Source of the DNA: Deltaproteobacteria bacterium GWC2_55_46
GTDB taxonomy: Bacteria; Desulfobacterota; GWC2-55-46
Direction of reading: 5' to 3'
Assembly (NCBI GenBank): GCA_001595385.3
Contig: LVEI03000001.1
Location: 1,021,501 to 1,085,500 of the forward strand
Length of the DNA stretch: 64,000 nucleotides
Position numbers and translations under genes: made by a program. The notes beneath the pieces are model-generated. The model did no database searches. It was not told the DNA's origin and saw only the letters and a program-made list of their open reading frames with translations. This document shows positions 1 through 64,000 of the stretch, one piece after another; within the stretch, counting starts at the first letter, position 1, and the number at the start of each line of letters is the position of its first letter.

Positions 1-1215
1 CCGTCTCTTTCGGGCGGCTTCCGCCCCCCTGCCCAGGAGAGCGAATATCGAGAAGGCGTCCAGGAGCAAAATGATGGGCAGGACAGGCAACAGGACTATG
101 AAGTAGTGCGTGGACATGATCAACGGATTTACCGCTGTAACAAGGACATGGACTATAAAAAAGAGGGTCAGAAGGTTAGAGACACGGACCTTTTCGGCAG
201 CGGCGCCAAAGGGCCCGGCCCCTGAAAGGCGGTCCCGGACGATAAGGCAGGCAAGGACCCCCTTCATAAAAAGGGCCAGATAGAGGAACTCGTACTGCGC
301 GAAATAATGAATTATATTGGCGATGTTTCTGATGTATTGTCCTGGGCCGAAATTATCCGTGGACGCAACGCTTACGACTTCCATCGTCCTGAAGAAAACG
401 ATAGGCGGGACGACGGTCAGAACCGACGCGAAGATCGGGATGAAGGGCTTGAGATCGCGTATGCCTGGAAGAGTAAAGGCCTTGCCTGACCCTTTTAGCG
501 GCCACATACGCTTTACGAGCGCCAGTGATTCACAAAGCCCGATAAAGCCTATCAATACGAAATAGGTCGGGTAAAACGCGTTGTATATGAGAAAGAGCGC
601 GGCTACGGAGACCGCGGCGTAAAGACCGAAGCTCAACCGGCCCAGCAGCCTGTGGTTTATGAAAAAATAGAGCACGATGGCGGATAAAAGTATTACAGGC
701 GAATAATAACGGGCCTCCCTCAGGTGCAGCGCCAGTGAGACAGACAAAAGGGCGAAGAGGGCGAAGAGCGAGTAGAAAAGGAGCTTCCCCGGCCGCCTCT
801 TTTCAAAGAGGCCTCCCGCCAAAGCAGCCATAACGATCATCCCAACGAGACCCGTAAGAGCGAAAGGCGCCCTGAAAAGGAACGTCCTGGCATAGATGTC
901 TTCCGCCTTCTGAGCGAGCCACGCGCCCGGGACAGCCCAGTAGTAGCACAGGAGCGGGTCGGCGGTGAACATGTCGTGTTCGTTGACCCCAAGGCGCATG
1001 TCGACAGGATGGACATATAGCACGTTCTTGCCGTCATGGACCTTCGGGTAGCCGTACTCCAGCACACGGGTGGCGAACATGGCCGTGTCGCCCTCGTCGT
1101 TCCAGAGGAGCGGATAGGAGAGGTGCTTCCCGACGCTCACGCTGAAGAGTATTGCCAGGACCGCAAGAAGTGCTAGAAGAAGCCTGTTGACGTTTTTATT
1201 CTTTTCGCTCGGCAT
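1..1215 (-). CDS. GT-C type membrane glycosyltransferase, partial (C-terminus outside window)
   Basis: The reading frame starts with ATG at 1215 and stays open for 405 codons to the left edge, so the C-terminus is missing. After a short basic N-terminus (MPSEKNKNVNR) comes a hydrophobic segment, then a predicted periplasmic loop containing WNDEGDTAMFA. That acidic pair after the first membrane segment is typical of the GT-C fold (ArnT/PMT, GT39-like), whose members move a sugar from a polyprenyl-phosphate donor on the outer face of the inner membrane. Several more hydrophobic stretches follow. The downstream genes (methyltransferase, DegT aminotransferase, GT2) lie on the same strand, and the GT2 could supply the lipid-linked sugar donor. 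The donor and acceptor cannot be read from the sequence. Confidence 0.7.
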   Translation of the reverse strand, partial: MPSEKNKNVNRLLLALLAVLAILFSVSVGKHLSYPLLWNDEGDTAMFATRVLEYGYPKVHDGKNVLYVHPVDMRLGVNEHDMFTADPLLCYYWAVPGAWLAQKAEDIYARTFLFRAPFALTGLVGMIVMAALAGGLFEKRRPGKLLFYSLFALFALLSVSLALHLREARYYSPVILLSAIVLYFFINHRLLGRLSFGLYAAVSVAALFLIYNAFYPTYFVLIGFIGLCESLALVKRMWPLKGSGKAFTLPGIRDLKPFIPIFASVLTVVPPIVFFRTMEVVSVASTDNFGPGQYIRNIANIIHYFAQYEFLYLALFMKGVLACLIVRDRLSGAGPFGAAAEKVRVSNLLTLFFIVHVLVTAVNPLIMSTHYFIVLLPVLPIILLLDAFSIFALLGRGAEAARKRR

Positions 1216-1297
1216 GCCGGTATTTTTATATAATTTCGCTTAAAAAAACAAGCCTGATCAGAAACAGGGAAGGCGCGGAAGCGGTTAATGAACGGGC

Positions 1298-2029
1298 CTA
1301 CGGTTTTCTCGCCATGCACGTGACCGAACCGCCTACAGGGAAAGAGATGAGCCCCAATAAACCAGCCTCAAACCTCGGGAACAGAAAAAGAATACGGTTG
1401 AGGAGCGGGTTTATCTTCCGCACGTCCGATTCGGATTCTACTCTGCTCCTTTTTTTAAGCAGCCTGAGGATGAGGATGAGAGGAAAAAGGAAAAAATTGA
1501 AATAGGAGAGTTTTTCTATTACAAGGCCGCATGAGGCCATAAGCTCCCTCATATCCGCGGCGTTGTAGCGCTTCTTGCCGTGCATCGACTTGTCATGGGG
1601 GCCGTACAGGAACATCCACGCGGGTTCGCTCAGGATGACGCGGCCGCCCTTCTTAAGGGTCCTTGCAAGCTCTCTCAGGACGGTCTGGTCGTCGCGGACG
1701 TTGCGGTGGTAAAAGACATCTATGGCAGTTACTACGTCAAAGGTCTCGTCTTGGAAGGGCAACGATTCCGCTGTCCCCCGCGCGAGGTTGGGAAGTCCTC
1801 TTTTCCTGCAGTACGATAGCGCTGTCGTTGAGAAGTCGATCCCGTATGGGCTGCCGTACCTGCCGAGCTTTGAGAGGAGGCCGCCTGTCCCGCAGCCCAC
1901 GTCGAGTATCTTCTTGCCTTGAGAGGCCGGCAACCTTTTGAAAAGACCGAGAAGGATCTCATGCTTCCCCCTGAACCACCAGTAGGAATCCTCCATCTCG
2001 TACATCTTTTCATATTCCTGCTCTTCCAC
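1298..2029 (-). CDS. class I SAM-dependent methyltransferase
   Basis: This 243-residue protein has the SAM-binding motif I LDVGCGTGG at about residues 42-50 and the post-motif II region VVTAIDVFYH, as in the Methyltransf_11/25 group. The N-terminal stretch EMEDSYWWFRGKHEILL is a common lead-in in methyltransferases of polysaccharide and lipid-glycan clusters. The C-terminus is hydrophobic and basic (FFLFPLILILRLLKKR), so membrane association is possible. The start is GTG one base after the stop of the DegT aminotransferase gene, so the two genes are probably co-transcribed and translationally linked. The substrate is probably a sugar or lipid intermediate; this is an inference from context. 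Confidence 0.8.
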   Translation of the reverse strand: MEEQEYEKMYEMEDSYWWFRGKHEILLGLFKRLPASQGKKILDVGCGTGGLLSKLGRYGSPYGIDFSTTALSYCRKRGLPNLARGTAESLPFQDETFDVVTAIDVFYHRNVRDDQTVLRELARTLKKGGRVILSEPAWMFLYGPHDKSMHGKKRYNAADMRELMASCGLVIEKLSYFNFFLFPLILILRLLKKRSRVESESDVRKINPLLNRILFLFPRFEAGLLGLISFPVGGSVTCMARKP

Positions 2030-2030
2030 T

Positions 2031-3266
2031 TTAACGCCGGGCCTGGATGTCTATTACGGCTTCGGAGACCTGGCGGATGTCGTACTCGCTCAAGCTTGAG
2101 GAAGACGGCAGGTACAGGCCTTTAGAGCAGAGGGATTCAGATACCGGGTATGACTGACCCATGTACTGCTTATGGTAGATGGGCTGCAGGTGCATGGGTA
2201 TGAAGAACGTCCTGGTCTCTATGCCACGCTCCGCGAGCCGCCCCCTCAATTCGTCACGGTTCATGCCGAAGGCGTCCTCAACCATGATGGCGTACATCCA
2301 GAATACGTTCTTTACGCCCTGTGCCTGTGGCGGGAGCGTAAGCCCCGGCACGTCTTTCAGAAGGGAGTTGTAAGCTTGCGCGTTCCTTACGCGCGCGCCG
2401 ACAAGCTCGTCGAAACGCTCCACCTGGGCAAGCCCTATGGCGGCCTGCAGGTTTGTCATGCGGAAGTTGAAGCCCACGTACTTATGCCAGAAGTGCCTTT
2501 CCTCGGAGAAGGCATGGTCGCGTATGTTCCTGGCCTTGTCGTAGAACTCCTTGCTGTCGGTGGTTATCATCCCGCCCTCGCCGGTAGTGATTATCTTGTT
2601 GGCGTAAAAGCTGAATGTCGACGCGTCGGATATGGAGCCTATCTTCCTGCCGCGATACTCGGCGCCGTGGGCTTCGGCGGCGTCCTCTATGACGGCAAGG
2701 CCGTGCCTTTCAGCGATATCCAGTACGGCATCCATCTCGCACGGATGGCCGTAGATATCGACCGGCACTATGGCCTTCGTCTTTTTTGTTATCTTCTCCT
2801 CTATCTTGCCGACGTCCATCGTATACGTATACGGGTCCGAGTCCACAAGCACCGGCTTTGCGCCCAGGTGGGTGACGACATTGGCGGTAGCTATCATGGT
2901 GAATGTAGGGATGATGACCTCGTCGCCAGGCCCAACGCCTGCCACATAGAGGGCGAGCTGGAGGGCGGTAGTGCCGTTTGTGCACGAGACGCCGTATTTG
3001 GCGCCGACCGCCCGCGCAAAGGCCTCTTCAAACTGGATTATCTTCCGGCCGGTGGACGAGATCCAGTTGGTCTCCACGCACTCTTTGAGGTATTTAAGCT
3101 CGTTGCCTCGAAGCGTCGGCTCGCACACCGGTATTATCTTCCCGGTCTCCTCGACTACCGGTATCCTTTTGAGGGTCGCCTTTAGCTCAGGGTCCTTGGC
3201 GGGTATCACGTTCAGGAGCTTTTCTTCGGGGACGTAATTTTCAGGCTGGATGGTCTTTTTAAGCAT
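2031..3266 (-). CDS. DegT/DnrJ/EryC1/StrS family sugar aminotransferase
   Basis: This is a PLP-dependent fold-type I aminotransferase, a family that usually converts a nucleotide-linked ketosugar to an amino sugar. Visible features are the TNGTTALQLAL phosphate-binding region (about residues 97-107), EDAAEAHGA with the cofactor-contacting Asp (about 195), and SFYANK with the Schiff-base lysine at about 224. I chose ATG 3266 (411 residues). It follows AAAGGTGGG, and the product starts where the family homology begins. A longer frame to 3353 would add 29 residues of low quality. The gene sits between the GT2 and the methyltransferase in a glycan operon. The exact sugar is not determinable. Confidence 0.88.
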   Translation of the reverse strand: MLKKTIQPENYVPEEKLLNVIPAKDPELKATLKRIPVVEETGKIIPVCEPTLRGNELKYLKECVETNWISSTGRKIIQFEEAFARAVGAKYGVSCTNGTTALQLALYVAGVGPGDEVIIPTFTMIATANVVTHLGAKPVLVDSDPYTYTMDVGKIEEKITKKTKAIVPVDIYGHPCEMDAVLDIAERHGLAVIEDAAEAHGAEYRGRKIGSISDASTFSFYANKIITTGEGGMITTDSKEFYDKARNIRDHAFSEERHFWHKYVGFNFRMTNLQAAIGLAQVERFDELVGARVRNAQAYNSLLKDVPGLTLPPQAQGVKNVFWMYAIMVEDAFGMNRDELRGRLAERGIETRTFFIPMHLQPIYHKQYMGQSYPVSESLCSKGLYLPSSSSLSEYDIRQVSEAVIDIQARR

Positions 3267-3484
3267 GGTAACCCACCTTTTTCCGTCGTCATAATGAAAA
3301 GCGCAAGATACGAACACGAAGCGGCGAGAGGGCTTGAAAACGCGCTCAAACAAAAATCAATCTACTATATAAATCCGCAGTCTTCAAGAGGTTTTTGGAC
3401 GCGATGGGCAAGGGCACACGGTGAGATGGCGGGGCGAAAAGGGCCGACCTTCAGCCCAGACGGAAAGACAAGTTTAAAACCCGG

Positions 3485-4213
3485 CTATGAGGCCTTTGTC
3501 GGAGCGCCTGCATGCAAGAACCTGAGCCTCAGTATCGAGTATATATACTTTCTTCCGCGCACAAAAAATCCGAGAAGGCTCGTGGCCGTCTTCGATTCGC
3601 CCTTGAGCCTCGGCACGCAGACGTAAGGCACCTCGACTATGCGGTAGCCCTTCCTGAATGCGCGGTAAAGAAAGTCCAGACAGTACTCTCCGTAGTCGCC
3701 CCTGAAGCCCAGCTCCTCGACGAGCTTCTTCCTCGTAGCCACAAAGCCCGTGTTCAGGTCATGGACAGGTATACTCAAGACCGTCCTGGCAAAGAGGCCA
3801 AGCATGCGGCTCATAAAGGCGGCGGTCCTTGTGTCGCCCATGTCCTTGCCGCCCAACACGTAGCGCGAGCCGATGGCGATGTCATGGCCTTCAAGGCCGG
3901 CAAGCAGTTCGTTTATCTTCTCCGGCGGCATCGAAAGGTCCGCGTCCATCCAGACGACTATATCGTAACGGCTCTCCTTTATGCCGCGGAAGATCGCGGA
4001 GGTAAGCCCCTTCTCATTCGTCCTGCGGATGACCCGGACAGAAGGCAAGCCCATCTCCTCTACCGCCTTCCAGGTAAGGTCCGGAGAGTCGTCGTCCACC
4101 ACCACGACCTCGACGCTCGCCTTCACGGTCTCGAGTATCTTGCGCGAGAGGACACAAATATTCTCTTTTTCGTTGTAGGTCGGGAGTACGACCGTAACTC
4201 CATTTTGTACCAT
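3485..4213 (-). CDS. GT2 glycosyltransferase, dolichol-phosphate mannosyltransferase-like
   Basis: This 242-residue GT-A fold enzyme has the N-terminal VVLPTYNEKENI, the nucleotide-binding acidic cluster VVDDDSPD (about 38-45) and the metal-binding WMDADLSMPPE (about 88-98), as in DPM1-type polyprenyl-phosphate sugar synthases. It lacks the two C-terminal membrane segments of the GtrB type, so it is the short form. Such enzymes charge a polyprenyl phosphate with a sugar on the cytoplasmic face; the GT-C protein at 1-1215 is a plausible user. It is the first gene of the minus-strand block, with a 218-bp gap before the aminotransferase gene. An AGGACC stretch just upstream may serve as ribosome-binding site. 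Confidence 0.85.
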   Translation of the reverse strand: MVQNGVTVVLPTYNEKENICVLSRKILETVKASVEVVVVDDDSPDLTWKAVEEMGLPSVRVIRRTNEKGLTSAIFRGIKESRYDIVVWMDADLSMPPEKINELLAGLEGHDIAIGSRYVLGGKDMGDTRTAAFMSRMLGLFARTVLSIPVHDLNTGFVATRKKLVEELGFRGDYGEYCLDFLYRAFRKGYRIVEVPYVCVPRLKGESKTATSLLGFFVRGRKYIYSILRLRFLHAGAPTKAS

Positions 4214-4295
4214 TTTTCGGTCCTATGGGCTTGATCCAGGCGTCCGGCCTGCTGGAATTGATGTAATCATAGAACAACCCAACCCGGAAATGCAA

Positions 4296-4327
4296 CAAGG
4301 GGCTACGGCATATGCCGTAACCCCTTG
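4296..4327 (-). terminator. terminator-like hairpin downstream of the tRNA-Met remnant
   Basis: A near-perfect inverted repeat has a 16-nt palindromic core (TACGGCATATGCCGTA) flanked by CAAGGGG and CCCCTTG arms, with one mismatch. It lies just after the CCA end of the tRNA-Met remnant and matches the position of a tRNA terminator. It has no long U-run. Confidence 0.55.
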
Positions 4328-4335
4328 ATTTGATC

Positions 4336-4380
4336 TGGTAGCGGGGACAGGATTTGAACCTGCGACCTTCGGGTTATGAG
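4336..4380 (-). other. 3' part of a tRNA-Met(CAT) gene; probable island attachment site
   Basis: On the minus strand the sequence runs from the anticodon loop CTCATAA through the 3' anticodon stem, variable loop, T-arm (GGTTCAAATCC) and 3' acceptor strand (CCCCGCT-A-CCA). The 5' half is absent: the bases before the loop do not pair with the 3' anticodon stem. A tRNA cut exactly at the anticodon loop is a classical tyrosine-recombinase attachment scar. The sequence switches to AT-rich foreign-looking DNA on the broken side. The intact tRNA would be expected at the other island end, but I do not find it in the window. Confidence 0.75.
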
Positions 4381-4381
4381 C

Positions 4382-4977
4382 GCGTTACAATCAAAAATCA
4401 TAACCGGGCCTTTTACCTGCACTTTATTGAAATATAAGCGTTTTTGGGTCTTCTGTCTTTTATGTATTTCCCGTCGTTTAAGGCCCTTTTGGGAGATTTC
4501 GGTTACGATTTGGTTACGCTGAATGCATATTTCACAGCATTATTTTTTAGGCTGAGGTATGCAGCTTCAGATCAATATCGTATTCTGATCTTGCTAAAAT
4601 TTTCATAACTATGCACTCAAGGGTATTGTTATTAATATCCGAGAAGTTTTTCGGAGAACGATATAAAAGCCTCGTTATGAGATCGCATATAGTAAAGAGC
4701 AGAAATATTCGCTATTACGCCAATGCTTTAAGTTCATCAACTTGTCTATTGATTACTAGTTTCTGAGATACTCACCTGTTAAATTGAAATTAGTTTTCAA
4801 TTGCATTTCAAAAATTAGACTGGTATGGTTTAAGTATTTATTTTGTTTTAACAATCAAAAACAAAATTTCTTATCTACGGTGAACAGTTATAAAAAAAAA
4901 TTTAAATGAGTTTCCGAATATATTTTGTAAATAAAACTAATATCGGCATTCGAAAAACAATAAGACTAGGTAAATAA
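4382..4977. other. AT-rich gene-free stretch at the left end of the island
   Basis: About 600 bp carry no convincing gene. An inverted copy of the attachment core lies at the start (GGTTATGA at 4372-4379 and TCATAACC at 4398-4405). On the minus strand a few short open stretches could be remains of an integrase C-terminus, but frames are broken and I do not call a gene. The last 200 bp are very AT-rich and probably hold the promoter of the peptidase gene; no clear -35/-10 pair stands out. Confidence 0.5.
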
Positions 4978-6885
4978 ATGCGTAAATTTCGGAGTGAGAC
5001 AGCATCACCATACAACATTCCTAGACCTCCTTTTCGTCGCCTGCGAATTTATTCGATTGACCCAAGCCTTGCCCACAGCCTTGAAACCATCGAAATCCGC
5101 GAGGCACGCATTGAACTCCCATGGGAATCAAGCCCGGATGATGAAAAACATGACGGTCCCGCGCCTGGACCGCGAGGTGAGTACCTTGATATAATAGACT
5201 ATGATCCTTCTACAGATGCCTTTTACAAACCGGTCGACCTGAATGATCCTTATCTCCTAGCGCAGGATGGACTTGCACCCTCCGACGGTAATCCTCAGTT
5301 TCACCAGCAGATGGTATATGCGGTAGCTATGAGAACAATTCGAAATTTTGAAGTTGCACTTGGAAGGCGTGCCTTATGGGCCCCCCGCCGATGGGTTGAC
5401 GAAAGCGGTGCTTATCGTGAAGAGTATGTGTCACAACTTCGCATATACCCTCATGCATTGAGAGAAGCAAATGCCTATTACAGCCCTGAAAAGAAAGCTT
5501 TACTTTTTGGATATTTTCAGGCAGCACCGACAGATGTAACGGATCACTTGCCAGGTGGAGTTGTGTTTACTTGTCTTTCACATGATGTCGTTGCACACGA
5601 GACAGCGCACGCGCTACTCGATGGTATGCATCGGCGGCTCACCGAACCGAGTAATCCTGACGTACTCGCTTTTCATGAGGCCTTTGCCGATGTTGTCGCT
5701 CTCTTTCAACATTTTTCACTTCCGGATGTCGTCCGACACCAGATCAGCAAGACAAGGGGTGACCTGAAAGCAGACAATCTTTTGGCTAAGCTCGCTCGTG
5801 AGTTCGGCCGGGCTATTGGGAGAACAGATGCCTTGCGCAGCGCGATCGGCAAGACTCCCGACCCAGCAATGATTGATCGAGTCACTGAGCCACACGAGCG
5901 CGGTGCCATCCTCGTCGCAGCTGTTTTTGATGCATTCCTTGCAATCTATAATCGCCGAACTGCTGATCTTTTTCGATTGGCAACCCATGGTTCAGGCATG
6001 CTTCCTGAAGGAGCTATTCATCCTGACCTTGTTTCAAGACTCTCCACTGAAGCGGCGAAGGCTGCACAACATGTACTCACTATATGCATTCGAGCGCTTG
6101 ACTATCTCCCGCCAGTAGATGTCACATTTGGCGACTACCTGCGTGCGTTGATCACAGCTGATTTCGACCTTGTTCCTAATGATAGTCTTGGGTATCGCGT
6201 GGCTTTCATGGAGGCATTTAGGCGGCGGGGTATCTATCCAAGAGATGTACGTACTTTGTCAGAAGAAAGCCTGATCTGGGAAGGGTCAAATCTTACATCG
6301 AATATAGAAAATCCCCAGATAATTCTTGGCAGTGATGTGAAACTTCAGATGCAAAATTGGAACTTGAGCGGACTTCGGCAAGACATATATCATAAATTGA
6401 AAGAAGCTCGTGAGGAAGCTCACACCATAATAGAGCGAACACGCCACTATAAAGAACGACTAATAAAAGGACTGGATTTTGAGCGCAAATTTGAGGTCCA
6501 TTCCATTCGACCTGTACGCCGATCGGGACCAGATGGTCAACTCCTTTTAGATATGGTAGTTGAAATAACCCAGCGGACACCCGGGTTTCTCGACCTACCT
6601 TTAGGCCAATGTCAAAAAGATCTTCAGTCTAATCAGGGACCTGACTTCTGGTTTCGCGGCGGATGTACGCTCATTGTTGATCTGGAAACTGGCAAACTGC
6701 GTTATTGCATTTACAAGGATATCAATAGTGAACGACGATATGATCGCCAACGCGCGTTTGTAGATGGGATGAGTGCTGCGCCGTCTCTTAGCGAAACCTA
6801 CTTTGGGATAACGGGCTATCGTGAGCGAGATGAGGTCTTTGCCTTTGTACATCGTATTCGCGGAGAGGAGAACAAGTGCGACTAA
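4978..6885 (+). CDS. gluzincin-type zinc metallopeptidase
   Basis: This 635-residue protein contains the zinc-binding motif HETAH (about 207-211) in VVAHETAHALLDGMHRR. A second motif, FHEAFADV, follows, with the third-ligand Glu at about 234 and a conserved Asp at about 238. The HExxH plus E spacing of 23 residues and the ExxxD pattern indicate a thermolysin-like (gluzincin) peptidase. No signal peptide or membrane segment is seen, so action in the cytoplasm is likely. The C-terminal half, about residues 400-635, is of unknown function. It overlaps the following MBL gene by 10 bp, so the two are co-expressed. The start ATG has only a weak ribosome-binding site. Codon use and base composition are AT-richer than the host genes. 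The substrate is unknown. Confidence 0.75.
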   Translation: MRKFRSETASPYNIPRPPFRRLRIYSIDPSLAHSLETIEIREARIELPWESSPDDEKHDGPAPGPRGEYLDIIDYDPSTDAFYKPVDLNDPYLLAQDGLAPSDGNPQFHQQMVYAVAMRTIRNFEVALGRRALWAPRRWVDESGAYREEYVSQLRIYPHALREANAYYSPEKKALLFGYFQAAPTDVTDHLPGGVVFTCLSHDVVAHETAHALLDGMHRRLTEPSNPDVLAFHEAFADVVALFQHFSLPDVVRHQISKTRGDLKADNLLAKLAREFGRAIGRTDALRSAIGKTPDPAMIDRVTEPHERGAILVAAVFDAFLAIYNRRTADLFRLATHGSGMLPEGAIHPDLVSRLSTEAAKAAQHVLTICIRALDYLPPVDVTFGDYLRALITADFDLVPNDSLGYRVAFMEAFRRRGIYPRDVRTLSEESLIWEGSNLTSNIENPQIILGSDVKLQMQNWNLSGLRQDIYHKLKEAREEAHTIIERTRHYKERLIKGLDFERKFEVHSIRPVRRSGPDGQLLLDMVVEITQRTPGFLDLPLGQCQKDLQSNQGPDFWFRGGCTLIVDLETGKLRYCIYKDINSERRYDRQRAFVDGMSAAPSLSETYFGITGYRERDEVFAFVHRIRGEENKCD

Positions 6886-8249
6886 AGGCACCTTCTGATG
6901 GTTGCGTGGTCCGTATGTATCGTCACGGCCTCGGAGATTGTTTTCTTCTTGCTTTTGGTACCAAGAATAAAGAACAGAAATACGTATTGATCGATTGTGG
7001 GGTATTACTTGGAACCGAGGATGCCACTTCTGTTATGAAGCAGGTTGTAAGCGACATACGTGAAGCAACAGGAGGGCATCTCGATATACTTGTTACTACT
7101 CATGAGCATTGGGATCACATTTCTGGCTTCATGCAAGCGCAAGAAGAGTTCAATAAGATAGCAGTAGACCAGGTGTGGTTTTCATGGACTGAAGACCCTA
7201 AAAACCCGCTGGCACGGGAGCTACGAAACCGCCGCAAATTAGCACTGGACACCTTAGGGCTGGCGCTCAAACGCCTTCACACTTCGCAGTCGATGTACGC
7301 AGCTCGCATTCAAGGTATATGGGAATTTTTTGGAACTGAATTGGGAGCTGCCAGCTTTAGAACTGAGGAGGCGCTTGACTGGATTAAGAAGAAGTGGACC
7401 GATCATCGATACTGCAAGCCGGGTGACGAACCATTAACGATTACGGGACTCCCTAATGTTCGTTTCTTTGTGCTTGGCCCGCCCACCGATCGCAAGTATA
7501 TCCGCAAAAACAGCCCTGTAAAAGGCGAAGTATATTTGGGTGATCGTCCCGGTAGTGAACTGGGATTATATTTAAAAGTGCTCGGCACATTTGAAACACC
7601 TGAAAGGCGATTTCCTGATCAACGAGATGAAGGTGCCCCTTTTAACCCTGCTTATGTCTGTAATCCTAATGAGCACACAATTAGCGACCTTTATGAAAGG
7701 TACCGCTCTGAAAAATGGCGCACAATCGATACAGACTGGCTCGGAACAGCGGGGGAACTCGCCCTCCAGCTTGATGCTCATACGAACAATACGAGTCTTG
7801 TGCTTGCGATTGAACTCTCACCAGGTGGGCATGTACTTTTGTTCCCCGGTGATGCGCAGGTTGGCAATTGGCTTTCGTGGGACGATGTAACATGGTCTGG
7901 CAAATACAATCAGGTCACAGCCCAAGATCTTCTTTCCCGGACGGTATTATACAAGGTCGGTCATCACGGCAGCCATAATTCGACTTTGAAAGAGAAGGGA
8001 CTCGAAAGAATGACAAGCTCAGAACTCGCAGCACTCATCCCTGTTAACCGTAAAATGGCAGTAAAAAAGAAATGGCGCATGCCGTACAAGCCCCTATGGG
8101 ATCGACTTGCGGAGCTAACTTCAGGGAGAGTAGTTCTTTCCGATCAAGGGCTGCCATCGGCCAATGGGAATGATTCACTGAAGGAATTTCTTCAAGTTTA
8201 CACAGAAACTGAGCTATTTATAGATATAAAGATAAAGGGTCAGTCCTAA
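6876..8249 (+). CDS. metallo-beta-lactamase fold hydrolase (ComEC-like MBL domain)
   Basis: This 457-residue protein starts with a beta-strand typical of stand-alone ComEC/Rec2-like MBL proteins (RHGLGDCFLLAF, YVLIDCG). It carries the full metal motif THEHWDH (HxHxDH, about 76-81), a later LLFPGDAQ (bridging Asp) and VGHHGSHNS (distal His). An intact di-metal site is therefore expected. The GTG start lies inside the end of the peptidase gene, preceded by GGAGAGGAG. The large insert between the first motif and the GDAQ motif is longer than in minimal MBL hydrolases. Relatives include nucleases and phosphodiesterases, but the substrate cannot be told here. It forms a translationally coupled pair with the gluzincin peptidase. 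Confidence 0.8.
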   Translation: MRLKAPSDGCVVRMYRHGLGDCFLLAFGTKNKEQKYVLIDCGVLLGTEDATSVMKQVVSDIREATGGHLDILVTTHEHWDHISGFMQAQEEFNKIAVDQVWFSWTEDPKNPLARELRNRRKLALDTLGLALKRLHTSQSMYAARIQGIWEFFGTELGAASFRTEEALDWIKKKWTDHRYCKPGDEPLTITGLPNVRFFVLGPPTDRKYIRKNSPVKGEVYLGDRPGSELGLYLKVLGTFETPERRFPDQRDEGAPFNPAYVCNPNEHTISDLYERYRSEKWRTIDTDWLGTAGELALQLDAHTNNTSLVLAIELSPGGHVLLFPGDAQVGNWLSWDDVTWSGKYNQVTAQDLLSRTVLYKVGHHGSHNSTLKEKGLERMTSSELAALIPVNRKMAVKKKWRMPYKPLWDRLAELTSGRVVLSDQGLPSANGNDSLKEFLQVYTETELFIDIKIKGQS

Positions 8250-8617
8250 AATTTCATCCCTTCTGATATTCTGAAAAGCAAACGCCTGAGAAACATTCCC
8301 ACCATTCTATTGCTCGAAAATAAGCAATATTAGTCTTCTTAATCGCTTTCTGCAGCATTGCTCATGTTTAGCGCACATCTGAGCTTTCCCGCTTGTACAT
8401 ATATTGTGGTTGCGAGCTTGACCAGCCACTATATTTTGTGGTATCCTTACGCATGGCTGCACATAACAGCGGAAAGAAAAGAATACTTGATGGTAATCAT
8501 GAAAGCACCTGATGATTAAGTACCTAATCAGTGCCTCGCTTTGACAGTTGAGCTAAGCTTCACTGAGAGGGCTCAAAAAGACCAAAACAGCAATTCGCAC
8601 TAAGGAGGGACTGTATT
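8250..8617. other. intergenic region inside the island, no gene seen
   Basis: No open frame longer than about 20 codons with a start signal is present; I looked specifically for a small ubiquitin-like gene and found none. It contains the promoter listed at 8418-8447 and a strong ribosome-binding site, AAGGAGGG, just before the GTG at 8618. Confidence 0.55.
8418..8447 (+). promoter_or_regulatory. sigma-70-type promoter for the MBL / E2-E1-JAB operon
   Basis: TTGACC is followed after 18 bp by TATCCT. The predicted start is about 165 nt upstream of the GTG at 8618, which leaves a long leader. The E2-E1-JAB operon can therefore be transcribed separately from the peptidase-MBL pair. Confidence 0.45.
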
Positions 8618-9754
8618 GTGCACCAAATTGTATTTTATCCTGTGGGCAATGGGGACACGAGCCAAATCATTCTAGACAATGGGAAGCGGCTACTTTTCGA
8701 TTACAGGCACATCAAAAAAACTGAGGATGGTACTGGTCCAGAAATTAACTTAAAGGACAGACTCAAGGATGAGCTGAAGAAGGCAAAAAAGGATGCTTTT
8801 GATGTTGTTGCATTTACGCATGGCGACAAGGACCATATCGAAAATAGTACGGAGTTTTTCGAATTACTTCATACCGAGAAATATCAGGGTGAAGGACGCA
8901 TTAAGATTAACGAGCTCTGGGTACCGGCTGCGATGATATTGGAAACAGCTACTAATGATGAGCAGAGCGACGAGTTTGTCATATGGAGGCAGGAAGCTCG
9001 CCATCGGTTTAAGGAAGGAAAAGGGATTAGGGTTTTCTCAAAACCTGAAAAATTAAAAGATTGGCTTGAAGAAAATGGTCTTAGTCTCGATTCTCGCCGT
9101 CACCTCATCACCGACGCTGGCCAGATCGTGCCGGACTTCACTATCGACAATGACGGAGTTGAATTTTTCTGTCACTCCCCATTCATCAAACATGTTGATG
9201 AGAGTGAGGAACTTCGCAACGAAGCCGCGCTCATATTCAATGTTCGGTTCAAGGCTGGCAATAATACATTTGATTATCTGGCAGTCGGAGACTCACGGTG
9301 GGACATCCTGGAAGATATTGTCCAGACGACGAAAGACCATAACCACAAAGATCGCCTGAACTGGGATATTTATAGTATCCCTCACCACTGCAGCTATCTT
9401 GCCTTGAGTGACGAAAAAGGTGAAACGGAAACATCTCCAAATCCCCTGGTGGAGGAATTGCTTCAATTCGGCAAAGAAGGAGCCTATATTGTAAGTTCCA
9501 GCGGTCCAGTTGAAGACTCCAAAACCGGACGTGAACAAAAACAACCGCCACATATTCAAGCCAAGAAATGTTACGAAAAATACCTTAAGCAGGTTAACGG
9601 CGCGAAGCTTCTGATTACCATGGAAGAGCCAAATACTGACAAGCCAAAGCCCATCGTCTTCAAAATTGACAAGGATGGTATAACAAGGGGTGACAAGGCA
9701 ATCATGTCTGCCGCTGCAATCATTACATCCTCTCCTGCTCCGAGGGCCGGTTAA
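8618..9754 (+). CDS. metallo-beta-lactamase fold protein with HxDxDH motif and C-terminal Gly tail
   Basis: This 378-residue MBL-fold protein starts at GTG after AAGGAGGG. The first metal motif reads THGDKDH (residues 67-73), so the second His of HxHxDH is Asp. YLAVGDSRWD supplies the bridging Asp and YSIPHHCSY the distal His, so a modified di-metal site is likely. The last 15 residues (from about 364) are small and flexible and end in APRAG, a C-terminal glycine. The stop codon abuts the GTG of the E2-E1-JAB gene with no gap, so the two proteins are made together. Whether this protein is the hydrolase partner, the conjugated protein or a deconjugation aid is not known. Confidence 0.75.
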   Translation: MHQIVFYPVGNGDTSQIILDNGKRLLFDYRHIKKTEDGTGPEINLKDRLKDELKKAKKDAFDVVAFTHGDKDHIENSTEFFELLHTEKYQGEGRIKINELWVPAAMILETATNDEQSDEFVIWRQEARHRFKEGKGIRVFSKPEKLKDWLEENGLSLDSRRHLITDAGQIVPDFTIDNDGVEFFCHSPFIKHVDESEELRNEAALIFNVRFKAGNNTFDYLAVGDSRWDILEDIVQTTKDHNHKDRLNWDIYSIPHHCSYLALSDEKGETETSPNPLVEELLQFGKEGAYIVSSSGPVEDSKTGREQKQPPHIQAKKCYEKYLKQVNGAKLLITMEEPNTDKPKPIVFKIDKDGITRGDKAIMSAAAIITSSPAPRAG

Positions 9755-12028
9755 GTGGCGGTCGAACACATTCTCATCGGAGAAGCATTCTTAGATCTCA
9801 ACCCTGGCCATCTTACTCTTCCGGTTGCTTTACAGACATTATCTGCTTGCGTAGAACACCATGACTTTGAGGTTGTTGAACTCCGTTCTTTAAAAAGGAC
9901 TGATGGCAAGGTTTCTGAAATTATTGTTGTAGATTGTATAAATGATCAAGTCCCGTCTCGTAATCCAGTCGGTATAAAAGTAAGAGAGCGCCTTGCTCTT
10001 GTTTTTACCCCCTGGCAGGCTCCTGAAGTTAGAGTTCTCCGCAAGGATTTCCCGGAAGAGGTTCCACACCTTAACTATGTTGGTTTAGGGCAGCCCGCAT
10101 GGCTCTGTATTTATTTCGAACCTTGGAGTACAGTGGAGCGTACCTGGACGCCCCAGAAGTTCTTGCGTCGGATTCTCTGGTGGCTCTCAGAGACGGCAGA
10201 AGGAACGCTTCATAGAGAAGACCAGCCTCTGGAAAGAATTTACTACGATAGCCCGTTGGATATTGTTCTTCCACCCGACTTTAAAGACAAAATACAGGAT
10301 ACCCATAGCTCTTTTACCTGTGTCTCCGTTGAGCGCTCAGCAGAAGACATCAAGGTCATACGAGGTATATTTGTCCCAAAGACTGGGAAGCCGGAACATA
10401 AAATATTCCGAACTGAAGTGCTCATGCTTGAGCTACTTCCGGTCATACATGGAACCATGGAGGTTTTCCCAAGGACGCTAGGACAGTTTCATGATCAGAT
10501 TGAGCGTCGAGGTGAGGAATTCATAAGCAAACTCAAAGATCTCGTTAAGGGAAAAATTCCTCCAGCCGGGCTGACTCGTGATCCACAGGCCCGCTGCCTG
10601 CTTATATTCTCTATCCCTGTAAAACGGAACGCGGATGCTGATCCTGAATCTCACGAGGTGCGGGCATTCCTTATAGCCCAGGATCTTGCGATACTTGGTG
10701 CAACTCTCGGCGTCTTGACTGCTCATAATGGCAAATTCTACTCTATACCAATAATAGGCGCGCCTGATGGAGACAGCTTTACAAAATGGCGCGAGATGGA
10801 AGTCATACCGGTACAAGTAAAAAATGAACCGGATAAAACTTTTGCTCGCAAAGCTTCAGGAATTCAAGAGGACACAGCAGACTTTAAAGGCGTCCTTTTA
10901 GGTCTCGGCGCGCTTGGTAGCGCATTAGCTGAATTATGGAGCAAGGAATTTTGGGGAGAATGGACTTTCATAGACCCCGAGACTTTTGAACCACATAACA
11001 TAATTCGCCACGTCGGTAAAAACCAACATATTGGTCGATTCAAAGTAGATGTTGTAAAAGATGTGGTGGAAGCAAATTATCACCTAAATAACTATTATCG
11101 AGTTGAGGCCATTGCTGACAGTGCTACAAATAGGGCCAACGGTCGAATAGAAGATGCCATTTCGGGTGCTGACCTGCTTGTCGATGCGACTACCACACTA
11201 GATGTTCCCCGGGATTTGTCTCAGCGTGACGGCAAATCTCGCTCCGTATCGGTCTTTCTTACGCCTTCTGGTGAAGGTTCAGTGCTTCTACTTGAACCTG
11301 CCGATCTCAGCTTACGACTCGACTCATTAGAGGCCCAGTATTACCGTGCCATCCTCAATTCTGATTGGGGATGGACCCATTTGCAAGGTCATATGGGAAT
11401 GCTATGGGTTGGCGCTGGGTGTCGTGATATATCAGCTGTAATTTCAAATGAGTCTATTCAACTTCATGCGGCCGTTATCGCAAGGCAGGTTCGCGTACTT
11501 CGCGACAAACCCGAACCGCGCATCCGGATTTGGTCGCAAGAATCGGATACCGGAGCCTTGATTTCTCATGACATTCCAGTTCAAAAAAAGATACAGGCTG
11601 TCTGTGGAGAATGGAACGTCATATGGGATGCAGCATTCTATCAGAAACTCTGCTCCATGAGACATGCACACCTTCCAAACGAAAGCGGTGGCATTGTGCT
11701 GGGATACATTGACCAAAAACTTAAGTCCATTTATATTGTAGATGCTCTGTCGGCTCCACCAGACAGCAGCTCAGACAGGACTGGATTCACCAGGGGCGTT
11801 GAAGGCCTTGCTGCTGCTTTAAATGACGTCGCCCGCCGCACTGCTAATATCGTAGGTTACATTGGCGAGTGGCATTCACATCCATCTTTTACCTCAGCTT
11901 ATCCGAGTGGTTTTGATAGGGCCCTCCTTGAATCACTTGCTAAAACATTAGCTTTAGAAGGGCAGCCTGCCTTAATGATCATTGTGGGCAGCGGGGGCGA
12001 AATATCTATTGCCGTGAAGGAAGGATAA
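9755..12028 (+). CDS. E2-E1(ThiF)-JAB triple-fusion ubiquitin-like conjugation protein
   Basis: This 757-residue protein combines three activities. Residues about 1-170 look like a bacterial E2-like domain: QPAWLCIYFEPW with candidate catalytic Cys118, then a WL.ET.EG.LH..DQPLE segment seen in bacterial E2 proteins. Residues about 370-590 are an E1/ThiF Rossmann domain with GLGALG (383-388), FIDPETFEPHNIIRH (Asp408, Arg418) and LLVDATT (Asp477). Residues about 630-757 are a JAB/JAMM peptidase with Glu643, HSH (707-709), Ser718 and Asp721, the full zinc motif. Charging, transfer and removal of a ubiquitin-like modifier thus sit in one chain. Bacterial E1/E2/JAB operons act in phage defence in CBASS (Cap2/Cap3) and Bil systems; a defence role here is inference. 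The GTG start follows the MBL stop directly. Cys556 is one candidate for an E1 cysteine. Confidence 0.85.
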   Translation: MAVEHILIGEAFLDLNPGHLTLPVALQTLSACVEHHDFEVVELRSLKRTDGKVSEIIVVDCINDQVPSRNPVGIKVRERLALVFTPWQAPEVRVLRKDFPEEVPHLNYVGLGQPAWLCIYFEPWSTVERTWTPQKFLRRILWWLSETAEGTLHREDQPLERIYYDSPLDIVLPPDFKDKIQDTHSSFTCVSVERSAEDIKVIRGIFVPKTGKPEHKIFRTEVLMLELLPVIHGTMEVFPRTLGQFHDQIERRGEEFISKLKDLVKGKIPPAGLTRDPQARCLLIFSIPVKRNADADPESHEVRAFLIAQDLAILGATLGVLTAHNGKFYSIPIIGAPDGDSFTKWREMEVIPVQVKNEPDKTFARKASGIQEDTADFKGVLLGLGALGSALAELWSKEFWGEWTFIDPETFEPHNIIRHVGKNQHIGRFKVDVVKDVVEANYHLNNYYRVEAIADSATNRANGRIEDAISGADLLVDATTTLDVPRDLSQRDGKSRSVSVFLTPSGEGSVLLLEPADLSLRLDSLEAQYYRAILNSDWGWTHLQGHMGMLWVGAGCRDISAVISNESIQLHAAVIARQVRVLRDKPEPRIRIWSQESDTGALISHDIPVQKKIQAVCGEWNVIWDAAFYQKLCSMRHAHLPNESGGIVLGYIDQKLKSIYIVDALSAPPDSSSDRTGFTRGVEGLAAALNDVARRTANIVGYIGEWHSHPSFTSAYPSGFDRALLESLAKTLALEGQPALMIIVGSGGEISIAVKEG

Positions 12029-12224
12029 GGAGAGAGTCTTTTTTTAACAACCACGGACTGGCTCATCGTGATAGAAACAATCCTTACTAAGAAAATCTGA
12101 GAAATAAGTCTTTATTCAAATAAGCCGAATTCCTTTACCGCAATTTCTGACGTCCATAACGCAGTAGAACAGATTTTAAGGACCTACTATTTTTTCCCTT
12201 GAGGCCCTTTTCTTTATCTCTGTT

Positions 12225-13943
12225 TTATTTTTTCTTTCTAACCTTAGCATTTTGAGGATAAGGCTTAATCCGTGTTACTGCAACATCGAAGCCCATCGCA
12301 CGCATATTTGTGACGCGTTCTATCAAATCTACTTTAGCAAAGGTAGAGAGTGCTCCTTTTAGCACTTCGGATGTTGCCGTGGCTCTGTCCGCAACTAAAT
12401 GAGATTTCGTATCATCAAAAATCGCAAAGACCACACTCATTTCATGACGTTGATATTGCTTTAGGGAGCGAAGAGTTCTCTTCCCCTTTGCTGCGATAGA
12501 ACCATTAGCACTAGTCAATTGCCCGTTGTAAATCTTGTCCCGAAATTCGACACTCTCTGAATATAACTTAGCGGATACAAAACCCTGTGCGAAAAGCGCA
12601 CGCAGAGCTGCGCCTGTAGCATGTTTTACGTGTACCAATAATATACCATTTGTGGATATATTAAGTAGATCACAGAATTCTATACCGCCCCTTTCATTCG
12701 CAATTTTGACCAAGTGGCGGTCCATCACAAGCATGTTCTTGTGTGCTGCATTAAAATCCTTCTCTTCGGGAAATTTTAATTTGTCCCACTCTTCAAGCCC
12801 AATCTCAATTGGGTTGAGACATTTGATATTGTCCAACTCTTTGGAGATCGTAGTAATGAACTCTTCGCTAGCCCTGTACCACTTTTGATTGTTCAAGAAA
12901 TAAATGTCATTGTTATGCTCAATATCGCCACACAAAAAGTAAGATAGGGAGCGTACTTCGCACGCCCCATCGTCAAAATCAACTTTCAGATTCATCCGAC
13001 GAAAGGCCTCGCAACGCTCACGCACCGAGCTCATATTTGAAAGAAGCTCACGAACATGCTCAAATACACCATCAAACGTATTCGCCTCATACTTGCGACG
13101 GTTGAAGTGAATTTCATAACTTACAACTCTGTCAGGAAGATATCCAATATCCTCGTTATCAAGAAACAAAGTATGCATTTCATCAGCATTGTATTTGCTC
13201 AAAGTATCTATTAGTCTAATCTCTAGCTCTTTAAAAAGCTCACCACCAGCCTTCTTACCAATGTATTCTAATTGTGGAATCGTAATCTTATTAAATCCTA
13301 GCGTGACAAGCCTATCTACTTCGACAAGAAATGTTATTATATCCTTAAATCGCTTTCGGCCATTCACAGTCAGAGCGTCACTGGCTTGGATACTATGCCC
13401 AATTTTTGCTTGTAGTGGATTTTGTTTTTGCAATGTTCCACGCACGTGGGTCAACACTCTTTTTAAATTGTTTATGTCGCCATGAGGATTATAGATCCCT
13501 CGAAACACTCTATCTAGTAAGTTAACAATTCCGCCTGTATCTTTTTGTGACAATCCACGTAACTCCGGCAAAGAAAGAATCCTTTGTGCCAGTTCAATCC
13601 CGAATCTATGCTCAATTGACATGTGTTTTCGCAGATGAATATGGCCAATCCCTCCAGTAACACCGTAAAGAGATGTTCCGATTTGAACAATGAGAATAAA
13701 TCCTGACACTATCGTTTTAGGAATATCTTTCTTTTCAAGCTGAAGATTCAAAGGCAAAAAGACAGGCATCCAACCGGTTTGATGGGGGTCGCTTTTATAA
13801 AAAAACAAACGATATTGGTATGCTTGCTCATCCACCAGATAGGTATCGCTGCTGACTAATTTGTATGATGGAATCACAACCGAATCAAGTGTGCTTTCAG
13901 TTATTCTATAAACAGTCAATTTCTGAATAGTATTATCTGGCAT
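12225..13943 (-). CDS. DUF6119 / TIGR04141-type sporadically distributed protein
   Basis: This 572-residue protein matches my memory of the DUF6119 (TIGR04141) family in its start (KLTVYRITE) and above all in its C-terminal third. There GIEFCDLL is followed by GILLVHVKH and ALRALFAQGFVSAKL (about 421-460). The E..D / xVK arrangement (Glu422, Asp425, Lys440) resembles a PD-(D/E)xK nuclease core, but that is only a visual similarity. Family members occur patchily, often near mobile or defence genes. It is the last gene of a minus-strand operon led by the phosphoesterase and stands convergent to the E2-E1-JAB gene. No membrane or signal segment is seen. Confidence 0.65.
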   Translation of the reverse strand: MPDNTIQKLTVYRITESTLDSVVIPSYKLVSSDTYLVDEQAYQYRLFFYKSDPHQTGWMPVFLPLNLQLEKKDIPKTIVSGFILIVQIGTSLYGVTGGIGHIHLRKHMSIEHRFGIELAQRILSLPELRGLSQKDTGGIVNLLDRVFRGIYNPHGDINNLKRVLTHVRGTLQKQNPLQAKIGHSIQASDALTVNGRKRFKDIITFLVEVDRLVTLGFNKITIPQLEYIGKKAGGELFKELEIRLIDTLSKYNADEMHTLFLDNEDIGYLPDRVVSYEIHFNRRKYEANTFDGVFEHVRELLSNMSSVRERCEAFRRMNLKVDFDDGACEVRSLSYFLCGDIEHNNDIYFLNNQKWYRASEEFITTISKELDNIKCLNPIEIGLEEWDKLKFPEEKDFNAAHKNMLVMDRHLVKIANERGGIEFCDLLNISTNGILLVHVKHATGAALRALFAQGFVSAKLYSESVEFRDKIYNGQLTSANGSIAAKGKRTLRSLKQYQRHEMSVVFAIFDDTKSHLVADRATATSEVLKGALSTFAKVDLIERVTNMRAMGFDVAVTRIKPYPQNAKVRKKK

Positions 13944-13986
13944 ATTCGTTCACTTTCTAGAATTCTTCAGAGGTTTATTTTTTAAT

Positions 13987-15027
13987 CTATAGTGGTGCAT
14001 TCTTATTTATCGGGTCACCGAGGCCATAAAGTAACGGTTTTGTATTGCTTCCACGGAACAACGCAACAACAGTTCCGGAACGCAGGTTTTTATCCCTGTG
14101 GCCGGTGAACTTCATCCCCTTGCCTTTTTCTTTTCTAATATCCTCCACCGCCATAACAGTGAGTGCATGGGGAAAACCATGCCTTGAATTGTTATCACAA
14201 GATGCGATGGTGTATCGAGGAAGAAGCGTCTCAAGCACTTCCAGTGAGATGCCATGCTTACTCATATGGTGCGGCACCTTCAGCACCTGGCATCGAAGCG
14301 GTCGATGTTTGATGACATCAGGGTTGATCATCTGTCCCCTATTCTGTGTTCGCTGCAGTTCAGGAAACTCATCTGTGATTCGTGCCCAAGCATCAAACTG
14401 TGCATCCCCACCAAGTATGACTGTATTTTGTTTAAGTCGTTCATTTTCGGCGAGGTCCTTTTCCGATGCTTCATCAGTACTTAGGTAGTATGGAGCTATA
14501 TCTTGAGGGGGGTATTCCATCTTTAATACAATCGAGGCGTTATTAATATTCGTACCGAACGTGTCGTAGCGGTTTTTGAGATGGATGGAAGGGCTGAGGA
14601 CCAGCACACGCACCTGGTTTATAGTGGTTTCATAGCCACTCGTAGGGTAGACAGTCTTTATTGAATTTTCTCGGAGCATTTTAATGATGTCATAGTGTGT
14701 CTTGGAAACATGGCGGAAACCACTGTCCCAAAACTGTTCCGGAACCAAGTTGTTCTTCAAGCACCACGTAAGCAGTTTTGACATACCTCTTGTATGGTCG
14801 AAATGTGGATGGGTTGCACAGATGAATGGGATGGTCTCCGGCTCCAGCGCCTCCAGAGCGGCGATCGTCTTTTCGGCATCGTAACAATCCACGACCGCAC
14901 AGGCTTTCTTTCCATGAATTGGGGGAAACCGTACTATTATGGCATCACCGTCGCCGACATTAAGAACTACGATAGCAAGAGTGCTTTTTGTCATGTTCTT
15001 CTTCAGTAGCTTTCCAGCGTCAGCCAT
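13987..15027 (-). CDS. metallo-beta-lactamase fold hydrolase (ComEC-like), third of the island
   Basis: This 346-residue MBL protein has the N-terminal VLNVGDGDAIIVRF, an acidic VVDCYD strand, the complete metal motif THPHFDH (HxHxDH, about 73-78), VILGGDAQFD (bridging Asp) and LKVPHHMSKHG (distal His). The NVGxGD start and overall plan are those of stand-alone ComEC/Rec2-type MBL proteins. It starts 2 bp after the stop of the unknown gene at 15030-15593, so translational coupling is likely. DUF6119 follows after 43 bp. An internal ATG 12 codons in is a possible alternative start. The substrate is unknown; phosphodiester bonds in nucleic acid or nucleotides are plausible for this subgroup. 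Confidence 0.78.
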   Translation of the reverse strand: MADAGKLLKKNMTKSTLAIVVLNVGDGDAIIVRFPPIHGKKACAVVDCYDAEKTIAALEALEPETIPFICATHPHFDHTRGMSKLLTWCLKNNLVPEQFWDSGFRHVSKTHYDIIKMLRENSIKTVYPTSGYETTINQVRVLVLSPSIHLKNRYDTFGTNINNASIVLKMEYPPQDIAPYYLSTDEASEKDLAENERLKQNTVILGGDAQFDAWARITDEFPELQRTQNRGQMINPDVIKHRPLRCQVLKVPHHMSKHGISLEVLETLLPRYTIASCDNNSRHGFPHALTVMAVEDIRKEKGKGMKFTGHRDKNLRSGTVVALFRGSNTKPLLYGLGDPINKNAPL

Positions 15028-15029
15028 GC

Positions 15030-15593
15030 TTATCTTTCCCCTTTCTTGCTTTGTATCGGGTTCTGATTTTTGAATTTTTCTTCGACCGTCTTTATTATTT
15101 CATCCAATTCCTTCTTATCGGCAGTCATTTTGACCGCCGAGAGTTTATAGAATTCCTTTTTAATTTCTGTCCTGGCATTTTCCTTTGATTTGTCTGCTGA
15201 GTGAATCAAGTGCATTTTAGAGGCAACTTCTCTTGGAAGTGGCTTTTTATACCTGAAGTCTAGTTTTGTACCATACTTACTGGTAAGCTGGGAGCCATCC
15301 GCTATTAAGAAGACATCACCTTCTCTTAGATGCTTCGTCGAAGGAAATCCAACAAACGCTTCGACCTGCCAGGCCTTTATAAAGTATTCCCGTTCGCTAT
15401 TCCACGCTCCAATGCTCAGGTCCACTGCAGCACTCTTTCGAGTCTTTTTCGCACGGAGAAGTCGTACAGTACCGTCATCGAATATTTCGTCTACAACAAC
15501 GCGCTCAGACTTTGCGGTTGGTTGAAGGCGTGAGGCATTCTTCTTGGTTATAGTTGCCTTTTGCGTAGGCTTCGTGTTCTTTTTGACAGCCAT
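15030..15593 (-). CDS. hypothetical protein, island-specific, lysine-rich ends
   Basis: I do not recognise this 187-residue protein. The first 30 residues are Lys/Thr-rich and probably disordered. A compact middle (about 30-125, VVVDEIFDDGTVRLLRAKK, FIKAWQVEAFVGFPSTKHLREGDV cut here into pieces) looks like a small beta-rich domain. The last 50 residues are charged and helical, possibly coiled. It has no Cys/His metal site and no membrane segment. It lies between the phosphoesterase (18-bp gap) and the MBL gene (2-bp gap), so it is probably an accessory or scaffold subunit of that operon. Confidence 0.5.
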   Translation of the reverse strand: MAVKKNTKPTQKATITKKNASRLQPTAKSERVVVDEIFDDGTVRLLRAKKTRKSAAVDLSIGAWNSEREYFIKAWQVEAFVGFPSTKHLREGDVFLIADGSQLTSKYGTKLDFRYKKPLPREVASKMHLIHSADKSKENARTEIKKEFYKLSAVKMTADKKELDEIIKTVEEKFKNQNPIQSKKGER

Positions 15594-15611
15594 AGTCTCC
15601 CCTCTCAGCAG

Positions 15612-16655
15612 TTAAATGATTTTCTCTTTAACATTTCCCTTGAGGTCTAACTCGTAGAGCTTTATTGGTTCTCCGGATTCAGGATTATCATTTGTGACAA
15701 TAAAGGAACCGGCTCTACCTAAACTCTTATCCTCGATGAAACTTCCGTCATTCCACACGTCAATGTCTTTTTGGATCAGACGATTTTCATGTCCTAATGC
15801 CTTAGTGCTCTTACGACCTGGCTCGTGAGTATGACCGAATATAAATACATCGGGTCGCTTTTTACGGAAGTAGAGGAGGTACATCTCGATGGCTCTTAAC
15901 ATCTTGGCATTTATAGGTTGGTTTCTGAGTTTGCCGAAGATGTCGATAAGTCCGCTAAGTGCCTTATGGGCTTTGTCTACGAACTCTCTAGTCCCCTTTA
16001 GATAAGAGACAGCATTAGCCACTGCCTGATATTGGGCGGTGCCTATGAAGAATTTTCTGACTGCCTTAGCTTCGTTGCCTCCTTCTTTTTGAACAAGTTC
16101 ATCTAAGCTTTTAAAAAGCGCTTGCTGGTCGTCAAGGTAATGCCCATGCGTGACGAGGACTGAACAGCCAGCCAAGTCAAATTCGTGATCCGGGTATATT
16201 ACTTCAAATTTGTCCCGCATTCTTTGGGGGGCTATACCACGGATGAAAGGCTGTGAGAAGGTCGCTTCAATAAGCGGTAGGTCTGTTGGTACCTTCCCCT
16301 GTGAAATAGGCTGTACGAAGGCTTTATCAGTGGAAAGTATGTTCCATATGATGTAGTCATGGTTCCCAGGAATGTAAACAATTCGCCCGACATCTAATCC
16401 ACCATCTTCCAGCAGATAAGAAAGCCATGTACGAAACCCGATTTGCTTAGGCCATGATCCAGTTCCTTTCAGCCCTTCAATAGCCTTAGTTAGTGATGAA
16501 ATATTTGCATCCAATATATCTCCTGCCAGGATGATCTCATCTATTCGCCCTAACCCTTGCAAGAAACTACGTAAGCCTTGCGTTACTAGCTTTCTCCGTA
16601 GCGAACATAGTGGATCTCCAAAATGTAGGTCAGAAAAAATTACTCGAATTGACAT
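15612..16655 (-). CDS. calcineurin-like metallophosphoesterase
   Basis: This 347-residue protein has the family motifs in order: FSDLHFGD (Asp9, His11), LAGDILD (Asp46), IPGNHDY (Asn98, His99), VTHGHYLD and IFGHTHEPGR. A complete two-metal site is therefore present. I start it at ATG 16655 because it follows AAGGAGAAGGGG and begins the family homology directly; the longer frame to 16691 adds 12 unrelated residues. It is the first gene of a four-gene minus-strand operon (phosphoesterase, unknown, MBL, DUF6119). Substrates in the family range from phosphoproteins to nucleotides and DNA ends. Confidence 0.83.
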   Translation of the reverse strand: MSIRVIFSDLHFGDPLCSLRRKLVTQGLRSFLQGLGRIDEIILAGDILDANISSLTKAIEGLKGTGSWPKQIGFRTWLSYLLEDGGLDVGRIVYIPGNHDYIIWNILSTDKAFVQPISQGKVPTDLPLIEATFSQPFIRGIAPQRMRDKFEVIYPDHEFDLAGCSVLVTHGHYLDDQQALFKSLDELVQKEGGNEAKAVRKFFIGTAQYQAVANAVSYLKGTREFVDKAHKALSGLIDIFGKLRNQPINAKMLRAIEMYLLYFRKKRPDVFIFGHTHEPGRKSTKALGHENRLIQKDIDVWNDGSFIEDKSLGRAGSFIVTNDNPESGEPIKLYELDLKGNVKEKII

Positions 16656-16758
16656 GGCCCCTTCTCCTTGCAATGCACAGAGAGTGCACAAAATTACTGA
16701 TGAATTATTCTCTTTTCAGGTTATTCCCCTTTTAGCGATTTTCGAGACAATCGCATTT

Positions 16759-17193
16759 TTATCTGCAATATGTTTCCCATTCTTTCTCGAACTCACACTG
16801 GGTAGAGTCTTTCCTGTCCCAATACCTAATATCTACGCGATTTAAGGAACAACTAAAATCCTCCATGAGCTTAATGCCAGTATCAGGTTTGCACACTACA
16901 ACGGAGTAAAATTGTCCAATCTGACGCGCTTGTATCCTATAATCCTTCTTAACATTGTCGACCGATAGTTTATCTGGATAAACTTCTTCAAGAATTCTTA
17001 TAAATTCATTCGCATTAAAATCTTCCGGGATAATTTGATTCTTTTCAGCATAATAAGCTGTAATCTTATACGAAAAATCGGAGAACAATATTTCTGTGCT
17101 TGAATAATTAAGCGGTTGTTTTTTACAAAAACTAAAGGAAGTGCAACCGCTGATCGCAACCGAGATCAGCACTAAGAAAGCAATCTTACGCAT
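16759..17193 (-). CDS. small lipoprotein, unknown function
   Basis: This 144-residue protein begins with a typical lipoprotein signal peptide (MRKIAFLVLISVAISGC), with the lipobox ISGC and the lipidated Cys at residue 16. The mature part has no family I recognise and includes several Cys residues. It follows the phospholipase-C-like gene by 15 bp on the same strand, so the two form a small operon. Confidence 0.6.
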   Translation of the reverse strand: MRKIAFLVLISVAISGCTSFSFCKKQPLNYSSTEILFSDFSYKITAYYAEKNQIIPEDFNANEFIRILEEVYPDKLSVDNVKKDYRIQARQIGQFYSVVVCKPDTGIKLMEDFSCSLNRVDIRYWDRKDSTQCEFEKEWETYCR

Positions 17194-17208
17194 TCAAAAC
17201 CCTCCTGC

Positions 17209-18138
17209 TTACCAAAAATATAGTTTTTCCTCATCCACACCGGTATCGAGGTTCCAGTTCCTTATATACTCGGTACAATTGCTTTGTTGATTTTCCTCTA
17301 TGTCTTTGAAAAGCTTATCCCAGGTCTTAACGACCTCATTGACTGCCATTTCGAAGGCATCTATAAAATCACCCCGTCTCCCACCAGGGAAGCTCGTATT
17401 TGTGAGGTATGTGTTTTTTTCGTAGTCTGTTATCGAGCCTGTCATCTTATAAGCGAGATTTGCCTCTTCACCTATATGCCTGAAAATAGGTATGGGGGTT
17501 GAGGCTAATTCTATTTTGGAGAGGAAGCCCTTATGCCAATCGTCTGGATTTATGTACCTGAATTTATCTTTTCCATCAGGATGGCTCATTTCAAGCGTCT
17601 TGGTCCAGAATGAATCTAGCGCTGGATTTATATTCCCGGTATCGTCCTCTGAGCACATCTTAATCAAACGAGTATAGTCAGCATAACTTATCTCGACCTT
17701 TTTAATCTCCTTGAATATGAAACTATCTTGTATCATTTCGCAGTGCCTGTGCTCAGTTGAGTTAAAAATATACGGACCCACTATGGCATTGACTACTGGA
17801 TGTATTACCGTATCAGCAATAAGATGAGTTACATAACCGCAAAGCCACGGCAGGCATACCTTGAACTCTTCTTTATCCTTAAGATTCTGAAGGTTTTTAA
17901 TTCCTTCTATGACGAACCCGCCTGTATTTTCATAATGCATTCTGTCAGCCCAGCTATGGAGTTTTAGAATATTGTTTTTCAGCTCACTCAGATAAGGGTA
18001 ATCCGGCCCTACAGATCCAAGCATGACAAAATGGTTATTCATCAAGAGGTTCGAAAAATATTTATGCTTAGAGGGGAGCCTGTTGAATTTATCCAGTGCC
18101 TTTTCGACAACCATCCAATGCGTAAATGTTCCGGCCAT
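17209..18138 (-). CDS. zinc-dependent phospholipase C-type protein (PF00882-like)
   Basis: This 309-residue protein has the features of the Zn-dependent phospholipase C / S1-P1 nuclease-like fold (PF00882): N-terminal MAGTFTHWMVVEKAL with an early His, LGSVGPDYPYLSEL, LHSWADRMHY, and LCGYVTHLIADTVIHPVVN with the H..AD..HP signature. These His and Asp residues are expected zinc ligands. No signal peptide is present, so it is either cytoplasmic or exported in another way. It leads the pair with the lipoprotein gene. The real substrate is open, since many family members are uncharacterised. Confidence 0.65.
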   Translation of the reverse strand: MAGTFTHWMVVEKALDKFNRLPSKHKYFSNLLMNNHFVMLGSVGPDYPYLSELKNNILKLHSWADRMHYENTGGFVIEGIKNLQNLKDKEEFKVCLPWLCGYVTHLIADTVIHPVVNAIVGPYIFNSTEHRHCEMIQDSFIFKEIKKVEISYADYTRLIKMCSEDDTGNINPALDSFWTKTLEMSHPDGKDKFRYINPDDWHKGFLSKIELASTPIPIFRHIGEEANLAYKMTGSITDYEKNTYLTNTSFPGGRRGDFIDAFEMAVNEVVKTWDKLFKDIEENQQSNCTEYIRNWNLDTGVDEEKLYFW

Positions 18139-18172
18139 TTTTTGCCCCTTTCATTAATTAATACTTCGCCGG

Positions 18173-19225
18173 TTCAATAGCGAAGTGCAACACTTGGGAG
18201 AGCAGGAAGGAAGATGCTATCCTAAGTGGCTATGCCGAAAAGAGAATATGTTCACCTGTCTTTGTCTGAAAGAGACTTAATAACCACCATGCTTGCCGAG
18301 GAGAAGTCCCTCGGGGAAATAGCCAAGGCCCTCGGAAGAAGCAAGAGCACTGTCTCACGGGAACTTCGCCGCAATGCAACGCCTGCGTATCGGCTCTACA
18401 TGTCCCACAGGGCACACGGCAGAGCCGAAGAGAGAAAGAAACAGGCCAATACGCATCAGAGGCTCAAGAACGAGAGCATCGAGGCCTATGTGCGCTCCAT
18501 GCTCAAGGATGGCTGGTCGCCGGAGCTAATAGCTGGGAGAATCGAGATCGACCAGCCGGGGCTCTCAATAAGCCACGAGGCCATTTACCAGTACATCTAC
18601 CATCCTGACACAAAAGACCGTCAGGAGCTTATACGGTGCCTCAGGAGGGCACACCGCAAGCGAAGGAACAAAGGCATCGGCAGAAAAGAGCGTAAGACCA
18701 AGATACCCAACCGCGTTCCCATAGACCAGCGGCCTCAAGCCGTTGAAAGTCGCATCCAGTTCGGCCACTGGGAAGGCGACAGCCTGGTCTCCAGAAAGAG
18801 CCTTGCAGCCCTCAACTCCTTGGTGGAGCGCAAGAGCAGGTATCTTATGCTTACCAAGCTCGACGCCAAGACAGCGGAGGCCACCTATAATGCCGTTGTG
18901 GAGAGACTCGGAGACCTACCGTCAAAGGCCAGACGGACCATGACCTTCGATAACGGCACCGAGAATTCAAGGCATGAGGCCATTACATCGGCAATAGGCA
19001 TCAAGTGCTACTTCGCGCGCCCCTACGCCTCATGGCAGCGCGGCACAAACGAACATGTAAACGGCCTCATCAGGTGGTACTTGCCCAAGGGCACCGACTT
19101 CAGTAAGATAACGGACGACCAGATCGCCAGAATCGAGTTCTTAATCAACAACAGACCCAGAAAATGCCTGGGCTTCAAAAAACCAATCGAAGTAGCTGCT
19201 CCCTTCGTTGCACTTCGAGGTTGAA
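18173..19225 (+). mobile_element. IS30-family insertion sequence, apparently complete
   Basis: One transposase frame is bounded by imperfect terminal inverted repeats of about 19 bp: TTCAATAGCGAAGTGCAAC at 18173-18191, and at 19207-19225 a sequence whose complement reads TTCAACCTCGAAGTGCAAC. No convincing target duplication is visible. The element is GC-richer than the island around it, like the host genes. Confidence 0.8.
18226..19224 (+). CDS. IS30 family transposase
   Basis: This protein of about 330 residues has an N-terminal helix-turn-helix (LGEIAKALGRSKSTVSREL) followed by an IS30-type DDE domain. Visible catalytic regions are FGHWEGDSLV, TFDNGTENSRHEA and ASWQRGTNEHVNGLIRWYLP, with the DDE residues in the expected order. 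The frame can start at GTG 18226 or ATG 18232; the latter gives MPKREYVHLSL, a more usual IS30 start. Its stop codon lies inside the right inverted repeat. No frameshift is seen, so the enzyme is probably active. Confidence 0.92.
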   Translation: MAMPKREYVHLSLSERDLITTMLAEEKSLGEIAKALGRSKSTVSRELRRNATPAYRLYMSHRAHGRAEERKKQANTHQRLKNESIEAYVRSMLKDGWSPELIAGRIEIDQPGLSISHEAIYQYIYHPDTKDRQELIRCLRRAHRKRRNKGIGRKERKTKIPNRVPIDQRPQAVESRIQFGHWEGDSLVSRKSLAALNSLVERKSRYLMLTKLDAKTAEATYNAVVERLGDLPSKARRTMTFDNGTENSRHEAITSAIGIKCYFARPYASWQRGTNEHVNGLIRWYLPKGTDFSKITDDQIARIEFLINNRPRKCLGFKKPIEVAAPFVALRG

Positions 19226-19232
19226 TTCGGGT

Positions 19233-20089
19233 ATGCTTGAAAATATGCTCCGCAGTTATTTGATGAACTCGCCTATCAAGATTGGCAAGAGTTTCATTTA
19301 TAATTCTATCTGCAAAAAAATCGAATCAGAAGAAAAAGTCATTACGACAAAAGATGGTTTTAAACTGCTCTTAAATCCGAATGACCCTTGCCAAAAATAC
19401 ATCTTCTGGTATAGCAGATATAATGAGAATGATGAAGTGCAGCTCGCAAAAAGCCTGCTTAATGAAAACGATTGTTTTATTGACGTAGGTGCGCACATAG
19501 GATACTTCAGCCTTACTGCTGCGCACAAGGTTGGATATGGAGGGAAGGTTTTTTCATTTGAACCAAATCCGTACACATACAAACTGCTAGAAAGAAATGT
19601 TCAAGTTAATAGTTATAATAATATCGAACTTCACAAAGAGGCTGTCGCTGACTCACAAGGAGCCACATTTTTCTATTTTAAGGAAGCCACAGCTGATTAT
19701 GGCGCAAGCCTTCACAGAACAGATAAGCATAATTCAGTCCATGAAGTAAAAAAAACGACTCTGGACTCATTTTGCGCTGAACGAAATATATCACCTGCGT
19801 TTATAAAGATTGATGCTGAACGTGCTGACAATGAGGTGATTTTAGGTGCAAAAGGACTATTGTCAGCAAAGAGTACCCCCCCCCCGCACTTTTAACTGAG
19901 ACCTTGGAATCAACTTCAGAAGGTTTCAACCTGCTTACAGCAATTGGCTACGAAAGATTTTGCCTGCTTAAGCACAAATGGAAATACTCCCCTATAGGTT
20001 CAACACATACTTCTAACAATACCCTTTGGATAAGGAAAGATTCTCTTGAGTTCTATATAAAGAGAATTAAGCAATTAATACGAGAATGA
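19233..20089 (+). pseudogene. FkbM-family methyltransferase, frameshifted at a 10-C tract
   Basis: The frame from ATG 19233 encodes an FkbM-type SAM methyltransferase: FIDVGAHIGYFSLTAA, VFSFEPNPYTYKLLERN, TTLDSFC and FIKIDAERADNEVILGAKG. It stops at 19895, just after a run of ten C residues at 19876-19885. The next frame continues the family's C-terminus (ALLTETLESTSEGF to 20089). A run of 8 or 11 C would give one frame of about 286 codons. It is therefore either a phase-variable gene in the off state, a recent pseudogene or a sequencing error. The IS30 copy ends 8 bp upstream and may have removed its promoter. FkbM enzymes methylate glycans and related substrates. Confidence 0.75.
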
Positions 20090-20103
20090 GCCCAGTGTCG
20101 TAG

Positions 20104-20120
20104 GGTGCGCTCGGCGCACC
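20104..20120. repeat. short perfect palindromic hairpin at the right island edge
   Basis: GGTGCGC-TCG-GCGCACC forms a 7-bp stem with a 3-nt loop directly after the FkbM remnant. A related partial copy (GGTGCGCTCTGCGCG) lies near 20240. This type of short GC-rich palindrome is often a dispersed chromosomal repeat. The rest of 20090-20365 carries nothing else I can name. Confidence 0.4.
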
Positions 20121-20365
20121 ATGATTTTAGGGTCTGTGCTTTATTCAGCAATATACAAGGGTGGGCACCGGTTGTCGATGCCACAACTCAAGATCATACC
20201 CGCCCCACCGCCTCATACCCCTCGACCTCAAACCTTACAGGTGCGCTCTGCGCGACATTTTCCATAAATCCCTCCCCGCCATTTTTCTCTGGTAAATCGC
20301 CCTATTCTTTATTAAAATCAAAGGGATTACTCCGTTACAGAAAACTCAGGGCAGAAGACTCAACC

Positions 20366-21460
20366 ATGTCTCGTAAGAAGGCCGTGGTCGCCATGAGCGG
20401 GGGGGTCGACTCATCCACAGCCCTTGCTCTCCTTGTGGAGCAGGGCTATGAATGCGTCGGCGTCTCGATGCAGCTCTGGGACTACTCCAAAAAAGAGGAC
20501 GGTAGCGGCGCGACCCCAGGGAGCTGCTGCACCCTTGACGACATCCACGACGCGAGGCGCGTTGCAGAGAGCCTCGGCGCGCCCTTCTACGTCGTAAACG
20601 TCGAAGAGGCCTTCTCAAAAGAGGTCGTCGACTACTTCATCTCATCATATACAAGCGGCTCCACCCCAAACCCCTGCATTAAATGCAACCAGATACTAAA
20701 GTTCGAGGTCTTGCTCAATAAGGCCCTCGGCCTTGAGGCAGACTATCTCGCCACAGGCCACTACGCCCGGATAGAGCGGGGCCCCTGGGGCTTCTCCCTT
20801 AAAAAGGGGGCTGACCAGGATAAAGACCAGAGCTACTTCCTCTTTACAATGACCCAGCGGCAGCTTGAAAGGGTGCTCTTCCCTGTCGGGTCGCTCACCA
20901 AGGCAGAGGTGCGCGAGCGCGCCCGTAAGCTCGGCCTCAAGACCTCCGAGAAGGCCGAAAGCCAGGAGATATGCTTCGTTGAAGAGCCGAGCTACGCCCA
21001 GTTCCTATCGGAGCGCGTAGCGAGCGCCCCAGGAGATATCATTGACACGACGGGAAAGGTGTTAGGGGCGCACAAGGGGCTTTTCAATTACACCATCGGA
21101 CAGAGAAAGGGCCTGAGCCTCTCAGGCGGCCCCTTTTATGTCCTCGATATCGACGTGCCCTCTAACAAGGTCGTTGTCGGCCCCATGGACATGCTCTACT
21201 CAAAAGGCCTTGTCGCCAGAGAGGTCAACTGGATAAACCCTGAGTCAAAAGAAAAGGCCGGAAGCGGCCTTACCGGTGTCGAGGCGAAGATACGTTACCG
21301 CCATGCCGGGGCAAAATGCGCCGTTACCTCAAGAAATGACGGCTCGATAGAGGTCATCTTCGAAGAGCCTCAGAAGGCTGTAACCCCGGGGCAGGCGGTC
21401 GTGATATACAGGGGAGACGAGGTGCTCTGCGGCGGCTGGATAGAGGGGGCGATAAAGTGA
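20366..21460 (+). CDS. mnmA: tRNA-specific 2-thiouridylase MnmA
   Basis: MnmA transfers sulfur to U34 of tRNA-Lys, -Glu and -Gln. The protein has the PP-loop SGGVDSS at 11-17, the NPCIKCN and QEICFVE catalytic cysteine regions, and DQSYFLF and GQRKGL family blocks. I choose ATG 20366 (364 residues), which gives the usual family length. A longer open frame to 20105 would add 87 unconserved residues spanning the island junction. It is the first gene of a plus-strand cluster and its stop overlaps the mtaB start by 4 bp. It appears to be the first host gene after the island. Confidence 0.95.
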   Translation: MSRKKAVVAMSGGVDSSTALALLVEQGYECVGVSMQLWDYSKKEDGSGATPGSCCTLDDIHDARRVAESLGAPFYVVNVEEAFSKEVVDYFISSYTSGSTPNPCIKCNQILKFEVLLNKALGLEADYLATGHYARIERGPWGFSLKKGADQDKDQSYFLFTMTQRQLERVLFPVGSLTKAEVRERARKLGLKTSEKAESQEICFVEEPSYAQFLSERVASAPGDIIDTTGKVLGAHKGLFNYTIGQRKGLSLSGGPFYVLDIDVPSNKVVVGPMDMLYSKGLVAREVNWINPESKEKAGSGLTGVEAKIRYRHAGAKCAVTSRNDGSIEVIFEEPQKAVTPGQAVVIYRGDEVLCGGWIEGAIK

Positions 21461-22782
21461 GCGGGATGACGGTAGCGATATCGACGCTCGGCTGCAAGTC
21501 CAACCAGTACGACTCGTCAGCGCTTGAGGAGGCGTTGAGGCGGGCGTCGTTGCGCGTCGTCCCTTTTCCCGGACCTGCCGACGCCTACATAATAAACACC
21601 TGCACTGTCACGGGCAAGACAGACCATGAGTCCCGCCAGACTATAAGGAAGGCGCGGAGATCTAACCCGGACGCTGTCGTCATAGTGACCGGCTGTTACG
21701 CGCAGGTTTCCCCGGGCGAGGTCAGCTCCATAGAAGGTGTCGATTACGTCGTCGGGAACCCTGAGAAGGCAAAGATAGTCGAGTACCTCTTGAACGGGCG
21801 GCAGTCCTCCACCGTAGAGGAGCTGGGCTCATGGCAGGAGGGCACCCCGTGGACCCTGCGGGCCAGCTCTTCGTCGGGGCGCACCAGGGCAAACCTCAAG
21901 ATACAGGAGGGCTGCAACAGGGCCTGCTCGTACTGCATAATACCGAGGGCAAGGGGCCTTTCCAAGAGCCTGCCGCTTGAGAAGGTCGAGACCGAGTTCG
22001 ACACGCTCGTGGAGGCGGGATACAGGGAGATAATATTAACCGGCATACACCTTGGCGCGTGGGGCATGGATCTCGGGGAAGGCATCGACATAACGTCCGT
22101 ACTCGAGCTGATAGAAAAGAAGGGCTATCCATGCAGGTTCAGGATAAGCTCGCTCGACCCTGACGAGGTCACGGAAAAGCTCATGGATATCCTCAAAAGC
22201 TCCAAACATATATGCAACCACCTGCACCTCACCTTGCAAAGCGGTGACGATTCCATAATAAAACGGATGAAGCGGCCATACACCAGGAGGCTCTTCGCCG
22301 ATAAAGTCATGGACCTCTTTGACGCGGTCGAAGGGATATCCATCGGGGTCGACGTCATCGCCGGTTTTCCGGGAGAAGGGGAGAAAGAATTCGAGAATAC
22401 CTTCTCGCTCCTGTCAGGGCTACCCGTATCGTACCTCCACATATTCCCGTTTTCAAAGAGGCACGGCACAGCAGCAGCCCAGGACCCGGACCAGGTAGAC
22501 CAGCGCGCCATAAAGGCACGGTGCGAGAGGCTCCATGAGCTTGACGAAGCCAAAAGAAGCGCCTTCCATTCCCGTTTCATCGGAAGTACGGCGAGCGTGC
22601 TCGTCGAAGGCGTCCGCGACAGGTCCGGCCTCCTCAAGGGAAGGGCGCGAAACTACATACAGGTCTTCCTCGAAGGCGCGGACCATCTAAAGTTTCAAAT
22701 GGTAGACGCAAGCCTTGAATCCCTGACAAAGGGAGGCATGGCAGGCAAGGCAGCACCCTCAAACGACGGAGGTATGGCTTGA
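21457..22782 (+). CDS. mtaB: tRNA t6A37 methylthiotransferase MtaB
   Basis: This 441-residue protein has the methylthiotransferase layout: an N-terminal UPF0004 domain with STLGCKSNQYDS and NTCTVTGK cysteines, a radical SAM core with CNRACSYCIIPRARG (CxxxCxxC), and a TRAM-type C-terminus. The LGCKxNQ(Y/F)(D/E) start and RARG signature favour MtaB (2-methylthio-t6A formation at A37) over MiaB. It starts at GTG 21457 within the mnmA stop; ATG 21466 is an alternative. A preceding AGAGGGGGC stretch serves as ribosome-binding site. It sits with another tRNA-modification gene, which supports the call. Confidence 0.9.
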   Translation: MSGMTVAISTLGCKSNQYDSSALEEALRRASLRVVPFPGPADAYIINTCTVTGKTDHESRQTIRKARRSNPDAVVIVTGCYAQVSPGEVSSIEGVDYVVGNPEKAKIVEYLLNGRQSSTVEELGSWQEGTPWTLRASSSSGRTRANLKIQEGCNRACSYCIIPRARGLSKSLPLEKVETEFDTLVEAGYREIILTGIHLGAWGMDLGEGIDITSVLELIEKKGYPCRFRISSLDPDEVTEKLMDILKSSKHICNHLHLTLQSGDDSIIKRMKRPYTRRLFADKVMDLFDAVEGISIGVDVIAGFPGEGEKEFENTFSLLSGLPVSYLHIFPFSKRHGTAAAQDPDQVDQRAIKARCERLHELDEAKRSAFHSRFIGSTASVLVEGVRDRSGLLKGRARNYIQVFLEGADHLKFQMVDASLESLTKGGMAGKAAPSNDGGMA

Positions 22783-23531
22783 AAGACGAATATTCGCTCG
22801 ACGGTTTTTTAAAGACCCTGCCCTTCAATACGACCGACCAGGCTTTGATGAAAAAGGTCTTTGTCCACAGGTCGTTCCTTAACGAAAAGGAGGGGACCGG
22901 GCTTAAGTCAAACGAGCGGCTCGAGTTCCTTGGCGACGCCATCCTCTCGAACATCATAAGCCACATGCTCTTCAGGAAGTTCCCGGATATTCACGAAGGC
23001 GAGCTCACCAGGATGAGGGCAAAGCTGGTGAACAGGCTCTCTCTGGCGGGCCTTGCGCGCGAGGTACAGCTCGGTAAATATCTGCTCCTCGGCAAGGGAG
23101 AGCGCTTGAGCGGCGGGGTTGAGAACCCGACCCTCCTCGCCGGAGTCTTCGAGGCCTTCATAGCCGCCATATACTTTCAGCAGGGCTTCCATAAGACCTT
23201 CGAGTACATCGAGAAGCTCTTCACCCCTCTCATCGAGGACGCCCTCGACGGGCCGGGCCATTTTGATTTCAAGCCCAGGCTCCAGGAGCTTTCGCAAAAG
23301 ATATTCAAGGAGGCCCCGGTCTATTCCCTCTTGAGCGAAAAAGGGCCGCCACACAGGAAGATATTCGAGGTGGAGGTATCAGTTACCGGGGTAGTCCTCG
23401 GCTCAGGGTCGGCCCAGAGAAAGAAGGATGCCGAGCAGGCGGCGGCAGGCGAGGCCTTAAGGAACATGACAGAGCGCTTCGCCGAATTTTTCCCCGGCCA
23501 CATGCCGGAAAACGGCCTTCATGGCGCATAA
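22779..23531 (+). CDS. rnc: ribonuclease III
   Basis: RNase III cleaves double-stranded RNA in rRNA and mRNA processing. The 250-residue protein has the signature ERLEFLGDAIL (about 46-56) with the catalytic Glu/Asp residues, a second acidic region near VFEAFIAAIY, and a C-terminal dsRNA-binding domain ending in GSGSAQRKKDAEQAAAGEAL. The start is an unusual TTG at 22779, overlapping the mtaB stop by 4 bp, with a clear GGAGG upstream. It overlaps the next radical SAM gene by 11 bp. Confidence 0.95.
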   Translation: MKDEYSLDGFLKTLPFNTTDQALMKKVFVHRSFLNEKEGTGLKSNERLEFLGDAILSNIISHMLFRKFPDIHEGELTRMRAKLVNRLSLAGLAREVQLGKYLLLGKGERLSGGVENPTLLAGVFEAFIAAIYFQQGFHKTFEYIEKLFTPLIEDALDGPGHFDFKPRLQELSQKIFKEAPVYSLLSEKGPPHRKIFEVEVSVTGVVLGSGSAQRKKDAEQAAAGEALRNMTERFAEFFPGHMPENGLHGA

Positions 23532-24327
23532 GCGTCTCATAATCCCGATCTTCATCCCCTTTGGCGGCTGCCCCCACCAGTGCGTCTTCTGCGACCAGAA
23601 AGGGATCTCTGGCGGGAAGAGGCTGCCGGAGCCCCGTGAGGTCGTCGATACGATAGAGCTTTACCTTTCAACCTGGAAGGGGAAAGGGGCGAGGGAGGCC
23701 GCATTTTACGGCGGTAGTTTCACGGGCCTGCCCGAATCATCCCAGAGGGAGTACCTCGAAGCCGCCTGCCCGTTCGTAAAAGACGGGCGGCTGGACTCAC
23801 TCAGGGTCTCGACCAGGCCGGATTATATCGACAGGAATATATCCTCTTTTCTTAAAAGCCACAGTGTAGCGACGGTAGAGCTTGGCGCGCAGTCGATGGA
23901 CGCTCAGATATTGAGGCTCTCTGGCAGGGGGCACAGCCCTGAGGCCACCGCGTCGGCTGTCGGGACGCTAAGGGATGGGGGGCTCAAGGTCGGCCTCCAG
24001 TTCATGCCAGGGCTTCCGGGAGATACGCGCGAGAGCATACTCGATACCACCAGGAAGATAATCGCCCTCTCCCCGGACTTCGTAAGGGTCTACCCTTCGA
24101 TTATTTTAAAGGATACGGCGATGCACAGGATGTACCTTGGCGGCCAATACATCCCATGGGGGCTGGAAGAGATGGTCGAGGTCTGCGTTGAGGTAAAAAG
24201 GCTCCTTGATGAGGCGGGGATACCTGTAATAAGAATGGGGCTTCAGCCCACAAAGGAGCTTGAATCATCGATTATAGCCGGCCCATACCACCCGTCTTTC
24301 AGGCAGCTCGTAGAGGCCGCCTCCTGA
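23521..24327 (+). CDS. radical SAM protein, Elp3-like short form
   Basis: This 268-residue radical SAM enzyme has the cluster motif CPHQCVFC (CxxxCxxC) near residue 17, followed by AAFYGGSFTGL, TRPDYID, VELGAQSMD and QFMPGLPGD. The order matches the Elp3-like radical SAM core (elongator-type family), but the acetyltransferase domain of true Elp3 is absent. It is shorter than many bacterial relatives at the C-terminus. The gene overlaps rnc by 11 bp and belongs to the RNA-modification cluster. A role in tRNA modification or a biosynthetic step is possible; the substrate is unknown. Confidence 0.8.
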   Translation: MAHKRLIIPIFIPFGGCPHQCVFCDQKGISGGKRLPEPREVVDTIELYLSTWKGKGAREAAFYGGSFTGLPESSQREYLEAACPFVKDGRLDSLRVSTRPDYIDRNISSFLKSHSVATVELGAQSMDAQILRLSGRGHSPEATASAVGTLRDGGLKVGLQFMPGLPGDTRESILDTTRKIIALSPDFVRVYPSIILKDTAMHRMYLGGQYIPWGLEEMVEVCVEVKRLLDEAGIPVIRMGLQPTKELESSIIAGPYHPSFRQLVEAAS

Positions 24328-24422
24328 CCGTCCGGCTCGCTTGCCAAAGCTCGAAAGAGAAGCTATCATTATATATGCCTGCCTTTAAAGGCGAGGCGAT
24401 TTCTTCCTCAGGGAGAAAACCG

Positions 24423-24731
24423 ATGAAAAGGACCGTCTCAGCGCTCATTGCAGCCCTTATGCTATCCATTGCGGTCTTCCCTGCACAGGCGGCCGGTGTC
24501 CAGGAGGACGAGCCTACATCATCGGCCATCGTCTTCGATATCCTCCTCGTGAGGCCTCTTGGCATAGTCGCGACGGCCCTTGGAGCCGCGGTCTTCGTGG
24601 TAGGCCTCCCCTTCACCATACCGACACGGAGCGTCGGGCTCGCGGCCGACAAGCTCGTTGCCGACCCCGTGAGGTTCACCTTCAAAAGGCCTGTCGGCGA
24701 CCTGGACGACTTTGGCGACTACAGAAACTGA
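24423..24731 (+). CDS. small exported/membrane protein, conserved hypothetical
   Basis: This 102-residue protein starts at ATG 24423 after CAGGGAGAAAACCG. It has a signal peptide (MKRTVSALIAALMLSIAVFPAQAAG) and a second hydrophobic segment after RPLGIVATALGAAVFVVGLPF. The pattern RPLG...GAA.FV.GLPF is one I associate with small conserved hypothetical proteins of Gram-negative bacteria, with no assigned function. The short C-terminus is charged. It follows the radical SAM gene by about 95 bp and is convergent with uvrA. Confidence 0.65.
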   Translation: MKRTVSALIAALMLSIAVFPAQAAGVQEDEPTSSAIVFDILLVRPLGIVATALGAAVFVVGLPFTIPTRSVGLAADKLVADPVRFTFKRPVGDLDDFGDYRN

Positions 24732-24777
24732 CAAGCCTTCCTCGCCGCCAGGAGCTTAAGCCCCGCCCCCCCTCTTC

Positions 24778-27612
24778 TCAAACCGGCTTTTTTCTAAGGA
24801 TATCCTTCAAAAAGGCCCCGGTGTGGGATGCCCTGACCGTTGCCACCTCCTCTGGGGTGCCTTCGGCAACTATGCGCCCGCCGCCGTCGCCGCCTTCCGG
24901 GCCAAGGTCTATGATATGGTCGGCCGACTTTATGACGTCGAGGTTATGCTCGATTATCACTATGGTATTGCCAGTCTCGCGAAGGCTTGAGAGCACGTCG
25001 AGGAGCTTCTGTATGTCCGCGAAATGGAGGCCTGTGGTGGGCTCGTCGAGTATGTAGACGGTCTTTCCGGTAGCCCTCTTTGAAAGCTCCCTTGAAAGCT
25101 TTATCCTTTGGGCCTCGCCGCCCGAAAGGGTCGTGGAGGGCTGCCCGAGCTTGACGTAGCCGAGGCCGACGTCGTGAAGGGTCTGGAGCTTCTCCTTCAC
25201 GGCCGGTATGTGCTCGAAAAAGGCGAGCGCCTCGGCAACAGAGAGGTCAAGACATTCGGATATGTTCTTGCCCTTGTACCTAACCTCGAGCGTGTCGCGG
25301 TTGTACCTGTGGCCGCCGCAAACGTCGCAGGTGACGTAGACGTCAGGCAGGAAGTGCATCTCTACCTTTATGAGGCCGTCCCCCTTGCATGCCTCGCACC
25401 TGCCGCCCTTCACGTTGAAGCTGAACCTGCCGGGGCTGTAGCCCCTCGCCTTTGATTCGGGGAGCTGGCTGAAGAGGTCCCTTATGGGAGTAAAGAGGCC
25501 CGTATATGTGGCCGGGTTTGACCTGGGCGTCCTGCCTATGGGCGACTGGTCTATGTCTATTACCTTGTCTATGTAATCAAGTCCCGCTATAGACGAGACC
25601 TCGCCTGCCCTCGCCTTTGAATCATAGAGCCTTCTGGCGAGGCTCCTGTAAAGGGTATCGACCACAAGGGTGCTCTTGCCGGAGCCTGAAACACCCGTAA
25701 CGCAGGTCATGAGGCCGAGCGGGAACCTGGCGGTCACATCTTTCAGGTTATTGGCGCGGGCCCCCTTTATGACCAGCGCCCTGCCATCCGGCTTCTTTCT
25801 TTCCTTCGGCACCGGTATTTCGAATTCGCCTGAGAGGTACTTGCCTGTAAGCGACTTATCGCTCCTGCATATCTCGTCATAGCTGCCCTCGGCCACTACA
25901 GTCCCGCCCCAAAGTCCGGCGCCGGGGCCCATGTCTATTATATGGTCGGCCTCCTGCATAGTCTCCTCATCGTGCTCTACCACTATTACGGAGTTGCCCA
26001 TGTCGCGGAGCCTTCTGAGGGCCGCCAGGAGCCGCCTGTTGTCCCTCTGGTGGAGGCCTATCGACGGCTCATCGAGTATGTAAAGGACGCCCACAAGGGA
26101 GCTTCCTATCTGGGTGGCGAGCCTGATCCTTTGCCCCTCGCCTCCGGAAAGGGTCGCTGCCGGCCTGTCGAGCGAGATGTAGTCAAGGCCCACGTTCGAG
26201 AGGAAGCCGAGCCTTTCGCCGACCTCCTTGAGTATCCTCCTCGCTATCTCCTGCTCCACCGCCGAGAGCTTGAGCGACCTGAAGAACTTAAGCGATTCCT
26301 TTATCGACATCCTCGTGAGGTCCCAGATAGACCTGTTGTCGAGCTTTATGAAGAGGGCCTCTTTCTTGAGCCTCGCCCCCTCGCAGACCGGGCATGGCTG
26401 CGAGTTCATGAACCTCTCAAGGTCTTCGCGCACGTCCTCGGAGCCGGTCTCGCGGTAGCGCCGATCGAGATTTCCGAGCACGCCCTCAAAAGGAGCGGTG
26501 TAGGTGTACTTGCTGCGCTCGCCCTCGTGCCTGAACTCTAATTCTTCCTCGCCAGAGCCGTTGAGCACGATATCTTTTATCCTGGACGGGAGCTTTTTAT
26601 AAGGGGTATCGAGGCTGAATTTATAATGCCTCGACAGCGACGCGAGCATATTAAGATACCAGCCAGCGGCCTTCTTTCCACCGGACCTGCTCCAGGCCGC
26701 CACAGCCCCTTCCCTTAAGGAGAGGCCATTGTCAGGGATGATAAGCTCCGGGTCGAAATAGAACTTCTCACCGAGGCCCTTGCACTCCGGGCAGGCGCCG
26801 TATGGGCTATTGAATGAAAAAGTGGTCGGGTTTATCTCCGGGTAGCTTATGCCGCACTCGGCGCAGGAGAGTTTTTCGTTGAATAGAAGCTCCCTGCCGC
26901 CCAGGCTGTCGACCTTGACGAGCCCTCCAGCGAGGCGGGCGGCCACTTCAAGGGAGTCGGTAAGCCTCCGGAGTATCCCCTCTTTTATGACGAGCCTGTC
27001 TATGATGACGTCGATGTAATGCTTTCTCCTCTTGTCGAGGGCGTGGACGTCCTCCAGGTCCTTTGTCTCGCCGTCTATCCTGGCCTTTGTGTAGCCGTCC
27101 TTCCGGAGAGACTCCAGCTCTTTTTTGTACTCGCCCTTCCTTCCCCGGACAATAGGCGACAGCAGGACTATCTTCGAGCCCTGCGGAAGCTCCATCACCC
27201 TGTCGGCCATCTGCTGGATGGTCTGGGATGATATAAGACGGCCGCAGCTGTAGCAGTGGGGCTTGCCGACCCTGGCGAAAAGGAGCCTCAGGTAGTCGTA
27301 GACCTCGGTTACGGTGCCGACTGTCGAACGGGGGTTTTTGGAGGTGGTCTTCTGCTCTATGGAGATGGCCGGGGAGAGGCCTTCGATCGACTCGACATCG
27401 GGTTTATCCATCTGCTCGAGGAACTGTCTCGCGTAGACAGAGAGGCTTTCGACGTACCTCCTCTGCCCCTCGGCGTAGATGGTGTCAAAGGCCAGCGAGG
27501 ATTTGCCGGAGCCGGAGACACCCGTTATGACAACGAGCTTGTCCCTGGGGATCTCTATGTCGATGGACTTGAGGTTATGTACCCTCGCGCCCTTTATTAC
27601 TATCCTGTCCAT
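24778..27612 (-). CDS. uvrA: excinuclease ABC subunit A
   Basis: UvrA is the DNA-damage sensor ATPase of nucleotide excision repair. The 944-residue protein has two ABC modules, with Walker [21 protein letters not shown] cut at about 31-50 and [16 protein letters not shown], and two LSGGE(G/A)QRI(R/K)L signatures. It also has the zinc-binding cysteine pairs CYSCGR, CAECGI, CPECKG, CEACKG and CDVCGG. Length and order are normal. It is the last gene of the minus-strand mfd-to-uvrA cluster, about 110 bp after pdxA, with the second repair factor Mfd at the other end. Confidence 0.97.
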
Positions 27613-27722
27613 TAGCTATTGTGATTGCTTTTCATTTTACGGTTGCGTGTGCGAAAGACCTTCTGCGGCCTGCCGGGCTTTTTTTGGGCATAAGGCTCGG
27701 CTCGCTCGTCCAGCCCCCACCC

Positions 27723-28742
27723 TTATGCCCTAAATAAAAACGCAGGGGAACAAACCAGACTCAGGCTAATGGCCTTTTTTTCTGCGCCCTGCCTGTTCCT
27801 GGCCATCTCTACCGCCATCTCTATAGCGGCTACAAGGCTCCTGTGGCTCGCGATACCCTTCCAGGCTATATCATAAGCCGTGCCGTGGTCTACCGACGTC
27901 CTTATGATGGGGAGACCGAGGGTAGCGTTGACCCCGTCCTCGAAGTGAAGTAGCTTTAGCGGTCCGAGTCCCTGGTCATGGTACATGGCCACGACGCAGT
28001 CGAACTCTTTTTTTCTCACGGCCCTGTAGAAGACCGTATCGGGCGGTAGCGGCCCTATCGCGTTTATCCCCTCTTCCATGGCCTTCCTGACGGCTGGCCC
28101 TATGGTCTTTTTCTCCTCGTCCCCGAAGATCCCCGCCTCTCCGGCGTGCGGGTTCAAGCCGCAGACAGCTATCCTCGGCCTCTTCATCCCGAAATCGGTC
28201 CTGAACGCCCTGTCGGTGACCCTCAAAGTCCGGAGTATCGACCTCCTTGTGATGAGGCCTGGCACGTCGCGTATGGCCTCGTGTATGGTAACGAGGACTA
28301 CTTTCAAATCCGTGCCGCCGAGCATCATCACATAATCGTCTGTGCCGGTAAGATGAGCTATAAACTCGGTATGCCCCGGAAACGGGAAGCCGGCCTTCCG
28401 GGCCGCCTCCTTGCTTATGGGGCAGGTCACCATGGCAGCGGCGTCCCCTATGGCCGTCATGAAGACCGCCTCTTCTATATAAGAGACGAATGCCTTGCCA
28501 GCTTCTTTCTGAGGAACGCCTGCCCTTAGCTTCTTCACGTCCAGGACAGAGACGCTTGCAACATCGCTGTCGCCGGGCCTTTTGAGGCCGAGCTTCCTGG
28601 CAAGGAAGGCAAGCAGCCCGGCGTCGCCTATGACGACAGGGTTGCAAAGCGACCTTACGTGCCTGTCCTGCAGGGCCTTCAGGGCCAGCTCAGGGCCGAC
28701 CCCTGCGGGGTCGCCCATAGTTATCACGATATTTGGCTTCAT
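27723..28742 (-). CDS. pdxA: 4-hydroxythreonine-4-phosphate dehydrogenase PdxA
   Basis: PdxA is an NAD-dependent enzyme of pyridoxal phosphate synthesis. The 339-residue protein has [12 protein letters not shown] at the start, [12 protein letters not shown] (metal His), GLNPHAGE, and [12 protein letters not shown] with the second metal His. The final 25 residues ([19 protein letters not shown] region) run past the usual family end and look unconserved. It lies directly downstream of the SurA-like genes, the same adjacency as surA-pdxA in enterobacteria. A 10-bp inverted repeat (GGGCATAAGG/CCTTATGCCC) sits at its 3' end. Confidence 0.94.
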
Positions 28743-28776
28743 CTTGTTCTTACTGATAAAAAAAGGCCTCTCTGCC

Positions 28777-29712
28777 TTAGAGCCTTATCTCTATGTGCGC
28801 GTACCTTTTGACCTCGCTCAGCCAGAAGCTGAACTTCTCATCCATTATCTTCTTGAAGAGCTTTTCATGTATCTGCGCCTCGACATCCTTAAGCGGCCTG
28901 AGCGCGCGCTCCTGGTATTCGGTCAATTGTACGAAGTAGACCCCTTCGGGCCGTTCTATGGCAGGGCTTCTCTCTCCGGGCTTAAGGCCCCTGGCGGCCT
29001 CTTCGAGCCAGCCGTCGAGCTCGCCTGACTTGAGATAGCCGAGATCGCCGCCCTGGGAAGCGGCCGGGCCCTCTGAATACTGGCTCGCCAGTACCTTGAA
29101 GTCCGTACCTGCCGCAAAACCTTCACTCACGAGCTTGAGCCTTTCGTTGAGGCTATCATCAGATGGCAGAAAGATGAGGTTGATCCTGAAGCGGGCCGGG
29201 CTGTAAAACGCCTTCATGTTCTGGCGATAATAACCCTCGATATCTTCCATCTGTATCGAGATCTTGGACCTGAACTCCTTGTTTATGAACTTTACCTGGC
29301 GTATCTGCTCCTTGAGCTGCTCCCTGTACTCCTTCTGAGTAAGCCCGCTTTCGGCCAGGGCCAGCAGGAGCTGCTCTTGCGTAAGCTTGTTCTGCCGCTT
29401 TATGTCCTCTATGGCGTTGTCTATCTCCTTTTCGCTTATATCTATGCCGGCCTTGTCGGCGGCCTGCTTGACGAGCTTCTGCTCTATGAGGCTGTCGAGT
29501 ATATTCCCCTTGACCTCTTTTATCTTCTCCGGGTCTGAAGAGCCCTCTATGCCGAGCTTGTCGATAGCCACGGCCGTTGCGGCGTTCAGCTCGGACATGG
29601 TTATGACGCTGTCGTTTATGACAGCCACGATCCTGTCGACCACCTCGGCGTTTATCTGGCCCGGCAGAAAGAGCGCAGCCGAAAGACAAATGCCGGCAAT
29701 AAGCCTGTTCAC
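28777..29712 (-). CDS. surA: SurA-like periplasmic peptidylprolyl isomerase
   Basis: This 311-residue protein has an N-terminal signal peptide (MNRLIAGICLSAALFLPGQINA). A SurA N-terminal chaperone domain follows (VVDRIVAVINDSVITMSEL). One parvulin domain (about 165-270) carries FKVLASQYSEGPAASQGGDLG and ARGLKPGERS-type elements. It has one PPIase domain rather than the two of E. coli SurA. It assists folding of outer-membrane proteins in the periplasm. The start overlaps the preceding PpiC lipoprotein gene by 4 bp. Confidence 0.88.
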   Translation of the reverse strand: MNRLIAGICLSAALFLPGQINAEVVDRIVAVINDSVITMSELNAATAVAIDKLGIEGSSDPEKIKEVKGNILDSLIEQKLVKQAADKAGIDISEKEIDNAIEDIKRQNKLTQEQLLLALAESGLTQKEYREQLKEQIRQVKFINKEFRSKISIQMEDIEGYYRQNMKAFYSPARFRINLIFLPSDDSLNERLKLVSEGFAAGTDFKVLASQYSEGPAASQGGDLGYLKSGELDGWLEEAARGLKPGERSPAIERPEGVYFVQLTEYQERALRPLKDVEAQIHEKLFKKIMDEKFSFWLSEVKRYAHIEIRL

Positions 29713-30638
29713 AGTAGCTCCTCTCTTATCTCTATCTTTGACGCGCGCTTCCTCACGGCTATCCAGTCGTTCAGGACAGACGCGGCCTTCTCGCCCCTGA
29801 GCCTCTCCATTATCTTGCCCTTGGCCTCAGTATAAGAGGACGCGCCGCCCTTCCTTTTATCCTCGAGCATGAATATGTGATAGCCGTAATCGGTCTTCAC
29901 CACGCCGCTTATCTCCTTCGGCTTTAGGCTGAATACGACAGATTCGAACTCTCCTGGCATATCACCCCTGCCGAAGTACCCGAGATCGCCGCCCTCCTTG
30001 CCTTCAGGGCTCAGGGATACCACCCTGGCAACCTCGGCGAAGTTGGCCGGGGTAAGAGAGCCCCTTACCGTCGTGGCCTGCTCCTCGGAGGATACGACTA
30101 TCATCCTCGCCCTCGCCTGTTCCGGCCTCGCGAACTCGTCCTTGTGCTTCCTGTAATACTCTTGAGCCTCCCTGTCCGTGACCATGGCCCCTCTTGTTAC
30201 CTCGTCTATGGCCTTCTTGACCAGGAGCTTCTTTTTTATCCTTTCCTCCCAGCCTTCAATGCTTCCGTAGCGCTCTTCAAGGGCCTCTTTGAAAGAGGCT
30301 TCGCCGTACTCCTTCTTTATGAGGTCGACCTCGGAGGCGAGCTCATCCTCGCTGACAGTGATCCCCGCCTTCTCGGCCTCTTCGAGGAGCAGCTCCTCTT
30401 CGACCATTTCGGTCACGAGCTCCTTTTTAAGCTCGACGAGCTCGTCAGCCTCATGCCCCTTATCCGTTGGCACGAGCCTTTTAAGGGAGTCCCTGTAATC
30501 CCCGGCCGTGATGGAACGGCCGTTGACCTTGATTATTACCTCTTTGGAGTCGTCCTTGAGGATCCCGCACCCGGAAACGCCCAGGAAAAGGAGAACGGCA
30601 GCTAACTTTGCGAACTTATGTCCGGCGCGGTTTTTCAT
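29709..30638 (-). CDS. PpiC/PrsA-type peptidylprolyl isomerase lipoprotein
   Basis: This lipoprotein foldase has the signal MKNRAGHKFAKLAAVLLFLG followed by the lipobox GVSGC, then a SurA_N-like region (VIIKVNGRSITAGDYRDSL) and a parvulin domain with VSLSPEGKEGGDLGYFGRG and TDYGYHIFMLEDK. I prefer ATG 30638 because it places the lipoprotein signal at the N-terminus; a GTG at 30686 overlapping the mfd stop would add 16 residues. The protein is probably membrane-anchored on the periplasmic side and paired with the SurA-like protein encoded next. Confidence 0.83.
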   Translation of the reverse strand: MKNRAGHKFAKLAAVLLFLGVSGCGILKDDSKEVIIKVNGRSITAGDYRDSLKRLVPTDKGHEADELVELKKELVTEMVEEELLLEEAEKAGITVSEDELASEVDLIKKEYGEASFKEALEERYGSIEGWEERIKKKLLVKKAIDEVTRGAMVTDREAQEYYRKHKDEFARPEQARARMIVVSSEEQATTVRGSLTPANFAEVARVVSLSPEGKEGGDLGYFGRGDMPGEFESVVFSLKPKEISGVVKTDYGYHIFMLEDKRKGGASSYTEAKGKIMERLRGEKAASVLNDWIAVRKRASKIEIREELL

Positions 30639-30682
30639 GGCATTGGCAAGGCCTTTTTGAGAGGCCGCAACATGAAATGATA

Positions 30683-33600
30683 TCACCCCTTAAGAAGCTC
30701 TTTCAATACATATCTGGCCGCCTCAAGAGGGGCTTCGTCCTGGCCCATGAAGAGCACGAACCTGCCCTCTGGAGTGACCCTGTACCTCTTCGGCTCCTTG
30801 CGCGCCAGCTCCATCGCCTTTCTGGAGGCCTTTTCAGGGGGAAGGCGCCCTTCCGTGCGCTCGAACGATAGATAGAGCCTTGTGCCCTTCTGCGTAAGCT
30901 CCCTGGCGTTCAGGGCCTTGAGCATGAGCTTGAGGGTAGCGGCATTTAAAAGGTTCTCGACGAGCGCTGGGACCGGGCCATACCTGTCTTCCAGCTCTTC
31001 CATTATCGTATATATCTCGTCCTCCGCGGCGATAGACGAGAAGCGCTTGTAGAGGTTTAGCCTCTGGCGCGCCTCCGGCACGTAATCCTCGGGGATATAC
31101 TGCGAAAGCCTCAAGTTTATCTCCGGCTCAATGGCCTCCTCGACCACCTCGCCCTTCATCTCCCTTACGGCCTGCTCAAGGAGCTGCGTGTACATATCAA
31201 AACCGACCTCGGCGATGTTGCCGGACTGCGCGGTGCCGAGGAGGTCGCCCGCGCCCCTTATCTCAAGGTCGTAAGAGGCGATCCTGAAGCCGGAGCCCGG
31301 CTCGCAGAGCTCCTGGATGACCTCTATCCTCTTCCTCGCGTCCCCGGTAATATCTGCCATGGAAGGGCAGACGAAATAGGCATAGGCGCGGTGCTTGCTT
31401 CTTCCCACCCGCCCCCGGAGCTGGTAAAGCTCGGCCAGGCCGAACCTGTCGGCCCTGTTTATTATGATCGTATTCGCGGCGGGGATATCGAGGCCGGATT
31501 CGATGATGGCGGTCGAAAGGAGTATGTCGGACTCCTTGTTTATGAAGCCGAGCATCTTCTTTTCAAGCTCCCCTTCCTTCATCTGTCCGTGCGCCACAGC
31601 CACACGCGCGTGCGGCACGGCGCGCCTGAGCATCTCTTCCATGACCGCTATCGACTGTATCCTGTTATGGACGAAGAAGACCTGCCCCCCGCGCGCAAGC
31701 TCCCTCTCTATCGCCTCTCTTACGATATCCTCGTCGAACCTCACCACCTGCGTCTTGATGGCGAGCCTGTCCTCCGGCGGCGTGTTTATTATCGAAAGCT
31801 CCCTGATGGAAGCAAGCGACATGTGAAGGGTCCTGGGAATGGGGGTGGCGGTAAGCGTGAGCACGTCTACCTTCGCCCTCAACTTCTTGAGCTTTTCCTT
31901 ATGCGCCACGCCGAACCTGTGCTCTTCGTCTATTACTATAAGGCCCAGGTCGGTGAACTCTATGTCGCTCTGGAGGAGCCTGTGCGTGCCGATTATTATG
32001 TCCACCCTGCCTTCGGCGAGCCTCTTTACTACGTCCTTCTGCTCCGCCCTTGACCTGAAACGCGAGAGCACCTCGACCGTGACCGGATAAGGGGCGAGCC
32101 TATTCGAGAAGGTCCTGAAGTGCTGCTGAGCGAGTATGGTGGTGGGCACGAGCATCGCCACCTGCTTTTTATCGAGCACCGCCTTGAACGCCGCGCGTAT
32201 GGCGACCTCTGTCTTGCCGTAGCCCACGTCACCGCAGATGAGCCTGTCCATGGGCCTCGGCTCTTCCATGTCCTTCAACGTCTCTTCTATGGCCCTGGCC
32301 TGGTCCGGGGTCTCTTCATACTCGAAACCTGCCTCGAATTCGTGGAAGAGCCTGTCAGGCGGAGAGAAGGCAAACCCCTCTGCCACCGCCCTTTCGGCGT
32401 AGAGCTTTAAAAGCTCTCCGGCGAGCTTCTCGACAGCCTGCTTTACCTTCCTCTTTGTCTTCTCCCAGCCAGGGCCGCCGAGCTTATCGAGATCAGGAGA
32501 GCTGCCCTCAAGGCCGTGGTACTTGCTTACAAGGTCCATCCTCCAGACAGGGAGATAGAGCCTGTCCCCGCCCCTGTACTCGACAAGGAGAAACTCGTTT
32601 TCGACCCCGTCTATGGATAACTTCTTGAGTCCCCTGTAAAGGCCGATGCCGTGCTGCTTGTGTACTATGAAATCCCCGAGGCTTAAGTCCTGGAGCTGGG
32701 TAAGAAAGGCGTCGAGCTTTCTCGAAGGCGGCGCCCTCCTTTTGACCCTTTCACCGAAGACCTCTTCCTCTGAGACTATTACGACCGATTCCGAAGGGAG
32801 CCTGAAGCCTGTAGAAAGAGCGCCTGTGGCGATAAAAAGGCCGTTCTCCTGAGCAAGCGGCAGCTCTGCCCTTTCAACCGACGCATTGAGTCCGTACCCT
32901 TCAAGCAGCTCCCTTGTCCTTTCAGCCTGTCCCTTGTTATGGGCGATTATAAAGACTCGATTATTGGCCTCTGTCCACGCGGCTATCCTGTCGGCCAGCG
33001 GCTTAAAGATCTCTTCGCCCTTTCTGAAGGATATCTCCTGCCTTAAGTCAAGGTTCCCCTCAGTAAAAACTTGCGCGCCTTCGCCCCTTAGCGACTCTAT
33101 CTTCAATACCGCCCTTTTTGCCAACTCGCTTCTGGCCTCTTCAGCGCAAAGATAGCGGCTGCCGGGCTCAACGAAGAACTCGTTATGGACAGAGAGCCTC
33201 CTTGCCGCTTCGGCTACATCATTACCGAAGGCATCCATGCCGCTTGTGACCAGGTCTGGCTCGATGATAGCGACGAGAGAATCATCCCTCAGGTAGTCGA
33301 AGAGCGTATCAAGGCCTTTGTAGAATAGCGGGAGGAGAAAATCCATGCCGAGGATGTTACCGTCCCGGAGCTTGTCTGAAAGCGGCTCCCACGCCTCTCG
33401 CTTGACGCCCAGCTCTTCGGCCCGATCTATAAGCCGTTCCCTCGCCCCTATCCTCGAAGACCTCTGAAGGGTAGTCTCCCTTGCGGGCAGTATGCGCGCC
33501 TCGTCGAGGTCGGCAAGCGACCTCTGGGTCGCGACATCGAAGGCCCTGATCGATTCGACCTCGTCGCCAAAGAACTCGATCCGTATGGGAGAGTCGTACA

Positions 33601-34159
33601 TGGGCGGGAATATGTCCAATATCCCTCCCCTTATGGACATCTCTCCGCGCTCCTCTACCATCGACATCCTGGAGTAGCCCGTCTCTTGAAGGGTGGCTGT
33701 AAGAGAGTCCCTTTCGACCTCTTCGCCTTTTTTGATGATGACGACCTTCTGAGAGAGCGCTTCTTTGGGAGTGACCTTCTGCAGCAGGTTCGAGGCGGTG
33801 GTGAGCGCGATGAAAACCTTTTTTGAAAGGAGGTCGAAGAGGACCTCCATCCTCTGCGCCTGGATATCCGGGTGGGCTGGCAGGGACTCGAAGGGGAGCA
33901 CCTCAGGGGCGGGGTACAGGAGCACCTCTTTGCTGCCGAGGAAGAACCTTAAATCATCGGCAAAGGCCTCCGCGCTCTCCTGGTCCGGCAGGACCGCAAG
34001 GACCGGCCTGTTGAGCGACCTGAAGGCAGATGCGAGCAGAAAAGCCCTGGAAGAGCCATATAGGCCGCTTATCTTGAACTCGCGCCCCGGCGCGAGGGCT
34101 GAGATCTCGCGCACCGCGTTTTTTAAGGTATACTCTTTTTCTGATTCTGATATGGACAT
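30683..34159 (-). CDS. mfd: transcription-repair coupling factor Mfd
   Basis: Mfd removes RNA polymerase stalled at DNA lesions and recruits UvrA. The 1158-residue protein has all the expected parts: an N-terminal UvrB-like region, the CarD-like RNAP-interaction domain (QDLSLGDFIVHKQHGIGLYRG region, about 490-560), and an RecG-like SF2 motor with CGDVGYGKTEVAIRAAFK, the DEEHRFG box and TATPIPRTLHMS. The TRCF C-terminal domain ends the chain. It heads the minus-strand cluster that ends in uvrA, so both coupling partners may be co-transcribed. Confidence 0.96.
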   Translation of the reverse strand: MSISESEKEYTLKNAVREISALAPGREFKISGLYGSSRAFLLASAFRSLNRPVLAVLPDQESAEAFADDLRFFLGSKEVLLYPAPEVLPFESLPAHPDIQAQRMEVLFDLLSKKVFIALTTASNLLQKVTPKEALSQKVVIIKKGEEVERDSLTATLQETGYSRMSMVEERGEMSIRGGILDIFPPMYDSPIRIEFFGDEVESIRAFDVATQRSLADLDEARILPARETTLQRSSRIGARERLIDRAEELGVKREAWEPLSDKLRDGNILGMDFLLPLFYKGLDTLFDYLRDDSLVAIIEPDLVTSGMDAFGNDVAEAARRLSVHNEFFVEPGSRYLCAEEARSELAKRAVLKIESLRGEGAQVFTEGNLDLRQEISFRKGEEIFKPLADRIAAWTEANNRVFIIAHNKGQAERTRELLEGYGLNASVERAELPLAQENGLFIATGALSTGFRLPSESVVIVSEEEVFGERVKRRAPPSRKLDAFLTQLQDLSLGDFIVHKQHGIGLYRGLKKLSIDGVENEFLLVEYRGGDRLYLPVWRMDLVSKYHGLEGSSPDLDKLGGPGWEKTKRKVKQAVEKLAGELLKLYAERAVAEGFAFSPPDRLFHEFEAGFEYEETPDQARAIEETLKDMEEPRPMDRLICGDVGYGKTEVAIRAAFKAVLDKKQVAMLVPTTILAQQHFRTFSNRLAPYPVTVEVLSRFRSRAEQKDVVKRLAEGRVDIIIGTHRLLQSDIEFTDLGLIVIDEEHRFGVAHKEKLKKLRAKVDVLTLTATPIPRTLHMSLASIRELSIINTPPEDRLAIKTQVVRFDEDIVREAIERELARGGQVFFVHNRIQSIAVMEEMLRRAVPHARVAVAHGQMKEGELEKKMLGFINKESDILLSTAIIESGLDIPAANTIIINRADRFGLAELYQLRGRVGRSKHRAYAYFVCPSMADITGDARKRIEVIQELCEPGSGFRIASYDLEIRGAGDLLGTAQSGNIAEVGFDMYTQLLEQAVREMKGEVVEEAIEPEINLRLSQYIPEDYVPEARQRLNLYKRFSSIAAEDEIYTIMEELEDRYGPVPALVENLLNAATLKLMLKALNARELTQKGTRLYLSFERTEGRLPPEKASRKAMELARKEPKRYRVTPEGRFVLFMGQDEAPLEAARYVLKELLKG

Positions 34160-34306
34160 GAAAAGTCCGCAAACTCCCTTTCCTGAACGGAAAATTATAA
34201 CACACCAAGGGCTCTAAAGGAAAAAGGTTTAAACTGGCATGCTGCCTAACATGGGCGCGGGCATCCCGAGCACTTTTGTGAGATGGACTGATTCACTCAG
34301 GCCATC

Positions 34307-34345
34307 GATGATTGGGAAAGTCCTGGACGGACTTTTCCAATCATC
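34307..34345. repeat. long perfect-type hairpin
   Basis: The two 17-nt arms GATGATTGGGAAAGTCC and GGACTTTTCCAATCATC differ at one position (G-U pair in RNA) and enclose a 5-nt loop. There is no U-run, so it is not a simple terminator. It may be a dispersed palindromic repeat or part of an RNA. Confidence 0.55.
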
Positions 34346-34439
34346 CTAATGAGAGAAGCTTGTTATAGCTGGAAACCCTTGAGGAGGCGCAAAGCGCGTT
34401 TGGAAATATCCGAGGATAAAAAAATCGATTTAAAAAGCC

Positions 34440-34468
34440 TTGACGGCTGGCAGAAGAAGTATTATATT
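34440..34468 (+). promoter_or_regulatory. sigma-70-type promoter upstream of tRNA-Asn
   Basis: TTGACG, a 17-bp spacer, then TATATT, directed toward the tRNA-Asn gene. The predicted transcription start falls only a few bases before the hairpin at 34479-34510. Confidence 0.45.
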
Positions 34469-34478
34469 TAAGTACTTT

Positions 34479-34510
34479 AAAAATCCCCCCTGAATGCGAG
34501 GGGGATTTTT
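34479..34510. terminator. bidirectional rho-independent terminator before tRNA-Asn
   Basis: AAAAATCCCCC and GGGGGATTTTT form an 11-bp stem with a 10-nt loop and U-runs on either strand. It could stop minus-strand read-through from the nas operon or a plus-strand transcript from the mfd side. Confidence 0.75.
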
Positions 34511-34525
34511 ATTGAAACAACTTAT

Positions 34526-34601
34526 TCCCAGGTAGCTCAGCCGGCAGAGCGGGTGGCTGTTAACCACCATGTCGGGGGTTCGAATCCCTCCCTGGGAGCC
34601 A
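34526..34601 (+). tRNA. tRNA-Asn (GTT)
   Basis: A complete 76-nt cloverleaf including encoded CCA. The acceptor TCCCAGG pairs with CCTGGGA, the D-arm contains TAGCTCAG, the anticodon loop CTGTTAA gives GTT, and the T-arm is GGGGGTTCGAATCCCTC. Confidence 0.96.
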
Positions 34602-34609
34602 ACAAAATC

Positions 34610-34642
34610 AAGGGGTTAGCTCAATTTGGGCTGCCCCTTTTT
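34610..34642 (+). terminator. terminator of tRNA-Asn
   Basis: AAGGGG-TT-AGC pairs with GCT-G-CCCCTT and is followed by a T-run. The trailer AAATCAAGGGGTTA also occurs behind the tRNA-Met remnant near 4320 on the other strand. Confidence 0.65.
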
Positions 34643-34655
34643 CATTGACGTGAAC

Positions 34656-37316
34656 CTACATCCTTGCCGAGAGCATCTCTTTTATCTGAGGCACGCAGGA
34701 GCCGCAAGAGGTCCCTGCCGCCAGAAGGGCCTTTATTCCATCGACAGTGCTGGTACCTTTTTCGATGGCGGAGGCTATCGCCGATTCGCTCACGCCCTTG
34801 CACGAGCAGACCGTCTTGCAGCCACCCTTCCGGCAGCCGCCCTGCGGTGCAAGGAGCGTCGCCCTTTCAGCGGAGAGATCACCTCCGTTGAGGAGCATGG
34901 TCAGCAGGTGCGAGGCCTCGGTAGCCGGTTCTGCCCCTGTCCACCTCACTGCCGCGAGCTTGCCGCCCTTTAGCCATATCTTTCTCATTATCCCGGAGCT
35001 TTCATCTGAATAGGTAAGGCTTTCGTCCGACGAAAGCGGGATAAGGCAATCTATCTCCTCTATCTTGTCTCCGTCGAGCCTCCCTTCTCCGGCAAGGTCT
35101 ATCCTCGTTACCACATGCTCCCTGCCGAGGCAGGCAACCGCCCCGTATGGGTATTTGGCGGCGATGGCCGATCCTGCCCCGACATGCATGCCCGGGATAA
35201 GAAGGAGCGCCCTCCATCCCTTGAAAGGCATAACCTCGACAGCGGCGTGCTTGAGCTCAGGCTCTTTGGAATAAGGGTCAGCCTGAGAGGTTGTAAGCCG
35301 GTTTACCGCCAGGTTAAGCCCCCAGTGCATCGGGAGGAAGACGACCCCTTCCCTTATTGAGCCGGTCACCTTGACCTCTGCCATGAGCGTACCGCGCCTT
35401 GAGGCAACAACGGCGAGAGAGCCGCTTTGAAGCCCCCTCTCTTCCGCGTCCCTGGCGCTTATCTCAAGCTCAGGCACAGGGGTGTGCATCATTAGCTGCG
35501 GCACCCTCCCTGTCTTTGTCATCGTATGCCATTGGTCCCGTATTCGCCCGGTCGTAAGGGACAGGGGATAGTCCTCATCGGGAGCCTCGGCAACCGGGCG
35601 ATATTTTACATCCATGAACCTCGCGCGCCTGTCAGGTGTCGCGAAGAGCCCTTCCTCGTAAAGCCTCTTCCCCTGCCTTCCTTCAGCCGGAAAGGGCCAC
35701 TGCGCGTGACCGGTGCTGCGCAGGAGCCTGTAGCTTACGCCTGTGATGTCGCAGTCCCTTCCCCTGGTCGTAAGCTTATGCTCCTCGAATATCTCTTCAG
35801 TGGAACTATAACCGAATGGCCTGTCAAAATCACTTTCAAGCTCTGCTCCGAGCCTTCTCGCGAAGAGCGCCCCTATCTTCCAGTCAGGGAGGGCCTCTCC
35901 GGGAGGGTCAACGGCCTTCTCCAAAAGGCTTATCGACCGTTCCGAGTTCGTCGCCACCCCTTCTTTCTCCGGCCAGGTGGCCGCCGGCAGGAGTATGTGG
36001 GCGAAGGAGGCGGTCTCAGTGTTGTAGGCGTCTGATACGATCACCAGCTCCGCCTTCTTTAGCGCTCTTTTTACCAGGTTGAGATCGGGAAGAGAGACCG
36101 CCGGGTTGGTGCAGACTATCCATACAGCCTTCACGGCCCCTTCGTCCATCTTCCTGAAAATATCAGTTGCAGTATATCCAGGCTTGGGGGAAATTTTGCC
36201 TGAGCCCCAAATCCGTTCCATCTCCTCCCTGTGCTCAGGGTTGTCGAGCTCCCTGTGCGCAGACAGCATAGTAGAGAGGCCGCCCACCTCCCTGCCACCC
36301 ATGGCGTTTGGCTGGCCGGTAAGGGAGAAGGGGCCTGAGCCGGGCTTTCCTGTCTGGCCTGTAGCGAGGTGAAGGTTTATGAGGGCGTTGCACTTATCGG
36401 TCCCCGTGGTGTACTGGTTGAGCCCCATCGTCCAGAAGGAAAGGCTTGGGCCGTCGGCGAAGATATAGGCCGCCTTCGCGATCTCGGCCGGCTCTATGCC
36501 GCAGATAGCGGCGGCCCTCTTTGGGGTCATAGAGCCCGCCTCTTTTGAGACGGCCTCAAAGCCGTTCGTGTGGGCCTCTATGAACGCCTTGTCTATCACC
36601 CCCTCCCAGAGGAGTATATTGAGCATCGACTGGAGGAGCGCGACATCTGTACCAGGGCGGAGCGGTATGTGGAGGTCTGCTATCGAGGCCGTAGCTGTCC
36701 TCCTCGGGTCCACGACCACGACCCTCGCCCCCCTCTCCTTTGCCCGCTCCATGCGCTTGAAGAGCACAGGGTGGGCATACGCCGGGTTTGCCCCGAAGAT
36801 GAATAAATTCTCCGCAGCATCGATGTCGTCGTAGCAGGTCGGCGGCCCGTCCGCGCCGAAGGCCCTCTTGTAGGCTACCACGGCGGAGGACATGCATAGC
36901 CTTGAGTTGGTGTCGATATTGTTAGAGCCTATGAAGCCCTTCATGAGCTTGTTGAAGACATAATAGTCCTCGGTAAGGAGCTGGCCTGACACATAGAAGG
37001 CGACACTTTCAGGGCCGTGTTCCTTTATGATGGAAGCGAACCTTCCAGCGGCCTGCCCTATCGCCTCATCCCAGGAAGCCCTCTTGAAAGGCTCATCGGT
37101 CGTACCGCGCATCTGCGGACAGATGAGCCTCTCAGCTCCACCGATGGTCGCCATGAGGGAGATCCCCTTGGAGCAAAGCTCGCCGTTGTTTGCGGCGCTT
37201 GCCTTATCACCTGAAAGGTAGACTACCTTGCCTCCATCCACCTCGAGCTCCACCCCGCAGCCTGTGCCGCAATATGGGCAGACCGTGCGCGTAATCTTCC
37301 TCAGATCCTTATCCAT
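34656..37316 (-). CDS. nasA: assimilatory nitrate reductase catalytic subunit
   Basis: This 886-residue molybdopterin oxidoreductase reduces nitrate to nitrite in the cytoplasm. The N-terminal [4Fe-4S] motif CPYCGTGCGVEL is followed by the bis-MGD domains (NTNSRLCMSSAV, VVDPRRTATA, TGQTGKPGSGPFSLTGQPNAMGGRE in parts). The C-terminus carries a BFD-like [2Fe-2S] domain (CSCKGVSESAI, SCGSCVPQIKEML), which is characteristic of NasA-type enzymes. No signal peptide is present. It is the last gene of the narK-nirB-nirD-nasA operon and overlaps nirD by 16 bp. No separate NasB-type flavoprotein gene is in the operon, so the electron donor is open. Confidence 0.93.
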   Translation of the reverse strand: MDKDLRKITRTVCPYCGTGCGVELEVDGGKVVYLSGDKASAANNGELCSKGISLMATIGGAERLICPQMRGTTDEPFKRASWDEAIGQAAGRFASIIKEHGPESVAFYVSGQLLTEDYYVFNKLMKGFIGSNNIDTNSRLCMSSAVVAYKRAFGADGPPTCYDDIDAAENLFIFGANPAYAHPVLFKRMERAKERGARVVVVDPRRTATASIADLHIPLRPGTDVALLQSMLNILLWEGVIDKAFIEAHTNGFEAVSKEAGSMTPKRAAAICGIEPAEIAKAAYIFADGPSLSFWTMGLNQYTTGTDKCNALINLHLATGQTGKPGSGPFSLTGQPNAMGGREVGGLSTMLSAHRELDNPEHREEMERIWGSGKISPKPGYTATDIFRKMDEGAVKAVWIVCTNPAVSLPDLNLVKRALKKAELVIVSDAYNTETASFAHILLPAATWPEKEGVATNSERSISLLEKAVDPPGEALPDWKIGALFARRLGAELESDFDRPFGYSSTEEIFEEHKLTTRGRDCDITGVSYRLLRSTGHAQWPFPAEGRQGKRLYEEGLFATPDRRARFMDVKYRPVAEAPDEDYPLSLTTGRIRDQWHTMTKTGRVPQLMMHTPVPELEISARDAEERGLQSGSLAVVASRRGTLMAEVKVTGSIREGVVFLPMHWGLNLAVNRLTTSQADPYSKEPELKHAAVEVMPFKGWRALLLIPGMHVGAGSAIAAKYPYGAVACLGREHVVTRIDLAGEGRLDGDKIEEIDCLIPLSSDESLTYSDESSGIMRKIWLKGGKLAAVRWTGAEPATEASHLLTMLLNGGDLSAERATLLAPQGGCRKGGCKTVCSCKGVSESAIASAIEKGTSTVDGIKALLAAGTSCGSCVPQIKEMLSARM

Positions 37317-37606
37317 AGCCTGGAGTCCTCTGTTTTTGTCTCGTACCTGGCAACAACGCCGCTCTCAGGCGCAACTACGCGCCCACTATCGAGGTCTATC
37401 CTCCAGCCGTGAAGCGGGCATGAAACGAGCTTCCCGGCTACTATCCCTTCCGCAAGCGGGCCGCCGCCATGCGGGCAACGGTTATCTACAGCCGCAACGC
37501 TCCCGTTTGAAAGCCTGAAGACGGCGACCTCCTTTCCGTTAAAGCGCACTGTGCGCGCTCCGCGCTCCGGTATCTCTTCGATCGAGCAGACAATATGCCA
37601 GCTCAT
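37301..37606 (-). CDS. nirD: nitrite reductase small subunit (Rieske type)
   Basis: This 101-residue protein is a Rieske-fold [2Fe-2S] subunit with CPHGGGPLAEG and CPLHGWRIDL, the two CxH motifs. It is the usual small partner of NADH-dependent NirB. It overlaps nirB by 4 bp and nasA by 16 bp. Confidence 0.92.
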   Translation of the reverse strand: MSWHIVCSIEEIPERGARTVRFNGKEVAVFRLSNGSVAAVDNRCPHGGGPLAEGIVAGKLVSCPLHGWRIDLDSGRVVAPESGVVARYETKTEDSRLWIRI

Positions 37607-40023
37607 GCCTCCACCTCCGCCATATTCAGCTCTATCGGCGTGTAGTCGGAGGCTTCATAGCCATCTTCATCTTCCTTCGCCCTTACGCGCTCCTCCCACG
37701 GGTCAACACCCAGCCCTGAGAGGATATCCGCAAGCTTCTCCGCCAGCACCCTTCTCGACCGGAGGTCATCGACGACCCCATCCTTTATCTTCCGGAGCCC
37801 TACCCGCTCTATCCACTCGCTCGTCCTCTCGCCGTACCTGGCGTCATCCCTGTAGAGGGCGATAAAGGCTTTGGCTACTTCGAGCACCTCCGCTTCGTCT
37901 TTGGCGGTACAGAGGTGGTCGGCCCCCCTGAGCCTTATCCCGCCGTTGCCGCCGCAATATATCTCCCAGCCGCCCTTTACGCCAACAACGCTCAAGTCCT
38001 TGACAGTCGCCTCTGCGCAGTTCCTCGGGCAGCCAGAGACAGCGAGCTTCATCTTCGCGGGTGTCCAGAGCCCTTCAAGGGCCTTCTCGAGCTTGACCCC
38101 AAGGCCCATCGAGTCCTGCGTGCCGTAGCGGCACCACCGCTCCCCAACGCAGGTCTTTACTGTCCTCAGTGCCTTGCCGTAGGCGAAGCCGGACGGCATA
38201 CCAAGTTCCCTCCAGACCTCTGGCAGCTCCTCCTTTCTTATTCCGTATAGCCCAATCCTTTGCCCGCCGGTTATCTTGACCGTGGAGACGTTATGCTTTT
38301 TCGCCACCTCGCCTATGCGGATAAGCTCTTCAGGACTGACGACCCCGCCGTATACGCGCGGTATGACCGAGAAGGTGCCGTCCTTCTGTATGTTGGCGTG
38401 GAGCCTTTCATTCACCACCCTTGCCCTCGCATCATCCATGCCGTTGCCCAGGGCGCCGAGATAATAGTTGATGGCGGGAAGGCATACATGGCAGCCTTCC
38501 CCGTTCCATCCAAGTTCCGTCGTCAGCTCCTTTATGTCGCCATACTCTCCGCCCCTTATCATCTCCTTCAGCTCATCGTGAGATAGCGAGGTGCAGGCGC
38601 AGACCGGCTCTGATATCGAGGCCATGTGGCCGTTGACCGAGGCGAGTATCCTCTCGACAGACGCCGCGCACCCGCCGCAAGAGCCAGAGGCCTTTGTGCG
38701 GGCTATGACATCCTTCCTTGTCGTAAGACCGAACTCCTTTATCGCGTCTGCAATCGCCTTCTTGCTCACCCCGTTGCAGCCGCAGATTATGTCGGCATCC
38801 AAGGGCTCGCGCTCTGCCTCTTCCGCATCTACTCCAAGGAGGAGCGTCGCCCTCCTGTCGCTTATGTCAGAGCGTTCCTCGATAAGCTTCTGGAGCCTCG
38901 GCCCGTCTGTCGAATCCCCAAAGAGTATCGCCCCCTTGATGATATCCTTTGATATGAATAGCCTCTTGTATACCCCGCTCTTCTTGTCGAGGTACTCTAC
39001 AGTCTCGGCGGGGCCGTCGATATCCCCGGCCGAGAAGAGGTCTATTCCCTTTACCTTGAGCTTGGTGGATGTGGTGGGGGTTACGAAAGAGAGCCTCCCC
39101 TGCCCTGTAACGTGAGAGGCGAGCACGCGCGCCTGCGCGAAGAGCGGCGCCACAAGCCCGTAGGTCCTGCCGCGGTGCTCGGTGCACTCGCCGACCGCAT
39201 AGATCGACGGGTCGGTGAATGTCTGCATGTAGTCATTGACAACTATCCCACGCCTGCAGAAGAGGTGGGCCTTGTGCGCGAGGCTCACTTCCGGCCTTGT
39301 GCCGACGGAGATCACCACCATGTCGCAATCGATAGCGCCTCCGTCGGAGAAGGCGAGGCCGGTTGCCCGCCCGTCTCCAAGCACCTCCCTGGTGAGCGCG
39401 GCGAGATGGAACCTTAGCCCGGCCTCCTCGAGCCTCTCCTTGAGCATGCGGCCGGCGGTTGCGTCGAGCTGCAGGTTCATAAGGGTCGGCTGGTCGTGTA
39501 TTACTGTCACATCGAGCCCGAGCTTCTGTAGCCCTACAGCCGCCTCAAGGCCAAGGAGCCCGCCTCCTATTACGGCGGCGCTCCTTGACACCAAAGCCTT
39601 GGCGGTTATCTTCGCGCAGTCTTCGATCGTCCTGAAGACAAAGACACCCTCCTTGTCGGCTCCAGGCACAGGTATAACGACAGGGCGCGAGCCCGTGGCC
39701 AATATGAGGGTGTCATATGGCGAAGACGAGCCGTCAGCGGCAACTACCTTTTTGTACCCCCTCATTATCTCCACAATAGGGTTCCCGAGGTGGAGCGTGA
39801 CCCCGTTCCGGGAGAACCATCCCCTGTTATTGAGGGTTATCCCCTCGACCGTGGAATCACCGGATATGATCGAGGAAAGGAGTATCCTGTTGTAGTTGGG
39901 ATGCGCCTCCGCGGAGTATACGCTTACTTCAAAAGCGTCCCTGTCGATGGCGAGGATCTCTTCGAGCGCCTTTATGCCGGCCATGCCGCCCCCGACGACA
40001 ACAAGCCTTCTCTTGGCAGGCAT
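37603..40023 (-). CDS. nirB: nitrite reductase [NAD(P)H] large subunit
   Basis: NirB reduces nitrite to ammonium with NADH. I start at ATG 40023 (806 residues) after GGAGGTCAATTA; the longer frame to 40056 adds 11 residues. Domains in order: a pyridine-nucleotide/FAD domain (RLVVVGGGMAG, LILATGSRPV), a first BFD-like [2Fe-2S] domain (ICGCNGVSKKAI, SCGGCAASVERIL), a second BFD-type region (VCACTSLSHDEL, GCHVCLPAINYYL), and the sirohaem domain with GERWCRYGTQDS and SGCPRNCAEATVKD carrying the cluster cysteines. All key parts are intact. Confidence 0.95.
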   Translation of the reverse strand: MPAKRRLVVVGGGMAGIKALEEILAIDRDAFEVSVYSAEAHPNYNRILLSSIISGDSTVEGITLNNRGWFSRNGVTLHLGNPIVEIMRGYKKVVAADGSSSPYDTLILATGSRPVVIPVPGADKEGVFVFRTIEDCAKITAKALVSRSAAVIGGGLLGLEAAVGLQKLGLDVTVIHDQPTLMNLQLDATAGRMLKERLEEAGLRFHLAALTREVLGDGRATGLAFSDGGAIDCDMVVISVGTRPEVSLAHKAHLFCRRGIVVNDYMQTFTDPSIYAVGECTEHRGRTYGLVAPLFAQARVLASHVTGQGRLSFVTPTTSTKLKVKGIDLFSAGDIDGPAETVEYLDKKSGVYKRLFISKDIIKGAILFGDSTDGPRLQKLIEERSDISDRRATLLLGVDAEEAEREPLDADIICGCNGVSKKAIADAIKEFGLTTRKDVIARTKASGSCGGCAASVERILASVNGHMASISEPVCACTSLSHDELKEMIRGGEYGDIKELTTELGWNGEGCHVCLPAINYYLGALGNGMDDARARVVNERLHANIQKDGTFSVIPRVYGGVVSPEELIRIGEVAKKHNVSTVKITGGQRIGLYGIRKEELPEVWRELGMPSGFAYGKALRTVKTCVGERWCRYGTQDSMGLGVKLEKALEGLWTPAKMKLAVSGCPRNCAEATVKDLSVVGVKGGWEIYCGGNGGIRLRGADHLCTAKDEAEVLEVAKAFIALYRDDARYGERTSEWIERVGLRKIKDGVVDDLRSRRVLAEKLADILSGLGVDPWEERVRAKEDEDGYEASDYTPIELNMAEVEA

Positions 40024-40057
40024 ATTAATTGACCTCCGTTGGTGAGGCATTTGCACG

Positions 40058-41272
40058 TTACACCCTTGCGGCCGTGACGACCGGCGAGCCCCATGTGGCC
40101 CTCCAGCGGCTCTTTACCGCGGAAAGTCCCCCGAAGGCGATGAGCGAGAGCCCGGAGAATATGAGGAAGCCCATCTGATAATCTCCCGTGTACTGCTTGG
40201 AGAAGCCGAGGCTCGATGCGAGGTAGAATCCTCCTATGCCCCCCGCCATGCCTACAAGCCCTGTTATTACGCCTATCTCCTTAGCGAACCTCTGGGGCAC
40301 GAGCTGGAATACCGAGCCGTTGCCCATGCCGAGGGCCATCATGCCCATCATGAAGGCTGCGAGGCCACCCCATACCGAGCCTATGCCGAAGGAGACTATG
40401 AACATACTGAGGGCTACCGCCAGATAAAGGAATGAAAGGGTCCTGATGCCGCCGAACCTGTCAGCGAGGTAACCCCCGACCGGACGGAAGCCGGAGCCCA
40501 TGAAGACGCACGCGGCGGTAAGGTAGCCTGCTGTCGCCGGCTCTACCCCGTACTGGCCGTTAAAGTAGATTACGAGGCTTGAGGCGAGGCCGACGAAGCC
40601 GCCGAAGGTAACCGAATAGAAGAACATGAACCACCAGGCGTCCTTGTCCTTCAGGATGGCAAAGTACTCAGTGAGCCTGAGGGGCTTCGCCTTCCCCTCC
40701 GGGTCCCTGGCGAGCAAAGTATAGACAAGAAGGGTAACTGCGAGTGGTATGAGGGCCAGCCCGAAGACAGCATTCCATCCGAAGTGGTTGGCGAGCACCG
40801 GGGCGAAAAGGGCGGCGAAGACGGTGCCGGAGTTGCCAGCCCCGGCAATTCCCAGGGCAAGCCCCTGATACTGCGGCGGATACCAGCGCGAGGCGAGAGG
40901 CAGGGCCACGGCAAAGGAGGCGCCGGCAACACCAAGCAATATCCCCATTATGTAGACCTCTTGAAGATTACCAAGGCCCACAACCCATGCCAACAAAAGA
41001 CCCAGGATTACAATCACCTGCCCGATGAGACCGGTCTTCTTGGGGCCTATAGAATCGACCATCCATCCGAAGGGGACTCGGAAGAGCGCGCCTGCAAGGA
41101 CCGGGATAGCGACCATAAGCCCTTTTTCCGCCGGGCTCAAGGCCAGCTCCCTCGCGATGTGGACTCCCAGGGGACCGAGCATCACCCATACCATGAAAGA
41201 CATGTCGAAGTAGAGGAAGGCCATTAGGAGCGTCGGCGGGTGACCTGCCTTTAGAAAATCGTTTAACTTCAT
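40058..41272 (-). CDS. narK: NarK-type MFS nitrate/nitrite transporter
   Basis: This 404-residue major facilitator protein with about 12 hydrophobic segments has the NarK/NasA-transporter features: FDMSFMVWVMLGPLG in TM1, the nitrate signature-like AGAGNSGTVFAALFAP in TM5, and LVGMAGGIGGFYLASS in TM11. I start at ATG 41272, preceded by AAGGAGGTAACAG. It is first in the nitrate assimilation operon, with nirB 34 bp behind, so it most likely imports nitrate for NasA. Confidence 0.93.
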   Translation of the reverse strand: MKLNDFLKAGHPPTLLMAFLYFDMSFMVWVMLGPLGVHIARELALSPAEKGLMVAIPVLAGALFRVPFGWMVDSIGPKKTGLIGQVIVILGLLLAWVVGLGNLQEVYIMGILLGVAGASFAVALPLASRWYPPQYQGLALGIAGAGNSGTVFAALFAPVLANHFGWNAVFGLALIPLAVTLLVYTLLARDPEGKAKPLRLTEYFAILKDKDAWWFMFFYSVTFGGFVGLASSLVIYFNGQYGVEPATAGYLTAACVFMGSGFRPVGGYLADRFGGIRTLSFLYLAVALSMFIVSFGIGSVWGGLAAFMMGMMALGMGNGSVFQLVPQRFAKEIGVITGLVGMAGGIGGFYLASSLGFSKQYTGDYQMGFLIFSGLSLIAFGGLSAVKSRWRATWGSPVVTAARV

Positions 41273-41694
41273 CTCGCTGTTACCTCCTTGGATTTTGGGC
41301 GCACGTATGCGCATGCGGATTTGAGCCGGGAGAAATGACCGCCGATGGTCTTCTTTCCAGCTCTATAGACTCTTCTTTGTGTGGATTTACTTCGTTGTGA
41401 TAACGCTCAGGCTATTCGTTGCCCGTACGCATAAGGGAGGTCAGTAACAGCGGTGTCGCTGACTTGATGTGACGCCTTTAAAGATAGCAACTACCATGCC
41501 AATATGCTTTTCTGTTGATTCCGGCTTTTTTTGGATTTGTGCAGGCGGGGTATGCGTAAAAAAGGTGCTCTGTTTTTCTTGTCTGCCTATTTTGCGGGCA
41601 TTATCTTGAGAGATGCGGCAGAAGAAGGAAAGTCTTTTCACATGTGGCTAACTGGTTTAGCATCGGAGGAACACATATTTCGACCCCGCCTGCC
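41273..41694. other. nas operon leader and promoter region
   Basis: About 420 bp without a credible gene. On the minus strand it holds the sigma-54-type element at 41486-41501 and then a leader of about 200 nt. Leader hairpins visible on that strand are CAGCG-ACAC-CGCTG (41448-41461) and GACC-ATCGGC-GGTC (41337-41350). The hexaloop of the latter has A1 and G4, as in ANTAR-protein targets. Confidence 0.45.
41486..41501 (-). promoter_or_regulatory. sigma-54 (-24/-12) promoter of the narK operon
   Basis: On the minus strand the sequence is TGGCAT-GGTAG-TTGCT, preceded by T, which fits YTGGCAC-N5-TTGCW with one substitution. The start would be near 41475. Sigma-54/NtrC control is usual for nitrate assimilation. 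Confidence 0.65.
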
Positions 41695-42462
41695 CTATTC
41701 CACTTCGTACTCTGCCACCCTGTAAAATCCCTTAAAGACCGGCACATCCTTCCCGTTCCTCTTTATCGTCTTTCTATTGATGGACGCCGCGTTCTTCATG
41801 CTCACGTCCAGTTCCTCCCTCCAGAAACCCGGCAGGAACGGTTCTAGCTTGCCTATGATCCATCTGCTCAAGCGGAAACGATATATGGGATTTGCATTAG
41901 GTTCGTGGCCGTACTCGGTTATGACCAGCCTGCCTTTTGGCGAAAGGACCCTTATGGCCTCTGACAGTGTCCTGCGCCGCGCTTCAGGCGGCATCTCGTG
42001 CATAAGGAAGAATATGAGGACGGTGTCGAAAACACCGTCTCTGTATCCGAGCGACTCGGCGTTCATGCGCGTAGCGACGAGCTTTTCACCGGCCTTCCTC
42101 ATGGAGATCCCAAGCTGAACGGGGGATACGTCCGTAAGGTGCAATCTTCTGCTATCCAGACCCGCAAGGCTCGGGGTAAGCTTTCCATAAACGCACGAGA
42201 GCTGCAGCATCCTGCCTGACGGACGCGCCTGTATTACGCGAAGCGTCTCGCCCATGAGCCTTTGGTATTGTCCGAAGAGGATGGCGTTTATGATAGGCTG
42301 GTGGTCGAAGAACCATGCCCCGGGCTTCCAGAGATATGCCCACCAGTAATTGCGCGCGAGGTAGTCCGGGACTCCGTCAAGAAAATATCTGTAAAAAAGC
42401 CCTTTCCTCAACCACCGCTCTTCGGCCAAGGGCCGCGAATCCTGCAATTCATAGATGTCCAT
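41695..42462 (-). CDS. rquA: RquA-like rhodoquinone biosynthesis methyltransferase homologue
   Basis: This 255-residue class I methyltransferase homologue has VPDYLARNYWWAYLWKPG followed by WFFDHQPIINAILFGQY. These match what I recall of RquA, which converts ubiquinone to rhodoquinone. The usual motif I (DxGxGxG) is replaced by MLQLSCVYGKLTPSLA, and a noncanonical motif I of this type is a mark of RquA. TDVSPVQLG and VFFLMHEMP-like segments follow. A TATAAT lies only about 8 bp upstream of the ATG and there is no ribosome-binding site, so the message may be leaderless. The gene stands alone between narK and the UDP-sugar dehydrogenase. An ordinary ubiE-like methyltransferase is the alternative. 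Confidence 0.65.
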   Translation of the reverse strand: MDIYELQDSRPLAEERWLRKGLFYRYFLDGVPDYLARNYWWAYLWKPGAWFFDHQPIINAILFGQYQRLMGETLRVIQARPSGRMLQLSCVYGKLTPSLAGLDSRRLHLTDVSPVQLGISMRKAGEKLVATRMNAESLGYRDGVFDTVLIFFLMHEMPPEARRRTLSEAIRVLSPKGRLVITEYGHEPNANPIYRFRLSRWIIGKLEPFLPGFWREELDVSMKNAASINRKTIKRNGKDVPVFKGFYRVAEYEVE

Positions 42463-42647
42463 AGAACTTATTATAATAAATTTCGTCTGAACTTAAAAGC
42501 TTTTAAAATCAGGAACTTACATTATGCTTGCGGCCATAACCGCCCTCACCTAACACCCCTGCCGGCAATCGACAGCCGCGGCCAGGACAACCTTTTCATT
42601 GAGCGTATGACCTGTTGCCGGGCTCAAAAGCACCCTTTTCTTTTCTT

Positions 42648-42677
42648 TTGACCGATTCGATTACGAAATAGTAATAT
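42648..42677 (+). promoter_or_regulatory. sigma-70-type promoter of the UDP-sugar dehydrogenase gene
   Basis: TTGACC, 18-bp spacer, TAATAT. It leaves a leader of about 75 nt and a GGAGG ribosome-binding site before ATG 42759. The remaining 42463-42647 shows nothing else. Confidence 0.5.
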
Positions 42678-42758
42678 ACAAAATACTGTCCAGCATATAG
42701 GCGGCCAGATCGTCCTCTTGTTTTTACGACAATCCAGTTACAAAATCGGAGGTATTTA

Positions 42759-44081
42759 ATGCCCCAGTTTTTCGATAAGATCATGAGCTCGTTGGAGGAG
42801 AGGAGTGCGAAGATAGGCATCATCGGCCTCGGCTACGTGGGCCTGCCCATAGTCCTGAGGTTTTGCGAGGAGCGCTTCCAGGTCATTGGTTTTGACGTAG
42901 ACCAGGAGAAGATAAAGCTCCTGAACGCGGGCAAATCATATATAAGGCACATACCTTCATCAAAGATAGCCTCTCTTGTAAAAGGAAAGAAGCCGCTCTT
43001 TCGTGCGACATCCGACATGTCCCGCCTTTCTCAAGCGGACGCGCTCATAATCTGTGTCCCTACCCCGCTTTCCGACAAGCGCGAGCCGGACCTTACGTAT
43101 GTTGAGAAGGCAGCCAGGGAGATAGCCAGAAATCTAAGGCCAGGACAGCTCATCTCCCTTGAATCGACCACCTATCCGGGCACGACCGACGAGCTGCTTC
43201 TGCCCCTTTTAACGGCAAGCGGGCTCAAGGCAGGCTCTGATTTCTTCCTCGTCTTTTCGCCTGAAAGGGAAGACCCGGGCAGGATCGACTTCACGACCAA
43301 GACGACGCCCAAGGTGGTAGGCGGGGTGACCCCGAAGTGCTTGAAGCTCGGCGCCGCGCTCTACTCCAGGATAGTTGACAGGGTAGTGCCTGTATCAACC
43401 ACGAGGGTCGCGGAGATGACCAAGCTCCTCGAGAACATCTACAGGTCGGTCAATATCGCGCTGGTAAACGAGCTCAAGATGCTCTGCGACAGGATGGGGA
43501 TGGACATCTGGGAGGTCATAAACGCCTCCAGGACAAAGCCCTTCGGCTACCAGGCCTTCTATCCCGGCCCCGGCCTTGGCGGCCACTGCATACCGATAGA
43601 CCCTTTTTACCTCACATGGAAGGCACGGGAATACAACTTCGCGACCAGGTTTATCGAGCTCTCAGGCGAGATAAACACGAATATGCCTTATTTCGTCGCT
43701 CACAAGGTCATGGAGGCCCTGAACGGAAAGGGGAAGAGCCTCATGGGTTCAAAGGTGCTTGTCCTTGGCGTGGCGTACAAAAAAGACGTTGACGACCTCC
43801 GCGAGTCGCCTTCACTCGCGCTCATAAAGATCCTGCTGGAGAAAGGCGCAAAGGTCGCCTATAACGACCCCTACATACCAGTTGCCGAAGGCCACAGGAA
43901 AGAGTTCAGGATGCGTTCAACTCCTCTCAATGTAAAAGAGCTTAAAAAGTACGACTGCGTGCTGATAGCCACGGACCACAGCGTCTACGATTACAGGTCT
44001 ATCGTGGCCAACAGCTCTCTTGTAGTTGATACGAGGAACGCTACCGCGGGTATAAAGAGCAGGAAGATAGTGAAGGCCTGA
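42759..44081 (+). CDS. wbpA: UDP-N-acetyl-D-glucosamine/mannosamine 6-dehydrogenase (WbpA type)
   Basis: This 440-residue nucleotide-sugar dehydrogenase oxidises the C6 hydroxyl of a UDP-sugar to the uronate with two NAD. It has IGIIGLGYVGLP (NAD fold), VPTPL, ESTTYPGTTDE, the FSPERE segment of the WbpA/TviB group, KLLENIYRSVNIALVNEL, and the catalytic-Cys block GPGLGGHCIPIDPFYL. The C-terminal domain has VLGVAYKKDVDDLRESP. FSPERxDPG rather than the Ugd pattern favours the N-acetyl sugar type. It probably supplies a uronic acid for the exopolysaccharide linked to the PEP-CTERM system downstream. Confidence 0.88.
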   Translation: MPQFFDKIMSSLEERSAKIGIIGLGYVGLPIVLRFCEERFQVIGFDVDQEKIKLLNAGKSYIRHIPSSKIASLVKGKKPLFRATSDMSRLSQADALIICVPTPLSDKREPDLTYVEKAAREIARNLRPGQLISLESTTYPGTTDELLLPLLTASGLKAGSDFFLVFSPEREDPGRIDFTTKTTPKVVGGVTPKCLKLGAALYSRIVDRVVPVSTTRVAEMTKLLENIYRSVNIALVNELKMLCDRMGMDIWEVINASRTKPFGYQAFYPGPGLGGHCIPIDPFYLTWKAREYNFATRFIELSGEINTNMPYFVAHKVMEALNGKGKSLMGSKVLVLGVAYKKDVDDLRESPSLALIKILLEKGAKVAYNDPYIPVAEGHRKEFRMRSTPLNVKELKKYDCVLIATDHSVYDYRSIVANSSLVVDTRNATAGIKSRKIVKA

Positions 44082-44116
44082 GATACCAACAGGCTTCGTC
44101 CAAAATTCGTCACCGG

Positions 44117-44140
44117 GGCGTACCGGAAAGGTACGCCTTT
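44117..44140 (+). terminator. terminator behind the UDP-sugar dehydrogenase gene
   Basis: GGCGTACC-GGAAA-GGTACGCC, a perfect 8-bp stem, followed by TTT. It lies between two convergent genes. Confidence 0.65.
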
Positions 44141-44207
44141 GAGCATCCCGAACGTATTTTTGAGTTTTTCAGCGGCCTGCCAGGGAACAGCGGAAAAGCG
44201 GAAAAGA

Positions 44208-44996
44208 TTACTTCCTAAGGAACTTCCTCCAGAACAACCCAAGGAGCCCTGAGCCGAGAAGCAATATAGTTGAAGGCTCAGGCACGCTATGACCGGATTC
44301 GGCATCATGAGAAAATGGCGCGAAGTCGTTTATGGAAAGGCCCGGCAGCTTCTTCTGGGCCTTTGAATTATAGAGGTCGAAGTGCATGGTATAGTCGCTG
44401 TCCAGGCCAGTGGTATCAACGCTGAAAGCGGCGTAATACATGCCAAGGTCGTTGCCTGACGACCCGGACGGAGGGGCATAGGTGGTAAGGTCTATGCTCT
44501 CTCCGGCAATGGCCCTGTCCATGGTGTTGTACGCCTCTACGAGATTGGCCGGCATGAATGTAAACGAGAACTCCTTGAAGAAGGTCTCATAGATGCCGTG
44601 CTTTGAGAGGTCTCCGGATTCCCAGCCTAAAGCCGCCTCCAGGGGCGGCGCCCCATATTCCATGTCAGCGGTAACGTTTACCGTGCTCGTCACGTTTGTC
44701 TGGAGGTCTTTGAATGCAAAGCTCCCGAGGCTATAGTCTGCCGGGCCCGTCTTTGGGACCAGGGCAGCCGCGATGTAATATGTATCGGCCACGCTGTTTG
44801 TGCTGTCGGCGAGAAGATAGGCGTAAAGGGTAAATTTGGTCCCTGTCGCCATAATGGTCTGCTCTTCAGGATCGCTATCATAATAACCTCCAGCTATATC
44901 AAGCTGAAGGTCGGGGATGGCGTAGCTCACCCCGCTGCTCAGAAGAGAGATAGAAGTAATCCCGGCTATGACCGTGTATTTAATCAGTTTGCGCAT
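44208..44996 (-). CDS. PEP-CTERM sorting domain protein
   Basis: This 262-residue exported protein has a signal peptide (MRKLIKYTVIAGITSISLL, cleavage after VSYA). Its C-terminal sorting signal is VPEPSTILLLGSGLLGLFW followed by RKFLRK: the PEP box, a hydrophobic stretch and a basic tail. XrtA, encoded at 60482-61345, is expected to process it. The mature region is rich in Ser, Thr, Tyr and Asp and gives no known enzyme motif. I place the start at ATG 44996 because a sigma-54 element upstream predicts a transcript start near 45019; the frame to 45071 would begin outside the transcript. It is a single gene. Confidence 0.88.
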   Translation of the reverse strand: MRKLIKYTVIAGITSISLLSSGVSYAIPDLQLDIAGGYYDSDPEEQTIMATGTKFTLYAYLLADSTNSVADTYYIAAALVPKTGPADYSLGSFAFKDLQTNVTSTVNVTADMEYGAPPLEAALGWESGDLSKHGIYETFFKEFSFTFMPANLVEAYNTMDRAIAGESIDLTTYAPPSGSSGNDLGMYYAAFSVDTTGLDSDYTMHFDLYNSKAQKKLPGLSINDFAPFSHDAESGHSVPEPSTILLLGSGLLGLFWRKFLRK

Positions 44997-45484
44997 GTTG
45001 ACAACCCGAATCATCAACAATAAGTAAATGCAAGAACAGTGCCACGAAATAGCGAAGCCATGAGCTGCCAACTATCTGTTTTATAAGGATTTTTATCAGC
45101 TTCAGAACATTCTTTCCTGCCATATGATCGACCAACTGTTAGAAATCCCGAAAAGCCACCGGCATAATGGACAGGGATCGAGCCGATTACTTGAAAAAAA
45201 TATGTAAATCCGATAAGTTAGAGCATAAGCCGCTATCGTGTAAGAAATACTAACACCAAAACAATGCCCCAACAGGAACGCGTATTCTTTTAACTTGTTG
45301 AAATAGCATCGTTTTTGAGAAAATAGCGCCATGGGCTAGTTGGTTTTCTTTACACTTTTGAAGATTCCCACAATTATTGCGGGGATCTTCCTGGCATCTT
45401 CACACTCCTGAACGGCTAAAAAAAGATGGAGAATCCGTTCAGAATTCCGATATATCCTTATAAGTACTTGCCTCAGGGGGATCG
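44997..45484. other. divergent regulatory region between a PEP-CTERM gene and the ABC exporter operon
   Basis: About 490 bp with no credible gene; a 76-codon minus-strand frame has no family or start support. It contains the sigma-54 site at 45029-45044, single TGTAAATC (45203) and TGTAAGAA (45239) motifs, and an inverted repeat GAAGATTCCC/GGGGATCTTC near 45360-45391. Confidence 0.5.
45029..45044 (-). promoter_or_regulatory. sigma-54 promoter of the first PEP-CTERM gene
   Basis: On the minus strand it reads TGGCAC-TGTTC-TTGCA, an exact match to the TGGCAC-N5-TTGCW consensus. The start is about 22 nt upstream of ATG 44996. It is a likely target of PrsR. Confidence 0.8.
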
Positions 45485-46156
45485 GTGGAAGTCATACGGA
45501 TAAATGGAGCTTGCAAGACCTTCAGGGTGGATAAGAACGAGGTCAATGCCCTCAGCGGGATAGACCTTTCCATAGAGGCCGGCGAATTTCTCGCGATAGT
45601 CGGTCCATCGGGAAGCGGCAAGTCAACCCTCCTTAACCTTATCGGATGCATAGAGCGGCCAACTTCTGGCACGATCCTGCTCGAAGGCGCTGACGTCACC
45701 AGCCTCTCAGAGGACGAACTGTCGGATATCCGCTCCTCGAAGCTCGGGTTCATCTTCCAGACCTTTAACCTCCTGCCGGTGCTCACGGTCATGGAGAACG
45801 TGGAGTATCCGCTCCACCTGAGGAAGGCGGCAAAGGAGCAGAGGGAAGAGAAGTCCGGCGCGATACTCAAGGAGGTCGGCCTGGAGGCGTACGCCGGCCA
45901 TAAGCCATCAGAGCTTAGCGGGGGACAGAGGCAGCGGGTGGCCATCGCCAGGGCGCTTGTCGGGTCTCCCTCCATCGTGCTGGCTGACGAACCCACGGCG
46001 AACCTCGATTTCAAGACAGGCGAGGATATCCTGAAGCTCATGAAAGAGCTCAACAGGAAGCACCAGACCACTTTCGTATTTTCAACTCACGACCCAAAGA
46101 TAATGAAGCTCGCTGACAGGATAGTAGAGCTTCGCGACGGAAAGATAAACGGCTGA
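45485..46156 (+). CDS. ABC transporter ATP-binding protein, LolD/MacB type
   Basis: This 223-residue ATPase has Walker [13 protein letters not shown] (about 39-50), Q-loop FIFQTFNLLPVLTVMENV, signature LSGGQRQRVAIARAL and Walker B IVLADEPTANLD. The FNLLPxLTxxENV stretch places it in the LolD/MacB/FtsE-like group, which pairs with FtsX-fold permeases. It starts at GTG 45485 after AGGGGG. The permease follows 2 bp later. It probably powers extraction or export of a lipoprotein or other cell-envelope molecule rather than import. Confidence 0.92.
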   Translation: MEVIRINGACKTFRVDKNEVNALSGIDLSIEAGEFLAIVGPSGSGKSTLLNLIGCIERPTSGTILLEGADVTSLSEDELSDIRSSKLGFIFQTFNLLPVLTVMENVEYPLHLRKAAKEQREEKSGAILKEVGLEAYAGHKPSELSGGQRQRVAIARALVGSPSIVLADEPTANLDFKTGEDILKLMKELNRKHQTTFVFSTHDPKIMKLADRIVELRDGKING

Positions 46157-46158
46157 CA

Positions 46159-47379
46159 ATGTACTTAAGGCTCGCGTTCAGGAACATATTCAGGAACAGG
46201 CTGCGCTCCCTTATAACTCTCGCGGCGATCGCGTTCGGCTGCATTTCGCTCACCGTTGCCGGGGGGTTCATAGAAGACACCTTCGACCAGATGAGGGAGA
46301 GCTACATAAGGAGCTTCCTCGGCCATCTGCAGGTATCCAAAACCGGCTACTTCGAGAAAGGCGCCGCCAGGCCTTTCGATTACATGATAGACGAGCCGGA
46401 GAAGGCGCTCGGCGCGATAAGGTCAAACCCGAGCGTGGCTTCAGCCACTCCGAGGATAGAGTTTTCAGGATTGCTAAGCACGGGAGAGACCACTATATCC
46501 CTTGTCGCCCAGGGCGTAAACCCGAAGTGGGAGAACGAGATATCCACCTTTGTTGAAATGGATTCCGGCAAAAACCTCTCCGAGGGGGATACGTACTCGA
46601 TAGTGCTGGGCAGGGGGCTCGCGCAGGCGCTTGCCGCAAGGCCCGGCGACCCGCTCATCCTTGTCGCCAATACGAAGAGCGGGGCCATAAACGCCCTCGA
46701 CGTAGAGGCCAAGGGAGTCTTCCATACAAGCTCGAAGGCATTTGACGACAGGGCCATACGGATACCCATCGATACGGCCCAAAGGCTCCTTCAGACAAAG
46801 GAGATCCAGACGATAGCGGTGCTCCTTGACGACACCGGCAAGACCGACGTCGTAAAAGACGAGCTTGAGAGGGCCTTCGCCCAAAACGGCCTCGCGCTCG
46901 AAATAAAGCCCTGGTACGAGATGGCGGATTTCTACACGAAGACGGTGAACCTCTACAACAGGCAGTTCTTTGTCTTGAAGCTCATAATCGGCATAGTAGT
47001 GGTCTTGAGCGTCTTCAACACGATGAACATGTCGATACTCGAGCGGGTCGGAGAAATAGGGACGCTCATGGCCCTGGGCACAAAGAGGAAGGACGTGATA
47101 TCGCTTTTCCTGCTCGAAGGGCTCATCCTTGGCGTAATCGGCGGGATAGCCGGGCTCGCGGGAGGCTACATGCTTGCCGCGCTTATCTCATGGGTGGGTA
47201 TACCCATGCCGCCACCGCCGGGCGCGACCATGTACTGGACCGCGAAGATAAAGATAGTGCCGGAGGTACTGGCGTTCAACTTCGCGCTTGCCGTAATTGC
47301 TTCCGTAGTCTCATCGTGCTACCCTGCCGTAAAGGCCTCAAGGCTTGAAATAGCCGCTGCGCTAAGACATAATATCTGA
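46159..47379 (+). CDS. ABC transporter permease, FtsX/LolC-E fold
   Basis: This 406-residue protein has one N-terminal membrane segment (RSLITLAAIAFGCISLTVAG), a large periplasmic MacB-PCD-like domain (about 45-265), and three C-terminal membrane segments. The FtsX signature SIxERVGEIGTLMALGxKRKDV starts near residue 295. This is the LolC/E and MacB architecture. It pairs with the preceding ATPase and is followed by a LolA-like periplasmic protein, so a lipoprotein-handling or envelope-export role is likely. Confidence 0.9.
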   Translation: MYLRLAFRNIFRNRLRSLITLAAIAFGCISLTVAGGFIEDTFDQMRESYIRSFLGHLQVSKTGYFEKGAARPFDYMIDEPEKALGAIRSNPSVASATPRIEFSGLLSTGETTISLVAQGVNPKWENEISTFVEMDSGKNLSEGDTYSIVLGRGLAQALAARPGDPLILVANTKSGAINALDVEAKGVFHTSSKAFDDRAIRIPIDTAQRLLQTKEIQTIAVLLDDTGKTDVVKDELERAFAQNGLALEIKPWYEMADFYTKTVNLYNRQFFVLKLIIGIVVVLSVFNTMNMSILERVGEIGTLMALGTKRKDVISLFLLEGLILGVIGGIAGLAGGYMLAALISWVGIPMPPPPGATMYWTAKIKIVPEVLAFNFALAVIASVVSSCYPAVKASRLEIAAALRHNI

Positions 47380-47382
47380 GAG

Positions 47383-48141
47383 ATGCCGGTGATTACTAAA
47401 ATAAAGATCATCCCGCTTCTTTTCTCCAGCCTCCTCCTCTTCCCGGTCCTTTCCGGGGCAGCCCTTCCGGGCGCCGATGGAATAGTCGCAAAGGCAGATG
47501 AAGTGCGAAGCCCGCAACTCGACTATACTGTCGACGTAAGAGTGACCAGCATAAACCCCGATGGCGCTGAAAGGACCTCTGAATACGAGGTGCTTGTAAA
47601 AGGCAAGGAGAAGACCATCATAAAAACGCTCTCTCCGGCCGCAGACAGGGGGAGGACTCTCCTCATGCTCGGCAAGGACCTCTGGGCATTTCTGCCTGAC
47701 GTCTCCAAGCCTATAAGGATATCCCTACAGCAGCGCCTCATAGGCGAGGTCGCCAACGGCGATATCGCGAGGGCCAACTTCGCCGGGGACTATAAGGCAA
47801 CGCTCCTGAGGGTCGATAAAGCCGGAGGCCGCGACTATTATGTGCTCGAGCTGAACGCGTTATCCGAAGAGGTCACGTATAACAAGGTCGTCTACTGGGT
47901 GGACAAGGCCAACTATTACCCGCTCAAGGCAGAGTTCTATACGATCTCCGGAAGGCTTCTGAAGACCTGCTCGTATGAAGACTACAGGCTCCTTGCCGGG
48001 GTCAAGAGGCCATCAAGGCTGGTCTTAAAGGACCCGCTCGCAGCAGGCCGCAAGTCTGTAATCGAGTACGTAGGCATGAAGGCGGCCGACCTGCCTGCGA
48101 AGTACTTCACCAAAGACTACATGAAGAAGCTCAAATACTGA
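47383..48141 (+). CDS. LolA-like outer-membrane lipoprotein-sorting protein
   Basis: This 252-residue protein has a signal peptide (IIPLLFSSLLLFPVLSGAA). A half-barrel LolA/LolB-like domain of the PF17131 type follows: YTVDVRVTSINPDGAERTSE, then VKGKEKTIIKTLSPAADRG, GKDLWAFLPDVSKPIRISL and VVYWVDKANYYPLKAEFY. Proteins of this type often follow a FtsX-fold ABC transporter and carry a hydrophobic ligand through the periplasm. It is 3 bp from the permease, and the beta-barrel gene starts directly after its stop. Confidence 0.87.
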   Translation: MPVITKIKIIPLLFSSLLLFPVLSGAALPGADGIVAKADEVRSPQLDYTVDVRVTSINPDGAERTSEYEVLVKGKEKTIIKTLSPAADRGRTLLMLGKDLWAFLPDVSKPIRISLQQRLIGEVANGDIARANFAGDYKATLLRVDKAGGRDYYVLELNALSEEVTYNKVVYWVDKANYYPLKAEFYTISGRLLKTCSYEDYRLLAGVKRPSRLVLKDPLAAGRKSVIEYVGMKAADLPAKYFTKDYMKKLKY

Positions 48142-49821
48142 ATGACGCGCTCTGTTCATTCCATTGTGCTCTTACTGGCGCTCGCGTTTGTCCCCAACCA
48201 TGCGCTCGGAGCGGATCTATCCAGTTTGAAGCGGCCTGTCTCAGTCGAAATAACAGGCATCGAGGCCTCCACCGATGAAAGCGGCACCTCGATCTCCATA
48301 AGTCTTTCAGGAAGACCCGATTACAGCATAAGGTCGCAGATAAGCATCTCTGCCATCCACATCGAGATTAAAAACGCCGCGCTCTCACCCAATATCCCGA
48401 AGCTCATCGATGTATCGGACGGCAGGGTCGTCGATATCTCGGCCCTGGAAGCAGGAAAGGGGCGCTCCAGGATAACCATAAAAACGAATCCGGGGATGAA
48501 CTACAAGGTCGTTTCTGATACGGGCCCGGGTTCCGTAATAAATATCTATGTCGAGCCGCCGCCGGCTCTTTACAAACCAGAGACATCTTCACCCAGGGCA
48601 TCATGGGGCACATCCCTTGACTTGAGCGGCTATCTCAAAAACGAGACCGCGTACAGGATATCCGACCCTGAGGAGTTCACCAAAATACGGAATACCATTT
48701 ACCTGGCATTGACCGGAACGCTTTCAGAGCATATAAGCTACAAGGCAAGCGGCAGGGCCTTCTATGACGCGGTCTTCGGCCTTACTGACAATTATCCTCA
48801 ATCCGTAGAGGACGACCAGGAATCAGAGGCTGACCTGAGGGAGACCTATCTCGACATTTCAGCTGGTGACTGGGATGCAAGGCTCGGAAGACAGAACATA
48901 GTCTGGGGCGAGGCCGTGGGCCTTTTCTTCGCTGACGTGGTCAATGCCAAGGATTTGCGTGAGTTCGTGCTGCCAGACTTTGATTACATAAGGATACCCC
49001 AGTGGGCTGCCGACATAGAATACACCAAAGACGCAATACATCTTGAGCTGGTCTGGATACCAGTGCTGGATTTCAATAAGCTCGGCGGGACAGGCTCCGA
49101 ATTCCCCATGGCAGTGCCGGTGCCCGACGGGGTCGCGCCTGCCATACTCGACACCAGGGAGCCGGCAAACGGGCTTGAAAACAGCGAGCTTGGGGCCAGG
49201 GCATCTTACCTGGTGAACGGGTGGGACTTAAGCCTTTTCCACCTTTATGCCTGGGACAAGTTTCCCGCCATGGAAAGAGAAGTCCTTTCGCCGGCACTCT
49301 ACCTCTTTTCACCAGACCACAGGAGGATAAATATAAGCGGCCTTACCTTCTCAAAAGAAATAAACGACGCTGTGCTCAAAGGCGAGTTCGTCTATTACAA
49401 GGGCAAAAACTTTTCGGTAATAGACGCGGGTGACGATGACGGATTGGTCAAAAAAGATTACATCGACTACCTGGTGGGCGTTGATTATACATTTTTCGAC
49501 AAACTCGACTTCAACTTCCAGTTCATGCAGCGCGTCATTTTCGGCTTCGAAGACAGGATATTCAGGGAGGAGAGAGTGCGCTCCTCTGTTTCGGTATGGT
49601 TAAAGACCGGCTTCCGGGAGGATAGTATCGAACCTGAGCTACTCGTAATAACAGGCCTGGACGAACTTGACATGCTGATACGTCCGAGTCTCTCTTTCAA
49701 ATTGTTTGAAGGCCTTCAGGCAAAGCTCGGCCTCGACATATTCGAAGGTCCGGTCGATGGCATATTCGGCCAATACCGCGACAGTGACAGGGTCTATGCG
49801 GAGGCGAGATATGACTTCTGA
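48142..49821 (+). CDS. outer-membrane beta-barrel protein: AMIN-like plus DUF1302-type domain
   Basis: This 559-residue protein has a signal peptide ending near ALGA. An AMIN-like domain follows (about 30-130: VSVEITGIEAS, TSISISLSGRPDYSIRS, SRITIKTNPG). The rest is a large DUF1302-like beta-barrel with the block ARLGRQNIVWGEAVGLFFAD, many amphipathic strands and a C-terminal aromatic residue (RYDF-end), which is the outer-membrane insertion signal. AMIN domains usually bind peptidoglycan or glycan; their fusion to a DUF1302 barrel is not something I remember as common. It overlaps the ThiF gene by 11 bp and likely forms the outer-membrane end of the ABC/LolA-like pathway. Confidence 0.75.
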   Translation: MTRSVHSIVLLLALAFVPNHALGADLSSLKRPVSVEITGIEASTDESGTSISISLSGRPDYSIRSQISISAIHIEIKNAALSPNIPKLIDVSDGRVVDISALEAGKGRSRITIKTNPGMNYKVVSDTGPGSVINIYVEPPPALYKPETSSPRASWGTSLDLSGYLKNETAYRISDPEEFTKIRNTIYLALTGTLSEHISYKASGRAFYDAVFGLTDNYPQSVEDDQESEADLRETYLDISAGDWDARLGRQNIVWGEAVGLFFADVVNAKDLREFVLPDFDYIRIPQWAADIEYTKDAIHLELVWIPVLDFNKLGGTGSEFPMAVPVPDGVAPAILDTREPANGLENSELGARASYLVNGWDLSLFHLYAWDKFPAMEREVLSPALYLFSPDHRRINISGLTFSKEINDAVLKGEFVYYKGKNFSVIDAGDDDGLVKKDYIDYLVGVDYTFFDKLDFNFQFMQRVIFGFEDRIFREERVRSSVSVWLKTGFREDSIEPELLVITGLDELDMLIRPSLSFKLFEGLQAKLGLDIFEGPVDGIFGQYRDSDRVYAEARYDF

Positions 49822-50713
49822 AAAAGAAGAGATATACTGGGAAGCCACGAAGAGGAACCTTGGGCTTTTTAGCGAACCCGAGCAGGAACGCCTGCGTAAC
49901 GCGCGGGTGGCTGTGGCGGGCCTCGGCGGCGTTGGCGGCATCCATCTCGTGACGCTTGCCAGGATGGGCATAGGAAACTTCAACATAGCCGACCATGACA
50001 TATTCGAGCCCGTGAACTTCAACCGCCAGTACGGGGCCAGCCTCGATACGGTCGGAAGGAGCAAGACCGATGTAATGCGAGAGACCGCCCTTTCCATAAA
50101 CCCTCTGGCTGGCATAAAGGTCTTCTCCGAAGGGATAGATGGATCCAACATCGACGAGTTTCTCGAAGGCGTGGACCTCGCGGTAGACGCTGTCGATTTT
50201 TTCGCCATCGACGCGAGAAGGCTCCTTTTCAACAAGGCCCGCGACAAGGGCATCTACGCCGTTACATCGGGGCCCATTGGCTTCGGCGCGACCCTTCAGG
50301 TCTTCTCCCCAACGGGGATGAGCTTCGATGAATACTTCGGCATCTCAGAAGGCATGGACTACGTGCGCAAAATGATAGCCTTCTCGGTCGGGCTTACGCC
50401 AAGGCCTCTCCACCTCGGTTATATGGACCTCTCAAAGGTAGATCTCAGGGCAGGCACAGGCCCGTCAATGGCCTCTGCGTGCGCTCTTTGCGCCAACCTT
50501 GTGGCAACAGCCGCAGTCGATATACTGCTCAACAGAAAGCCTGTCAAGGCAGCTCCGCATTACTTCCAGTTCGACCCCTACAGGCAGGTCTATAAGAAGG
50601 GCTATCTCTTCATGGGGGGGCGTAACCCGCTGCAGGCTTTCAAGAGATGGTTCCTGCGGCGCAAACTCAGACCCATGCTGGGAGGGGCGGATGGCAATGG
50701 GAACCGCGGCTGA
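49811..50713 (+). CDS. ThiF family adenylyltransferase (E1-like)
   Basis: This 300-residue protein is an E1/ThiF Rossmann protein with VAGLGGVGGIHLVTLARMG (GLGGVG at about 37-42), IADHDIFEPVNFNRQYG (Asp, Asn and Arg of the adenylation site) and LAVDAVDFF. I start at ATG 49811 after GGAGGCGAG; the longer frame to 49706 lies in the barrel gene. No CxxC zinc pair is seen. The nitroreductase-like gene overlaps it by 23 bp. A ThiF-nitroreductase pairing, fused in mycobacterial Rv1355c-type proteins, is known, but its reaction is unclear. It has no E2 partner here. Confidence 0.85.
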   Translation: MTSEKEEIYWEATKRNLGLFSEPEQERLRNARVAVAGLGGVGGIHLVTLARMGIGNFNIADHDIFEPVNFNRQYGASLDTVGRSKTDVMRETALSINPLAGIKVFSEGIDGSNIDEFLEGVDLAVDAVDFFAIDARRLLFNKARDKGIYAVTSGPIGFGATLQVFSPTGMSFDEYFGISEGMDYVRKMIAFSVGLTPRPLHLGYMDLSKVDLRAGTGPSMASACALCANLVATAAVDILLNRKPVKAAPHYFQFDPYRQVYKKGYLFMGGRNPLQAFKRWFLRRKLRPMLGGADGNGNRG

Positions 50714-51752
50714 GGAGATAAGAAAAATAGCCGGATACGGCGTTATGGCGCCGTCGGGAGACAATTGCCAGCCCTGGGCCTTCCGGCTGAAAGGCGACAT
50801 CCTTGAGGTCATAGATGACCGGACGCGGGATACCTCCTTTTACAATTTCCGCAACACAGCCTCTTACATAGCCCACGGCGCGCTCCTTGAAAACATCAGA
50901 ATAGCGTCCAGAGCCCTTGGCTATGAACTGACCGAGGAGCTTTTCCCTGACGGCGAAGACGGCCTTACCATCGCGAAGATACGCTTTTCAAAGGCTCACC
51001 CGTTGGATGAGCCACTCTTCCCTTTCATTGAAATAAGGTGCACCAACCGGTTCAAATACAACGGCTCGCCTCTTGCCGACGAGACCCGAAGCGCCCTTAA
51101 CGCATCGGTTGCCGCTGTCTCAGGGGCAGGGCTTCTTCTGGCTGAAGGCCGGGCAAAGGATATCGCAGCGAAAGCGGCAAGCAGCAATGACCGTATACTA
51201 TTCGAGCACAAGGGGCTTCATGACTTCCTCTTCGACCACATCAGATGGAGCGCCAAAGAGGCCGAAGCGGCCAGGGACGGCATGGACATAAGGACCTTAG
51301 GACTCGACCCTGTTCAGCAAAGGCTCTTTCCTCTGTTAAGGTCCTGGAACCTTCTCAGGGTACTTAATTCGCTCGGCTTAAGCCGCATGCTCCCGTTGCA
51401 ATCCTATATGCTCTGCAAAGGCTCATCGGCCATGGGGCTGGTAGAGGTAAGGGGAAGCGGCCCAAGGGCCTACCTTTCAGGAGGGAGCGCTGTTCAGAGG
51501 GCCTGGCTCACGGCCACGATGCTCGGCCTTTCGTTCCAGCCCATGACCGGGATACTCTTTCTGCTAAACAGGTTATATAAAGATGCGGACAGCATCGCGA
51601 CCGTCCACCGGATAGTGCTGAAGAAAGCTGAAGCCCTTCTGAAGGAAGCCTTCTCTTTGAGTCCCGGCTCTACGCCTGTCATGCTCTTCAGGATAGGTCC
51701 AGGCAAGCCCCCCGGAGTATCCTCTCTCAGGATGCCCGTCGTATTGAAATAA
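50691..51752 (+). CDS. nitroreductase-family protein, Rv1355c-like
   Basis: This 353-residue flavin-type nitroreductase-fold protein begins with EIRKIAGYGVMAPSGDNCQPWAF split across residues about 8-30; APSGDNCQPW is the FMN-contact motif. SYIAHGALLENIRIASRALGYE, RCTNRFKYNG and AWLTATMLGLSFQPMTG follow. I choose ATG 50691 after GGAGGGGCGG; the 417-codon frame is an artefact running back into the thiF gene. It overlaps thiF by 23 bp and ends the six-gene operon just before a strong terminator. Oxidation of a thiazoline/oxazoline-type substrate or a redox step on a quinone-like compound is possible. Confidence 0.83.
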   Translation: MAMGTAAEEIRKIAGYGVMAPSGDNCQPWAFRLKGDILEVIDDRTRDTSFYNFRNTASYIAHGALLENIRIASRALGYELTEELFPDGEDGLTIAKIRFSKAHPLDEPLFPFIEIRCTNRFKYNGSPLADETRSALNASVAAVSGAGLLLAEGRAKDIAAKAASSNDRILFEHKGLHDFLFDHIRWSAKEAEAARDGMDIRTLGLDPVQQRLFPLLRSWNLLRVLNSLGLSRMLPLQSYMLCKGSSAMGLVEVRGSGPRAYLSGGSAVQRAWLTATMLGLSFQPMTGILFLLNRLYKDADSIATVHRIVLKKAEALLKEAFSLSPGSTPVMLFRIGPGKPPGVSSLRMPVVLK

Positions 51753-51754
51753 AA

Positions 51755-51783
51755 AAAGGGCGGACCAGACGGTCCGCCCTTTT
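51755..51783. terminator. bidirectional terminator between the exporter operon and the second PEP-CTERM gene
   Basis: AAAGGGCGGACC-AGAC-GGTCCGCCCTTT forms a 12-bp stem with a tetraloop. A-run and T-run flanks serve both convergent transcripts. Confidence 0.9.
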
Positions 51784-51801
51784 GATTGGCTCTTTTTCTT
51801 A

Positions 51802-52680
51802 TTACTTCCTTACCCTTCTCCTTACATACATGCCGAGGCCGACAAGTCCGCCGCCGAGCAGTAGGAACGTGCCAGGCTCCGGGACCGCGACGTTGAACTG
51901 TCCATTGCTTTCCACAGTGGTTATAAAGCCCGTCCCGGTGGGGATGAACCCTGTTACGAGGTTATGGGTATTGAGCAGGCCGAGCGTGACCGGAAGAGAA
52001 CTGAAATCAGTCCCGGTAGAGGTCTTCCATACGCCGGCGTACGCAGACGTGAAGACCGCTGTCAGGTCGGTCGTGCCGTTAGGTGCGGTTCCGCCAAGGA
52101 AGCCCGCGGGCCCCTGTCCGCCTGAAGGGGGTATTATGCTGAATGTAGCCAGTGTCGCCGTGACACCGTTAGTAGGGTCAGCGTCTATATCCAGATAAAC
52201 GCCCAGGCTGCCTGAGCCTGCGTCGAATGAATAATCAAACGACCAGGTAGAGGGATCGAACGGGTTCGGGGTCGACACATTGTATACGCTGCCTGTAAGC
52301 CCGGTGCCGTAGAGGTAGAGATTGTACGAAGTGCTGGTCGATTCATCGAGGAGATCGAATACCTTGTAATTCCCGGAGCCGCTGCCAGGTTCCTGCCAAT
52401 AGGTCAGGGTCTGCAGCAAGGACATCTCTGTGAATGTGTCCCCGTCGTTGAATATGCCATCCAGGCCAAAGCTCTGATTGACAGTACCATCGCCGCTGAC
52501 GATGACCCTGTCGATATTGACCGTATTGCCCAGGTTTGAATTGACGGTAGACAGGTCCAGCTGCCAGGCATCAAGTATTAAAGCTGAGGCCTGCCCTGGC
52601 ACAAAACCTACTGTTCCGAGCGCCAGGCCCGCGAGCAGCGAGGCCTTCAGCACCCCTTTCTTGAAAATAGCACTCTTCAT
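51802..52680 (-). CDS. PEP-CTERM sorting domain protein
   Basis: This 292-residue exported protein has a signal peptide (LKASLLAGLALGTVGFVPG, cleavage after QASA) and the C-terminal signal VPEPGTFLLLGGGLVGLGM followed by YVRRRVRK. Ser, Thr, Gly and Asn dominate the mature part, which is typical of PEP-CTERM surface proteins; no catalytic motif is visible. The start ATG 52680 follows AAGGAGGGATT. A sigma-54 promoter lies 53-68 bp upstream of it and a tandem TGTAAAGA motif farther up, so it is probably switched on by PrsR. XrtA is the expected processing enzyme. Confidence 0.92.
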   Translation of the reverse strand: MKSAIFKKGVLKASLLAGLALGTVGFVPGQASALILDAWQLDLSTVNSNLGNTVNIDRVIVSGDGTVNQSFGLDGIFNDGDTFTEMSLLQTLTYWQEPGSGSGNYKVFDLLDESTSTSYNLYLYGTGLTGSVYNVSTPNPFDPSTWSFDYSFDAGSGSLGVYLDIDADPTNGVTATLATFSIIPPSGGQGPAGFLGGTAPNGTTDLTAVFTSAYAGVWKTSTGTDFSSLPVTLGLLNTHNLVTGFIPTGTGFITTVESNGQFNVAVPEPGTFLLLGGGLVGLGMYVRRRVRK

Positions 52681-52732
52681 AATCCCTCCTTATCAACTAA
52701 GCGGCGGTCGATGTTTGTTTGGTTTCATAACT

Positions 52733-52748
52733 TGCAAGAACCTTGCCA
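52733..52748 (-). promoter_or_regulatory. sigma-54 promoter of the second PEP-CTERM gene
   Basis: On the minus strand it reads TGGCAA-GGTTC-TTGCA, preceded by T. One base differs from the consensus TGGCAC-N5-TTGCW. The start is about 42 nt upstream of the ATG. Confidence 0.75.
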
Positions 52749-52856
52749 ACCCCATACGATAACTGTCGCTTTACCACAAGTAGCTGATTTTCAAAGATTT
52801 TTAGATGCAAACCGGACAGCGAGCCAGTTTGCGTAAATTATAAAAACTGGTCTCAA

Positions 52857-52884
52857 TGTAAAGATTTGCTTAATATTGTAAAGA
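52857..52884. promoter_or_regulatory. tandem TGTAAAGA motif, 20-bp period (candidate PrsR site)
   Basis: TGTAAAGA at 52857-52864 and again at 52877-52884 lie about 110 bp upstream of the sigma-54 element of the second PEP-CTERM gene. The same arrangement occurs at 55400-55427. Two helical turns of spacing and an upstream position fit an enhancer for a sigma-54 activator. Confidence 0.5.
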
Positions 52885-52912
52885 GTACCGACAGGCGTAC
52901 GGTATGAAGCGG

Positions 52913-55198
52913 TCAGGGGGTTTGCTCAAGCGCTTCTGAAAGGGCATTTACGATCCTGGGGTCGTAGGTGGAACCGGCGCTCTCCTCAAGCTCTTTCAAC
53001 GCCTCTTGATGGGAAAGTATCTTCCTGTATGGCCTCTCCGAGGTCATCGCCGAGTAGGCGTCTATTACCGAGAGCACCCTTGAGAGGAACGGTATCTCCT
53101 CTGCCTTGAGCTTGTCCGGGTAGCCGGTGCCGTCCCATCTTTCATGGTGGTGAAGGATTATCTTTTTGACCTTCTCGGAGCACTCGAAATTGCTAAGGAG
53201 CCCGAGCGTGTTGAACGGATGGGCCTTTATAGTACGCCGCTCGGAGGCCGTAAGATTTTTCTTATCGAGGACCTCGCCGTCGACTACCATAAGCCCCAGG
53301 TCATATACCATGGCCACATAATGGGCCGTTTCGATATCTTCTTTGCCCGCGTTCAATCTTTCGAGCGCCTTTACGAGGAGTTCGTTGAACGCGCCCCTCT
53401 TTTTCTGGTATCTCTTCCGGTATCCCTTCTCGGCCTTCAAGAGGCTGTCAAAGGACGAAATGAACCGGTTTATGTCCTCGTCAGGGTAGTCGCCTGAATT
53501 CAGGCTATCTATGAATGTGGATATTCGCTCGCTCAACTTGGCTGCAAGGGCAAGATCCTGTTCGCTGAAGGCCCCGGCTGACTTCTTATTATTCAGGTTC
53601 AGCACGCCTATTACCTTGTCCCCGGCCTTGAGCGGAAGCGACAGGAGCGACCTGTTGTTATACTGGGGGATGCTCCTTCGGCCGAACCGTGGGTCTTTTT
53701 CCAGGTCATCTATAAGGAGGGGTTTGCCTTCAAGAGCCACCCAGCCGGCGATGCTGTCTCCCACTTTTATTCTTGTGCGGTTTATTACGTCCTCACTTAA
53801 GCCCCGCGCGCTTTTTATCGTCAGCTCGCCGGTGAACCTGTCGGCCAGCATTATCGAGCAGGTATTCACGTCCAGGAGCTCGGATACGAACTCCATGAAC
53901 TTCTCCATCGTGATGTCTATTACGGTCTCAACGCGCTCCCTGGCGCTCTTCGGTATCTTTATTCCGATCGAGAAGCCCTTATCGGTATTTTCGGCGCGAA
54001 GCCCCCATTTGTGCATCTCGGCGGTCTTGCTGGCGAGATACAGCTTGAGCCTTTCCCTTCCCTCCTCGGTATTAGAGAACTGGGAAGGGACAAAGAGGAA
54101 CGGTATCGCCGCTTCCGGAAGCTTCCTTGAGACCAGGATATCGACCTCCACGTCCTCGGCCTCGGAGAGGCTTATGGAGATGGAATCGCCGTTCTCGAGG
54201 TAGAGGCTCAAGCCCTCCACGAGGTTCATGAAGAGTTGTACGACCCTTATCTTGTCGCCTACGACCTCTGAGACGCCTTTCCTGATGTCGGTCGCCAGAT
54301 GGAAGTTCCTTCTTGATATAGTAACGTTCAGCAGCCTTGAGCCGATGATGTCCTTCTCGAGTATCTCGCCGAGGTTCAAGACCGTCTTCTTTACGACCCT
54401 CATCTCGTTCTCGAGCATGACGAAGTCAAGGAGGTTCTCGACCGTGTGTATAAGCTTGTCGGTCTCACCGGCTATTATGGACTGGAAATCCTTGTGCTCG
54501 GCCCTGGCAGACTGGTCCGTGTTCTGAAGGTAGTAAATGGCGCCCTTTATCGAGTTCAGCGGAGTCCTGAGCTCATGGGAGACCCGGGTGAGGAACTCGG
54601 TCTTGACAACGTCTGATTCGATGAGCTTCCTGTTGATGTCTTCAAGCTCGGATGCCTTTGCCCGGAGCTGGTTCATCAGGAAGGCGTCCTCAAGGACGAT
54701 GGCGGCCTGGTTTGAGAGTATCTTGATGAGCGAAAGCTCGTCTTCGGTGAATGGCCCGTCTTCTTTGTCATTGACGTTCAATACGCCAAGAAGCCTGTTC
54801 CTGCTCACGATGGGACAGGAGATGAAAGAACGGGTCTTATACCTGTCAAAGCCCCTGCCATGGCTGAAGCGCGGGTCGTTTTCTATATCCTCGACCAGGA
54901 CAGGTACTCTGTCCGCGGCCACAGCCCCCGCGATGCCTTCCCCTATCTTTACCCGGTAATTGTTGATGAAATGGATATCCATGCCGCGGGCGGCAACTAT
55001 ATATAGCTCGTCCCTGCCGTTTACGAGCATGAGGGAGCCTTTTTGCGCGTCCGTATAATTGATAGCCAGATCGAGGATAAGGTTCGAGATAGCCTTGATA
55101 TTGTCGGTGGCGACAATGGCGCTCGAGACCTCATTGATTATCGAGAGTTTTTTCTCGAAGAGTGAGGGGTTGTCCATTTCAATAAAATTATCTTGCAT
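52913..55198 (-). CDS. GAF / HisKA / GAF / HD-GYP-like regulatory protein with degenerate catalytic sites
   Basis: This 761-residue cytoplasmic protein has a GAF domain (about 15-170), a HisKA helix pair with SHELRTPLNSIKG (phospho-His, about 205), and a region where the kinase ATPase should be. A second GAF domain (about 430-575) and a C-terminal HD-GYP-like domain (about 610-755) follow. The ATPase part lacks the DxGxG boxes and its N-box reads MNLVEGL, so ATP binding looks lost. The HD domain keeps HHHERWDGTGYP but has VYDLGLM where HDxGK is expected. It may be a sensor or scaffold rather than an enzyme. A sigma-54 promoter lies upstream, which links it to the PrsR regulon. Confidence 0.8.
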   Translation of the reverse strand: MQDNFIEMDNPSLFEKKLSIINEVSSAIVATDNIKAISNLILDLAINYTDAQKGSLMLVNGRDELYIVAARGMDIHFINNYRVKIGEGIAGAVAADRVPVLVEDIENDPRFSHGRGFDRYKTRSFISCPIVSRNRLLGVLNVNDKEDGPFTEDELSLIKILSNQAAIVLEDAFLMNQLRAKASELEDINRKLIESDVVKTEFLTRVSHELRTPLNSIKGAIYYLQNTDQSARAEHKDFQSIIAGETDKLIHTVENLLDFVMLENEMRVVKKTVLNLGEILEKDIIGSRLLNVTISRRNFHLATDIRKGVSEVVGDKIRVVQLFMNLVEGLSLYLENGDSISISLSEAEDVEVDILVSRKLPEAAIPFLFVPSQFSNTEEGRERLKLYLASKTAEMHKWGLRAENTDKGFSIGIKIPKSARERVETVIDITMEKFMEFVSELLDVNTCSIMLADRFTGELTIKSARGLSEDVINRTRIKVGDSIAGWVALEGKPLLIDDLEKDPRFGRRSIPQYNNRSLLSLPLKAGDKVIGVLNLNNKKSAGAFSEQDLALAAKLSERISTFIDSLNSGDYPDEDINRFISSFDSLLKAEKGYRKRYQKKRGAFNELLVKALERLNAGKEDIETAHYVAMVYDLGLMVVDGEVLDKKNLTASERRTIKAHPFNTLGLLSNFECSEKVKKIILHHHERWDGTGYPDKLKAEEIPFLSRVLSVIDAYSAMTSERPYRKILSHQEALKELEESAGSTYDPRIVNALSEALEQTP

Positions 55199-55330
55199 TA
55201 TGGGGAAAAGGCAAAGAAATTTGAGAGTTTATTTGATCGAATATCCCAAAGGACCCGGCAAGACCGGCATTCAGATATATCGGCTGAATACCCGTCGATA
55301 GACCATGGACAGTTCTATATTTATTATAAA

Positions 55331-55346
55331 AGCAAACCCTGTGCCA
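55331..55346 (-). promoter_or_regulatory. sigma-54 promoter of the GAF/HD-GYP-like regulator gene
   Basis: On the minus strand it reads TGGCAC-AGGGT-TTGCT, an exact consensus match. The start would be near 55320, giving a 5' leader of about 120 nt. Confidence 0.75.
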
Positions 55347-55399
55347 TAAGCAAAATGAACGCCTGCACTATCTTTTTCGAAGCTGCCGAATGGATGCAA

Positions 55400-55427
55400 T
55401 GTAAAGACTATCGACAATCTGTAAAAT
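55400..55427. promoter_or_regulatory. tandem TGTAAA motif, 20-bp period (candidate PrsR site)
   Basis: TGTAAAGA at 55400-55407 and TGTAAAAT at 55420-55427, separated by 12 bp, lie 54 bp upstream of the sigma-54 element at 55331-55346. Spacing and sequence match the pair at 52857-52884. Confidence 0.5.
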
Positions 55428-55518
55428 ATCCCTGCAATCTGCGGCTCAGGAGCGCCCATATCCGATTGCGCTTCCCAGGCTTCAAATAATTTCCTTAATC
55501 TGATATGATTCCTGGGCG

Positions 55519-56355
55519 ATGAATGGAGCATTTGATACTAAAAGACCGGTTACGCTCATGCTCCTCGGCAGCGGCCTCAGGTTTCCGGCATTTATCGGGG
55601 CGCTCTCTGCTATTGAGGAGAAAGGCATACAGGTAGAGCGCGTGGTGGGGGCCTCGGCAGGCTCCATCATCGGCTCGCTCTACGCTTCAGGATGGTCGCC
55701 CATCGAGATGAAACAGGCCCTCATGGCCCTGGATACTACCATCTTCAAGGACTTCAGCCTCCGGGGGCTTATCGTCGGGAAGGGGCTCTACGAGGGCAAG
55801 GTAGTGGAGAAGTACATAGACGGGCTCCTGGCAGGGAAGAGGTTCTCGGACCAGTTCAGGTTCCCTCCCTTCGTTGTGGCCACAGACATACGCAACAGCA
55901 CGCCTTTCGTCTTCTCGAGGGCGAAGTTCCCTGATCTCAAGCTCTCAAGGGCCATACGCTTCTCGATAGGCCTGCCGCTCGTATTCTCCTATAAACACTT
56001 CAGCCATTCAGGAAAGACGCACACCTTTATCGACGGCAACCTCCTTTCCGGGTCAATAGCCGAGATGTTCGCCGGCTCAAGGCTTCTCATATTGAAGGTG
56101 GTCTCTAACCGGACCCTTCAGCATGCCTCAGAGAGGTTCAGCTTCGCCTCCTACATAAAAAAGCTCGTTCTGCTAATGATGAACGCGGTGGAAAGGGAGC
56201 GGATAGTGGGGAAAAACTGGCAGGAGACCATACTGATATCCTGCGGGGACATCCACATGACAAAGTTCTCGCTGAGCGCCGATGAAAAGCAATACCTGAT
56301 AGACCAGGGATATACACAGGTCAGGCGGTATCTGGATTACAAGTGGGAGGCTTGA
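55519..56355 (+). CDS. patatin-like phospholipase
   Basis: This 278-residue protein has the patatin catalytic dyad: GASAGS at about 44-49 (nucleophile Ser47) and the Asp in FIDGN (about 172). An oxyanion-loop-like LLGSGLRFPAF lies near residue 15, where the common GGGxRG is altered to GSGLRF. No signal peptide is seen, so it acts in the cytoplasm or at the inner leaflet. The family hydrolyses acyl esters of phospholipids. It is convergent with prsR. Its link to the PEP-CTERM system is by position only. Confidence 0.85.
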   Translation: MNGAFDTKRPVTLMLLGSGLRFPAFIGALSAIEEKGIQVERVVGASAGSIIGSLYASGWSPIEMKQALMALDTTIFKDFSLRGLIVGKGLYEGKVVEKYIDGLLAGKRFSDQFRFPPFVVATDIRNSTPFVFSRAKFPDLKLSRAIRFSIGLPLVFSYKHFSHSGKTHTFIDGNLLSGSIAEMFAGSRLLILKVVSNRTLQHASERFSFASYIKKLVLLMMNAVERERIVGKNWQETILISCGDIHMTKFSLSADEKQYLIDQGYTQVRRYLDYKWEA

Positions 56356-56365
56356 GGCCAGGGCC

Positions 56366-57748
56366 TCAGGTCAGGTTATGAAGCCCGTGCTTTTTCATGA
56401 GGTCGTAGAGGGTCGGCCTGCTTATGCCGAGCTCTTCCGCCGCCCTGGCGATGTTGCCCCTGTTCCTTTCTATCGACGCGGTGACAAATTCCTTTTCGAC
56501 CCTGTCCCTCGCGTCCTTAAGCGTAATGGCGTCATTCGGGTCGGGCCCTGCCTTTACCCTGCCCTCTCCTGATGAAGCGAAGCCGAGGTCCTGCGTGCCT
56601 ATTAGCGCCCCTTCCGACATGATGACCGCGCGCTGGACCCTGTTCTCAAGCTCCCTTACGTTGCCGGGCCAGTCGTATGACTCGATCTTTCGCGAGGCCT
56701 CGGAGCTGAAGCCCCTTACCTTCTTCCCGAACTGCTCGCTGAACCTCGCCAGAAAGAGGTTTGAAAGAAGCATTATGTCGCCTTCGCGCTCACGTAGCGG
56801 GGGAAGGTTGATGGTGATGACGCCGAGCCTGTAATAGAGGTCTTCCCTGAACTTCCTTTCCTGTATGGCCTTCATTATGTCGACGTTTGTCGCGGCTATT
56901 ATCCTCGCGTCTACGGTGATATCCTCCCTGCCGCCCACGCGTTGTATCATCTTCTCCTGCAGGAACCTCAGAATCTTTACCTGAAGGTTCGCGGGCAGCT
57001 CCCCTATCTCGTCAAGGAAGAGGCTCCCCTTGTGCGCGTACTCCACCTTGCCCTGGACCTGCGCGTGCGCCCCGGTGAAGGCGCCCTTCTCATGGCCGAA
57101 GAGCTCAGACTCAAGGAGGTTATCCGGTATGGCGCCGCAGTTGATGGGGATAAAGGCCTCGCCCTTCCTTAGGCTCATCGAATGGACGGCCCTTGAGACA
57201 AGCTCTTTACCGGTGCCGCTCTCGCCCATTATGAGGATCGACACCTCCGACGAGGCGACCTTCCTTATTGTGGCAGCCACCTCCAGCATCTTCTGGCACT
57301 GGCCTATTATGCGCGAGCCCTCACACGTCTTCCCTTCGAGTGCCTGGTGAAGCCTCCTGTTCTCCTCCTCTATGCCGTAGAGGTGAAAGGCCCTCTTCAC
57401 GACCACCCTTATCTCATTGAGGTCTATGGGCTTCTGGTATACGTCATAGGCGCCGTCCTTGACGGCCTTAAGCGCGTTCTCCCTCTCGTCGTTGCCGGAG
57501 ATTATGATCACCTTGGCATACGGGTTCTCCTTCAATATCTCATCGAGGCACTTGAAGCCCTCCTCTATGCCGTCGGCGTGCGGCGGTAGCCCAAGGTCAA
57601 GGGTAACGACCTTCGGCCTGTGGGCCTTATAGAGGGCAACGCCTTCGCCGCGCTCCCCGGCCTGGACGATGGAGTACTCCTTGGCGAGCCCCCATTTGAG
57701 CTGCTTTCTTATCTCTTCGCTGTCGTCTATGATGAGAAGCTTTTCCAT
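56366..57748 (-). CDS. prsR: PEP-CTERM system sigma-54-dependent response regulator PrsR
   Basis: This 460-residue NtrC-type regulator has a receiver domain with phospho-acceptor Asp51 (VVTLDLGLPP), a AAA+ domain with GESGTGKELV (Walker A) and the sigma-54 contact loop GAFTGA, and a Fis-type helix-turn-helix (RGNIARAAEELGISRPTLYDLM) at the C-terminus. The DLGLPP-HADG-EEG receiver sequence is typical of the PrsR family found with PrsK in XrtA systems. Its targets are probably the sigma-54 promoters at 45029, 52733 and 55331. It is the last gene of the minus-strand XrtA operon, 27 bp after prsK. Confidence 0.93.
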   Translation of the reverse strand: MEKLLIIDDSEEIRKQLKWGLAKEYSIVQAGERGEGVALYKAHRPKVVTLDLGLPPHADGIEEGFKCLDEILKENPYAKVIIISGNDERENALKAVKDGAYDVYQKPIDLNEIRVVVKRAFHLYGIEEENRRLHQALEGKTCEGSRIIGQCQKMLEVAATIRKVASSEVSILIMGESGTGKELVSRAVHSMSLRKGEAFIPINCGAIPDNLLESELFGHEKGAFTGAHAQVQGKVEYAHKGSLFLDEIGELPANLQVKILRFLQEKMIQRVGGREDITVDARIIAATNVDIMKAIQERKFREDLYYRLGVITINLPPLREREGDIMLLSNLFLARFSEQFGKKVRGFSSEASRKIESYDWPGNVRELENRVQRAVIMSEGALIGTQDLGFASSGEGRVKAGPDPNDAITLKDARDRVEKEFVTASIERNRGNIARAAEELGISRPTLYDLMKKHGLHNLT

Positions 57749-57775
57749 ACCGCTCCGATAAAGATATCTTATCCG

Positions 57776-59854
57776 TTAGCCTGCCTGAAAGTTCAACATA
57801 TTATCATGCAATTTGGCAAGGGGTAATTTGATGGTGAATACCGTACCCTGCCCCGGCTGGCTTGCGACCTCTATGGCTCCGCCGTGGGCCTCGACGACCT
57901 GCTTGCACTGGTAGAGGCCTATGCCCAACCCTTTTTTCTTGGTCGTCGAAAAAAGCTTGAAGAGGCGGGTCTCGATGAACTCGGCGCTCATCCCGCACCC
58001 GCCGTCCCTGACGGAGATATATGCCGAATCAGAGGAGCCGACCTCGACATAGACCGGGGCACGCACCGGAGAGGCCTCGATCGCGTTCAGTACGATATTG
58101 AGGACGACCTTCTGTATCTCGTCAGGGTCAGCCTCGGCGAGGACAGATGGGCCTTCGAGGCGCACGTCGCCAGAGACGCCCCTCAAGGCGTCCTCAGCTA
58201 TGGCGCGCAGGTCCGCGCTCTGCAGGTTGAGCGCGGTCTTCTCCTTTATGTTCCTGAGCCTGGAGATGAGGACGTTCATCTTCTTGACCGTAGACTTGAG
58301 TGAATCAACCATATCCTTCTGGAATTCCGGGTCGTCGATATGCTCATCCGCGTTATCGACCATCATCGAAAGTGAAGATACGTGGTTTTTGAGGTCGTGT
58401 ACGACGAAGGCGGATACGCGCCCTATCGCCTCCATCTGCCTTGCCCTGGAGAGCTCATCCGAGAGTTTGAGATTATGGATGATGGAAGACGCCTGCCTTG
58501 AGAGCGTCTTCATAAGATCGTAGTCCTCGAAGGTATAGACCTCCTTGCCGTTTATTGGCGAACCGAGGGCTATGAAGCCGTTCATGGAGCCACCTGTGAA
58601 AAGCGGCACAAGAAAAGATATGCCGTTCTCCTCGAGAAAGCGCTTATCTGTTTCCTGTAGGCCATGGCCGCCGTCAGAGGCGTTCAAAACCCAGCCCTTT
58701 GGCTCGATGAAGCCTATGAGGCCGCTTCCATCGCGCAGCTCACGTGCCGATATGTCCAGCTCGTATACCGAGACGCTCTCGTAATTCCCGTCGTTTTCGT
58801 TTTTCAGGAAAAAGGCGGCGCCTTTGGTGCCGAAGGTCTCGGAGAAGCCGGAAAGAATGGCTTTGAGCACGCCCTCGCTGGTCTTCGCGGAGGAGACCCG
58901 GTCCGTAAAGCTCAGCCACTGCGCCCTGTAGTCGTACTTGTCGCTGAAGAAGTTCTTGCTCAGGAACACCTTTATCTTTCTCTGAATATTTTCAGAGAGA
59001 AGCACTATTACGATACCCGCGCCGCCCAGGAAAAAAAGCATCGTCAGGAGGTTCCTGCTCATCTTCTCGCCAAAATGCCGCATCCCCTCGCCTATGATGC
59101 CGAGGCCTAAAAGATAGACCCCTACCACAAGGATGACCGTTGACCTGTAAGCCATCTCCTTCGAGATCTGGACCTTGACCCCGTTGCCCCTCATGAGTTT
59201 TGAATAGGCCATGAGCCCGATCGCCAGGATCAGCACGATAGACCTGGGCCCGAGAAGGTCCATGTCAAGAGACCTGTAGAGAAGGGCCTGGCTGTAGTAG
59301 AAGATGAAGATCGCGAGGATGGCGCCGGCCCCGAGGGTCTCGAACTTTATCTTCCAGCGCTCTACTTTTTGAGCCCCTCTCAGGGTGGCTTCCATGTTTA
59401 CGGCGGCGACTATCATATAGACGAGGACGCCGGTATAGAAGGTGAACCCGTCTCCTCCAAGGAAGAGTACCTTTTCAAACTCGAAGTCCGGGGAATAGAA
59501 GAAAGAGCCGGCAGGCAGCAACAGCGCGGCAACAGGAAATGAGACAGAGACGGCGAGCAGCGCCTTCTGTAACCATGAGACGGACTTAAGGCTTGGCTCC
59601 CGTGAATGGATAAGCGATGCCAGGAGCCAACCGGCAGGCAAAAAGGACTCCGTGACCAGCGAAAGCTTCCTCCAGAAAGGAAGCTCGCCTGGCCTGAGCG
59701 ATGATACGAGGTCGAAGACAAGCAGCAGGGCGGACAGAAGAACGGCCGCCGGCATGGCAAGCGCCAAAGGCCCGCTCCTTTTCCTTATTGCCAGGACTCC
59801 GCAGAAGACGGCTGCTTCGATAGCTGCCAATATTACAAGGATGCTTACTGTCAT
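57776..59854 (-). CDS. prsK: XrtA/PEP-CTERM system histidine kinase PrsK
   Basis: This 692-residue membrane sensor kinase has about eight N-terminal hydrophobic segments (about 1-290), a GAF domain (about 310-460), a HisKA-type region with FVVHDLKNHVSSL (phospho-His), and a HATPase domain with NIVLNAIEASP (N-box), DGGCGM (G1) and LGIGLYQCKQVVEAHGG (G2). All ATP-binding motifs are intact. It has the order and HDLKN box of the PrsK family and should phosphorylate PrsR. The signal it senses is unknown. It lies 11 bp after epsI. Confidence 0.93.
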   Translation of the reverse strand: MTVSILVILAAIEAAVFCGVLAIRKRSGPLALAMPAAVLLSALLLVFDLVSSLRPGELPFWRKLSLVTESFLPAGWLLASLIHSREPSLKSVSWLQKALLAVSVSFPVAALLLPAGSFFYSPDFEFEKVLFLGGDGFTFYTGVLVYMIVAAVNMEATLRGAQKVERWKIKFETLGAGAILAIFIFYYSQALLYRSLDMDLLGPRSIVLILAIGLMAYSKLMRGNGVKVQISKEMAYRSTVILVVGVYLLGLGIIGEGMRHFGEKMSRNLLTMLFFLGGAGIVIVLLSENIQRKIKVFLSKNFFSDKYDYRAQWLSFTDRVSSAKTSEGVLKAILSGFSETFGTKGAAFFLKNENDGNYESVSVYELDISARELRDGSGLIGFIEPKGWVLNASDGGHGLQETDKRFLEENGISFLVPLFTGGSMNGFIALGSPINGKEVYTFEDYDLMKTLSRQASSIIHNLKLSDELSRARQMEAIGRVSAFVVHDLKNHVSSLSMMVDNADEHIDDPEFQKDMVDSLKSTVKKMNVLISRLRNIKEKTALNLQSADLRAIAEDALRGVSGDVRLEGPSVLAEADPDEIQKVVLNIVLNAIEASPVRAPVYVEVGSSDSAYISVRDGGCGMSAEFIETRLFKLFSTTKKKGLGIGLYQCKQVVEAHGGAIEVASQPGQGTVFTIKLPLAKLHDNMLNFQAG

Positions 59855-59865
59855 CTCACACCGGT

Positions 59866-60498
59866 CTACCTCGGGACATGATCATAAAGGACCGGGTAAA
59901 AGTCCTTTATGAAATCCAGGGCCAGTTTCCTTGATTCTTCCTCGTTCCTCTCGAGCGGGACCGAGACCCTTATAAAGGCCGAGTCCTTGCGGCCGTAAAG
60001 GACCGAATTGAGCACCTCGTTGAACCTCAGGGCGTATTCGCTGGAGACGGCCTTTCCCTTCACCTCGTACCAGTAAACAAAGAGCTCTTTCTGCTCGGCC
60101 TTCTGATAGACGGCGGATACCGCCTCGATGGGCGCTCCTCCGGCGTCGACCATGATCTTGTTCTCAGAGTGCCTGTACCATCCCCCGCCGGGCAGGCACT
60201 GCTTTGGCGAATGGATCGGCCCGCTCTCCCTGCCTCCGCTGTGATAGCCGATATAAAGCTCGACCCTCTCTCCGTCCGCGTTCGCGTATTTTCTCGCCAG
60301 GTAGTCGGTGGGCCGGAGTACGGAAAGGACATCCCGGCTGAAGCTGGTCTGCGAGAGCATCTTCCACTCTCCCATCACGAACGGGAATTCGCTGAAGGGC
60401 CTGGACATTGAGACATTTTTGTTCGCGTGCGCCTGGGTGAAGAACCAGACCGACGCCAACAATACACATATGATCGCTATCCTAAGCCTGCTTATCAT
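59866..60498 (-). CDS. epsI: EpsI family exosortase-associated protein
   Basis: This 210-residue protein has one N-terminal membrane segment (LRIAIICVLLASVWFF) and an EpsI domain with YIGYHSGGRESGPIHSPKQC (His96, Cys101) and LPGGGWYRH, then VYWYEVKGKAVSSEY. EpsI accompanies exosortases as a separate or fused partner and faces the periplasm; its exact role in polysaccharide export is not settled. It overlaps xrtA by 17 bp. Confidence 0.92.
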   Translation of the reverse strand: MISRLRIAIICVLLASVWFFTQAHANKNVSMSRPFSEFPFVMGEWKMLSQTSFSRDVLSVLRPTDYLARKYANADGERVELYIGYHSGGRESGPIHSPKQCLPGGGWYRHSENKIMVDAGGAPIEAVSAVYQKAEQKELFVYWYEVKGKAVSSEYALRFNEVLNSVLYGRKDSAFIRVSVPLERNEEESRKLALDFIKDFYPVLYDHVPR

Positions 60499-61345
60499 CT
60501 TTTCCCGCTTTCCTCAGGAGCACCCCTACCGCTACCAGCATGGCGAAAGCCATCGCGAAAACAGCCAGGCCGGCGAACTCATGGAAGAAGCCTTCGGCCG
60601 CCTTCGACCCGAAATGCTTGGCGAGGATCCCTGTTGTTATTACCCTTATGGAATTTGCGGCTATCGCTATCGGTATGGCGGTGAGCGCGAGTATGAGCCG
60701 CTTGAAACCTGTCTTCTGTGTGAAATAAGCCAGCGCGACCGCCAGGGCAAGAAGCGAGAAGAGCGACCTCATCCCGCTGCAGGCGTCGGCCACCTCCAGC
60801 TCTATATTTGGAAACATTATGATGTTGCCGTCCCGCCAGACCACTACCCCCACAGCCTGAAGGAACAGGACTGAGTACTTCGCCACCATGAGCTTAAGAG
60901 GGAACGCGACGGCATCGTAGACTATATAAGGCAGCGGCACCATGAAGAAAAGGTATCCGAAGGGCATTGAGACCGCCTTAAACGCCATCTTCCCGAAGAG
61001 GAAAAGGATGATCCCGGCCAGGACTATGAGGAATGAGACCCTCATTGTGAAATATTCAGTACCGAGATAGCCGGCCAGAAACGCCAGCAGCCCTATCACG
61101 ATGACAGGCAGGCCCCAGGCGCTTGGCGACAGGATGACCTCCTTAAGGGCAACTCTATTCTGATAGAGCATATAGCCGGAGACCACGGGCACGATAAAGC
61201 CGTGCGAATAGTTCGGGTCCGAATACCATTGCAGTATCATGTAGGAAAGGACCGGATAATAGGCCCCTGCCAGTACGAACCCCACGATGGCAAGCGGGAC
61301 CCTGTTCAGGGCCATGGCTTCCCGGAGCTTAACCGCGCGTTCCAT
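60482..61345 (-). CDS. xrtA: exosortase XrtA (EpsH family)
   Basis: This 287-residue multi-pass membrane protease/transpeptidase recognises PEP-CTERM signals. The catalytic triad of the family is complete: Cys189 in LEVADACSGMRSL, Arg234 in AANSIRVITTG and His255 in GFFHEFAGL. Other family blocks are YSHGFIVPVVSGYML and GYLFFMVPLPY. About eight hydrophobic segments are visible. The start ATG 61345 follows GGGGGTATGG and overlaps the GNAT gene by 17 bp. EpsI, PrsK and PrsR follow on the same strand, and two substrates are encoded at 44208 and 51802. Confidence 0.95.
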   Translation of the reverse strand: MERAVKLREAMALNRVPLAIVGFVLAGAYYPVLSYMILQWYSDPNYSHGFIVPVVSGYMLYQNRVALKEVILSPSAWGLPVIVIGLLAFLAGYLGTEYFTMRVSFLIVLAGIILFLFGKMAFKAVSMPFGYLFFMVPLPYIVYDAVAFPLKLMVAKYSVLFLQAVGVVVWRDGNIIMFPNIELEVADACSGMRSLFSLLALAVALAYFTQKTGFKRLILALTAIPIAIAANSIRVITTGILAKHFGSKAAEGFFHEFAGLAVFAMAFAMLVAVGVLLRKAGKDDKQA

Positions 61346-61982
61346 CCATACCCCCGCACTTTTCGTATTCCCTGCTGTTGCCGTTCCATTTAGGCCTGTG
61401 GAATATGCCGTAATGGCTTATCCTTCCGGCCTCCTCGAAACCCGCACGGGTGATCGCCTTTATGGCCGGCAAGTTTGTCACATGAGTAGCCATATAAACG
61501 GCCGAGAAATTTCTTCCTTTAAGGTACTCGAGCGCTCCCGATATCATAGCCGTGTATATCCCTTTCCCCCTGAACCTGTCAGCGGTAAAGCAGTAGCCTA
61601 TCTCCGCTTCGCGATCCAGCAGCGTAAAGAACCTGCTCGACCCATTTTTTTCAAAGACCCACATCAAATGCGCCGGCTCCCCCCGGTACATGCCTACAAG
61701 GCATCCGCTCGGGCTTGAGTACTTGTCTGCGTAAGCCTCTTTGGTCCTGAACGCGGGATTTTCCCGAAGCGACCCAAGGGCCTCGGCGTCAACTGTCTTT
61801 AGCTCGAGGCCGGGGATGCCATTTCCGGAATACCCGCCGGTCTTTTTCAGGTCCGCCCTGAAAAGCACAAACTCATTTCGTCCGGCATAGCCGAATACCG
61901 TCCAATACAGGGACTTCAGGAACCCGCCTGTCTTAAGGGCTGCAACCGCTTCGTTCAAAAGCCTTTTTGAGAATAGCCCCAT
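61329..61982 (-). CDS. GNAT family N-acetyltransferase
   Basis: This 217-residue protein has a GNAT fold in its second half: AEIGYCFTADRFRGKGIYTAMI, where RxxGKGI is the acetyl-CoA loop, then VYMATHVTNLPAIKAITRAGFEEAGR as the last helix-strand pair. The N-terminal 100 residues are specific to this protein. It sits between the GT2 and xrtA genes (overlap 17 bp with xrtA), so acetylation of a sugar nucleotide or lipid-linked glycan of the exopolysaccharide is likely. Confidence 0.83.
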   Translation of the reverse strand: MGLFSKRLLNEAVAALKTGGFLKSLYWTVFGYAGRNEFVLFRADLKKTGGYSGNGIPGLELKTVDAEALGSLRENPAFRTKEAYADKYSSPSGCLVGMYRGEPAHLMWVFEKNGSSRFFTLLDREAEIGYCFTADRFRGKGIYTAMISGALEYLKGRNFSAVYMATHVTNLPAIKAITRAGFEEAGRISHYGIFHRPKWNGNSREYEKCGGMDGTRG

Positions 61983-61986
61983 TCCG

Positions 61987-62916
61987 TTACCTGTACGCCT
62001 GATTGCTGAAAAGGTGCTTTCTTATCTTGCTCGCCAGTGACGGCTTGTGCGACCTGATATCGGCAAGCCTTACGATGCATTCACTGCCAAGGGGCCGTCT
62101 TTCCATTGAACCGATACCCGCGACCGCATGTGATAACCCTCTCAGAAAGGCCTTGAGATGCCCCGCCCTGATCGAATAAACGAACATCATCGCCGTGTAG
62201 AAGACCGTATACTTGAGCGCATAGAGGGCCGGATAGTGCCTGTATGCCAGCCAGACGTTATTCCTGGTGTTGAAGTAGTACGCCCTCCAGTCCGGCCTGG
62301 CAGCCATGGACGCGTTATGCGCGACTTCGATCACAGGCGAGTACCATGCCTCCCAACCGTCTGATATGAGCCTGGCGCACAGGTCCGGCCCCTCATGGCC
62401 TATGAAGAATGGCGCGTAATACCCACCCGCGGAGAGGAAGGCCTCTTTTCTGAAGGCGCACGCGCCTTCAGAAATATGGTCGGTCTGAAATACCTGACAG
62501 CTCCATCGGTCATGGTCCCTGGGATGGCACCAGTCCCTGAGGGAAAGTCCACCGCCTGGCGAGATAACCCTGAAGTTAAGACAGGCGGCCTCAGGCTTAA
62601 GGTCGAAGAACTCCGCGACCATTCCAGCGGCACAGCGGTCTTTAAGGCAGACATCGTTGTCGAGCGTGACGACGATGTCTCCTGTCGCAGCCCTCAGGGC
62701 AACGTTACGCGCCTCGCATCCCCTGTTAGAGTCCATCTCTATATATCTTGCCGCGGGGAAAACGCTTTTCAGAAGAGCCCCGGTATCATCCGGATGATTA
62801 TTGATGACGATGACCTCGACTTCCGGATACTCCTGCGCAAAGACGCTCTCAAGCGTCCTGATGAGCTCGTCCTGCCTCTTATAAGTGAGTACGGCTATCG
62901 TTATCCTGCGTGCCAT
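61987..62916 (-). CDS. GT2 family glycosyltransferase
   Basis: This 309-residue GT-A fold enzyme has ITIAVLTYKRQDELIRTLES at the start, VEVIVINNHPDD, the metal-binding IVVTLDNDVCL (DND) and an ACAFRKEAFLSAGGY acceptor loop, as in rhamnosyl- or GT2-type transferases of exopolysaccharide clusters. The C-terminus is hydrophobic in parts (ALKYTVFYTAMMFVYSI), suggesting membrane contact. It lies 15 bp after the FemAB gene and 4 bp before the GNAT gene. Confidence 0.87.
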   Translation of the reverse strand: MARRITIAVLTYKRQDELIRTLESVFAQEYPEVEVIVINNHPDDTGALLKSVFPAARYIEMDSNRGCEARNVALRAATGDIVVTLDNDVCLKDRCAAGMVAEFFDLKPEAACLNFRVISPGGGLSLRDWCHPRDHDRWSCQVFQTDHISEGACAFRKEAFLSAGGYYAPFFIGHEGPDLCARLISDGWEAWYSPVIEVAHNASMAARPDWRAYYFNTRNNVWLAYRHYPALYALKYTVFYTAMMFVYSIRAGHLKAFLRGLSHAVAGIGSMERRPLGSECIVRLADIRSHKPSLASKIRKHLFSNQAYR

Positions 62917-62931
62917 TCCCTATCCTTCAGC

Positions 62932-63963
62932 TCAGAGCGAGATCGATTTCCTGAGGGCCGGCCCGATGGTATTCGCCACGCATAGGGGCAGCTTCTTCCA
63001 GGCGGATGCCATGAGCCTGCCTTTGGCCGAATCTGAATCCAGCTCTCCGGTGATCTTTCCGTTCGGGTTGAAACGCCTCCAGTAAAGCTGGACCGGCGCC
63101 GCCCCCCACTGGCGCTTGAACTCGAAAGTGCCTGACCCCGGGGTAGATCTGCCGAAATCAAAGACCTCCGCGCCTGTTTCGCATCCCCATGCTATCAATT
63201 TCCAGTACAGGCTGATATTCGGATTAAGCTTAAAGGCGCTCCGCAGGCACGATACCCATGGCAGCGACAGGACGCCCCTGTGCCTGAAGTACAGCCCAGC
63301 GCCCACGGTCCGCCCGTCGCTGTCGTTTACAGCGATGAGGCCCGCGTTTTCCCCAAATGCGCTCAGTATCTCGGTAAAAAACCTTTTCGAGTGAACCGGC
63401 GAGCCGAGGTCCTTCATGTTTTGCGAGAAAACGGCATAGAATCTTTCGATCTCTCCGGGCGCGATGAAGCCCACGTTGAGCCCGTTGTTCTCGGATTTCC
63501 TTATCCTGTTCCGGCGTTCAGAAGGGATGCTTTTCAACAGGGCCTTTGGGTCGGGGTTTAGCCCCATGTGCATCGTGACCTTACCGGTGCTTGTCTGCCA
63601 TCCGATGTCAGACGGGTCCGTGCTCCTCAAGACCACTTCGGACCTCAGCCGCAACGCCAGCTCTCTGGCTGCGTTCACAAGCTCTCTGGTCGCCTCGATA
63701 GAATCAGCAAGGCAGCCGCCCGTATCGAGATACGGCATCGACGCCATCTGCCTGCCGAAGAGCCTGCTTTTGATCTGAACAAGCGGGAGCACGCCGGAAA
63801 GCCTGCCTTGGTCCCATGCCTCCAGATAAAACGGCTCATGTCCATACGACCTCCGGATAACCTCTTTCCAGCCATACAGATGGGCGAAGGTCGAATCCGG
63901 ATGGGCCAGCACGTAGCTGTCCCATTCTGCCCTGGAGGCGCTGTTTATCTTCAAGTCGATCAT
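62932..63963 (-). CDS. FemAB-like protein of the XrtA/PEP-CTERM system
   Basis: This 343-residue double-GNAT-fold protein has STFAHLYGWKEVIRRSYGHEP, SIPSERRNRIRKSENNGL, FSQNMKDLGSPVHSKRFF and FDFGRSTPGSGTFEFKRQWG. These are the features I associate with the FemAB family protein found in XrtA loci (TIGR03019). FemAB enzymes form amide bonds using aminoacyl-tRNA, usually on peptidoglycan; the role in exopolysaccharide loci is unproven. I use ATG 63963, preceded by GAGGAGGG; ATG 63993 would add 10 residues. It is the first gene of the operon inside the window. Confidence 0.85.
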   Translation of the reverse strand: MIDLKINSASRAEWDSYVLAHPDSTFAHLYGWKEVIRRSYGHEPFYLEAWDQGRLSGVLPLVQIKSRLFGRQMASMPYLDTGGCLADSIEATRELVNAARELALRLRSEVVLRSTDPSDIGWQTSTGKVTMHMGLNPDPKALLKSIPSERRNRIRKSENNGLNVGFIAPGEIERFYAVFSQNMKDLGSPVHSKRFFTEILSAFGENAGLIAVNDSDGRTVGAGLYFRHRGVLSLPWVSCLRSAFKLNPNISLYWKLIAWGCETGAEVFDFGRSTPGSGTFEFKRQWGAAPVQLYWRRFNPNGKITGELDSDSAKGRLMASAWKKLPLCVANTIGPALRKSISL

Positions 63964-64000
63964 TTGCCCGCCATCCCTCCTCTCGGGTTCCATACCACGT

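What the first reader, a model, noticed from the sequence alone, without database searches (positions are those of the whole stretch)
8618..12028. E2-E1-JAB triple-fusion conjugation protein coupled to an MBL-fold protein in a mobile island
One 757-residue chain holds a candidate E2 cysteine (118), a complete ThiF adenylation site (GLGALG 383-388, Asp408, Arg418, Asp477) and a complete JAMM site (Glu643, His707, His709, Ser718, Asp721). It is made from the base directly after the MBL stop codon. The operon thus holds writing and erasing of a ubiquitin-like mark plus a nuclease- or phosphodiesterase-like fold. Related E1/E2/JAB operons protect against phage (CBASS Cap2/Cap3, Bil), and MBL-linked variants have been noted in comparative genomics. 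The exact composition here, with a modified MBL, may be an uncharacterised defence type.
Basis: partly seen in the sequence, partly recalled or inferred. Interest (0 to 1): 0.85.

Follow-up and report, generated by a model that had tools for sequence, protein, structure and literature searches.

The report
Nuclease-fold protein tagged like ubiquitin
These two neighbouring genes are a copy of a known kind of bacterial anti-phage module (6A-MBL); comparing about 100 relatives suggests that the enzyme pair attaches the nuclease-like partner itself, through a conserved C-terminal Arg-Ala-Gly tail, to other molecules, the way ubiquitin is attached in our own cells.

Summary
Window 9755-12028 encodes a 757-residue E2-E1-JAB protein whose GTG start directly follows the stop of an MBL-fold gene (8618-9754), in a low-GC island; the MBL is absent from 29 other genomes of the family. 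The type is not new: Iyer et al. 2006 described it as operon type 6a, and NCBIfam names both proteins '6A-MBL' at nearly twice the cut-offs. The model matches E. cloacae Cap2 across E2 and E1.

The new evidence concerns the modifier. Type 6a has no ubiquitin-like gene, but the MBL ends in a disordered tail finishing PRAG. Of 105 MBLs of this family, nearly all beside a triple protein, 87 carry Arg-Ala-Gly within nine residues of the C-terminus (shuffled tails: mean 1.9, maximum 7; control MBLs 0 of 14). The motif persists between branches about 25% identical, in many codon spellings. I infer that the MBL is the conjugated cargo, as the cyclase is in type II CBASS, with JAB trimming extensions and reversing conjugation. 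A variable third gene suggests exchangeable effectors. Nothing was tested at the bench.

The parts
8600..8609 (+). Shine-Dalgarno-like sequence (ctaaggaggg) ahead of the MBL gene
   Evidence: sequence
8618..9754 (+). MBL-fold protein (6A-MBL enzyme), 378 aa, ComEC-like
   Evidence: NF058524 407 bits vs cut-off 220; model pLDDT 88.6; best PDB match ComEC MBL domain 9ic4
9695..9751 (+). disordered C-terminal tail of the MBL (residues 360-378)
   Evidence: pLDDT 37-47 over the last two blocks of the model; variable linker in the family alignment
9740..9751 (+). C-terminal Pro-Arg-Ala-Gly, proposed conjugation tail
   Evidence: RAG within 0-9 aa of the C-terminus in 87 of 105 MBLs; Arg376 and Gly378 invariant in the 53-sequence alignment
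9755..12028 (+). E2-E1-JAB triple protein (6A-MBL Cap2/3), 757 aa
   Evidence: NF058523 636 bits vs cut-off 320; Cap2-like fold
9863..10273 (+). E2 domain (residues 37-173) with active Cys118 (codon 10106-10108)
   Evidence: Prok-E2_A 3e-27; Cys118 in 99/99
10865..11581 (+). E1/ThiF adenylation domain (residues 371-609) with Cys556 (codon 11420-11422)
   Evidence: ThiF; Cap2 7tsq/7tsx at 2.1-2.2 A; Cys556 in 99/99
11636..11992 (+). JAB/JAMM isopeptidase domain (residues 628-746)
   Evidence: Prok-JAB; Cap3 9ild
15612..16691 (-). calcineurin-like phosphoesterase in the same island; possible displaced third gene (uncertain)
   Evidence: 37% identical over its length to the third gene of 6A-MBL operons L014 and L024

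Best explanation
The pair is a 6A-MBL system, an anti-phage module related to type II CBASS. The E1 domain adenylates the C-terminal glycine of the MBL protein (tail ...PRAG), passes it through Cys556 to Cys118 of the E2 domain, and conjugates the MBL to a target amine. The JAB domain trims MBL precursors that carry a short extension beyond the glycine and removes the MBL again. Conjugation places or switches on the MBL, a ComEC-like metal-dependent nuclease or phosphodiesterase; in many operons a third protein (patatin, membrane protein, second MBL or phosphoesterase) then acts as effector. Shown by sequence and model: domain content, catalytic residues, gene order, the conserved tail. Inferred: that the tail is the conjugation site, the order of transfer, the JAB processing, the MBL activity and the role of the third gene. 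Unknown: target and trigger.
For: Family membership by curated models. Cap2 fold across E2 and E1 with invariant active sites; among the best structural matches are Cap2 entries bound to the C-terminus of its cyclase (7tsq, 7tsx). Tail: 91 of 105 MBLs have R-x-G and 87 have RAG within nine residues of the end, against 8.8 and 1.9 in shuffled tails (maxima 19 and 7) and 31/780 and 2/780 background ORFs. The other 14 still have a glycine motif within nine residues of the end (HG, TYG, G[FY]G, TQG). At 50% identity the two large clusters (58 and 38 members) fall apart yet both carry RAG; members of the second are about 25-30% identical to the window MBL. 87 copies of xRAG are encoded by 64 different 12-mers using all six Arg codons, so the protein, not the DNA, is conserved. 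The tail is predicted disordered. None of 14 LmuA-type MBLs ends in R-x-G, nor do the other two MBLs of the window. Patatin and 2-4-TM third genes end in glycine in 0 of 46. Extensions of 1-9 aa after the glycine occur in about a third, as in ubiquitin precursors. Precedent: Cap2 conjugates the cyclase through its C-terminal Gly/Ala, conserved only in operons with Cap2 and Cap3 (Jenson 2023, PMC10097602).
Against: No biochemistry. The sequences are related, so counts are not independent events (43 clusters at 70% identity, 29 with R-x-G in every member). A minority has other tails (HG, TYG, GFG). A subgroup of the second, downstream MBLs also ends in glycine (11 of 15, in a different local sequence), so a terminal glycine alone is not diagnostic. 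In two genome loci with long upstream sequence no upstream MBL was found beside an intact triple protein (L057, L068). In this window no third gene follows directly. The source of the NCBIfam 'anti-phage' name was not found in the held literature.
Confidence: 0.78

Rival explanations
1. The triple protein conjugates a separate ubiquitin-like protein (the host's ThiS/MoaD or one encoded elsewhere) to targets, and the MBL is an independent effector.
For: Iyer et al. 2006 proposed use of endogenous ThiS/MoaD or an operon-encoded ubiquitin-like protein (PMC1779556). Bil and Bub, from general knowledge, use their own ubiquitin-like proteins.
Against: It gives no reason for a nearly invariant Arg-Ala-Gly at the end of a disordered MBL tail. 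No common small third gene recurs in the neighbourhoods. The fold is closest to Cap2, which conjugates a partner without a ubiquitin fold.
Confidence: 0.12
2. The conserved tail is a docking peptide by which the MBL binds the E1 groove (or another partner) without covalent transfer; the triple protein acts on the MBL only as a regulator.
For: Conservation and disorder would be the same for a docking peptide; extensions after the glycine are tolerated.
Against: All chemistry residues for adenylation, thioester transfer and isopeptide cleavage are kept in 99 of 99 apart from Asp477 in 95, and a glycine lies at or within nine residues of the end in every family member with a readable tail.
Confidence: 0.1

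Closest known systems
6A-MBL system (NCBIfam NF058523 + NF058524; operon type 6a of Iyer et al. 2006)
   Same: Same two proteins, same order, same architecture, scores nearly twice the curated cut-offs.
   Different: Nothing essential. This copy has no third gene directly downstream and sits in an island with two other MBL genes and a phosphoesterase.
Type II CBASS Cap2/Cap3 with CD-NTase
   Same: E2-E1 fold and catalytic residues, JAB/Cap3 isopeptidase, partner enzyme with a C-terminal glycine, patatin effectors in many relatives.
   Different: An MBL-fold protein stands in place of the nucleotide cyclase, JAB is fused to the E1, and the tail motif is longer (R-A-G) than the single Gly/Ala of the cyclases.
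Bil and Bub operons
   Same: Bacterial E1/E2/JAB-type conjugation modules with mobile, immune-type contexts.
   Different: They encode ubiquitin-like proteins (general knowledge); none is found here. Bub structures match the fusion more weakly than Cap2 does.
LmuA, Avs1a and RT-associated MBLs
   Same: ComEC-like MBL fold in defence operons.
   Different: Different partners, and no terminal R-x-G tail in the LmuA set (0 of 14); Avs1a and RT-associated MBLs were not sampled.

Membership tests
6A-MBL system | MBL protein scoring over the NF058524 cut-off | tested here: met
   407.3 bits vs 220
6A-MBL system | E2-E1-JAB protein scoring over the NF058523 cut-off | tested here: met
   635.6 bits vs 320
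6A-MBL system | adjacent genes, MBL upstream | tested here: met
   GTG directly after TAA; same order in most relatives
6A-MBL system | protection against phage | not testable with these tools
   only the NCBIfam name says so
Type II CBASS | Cap2-like E2-E1 with both catalytic cysteines | tested here: met
Type II CBASS | Cap3-like JAB isopeptidase | tested here: met
   fused rather than separate; 9ild match
Type II CBASS | CD-NTase nucleotide cyclase in the operon | tested here: not met
   no cyclase among the ten island proteins scanned with Pfam, PADLOC and NCBIfam
Ubiquitin-like conjugation system with its own Ubl (Bil, Bub, 6d, 6e) | beta-grasp ubiquitin-like protein encoded in the operon | tested here: not met
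   no such family among the island proteins; no common small third gene in the relatives
ComEC-type MBL nucleases | HxDxDH ... D ... HH metal-binding motif and fold | tested here: met
   H68/D70/D72/H73, D225, H256/H257 invariant; 9ic4 top structural match
ComEC-type MBL nucleases | nuclease activity | not testable with these tools
   needs a bench assay

The most novel reading that the evidence does not exclude
An MBL-fold nuclease is itself the ubiquitin-like modifier: it is matured at an Arg-Ala-Gly tail by a fused JAB protease, charged and conjugated by a Cap2-like E2-E1, and works in place of the CBASS cyclase as the core of a modular system with exchangeable effectors (patatin, membrane protein, second MBL, phosphoesterase).
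Probability: 0.5. Interest if true: 0.75.

Novelty: new member of a known kind. Interest (0 to 1): 0.55.

Why it matters
Type 6a operons have been known since 2006 without a known modifier. A conserved tail on the MBL answers that question with a simple, testable prediction and extends the Cap2 principle (conjugating an enzyme rather than ubiquitin) from a nucleotide cyclase to a nuclease-fold protein. That would show that bacterial conjugation machinery was re-used with unrelated cargo enzymes. I could not establish whether this has been reported in papers outside the held library.

Tried and rejected
A separate ubiquitin-like gene in the island: none found. An artefact of the downstream Shine-Dalgarno sequence overlapping the tail codons: rejected, because 64 different 12-mers encode xRAG. 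A degenerate MBL ('modified'): rejected, because HxDxDH is invariant in the family. The other two MBLs of the window as close paralogues of the 6A MBL: no convincing similarity, and neither carries the tail. Matches in the phage record collection: none. Viral contigs: L092-L094 and L097 hold near-complete relatives of the triple protein, L095 and L096 partial ones, L098 a divergent one with its MBL; L099-L103 share mainly the JAB or E1 part. Looking for an empty insertion site: the two flanking genes are not neighbours in a single-contig genome of the same genus, so no empty site could be defined. Solved structures of 6A-MBL proteins: no close hit. A paper using the term '6A-MBL': none held. 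Ledvina et al. 2023 and Gong et al. 2025 could not be read.

Full report
WHAT IS THERE. Two genes lie on the + strand, an MBL-fold protein (8618-9754, 378 aa) and a 757-aa fusion (9755-12028), the second starting at the base after the first stop. The fusion holds Prok-E2_A, ThiF and Prok-JAB in that order. NCBIfam identifies both as the 'anti-phage 6A-MBL system': NF058524 at 407 bits (cut-off 220) and NF058523 at 636 bits (cut-off 320). The composition was described as operon type 6a by Iyer et al. 2006, 'usually with two genes', a triple-module E2-E1-JAB protein and a specialised MBL (PMC1779556; [quoted passage not shown]). The locus is therefore a new member of a known kind.

CHECK OF THE RESIDUES. 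In 99 triple proteins Cys118 (E2), the GxGxxG glycines, Asp407, Arg418, Lys430, Cys556, Glu643, His707, His709, Ser718 and Asp721 are invariant, Asp477 96%. The patterns used to find relatives contained the JAMM and QYY motifs, so conservation of His707/His709 is partly by selection. The AlphaFold2 model (pLDDT 85.9) aligns with E. cloacae Cap2 over residues 18-609 (Z 26.6; large overall rmsd, as expected if the domains are placed differently) and over the E1 part alone at 2.1-2.2 A; the JAB part matches Cap3.

THE MBL. The model is confident (pLDDT 88.6) except mainly for residues 360-378, which are predicted disordered. Its nearest solved fold is the MBL domain of ComEC (9ic4). HxDxDH, D225 and HHCS are invariant in the 53-sequence alignment. 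The active site therefore looks intact; nuclease or phosphodiesterase activity is an inference from the fold.

THE TAIL. The protein ends in SSPAPRAG. In 105 MBLs of this family, nearly all checked to lie beside a triple protein, R-x-G lies within nine residues of the C-terminus in 91 and RAG in 87; 64 end exactly in glycine. Shuffling the last 30 residues of each gives means of 8.8 and 1.9 (maxima 19 and 7); of 780 other ORFs of the same loci, 31 and 2 qualify. The remaining 14 end in other glycine motifs such as HG, TYG and GFG (the L034 row of that table is a wrong ORF, its real tail is TPPRAGYAL). The linker before the motif is variable, while Arg376 and Gly378 are invariant in the 53-sequence alignment, which includes relatives only about 25% identical. 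The motif is written with 64 different 12-mers in 87 cases, so it is not a by-product of the next gene's ribosome site. About a third carry an extension of 1-9 residues after the glycine, and some carry the motif twice (KPPRAGLESRPLRAG in L055). Controls: 0 of 14 LmuA-type MBLs end in R-x-G, and neither do the two other MBLs of the window; patatin and 2-4-TM third genes end in glycine in 0 of 46. One complication: 11 of 15 second MBLs also end in glycine, in another local sequence.

MECHANISM. In type II CBASS, Cap2 conjugates the nucleotide cyclase through its C-terminal Gly/Ala, a residue conserved only where Cap2 and Cap3 are present (Jenson et al. 2023, PMC10097602). The same logic applied here makes the MBL the cargo: E1 adenylation of Gly378, transfer via Cys556 and Cys118, conjugation to a target, trimming and release by JAB. 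The chemistry steps are inferred from conserved residues; the target and trigger are unknown.

THIRD GENES. Of 109 loci with a complete 3' end of a triple (or triple-like) gene, 86 have a same-strand ORF of at least 100 aa within 220 nt, a few of them probably spurious. Single-linkage groups are patatin-like phospholipases (35), a second MBL (15), 2-4-TM proteins (11), small TM proteins, and a calcineurin-like phosphoesterase in the two close relatives L014 and L024. The window has no gene directly downstream on the + strand, but its phosphoesterase at 15612-16691 (- strand) is 37% identical to that of L014. A modular effector, as in CBASS, is a plausible reading and is not shown.

CONTEXT. 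GC falls from about 0.56 to 0.40-0.48 between roughly 4.3 and 20 kb, between polysaccharide-type genes and mnmA, a radical-SAM gene and rnc, with an IS30-type transposase at 18226-19224. The 6A MBL is found in none of 29 other genomes of the family. Plasmid relatives are numerous (271 records, 136 of them conjugative), and WYL regulators lie upstream in several. This supports horizontal transfer and a defence setting.

VERDICT. Observation confirmed; interpretation partly supported; system already named. The added value is the proposal, with statistical support but no bench test, that the MBL is the ubiquitin-like cargo. I could not tell whether this is already published outside the held library.

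Noticed in passing
window 4978-8249: A 635-aa protein without Pfam match, with a HETAHALLDG (HExxH-like) motif, overlaps the start of a second MBL gene (6876-8249). A homologue of that MBL (43%) also lies beside the 6A-MBL operon of a Hymenobacter plasmid (L128), so the neighbourhood recurs.
   Followed up: partly
window 12225-16691: On the - strand, a phosphoesterase, a 187-aa protein, a third MBL (13987-15027) and a DUF6119/TIGR04141 protein form an apparent operon; three dissimilar MBLs thus lie in one 12-kb island.
   Followed up: partly
L057:1962-2630: A truncated acetate-kinase-like reading frame ends in ...LPPRAG directly before the triple gene; the end of a lost MBL appears fused to it, a possible scar of deletion or insertion.
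   Followed up: no
L055, L064, L048, L082: MBL tails with the glycine motif twice (e.g. KPPRAGLESRPLRAG), perhaps alternative processing sites.
   Followed up: no
L057, L068 and relatives: The second MBL downstream of the triple gene ends in a conserved glycine (YTECYG, YTENNG) in 11 of 15 cases and may be a second cargo or simply a conserved fold end.
   Followed up: no
window 49706-50713: A second ThiF-family protein (335 aa), probably an ordinary MoeB/ThiF enzyme, outside the island.
   Followed up: no
window 17209-18138: A zinc-dependent phospholipase C family protein (PF00882) at the edge of the island next to the IS30-type transposase.
   Followed up: no
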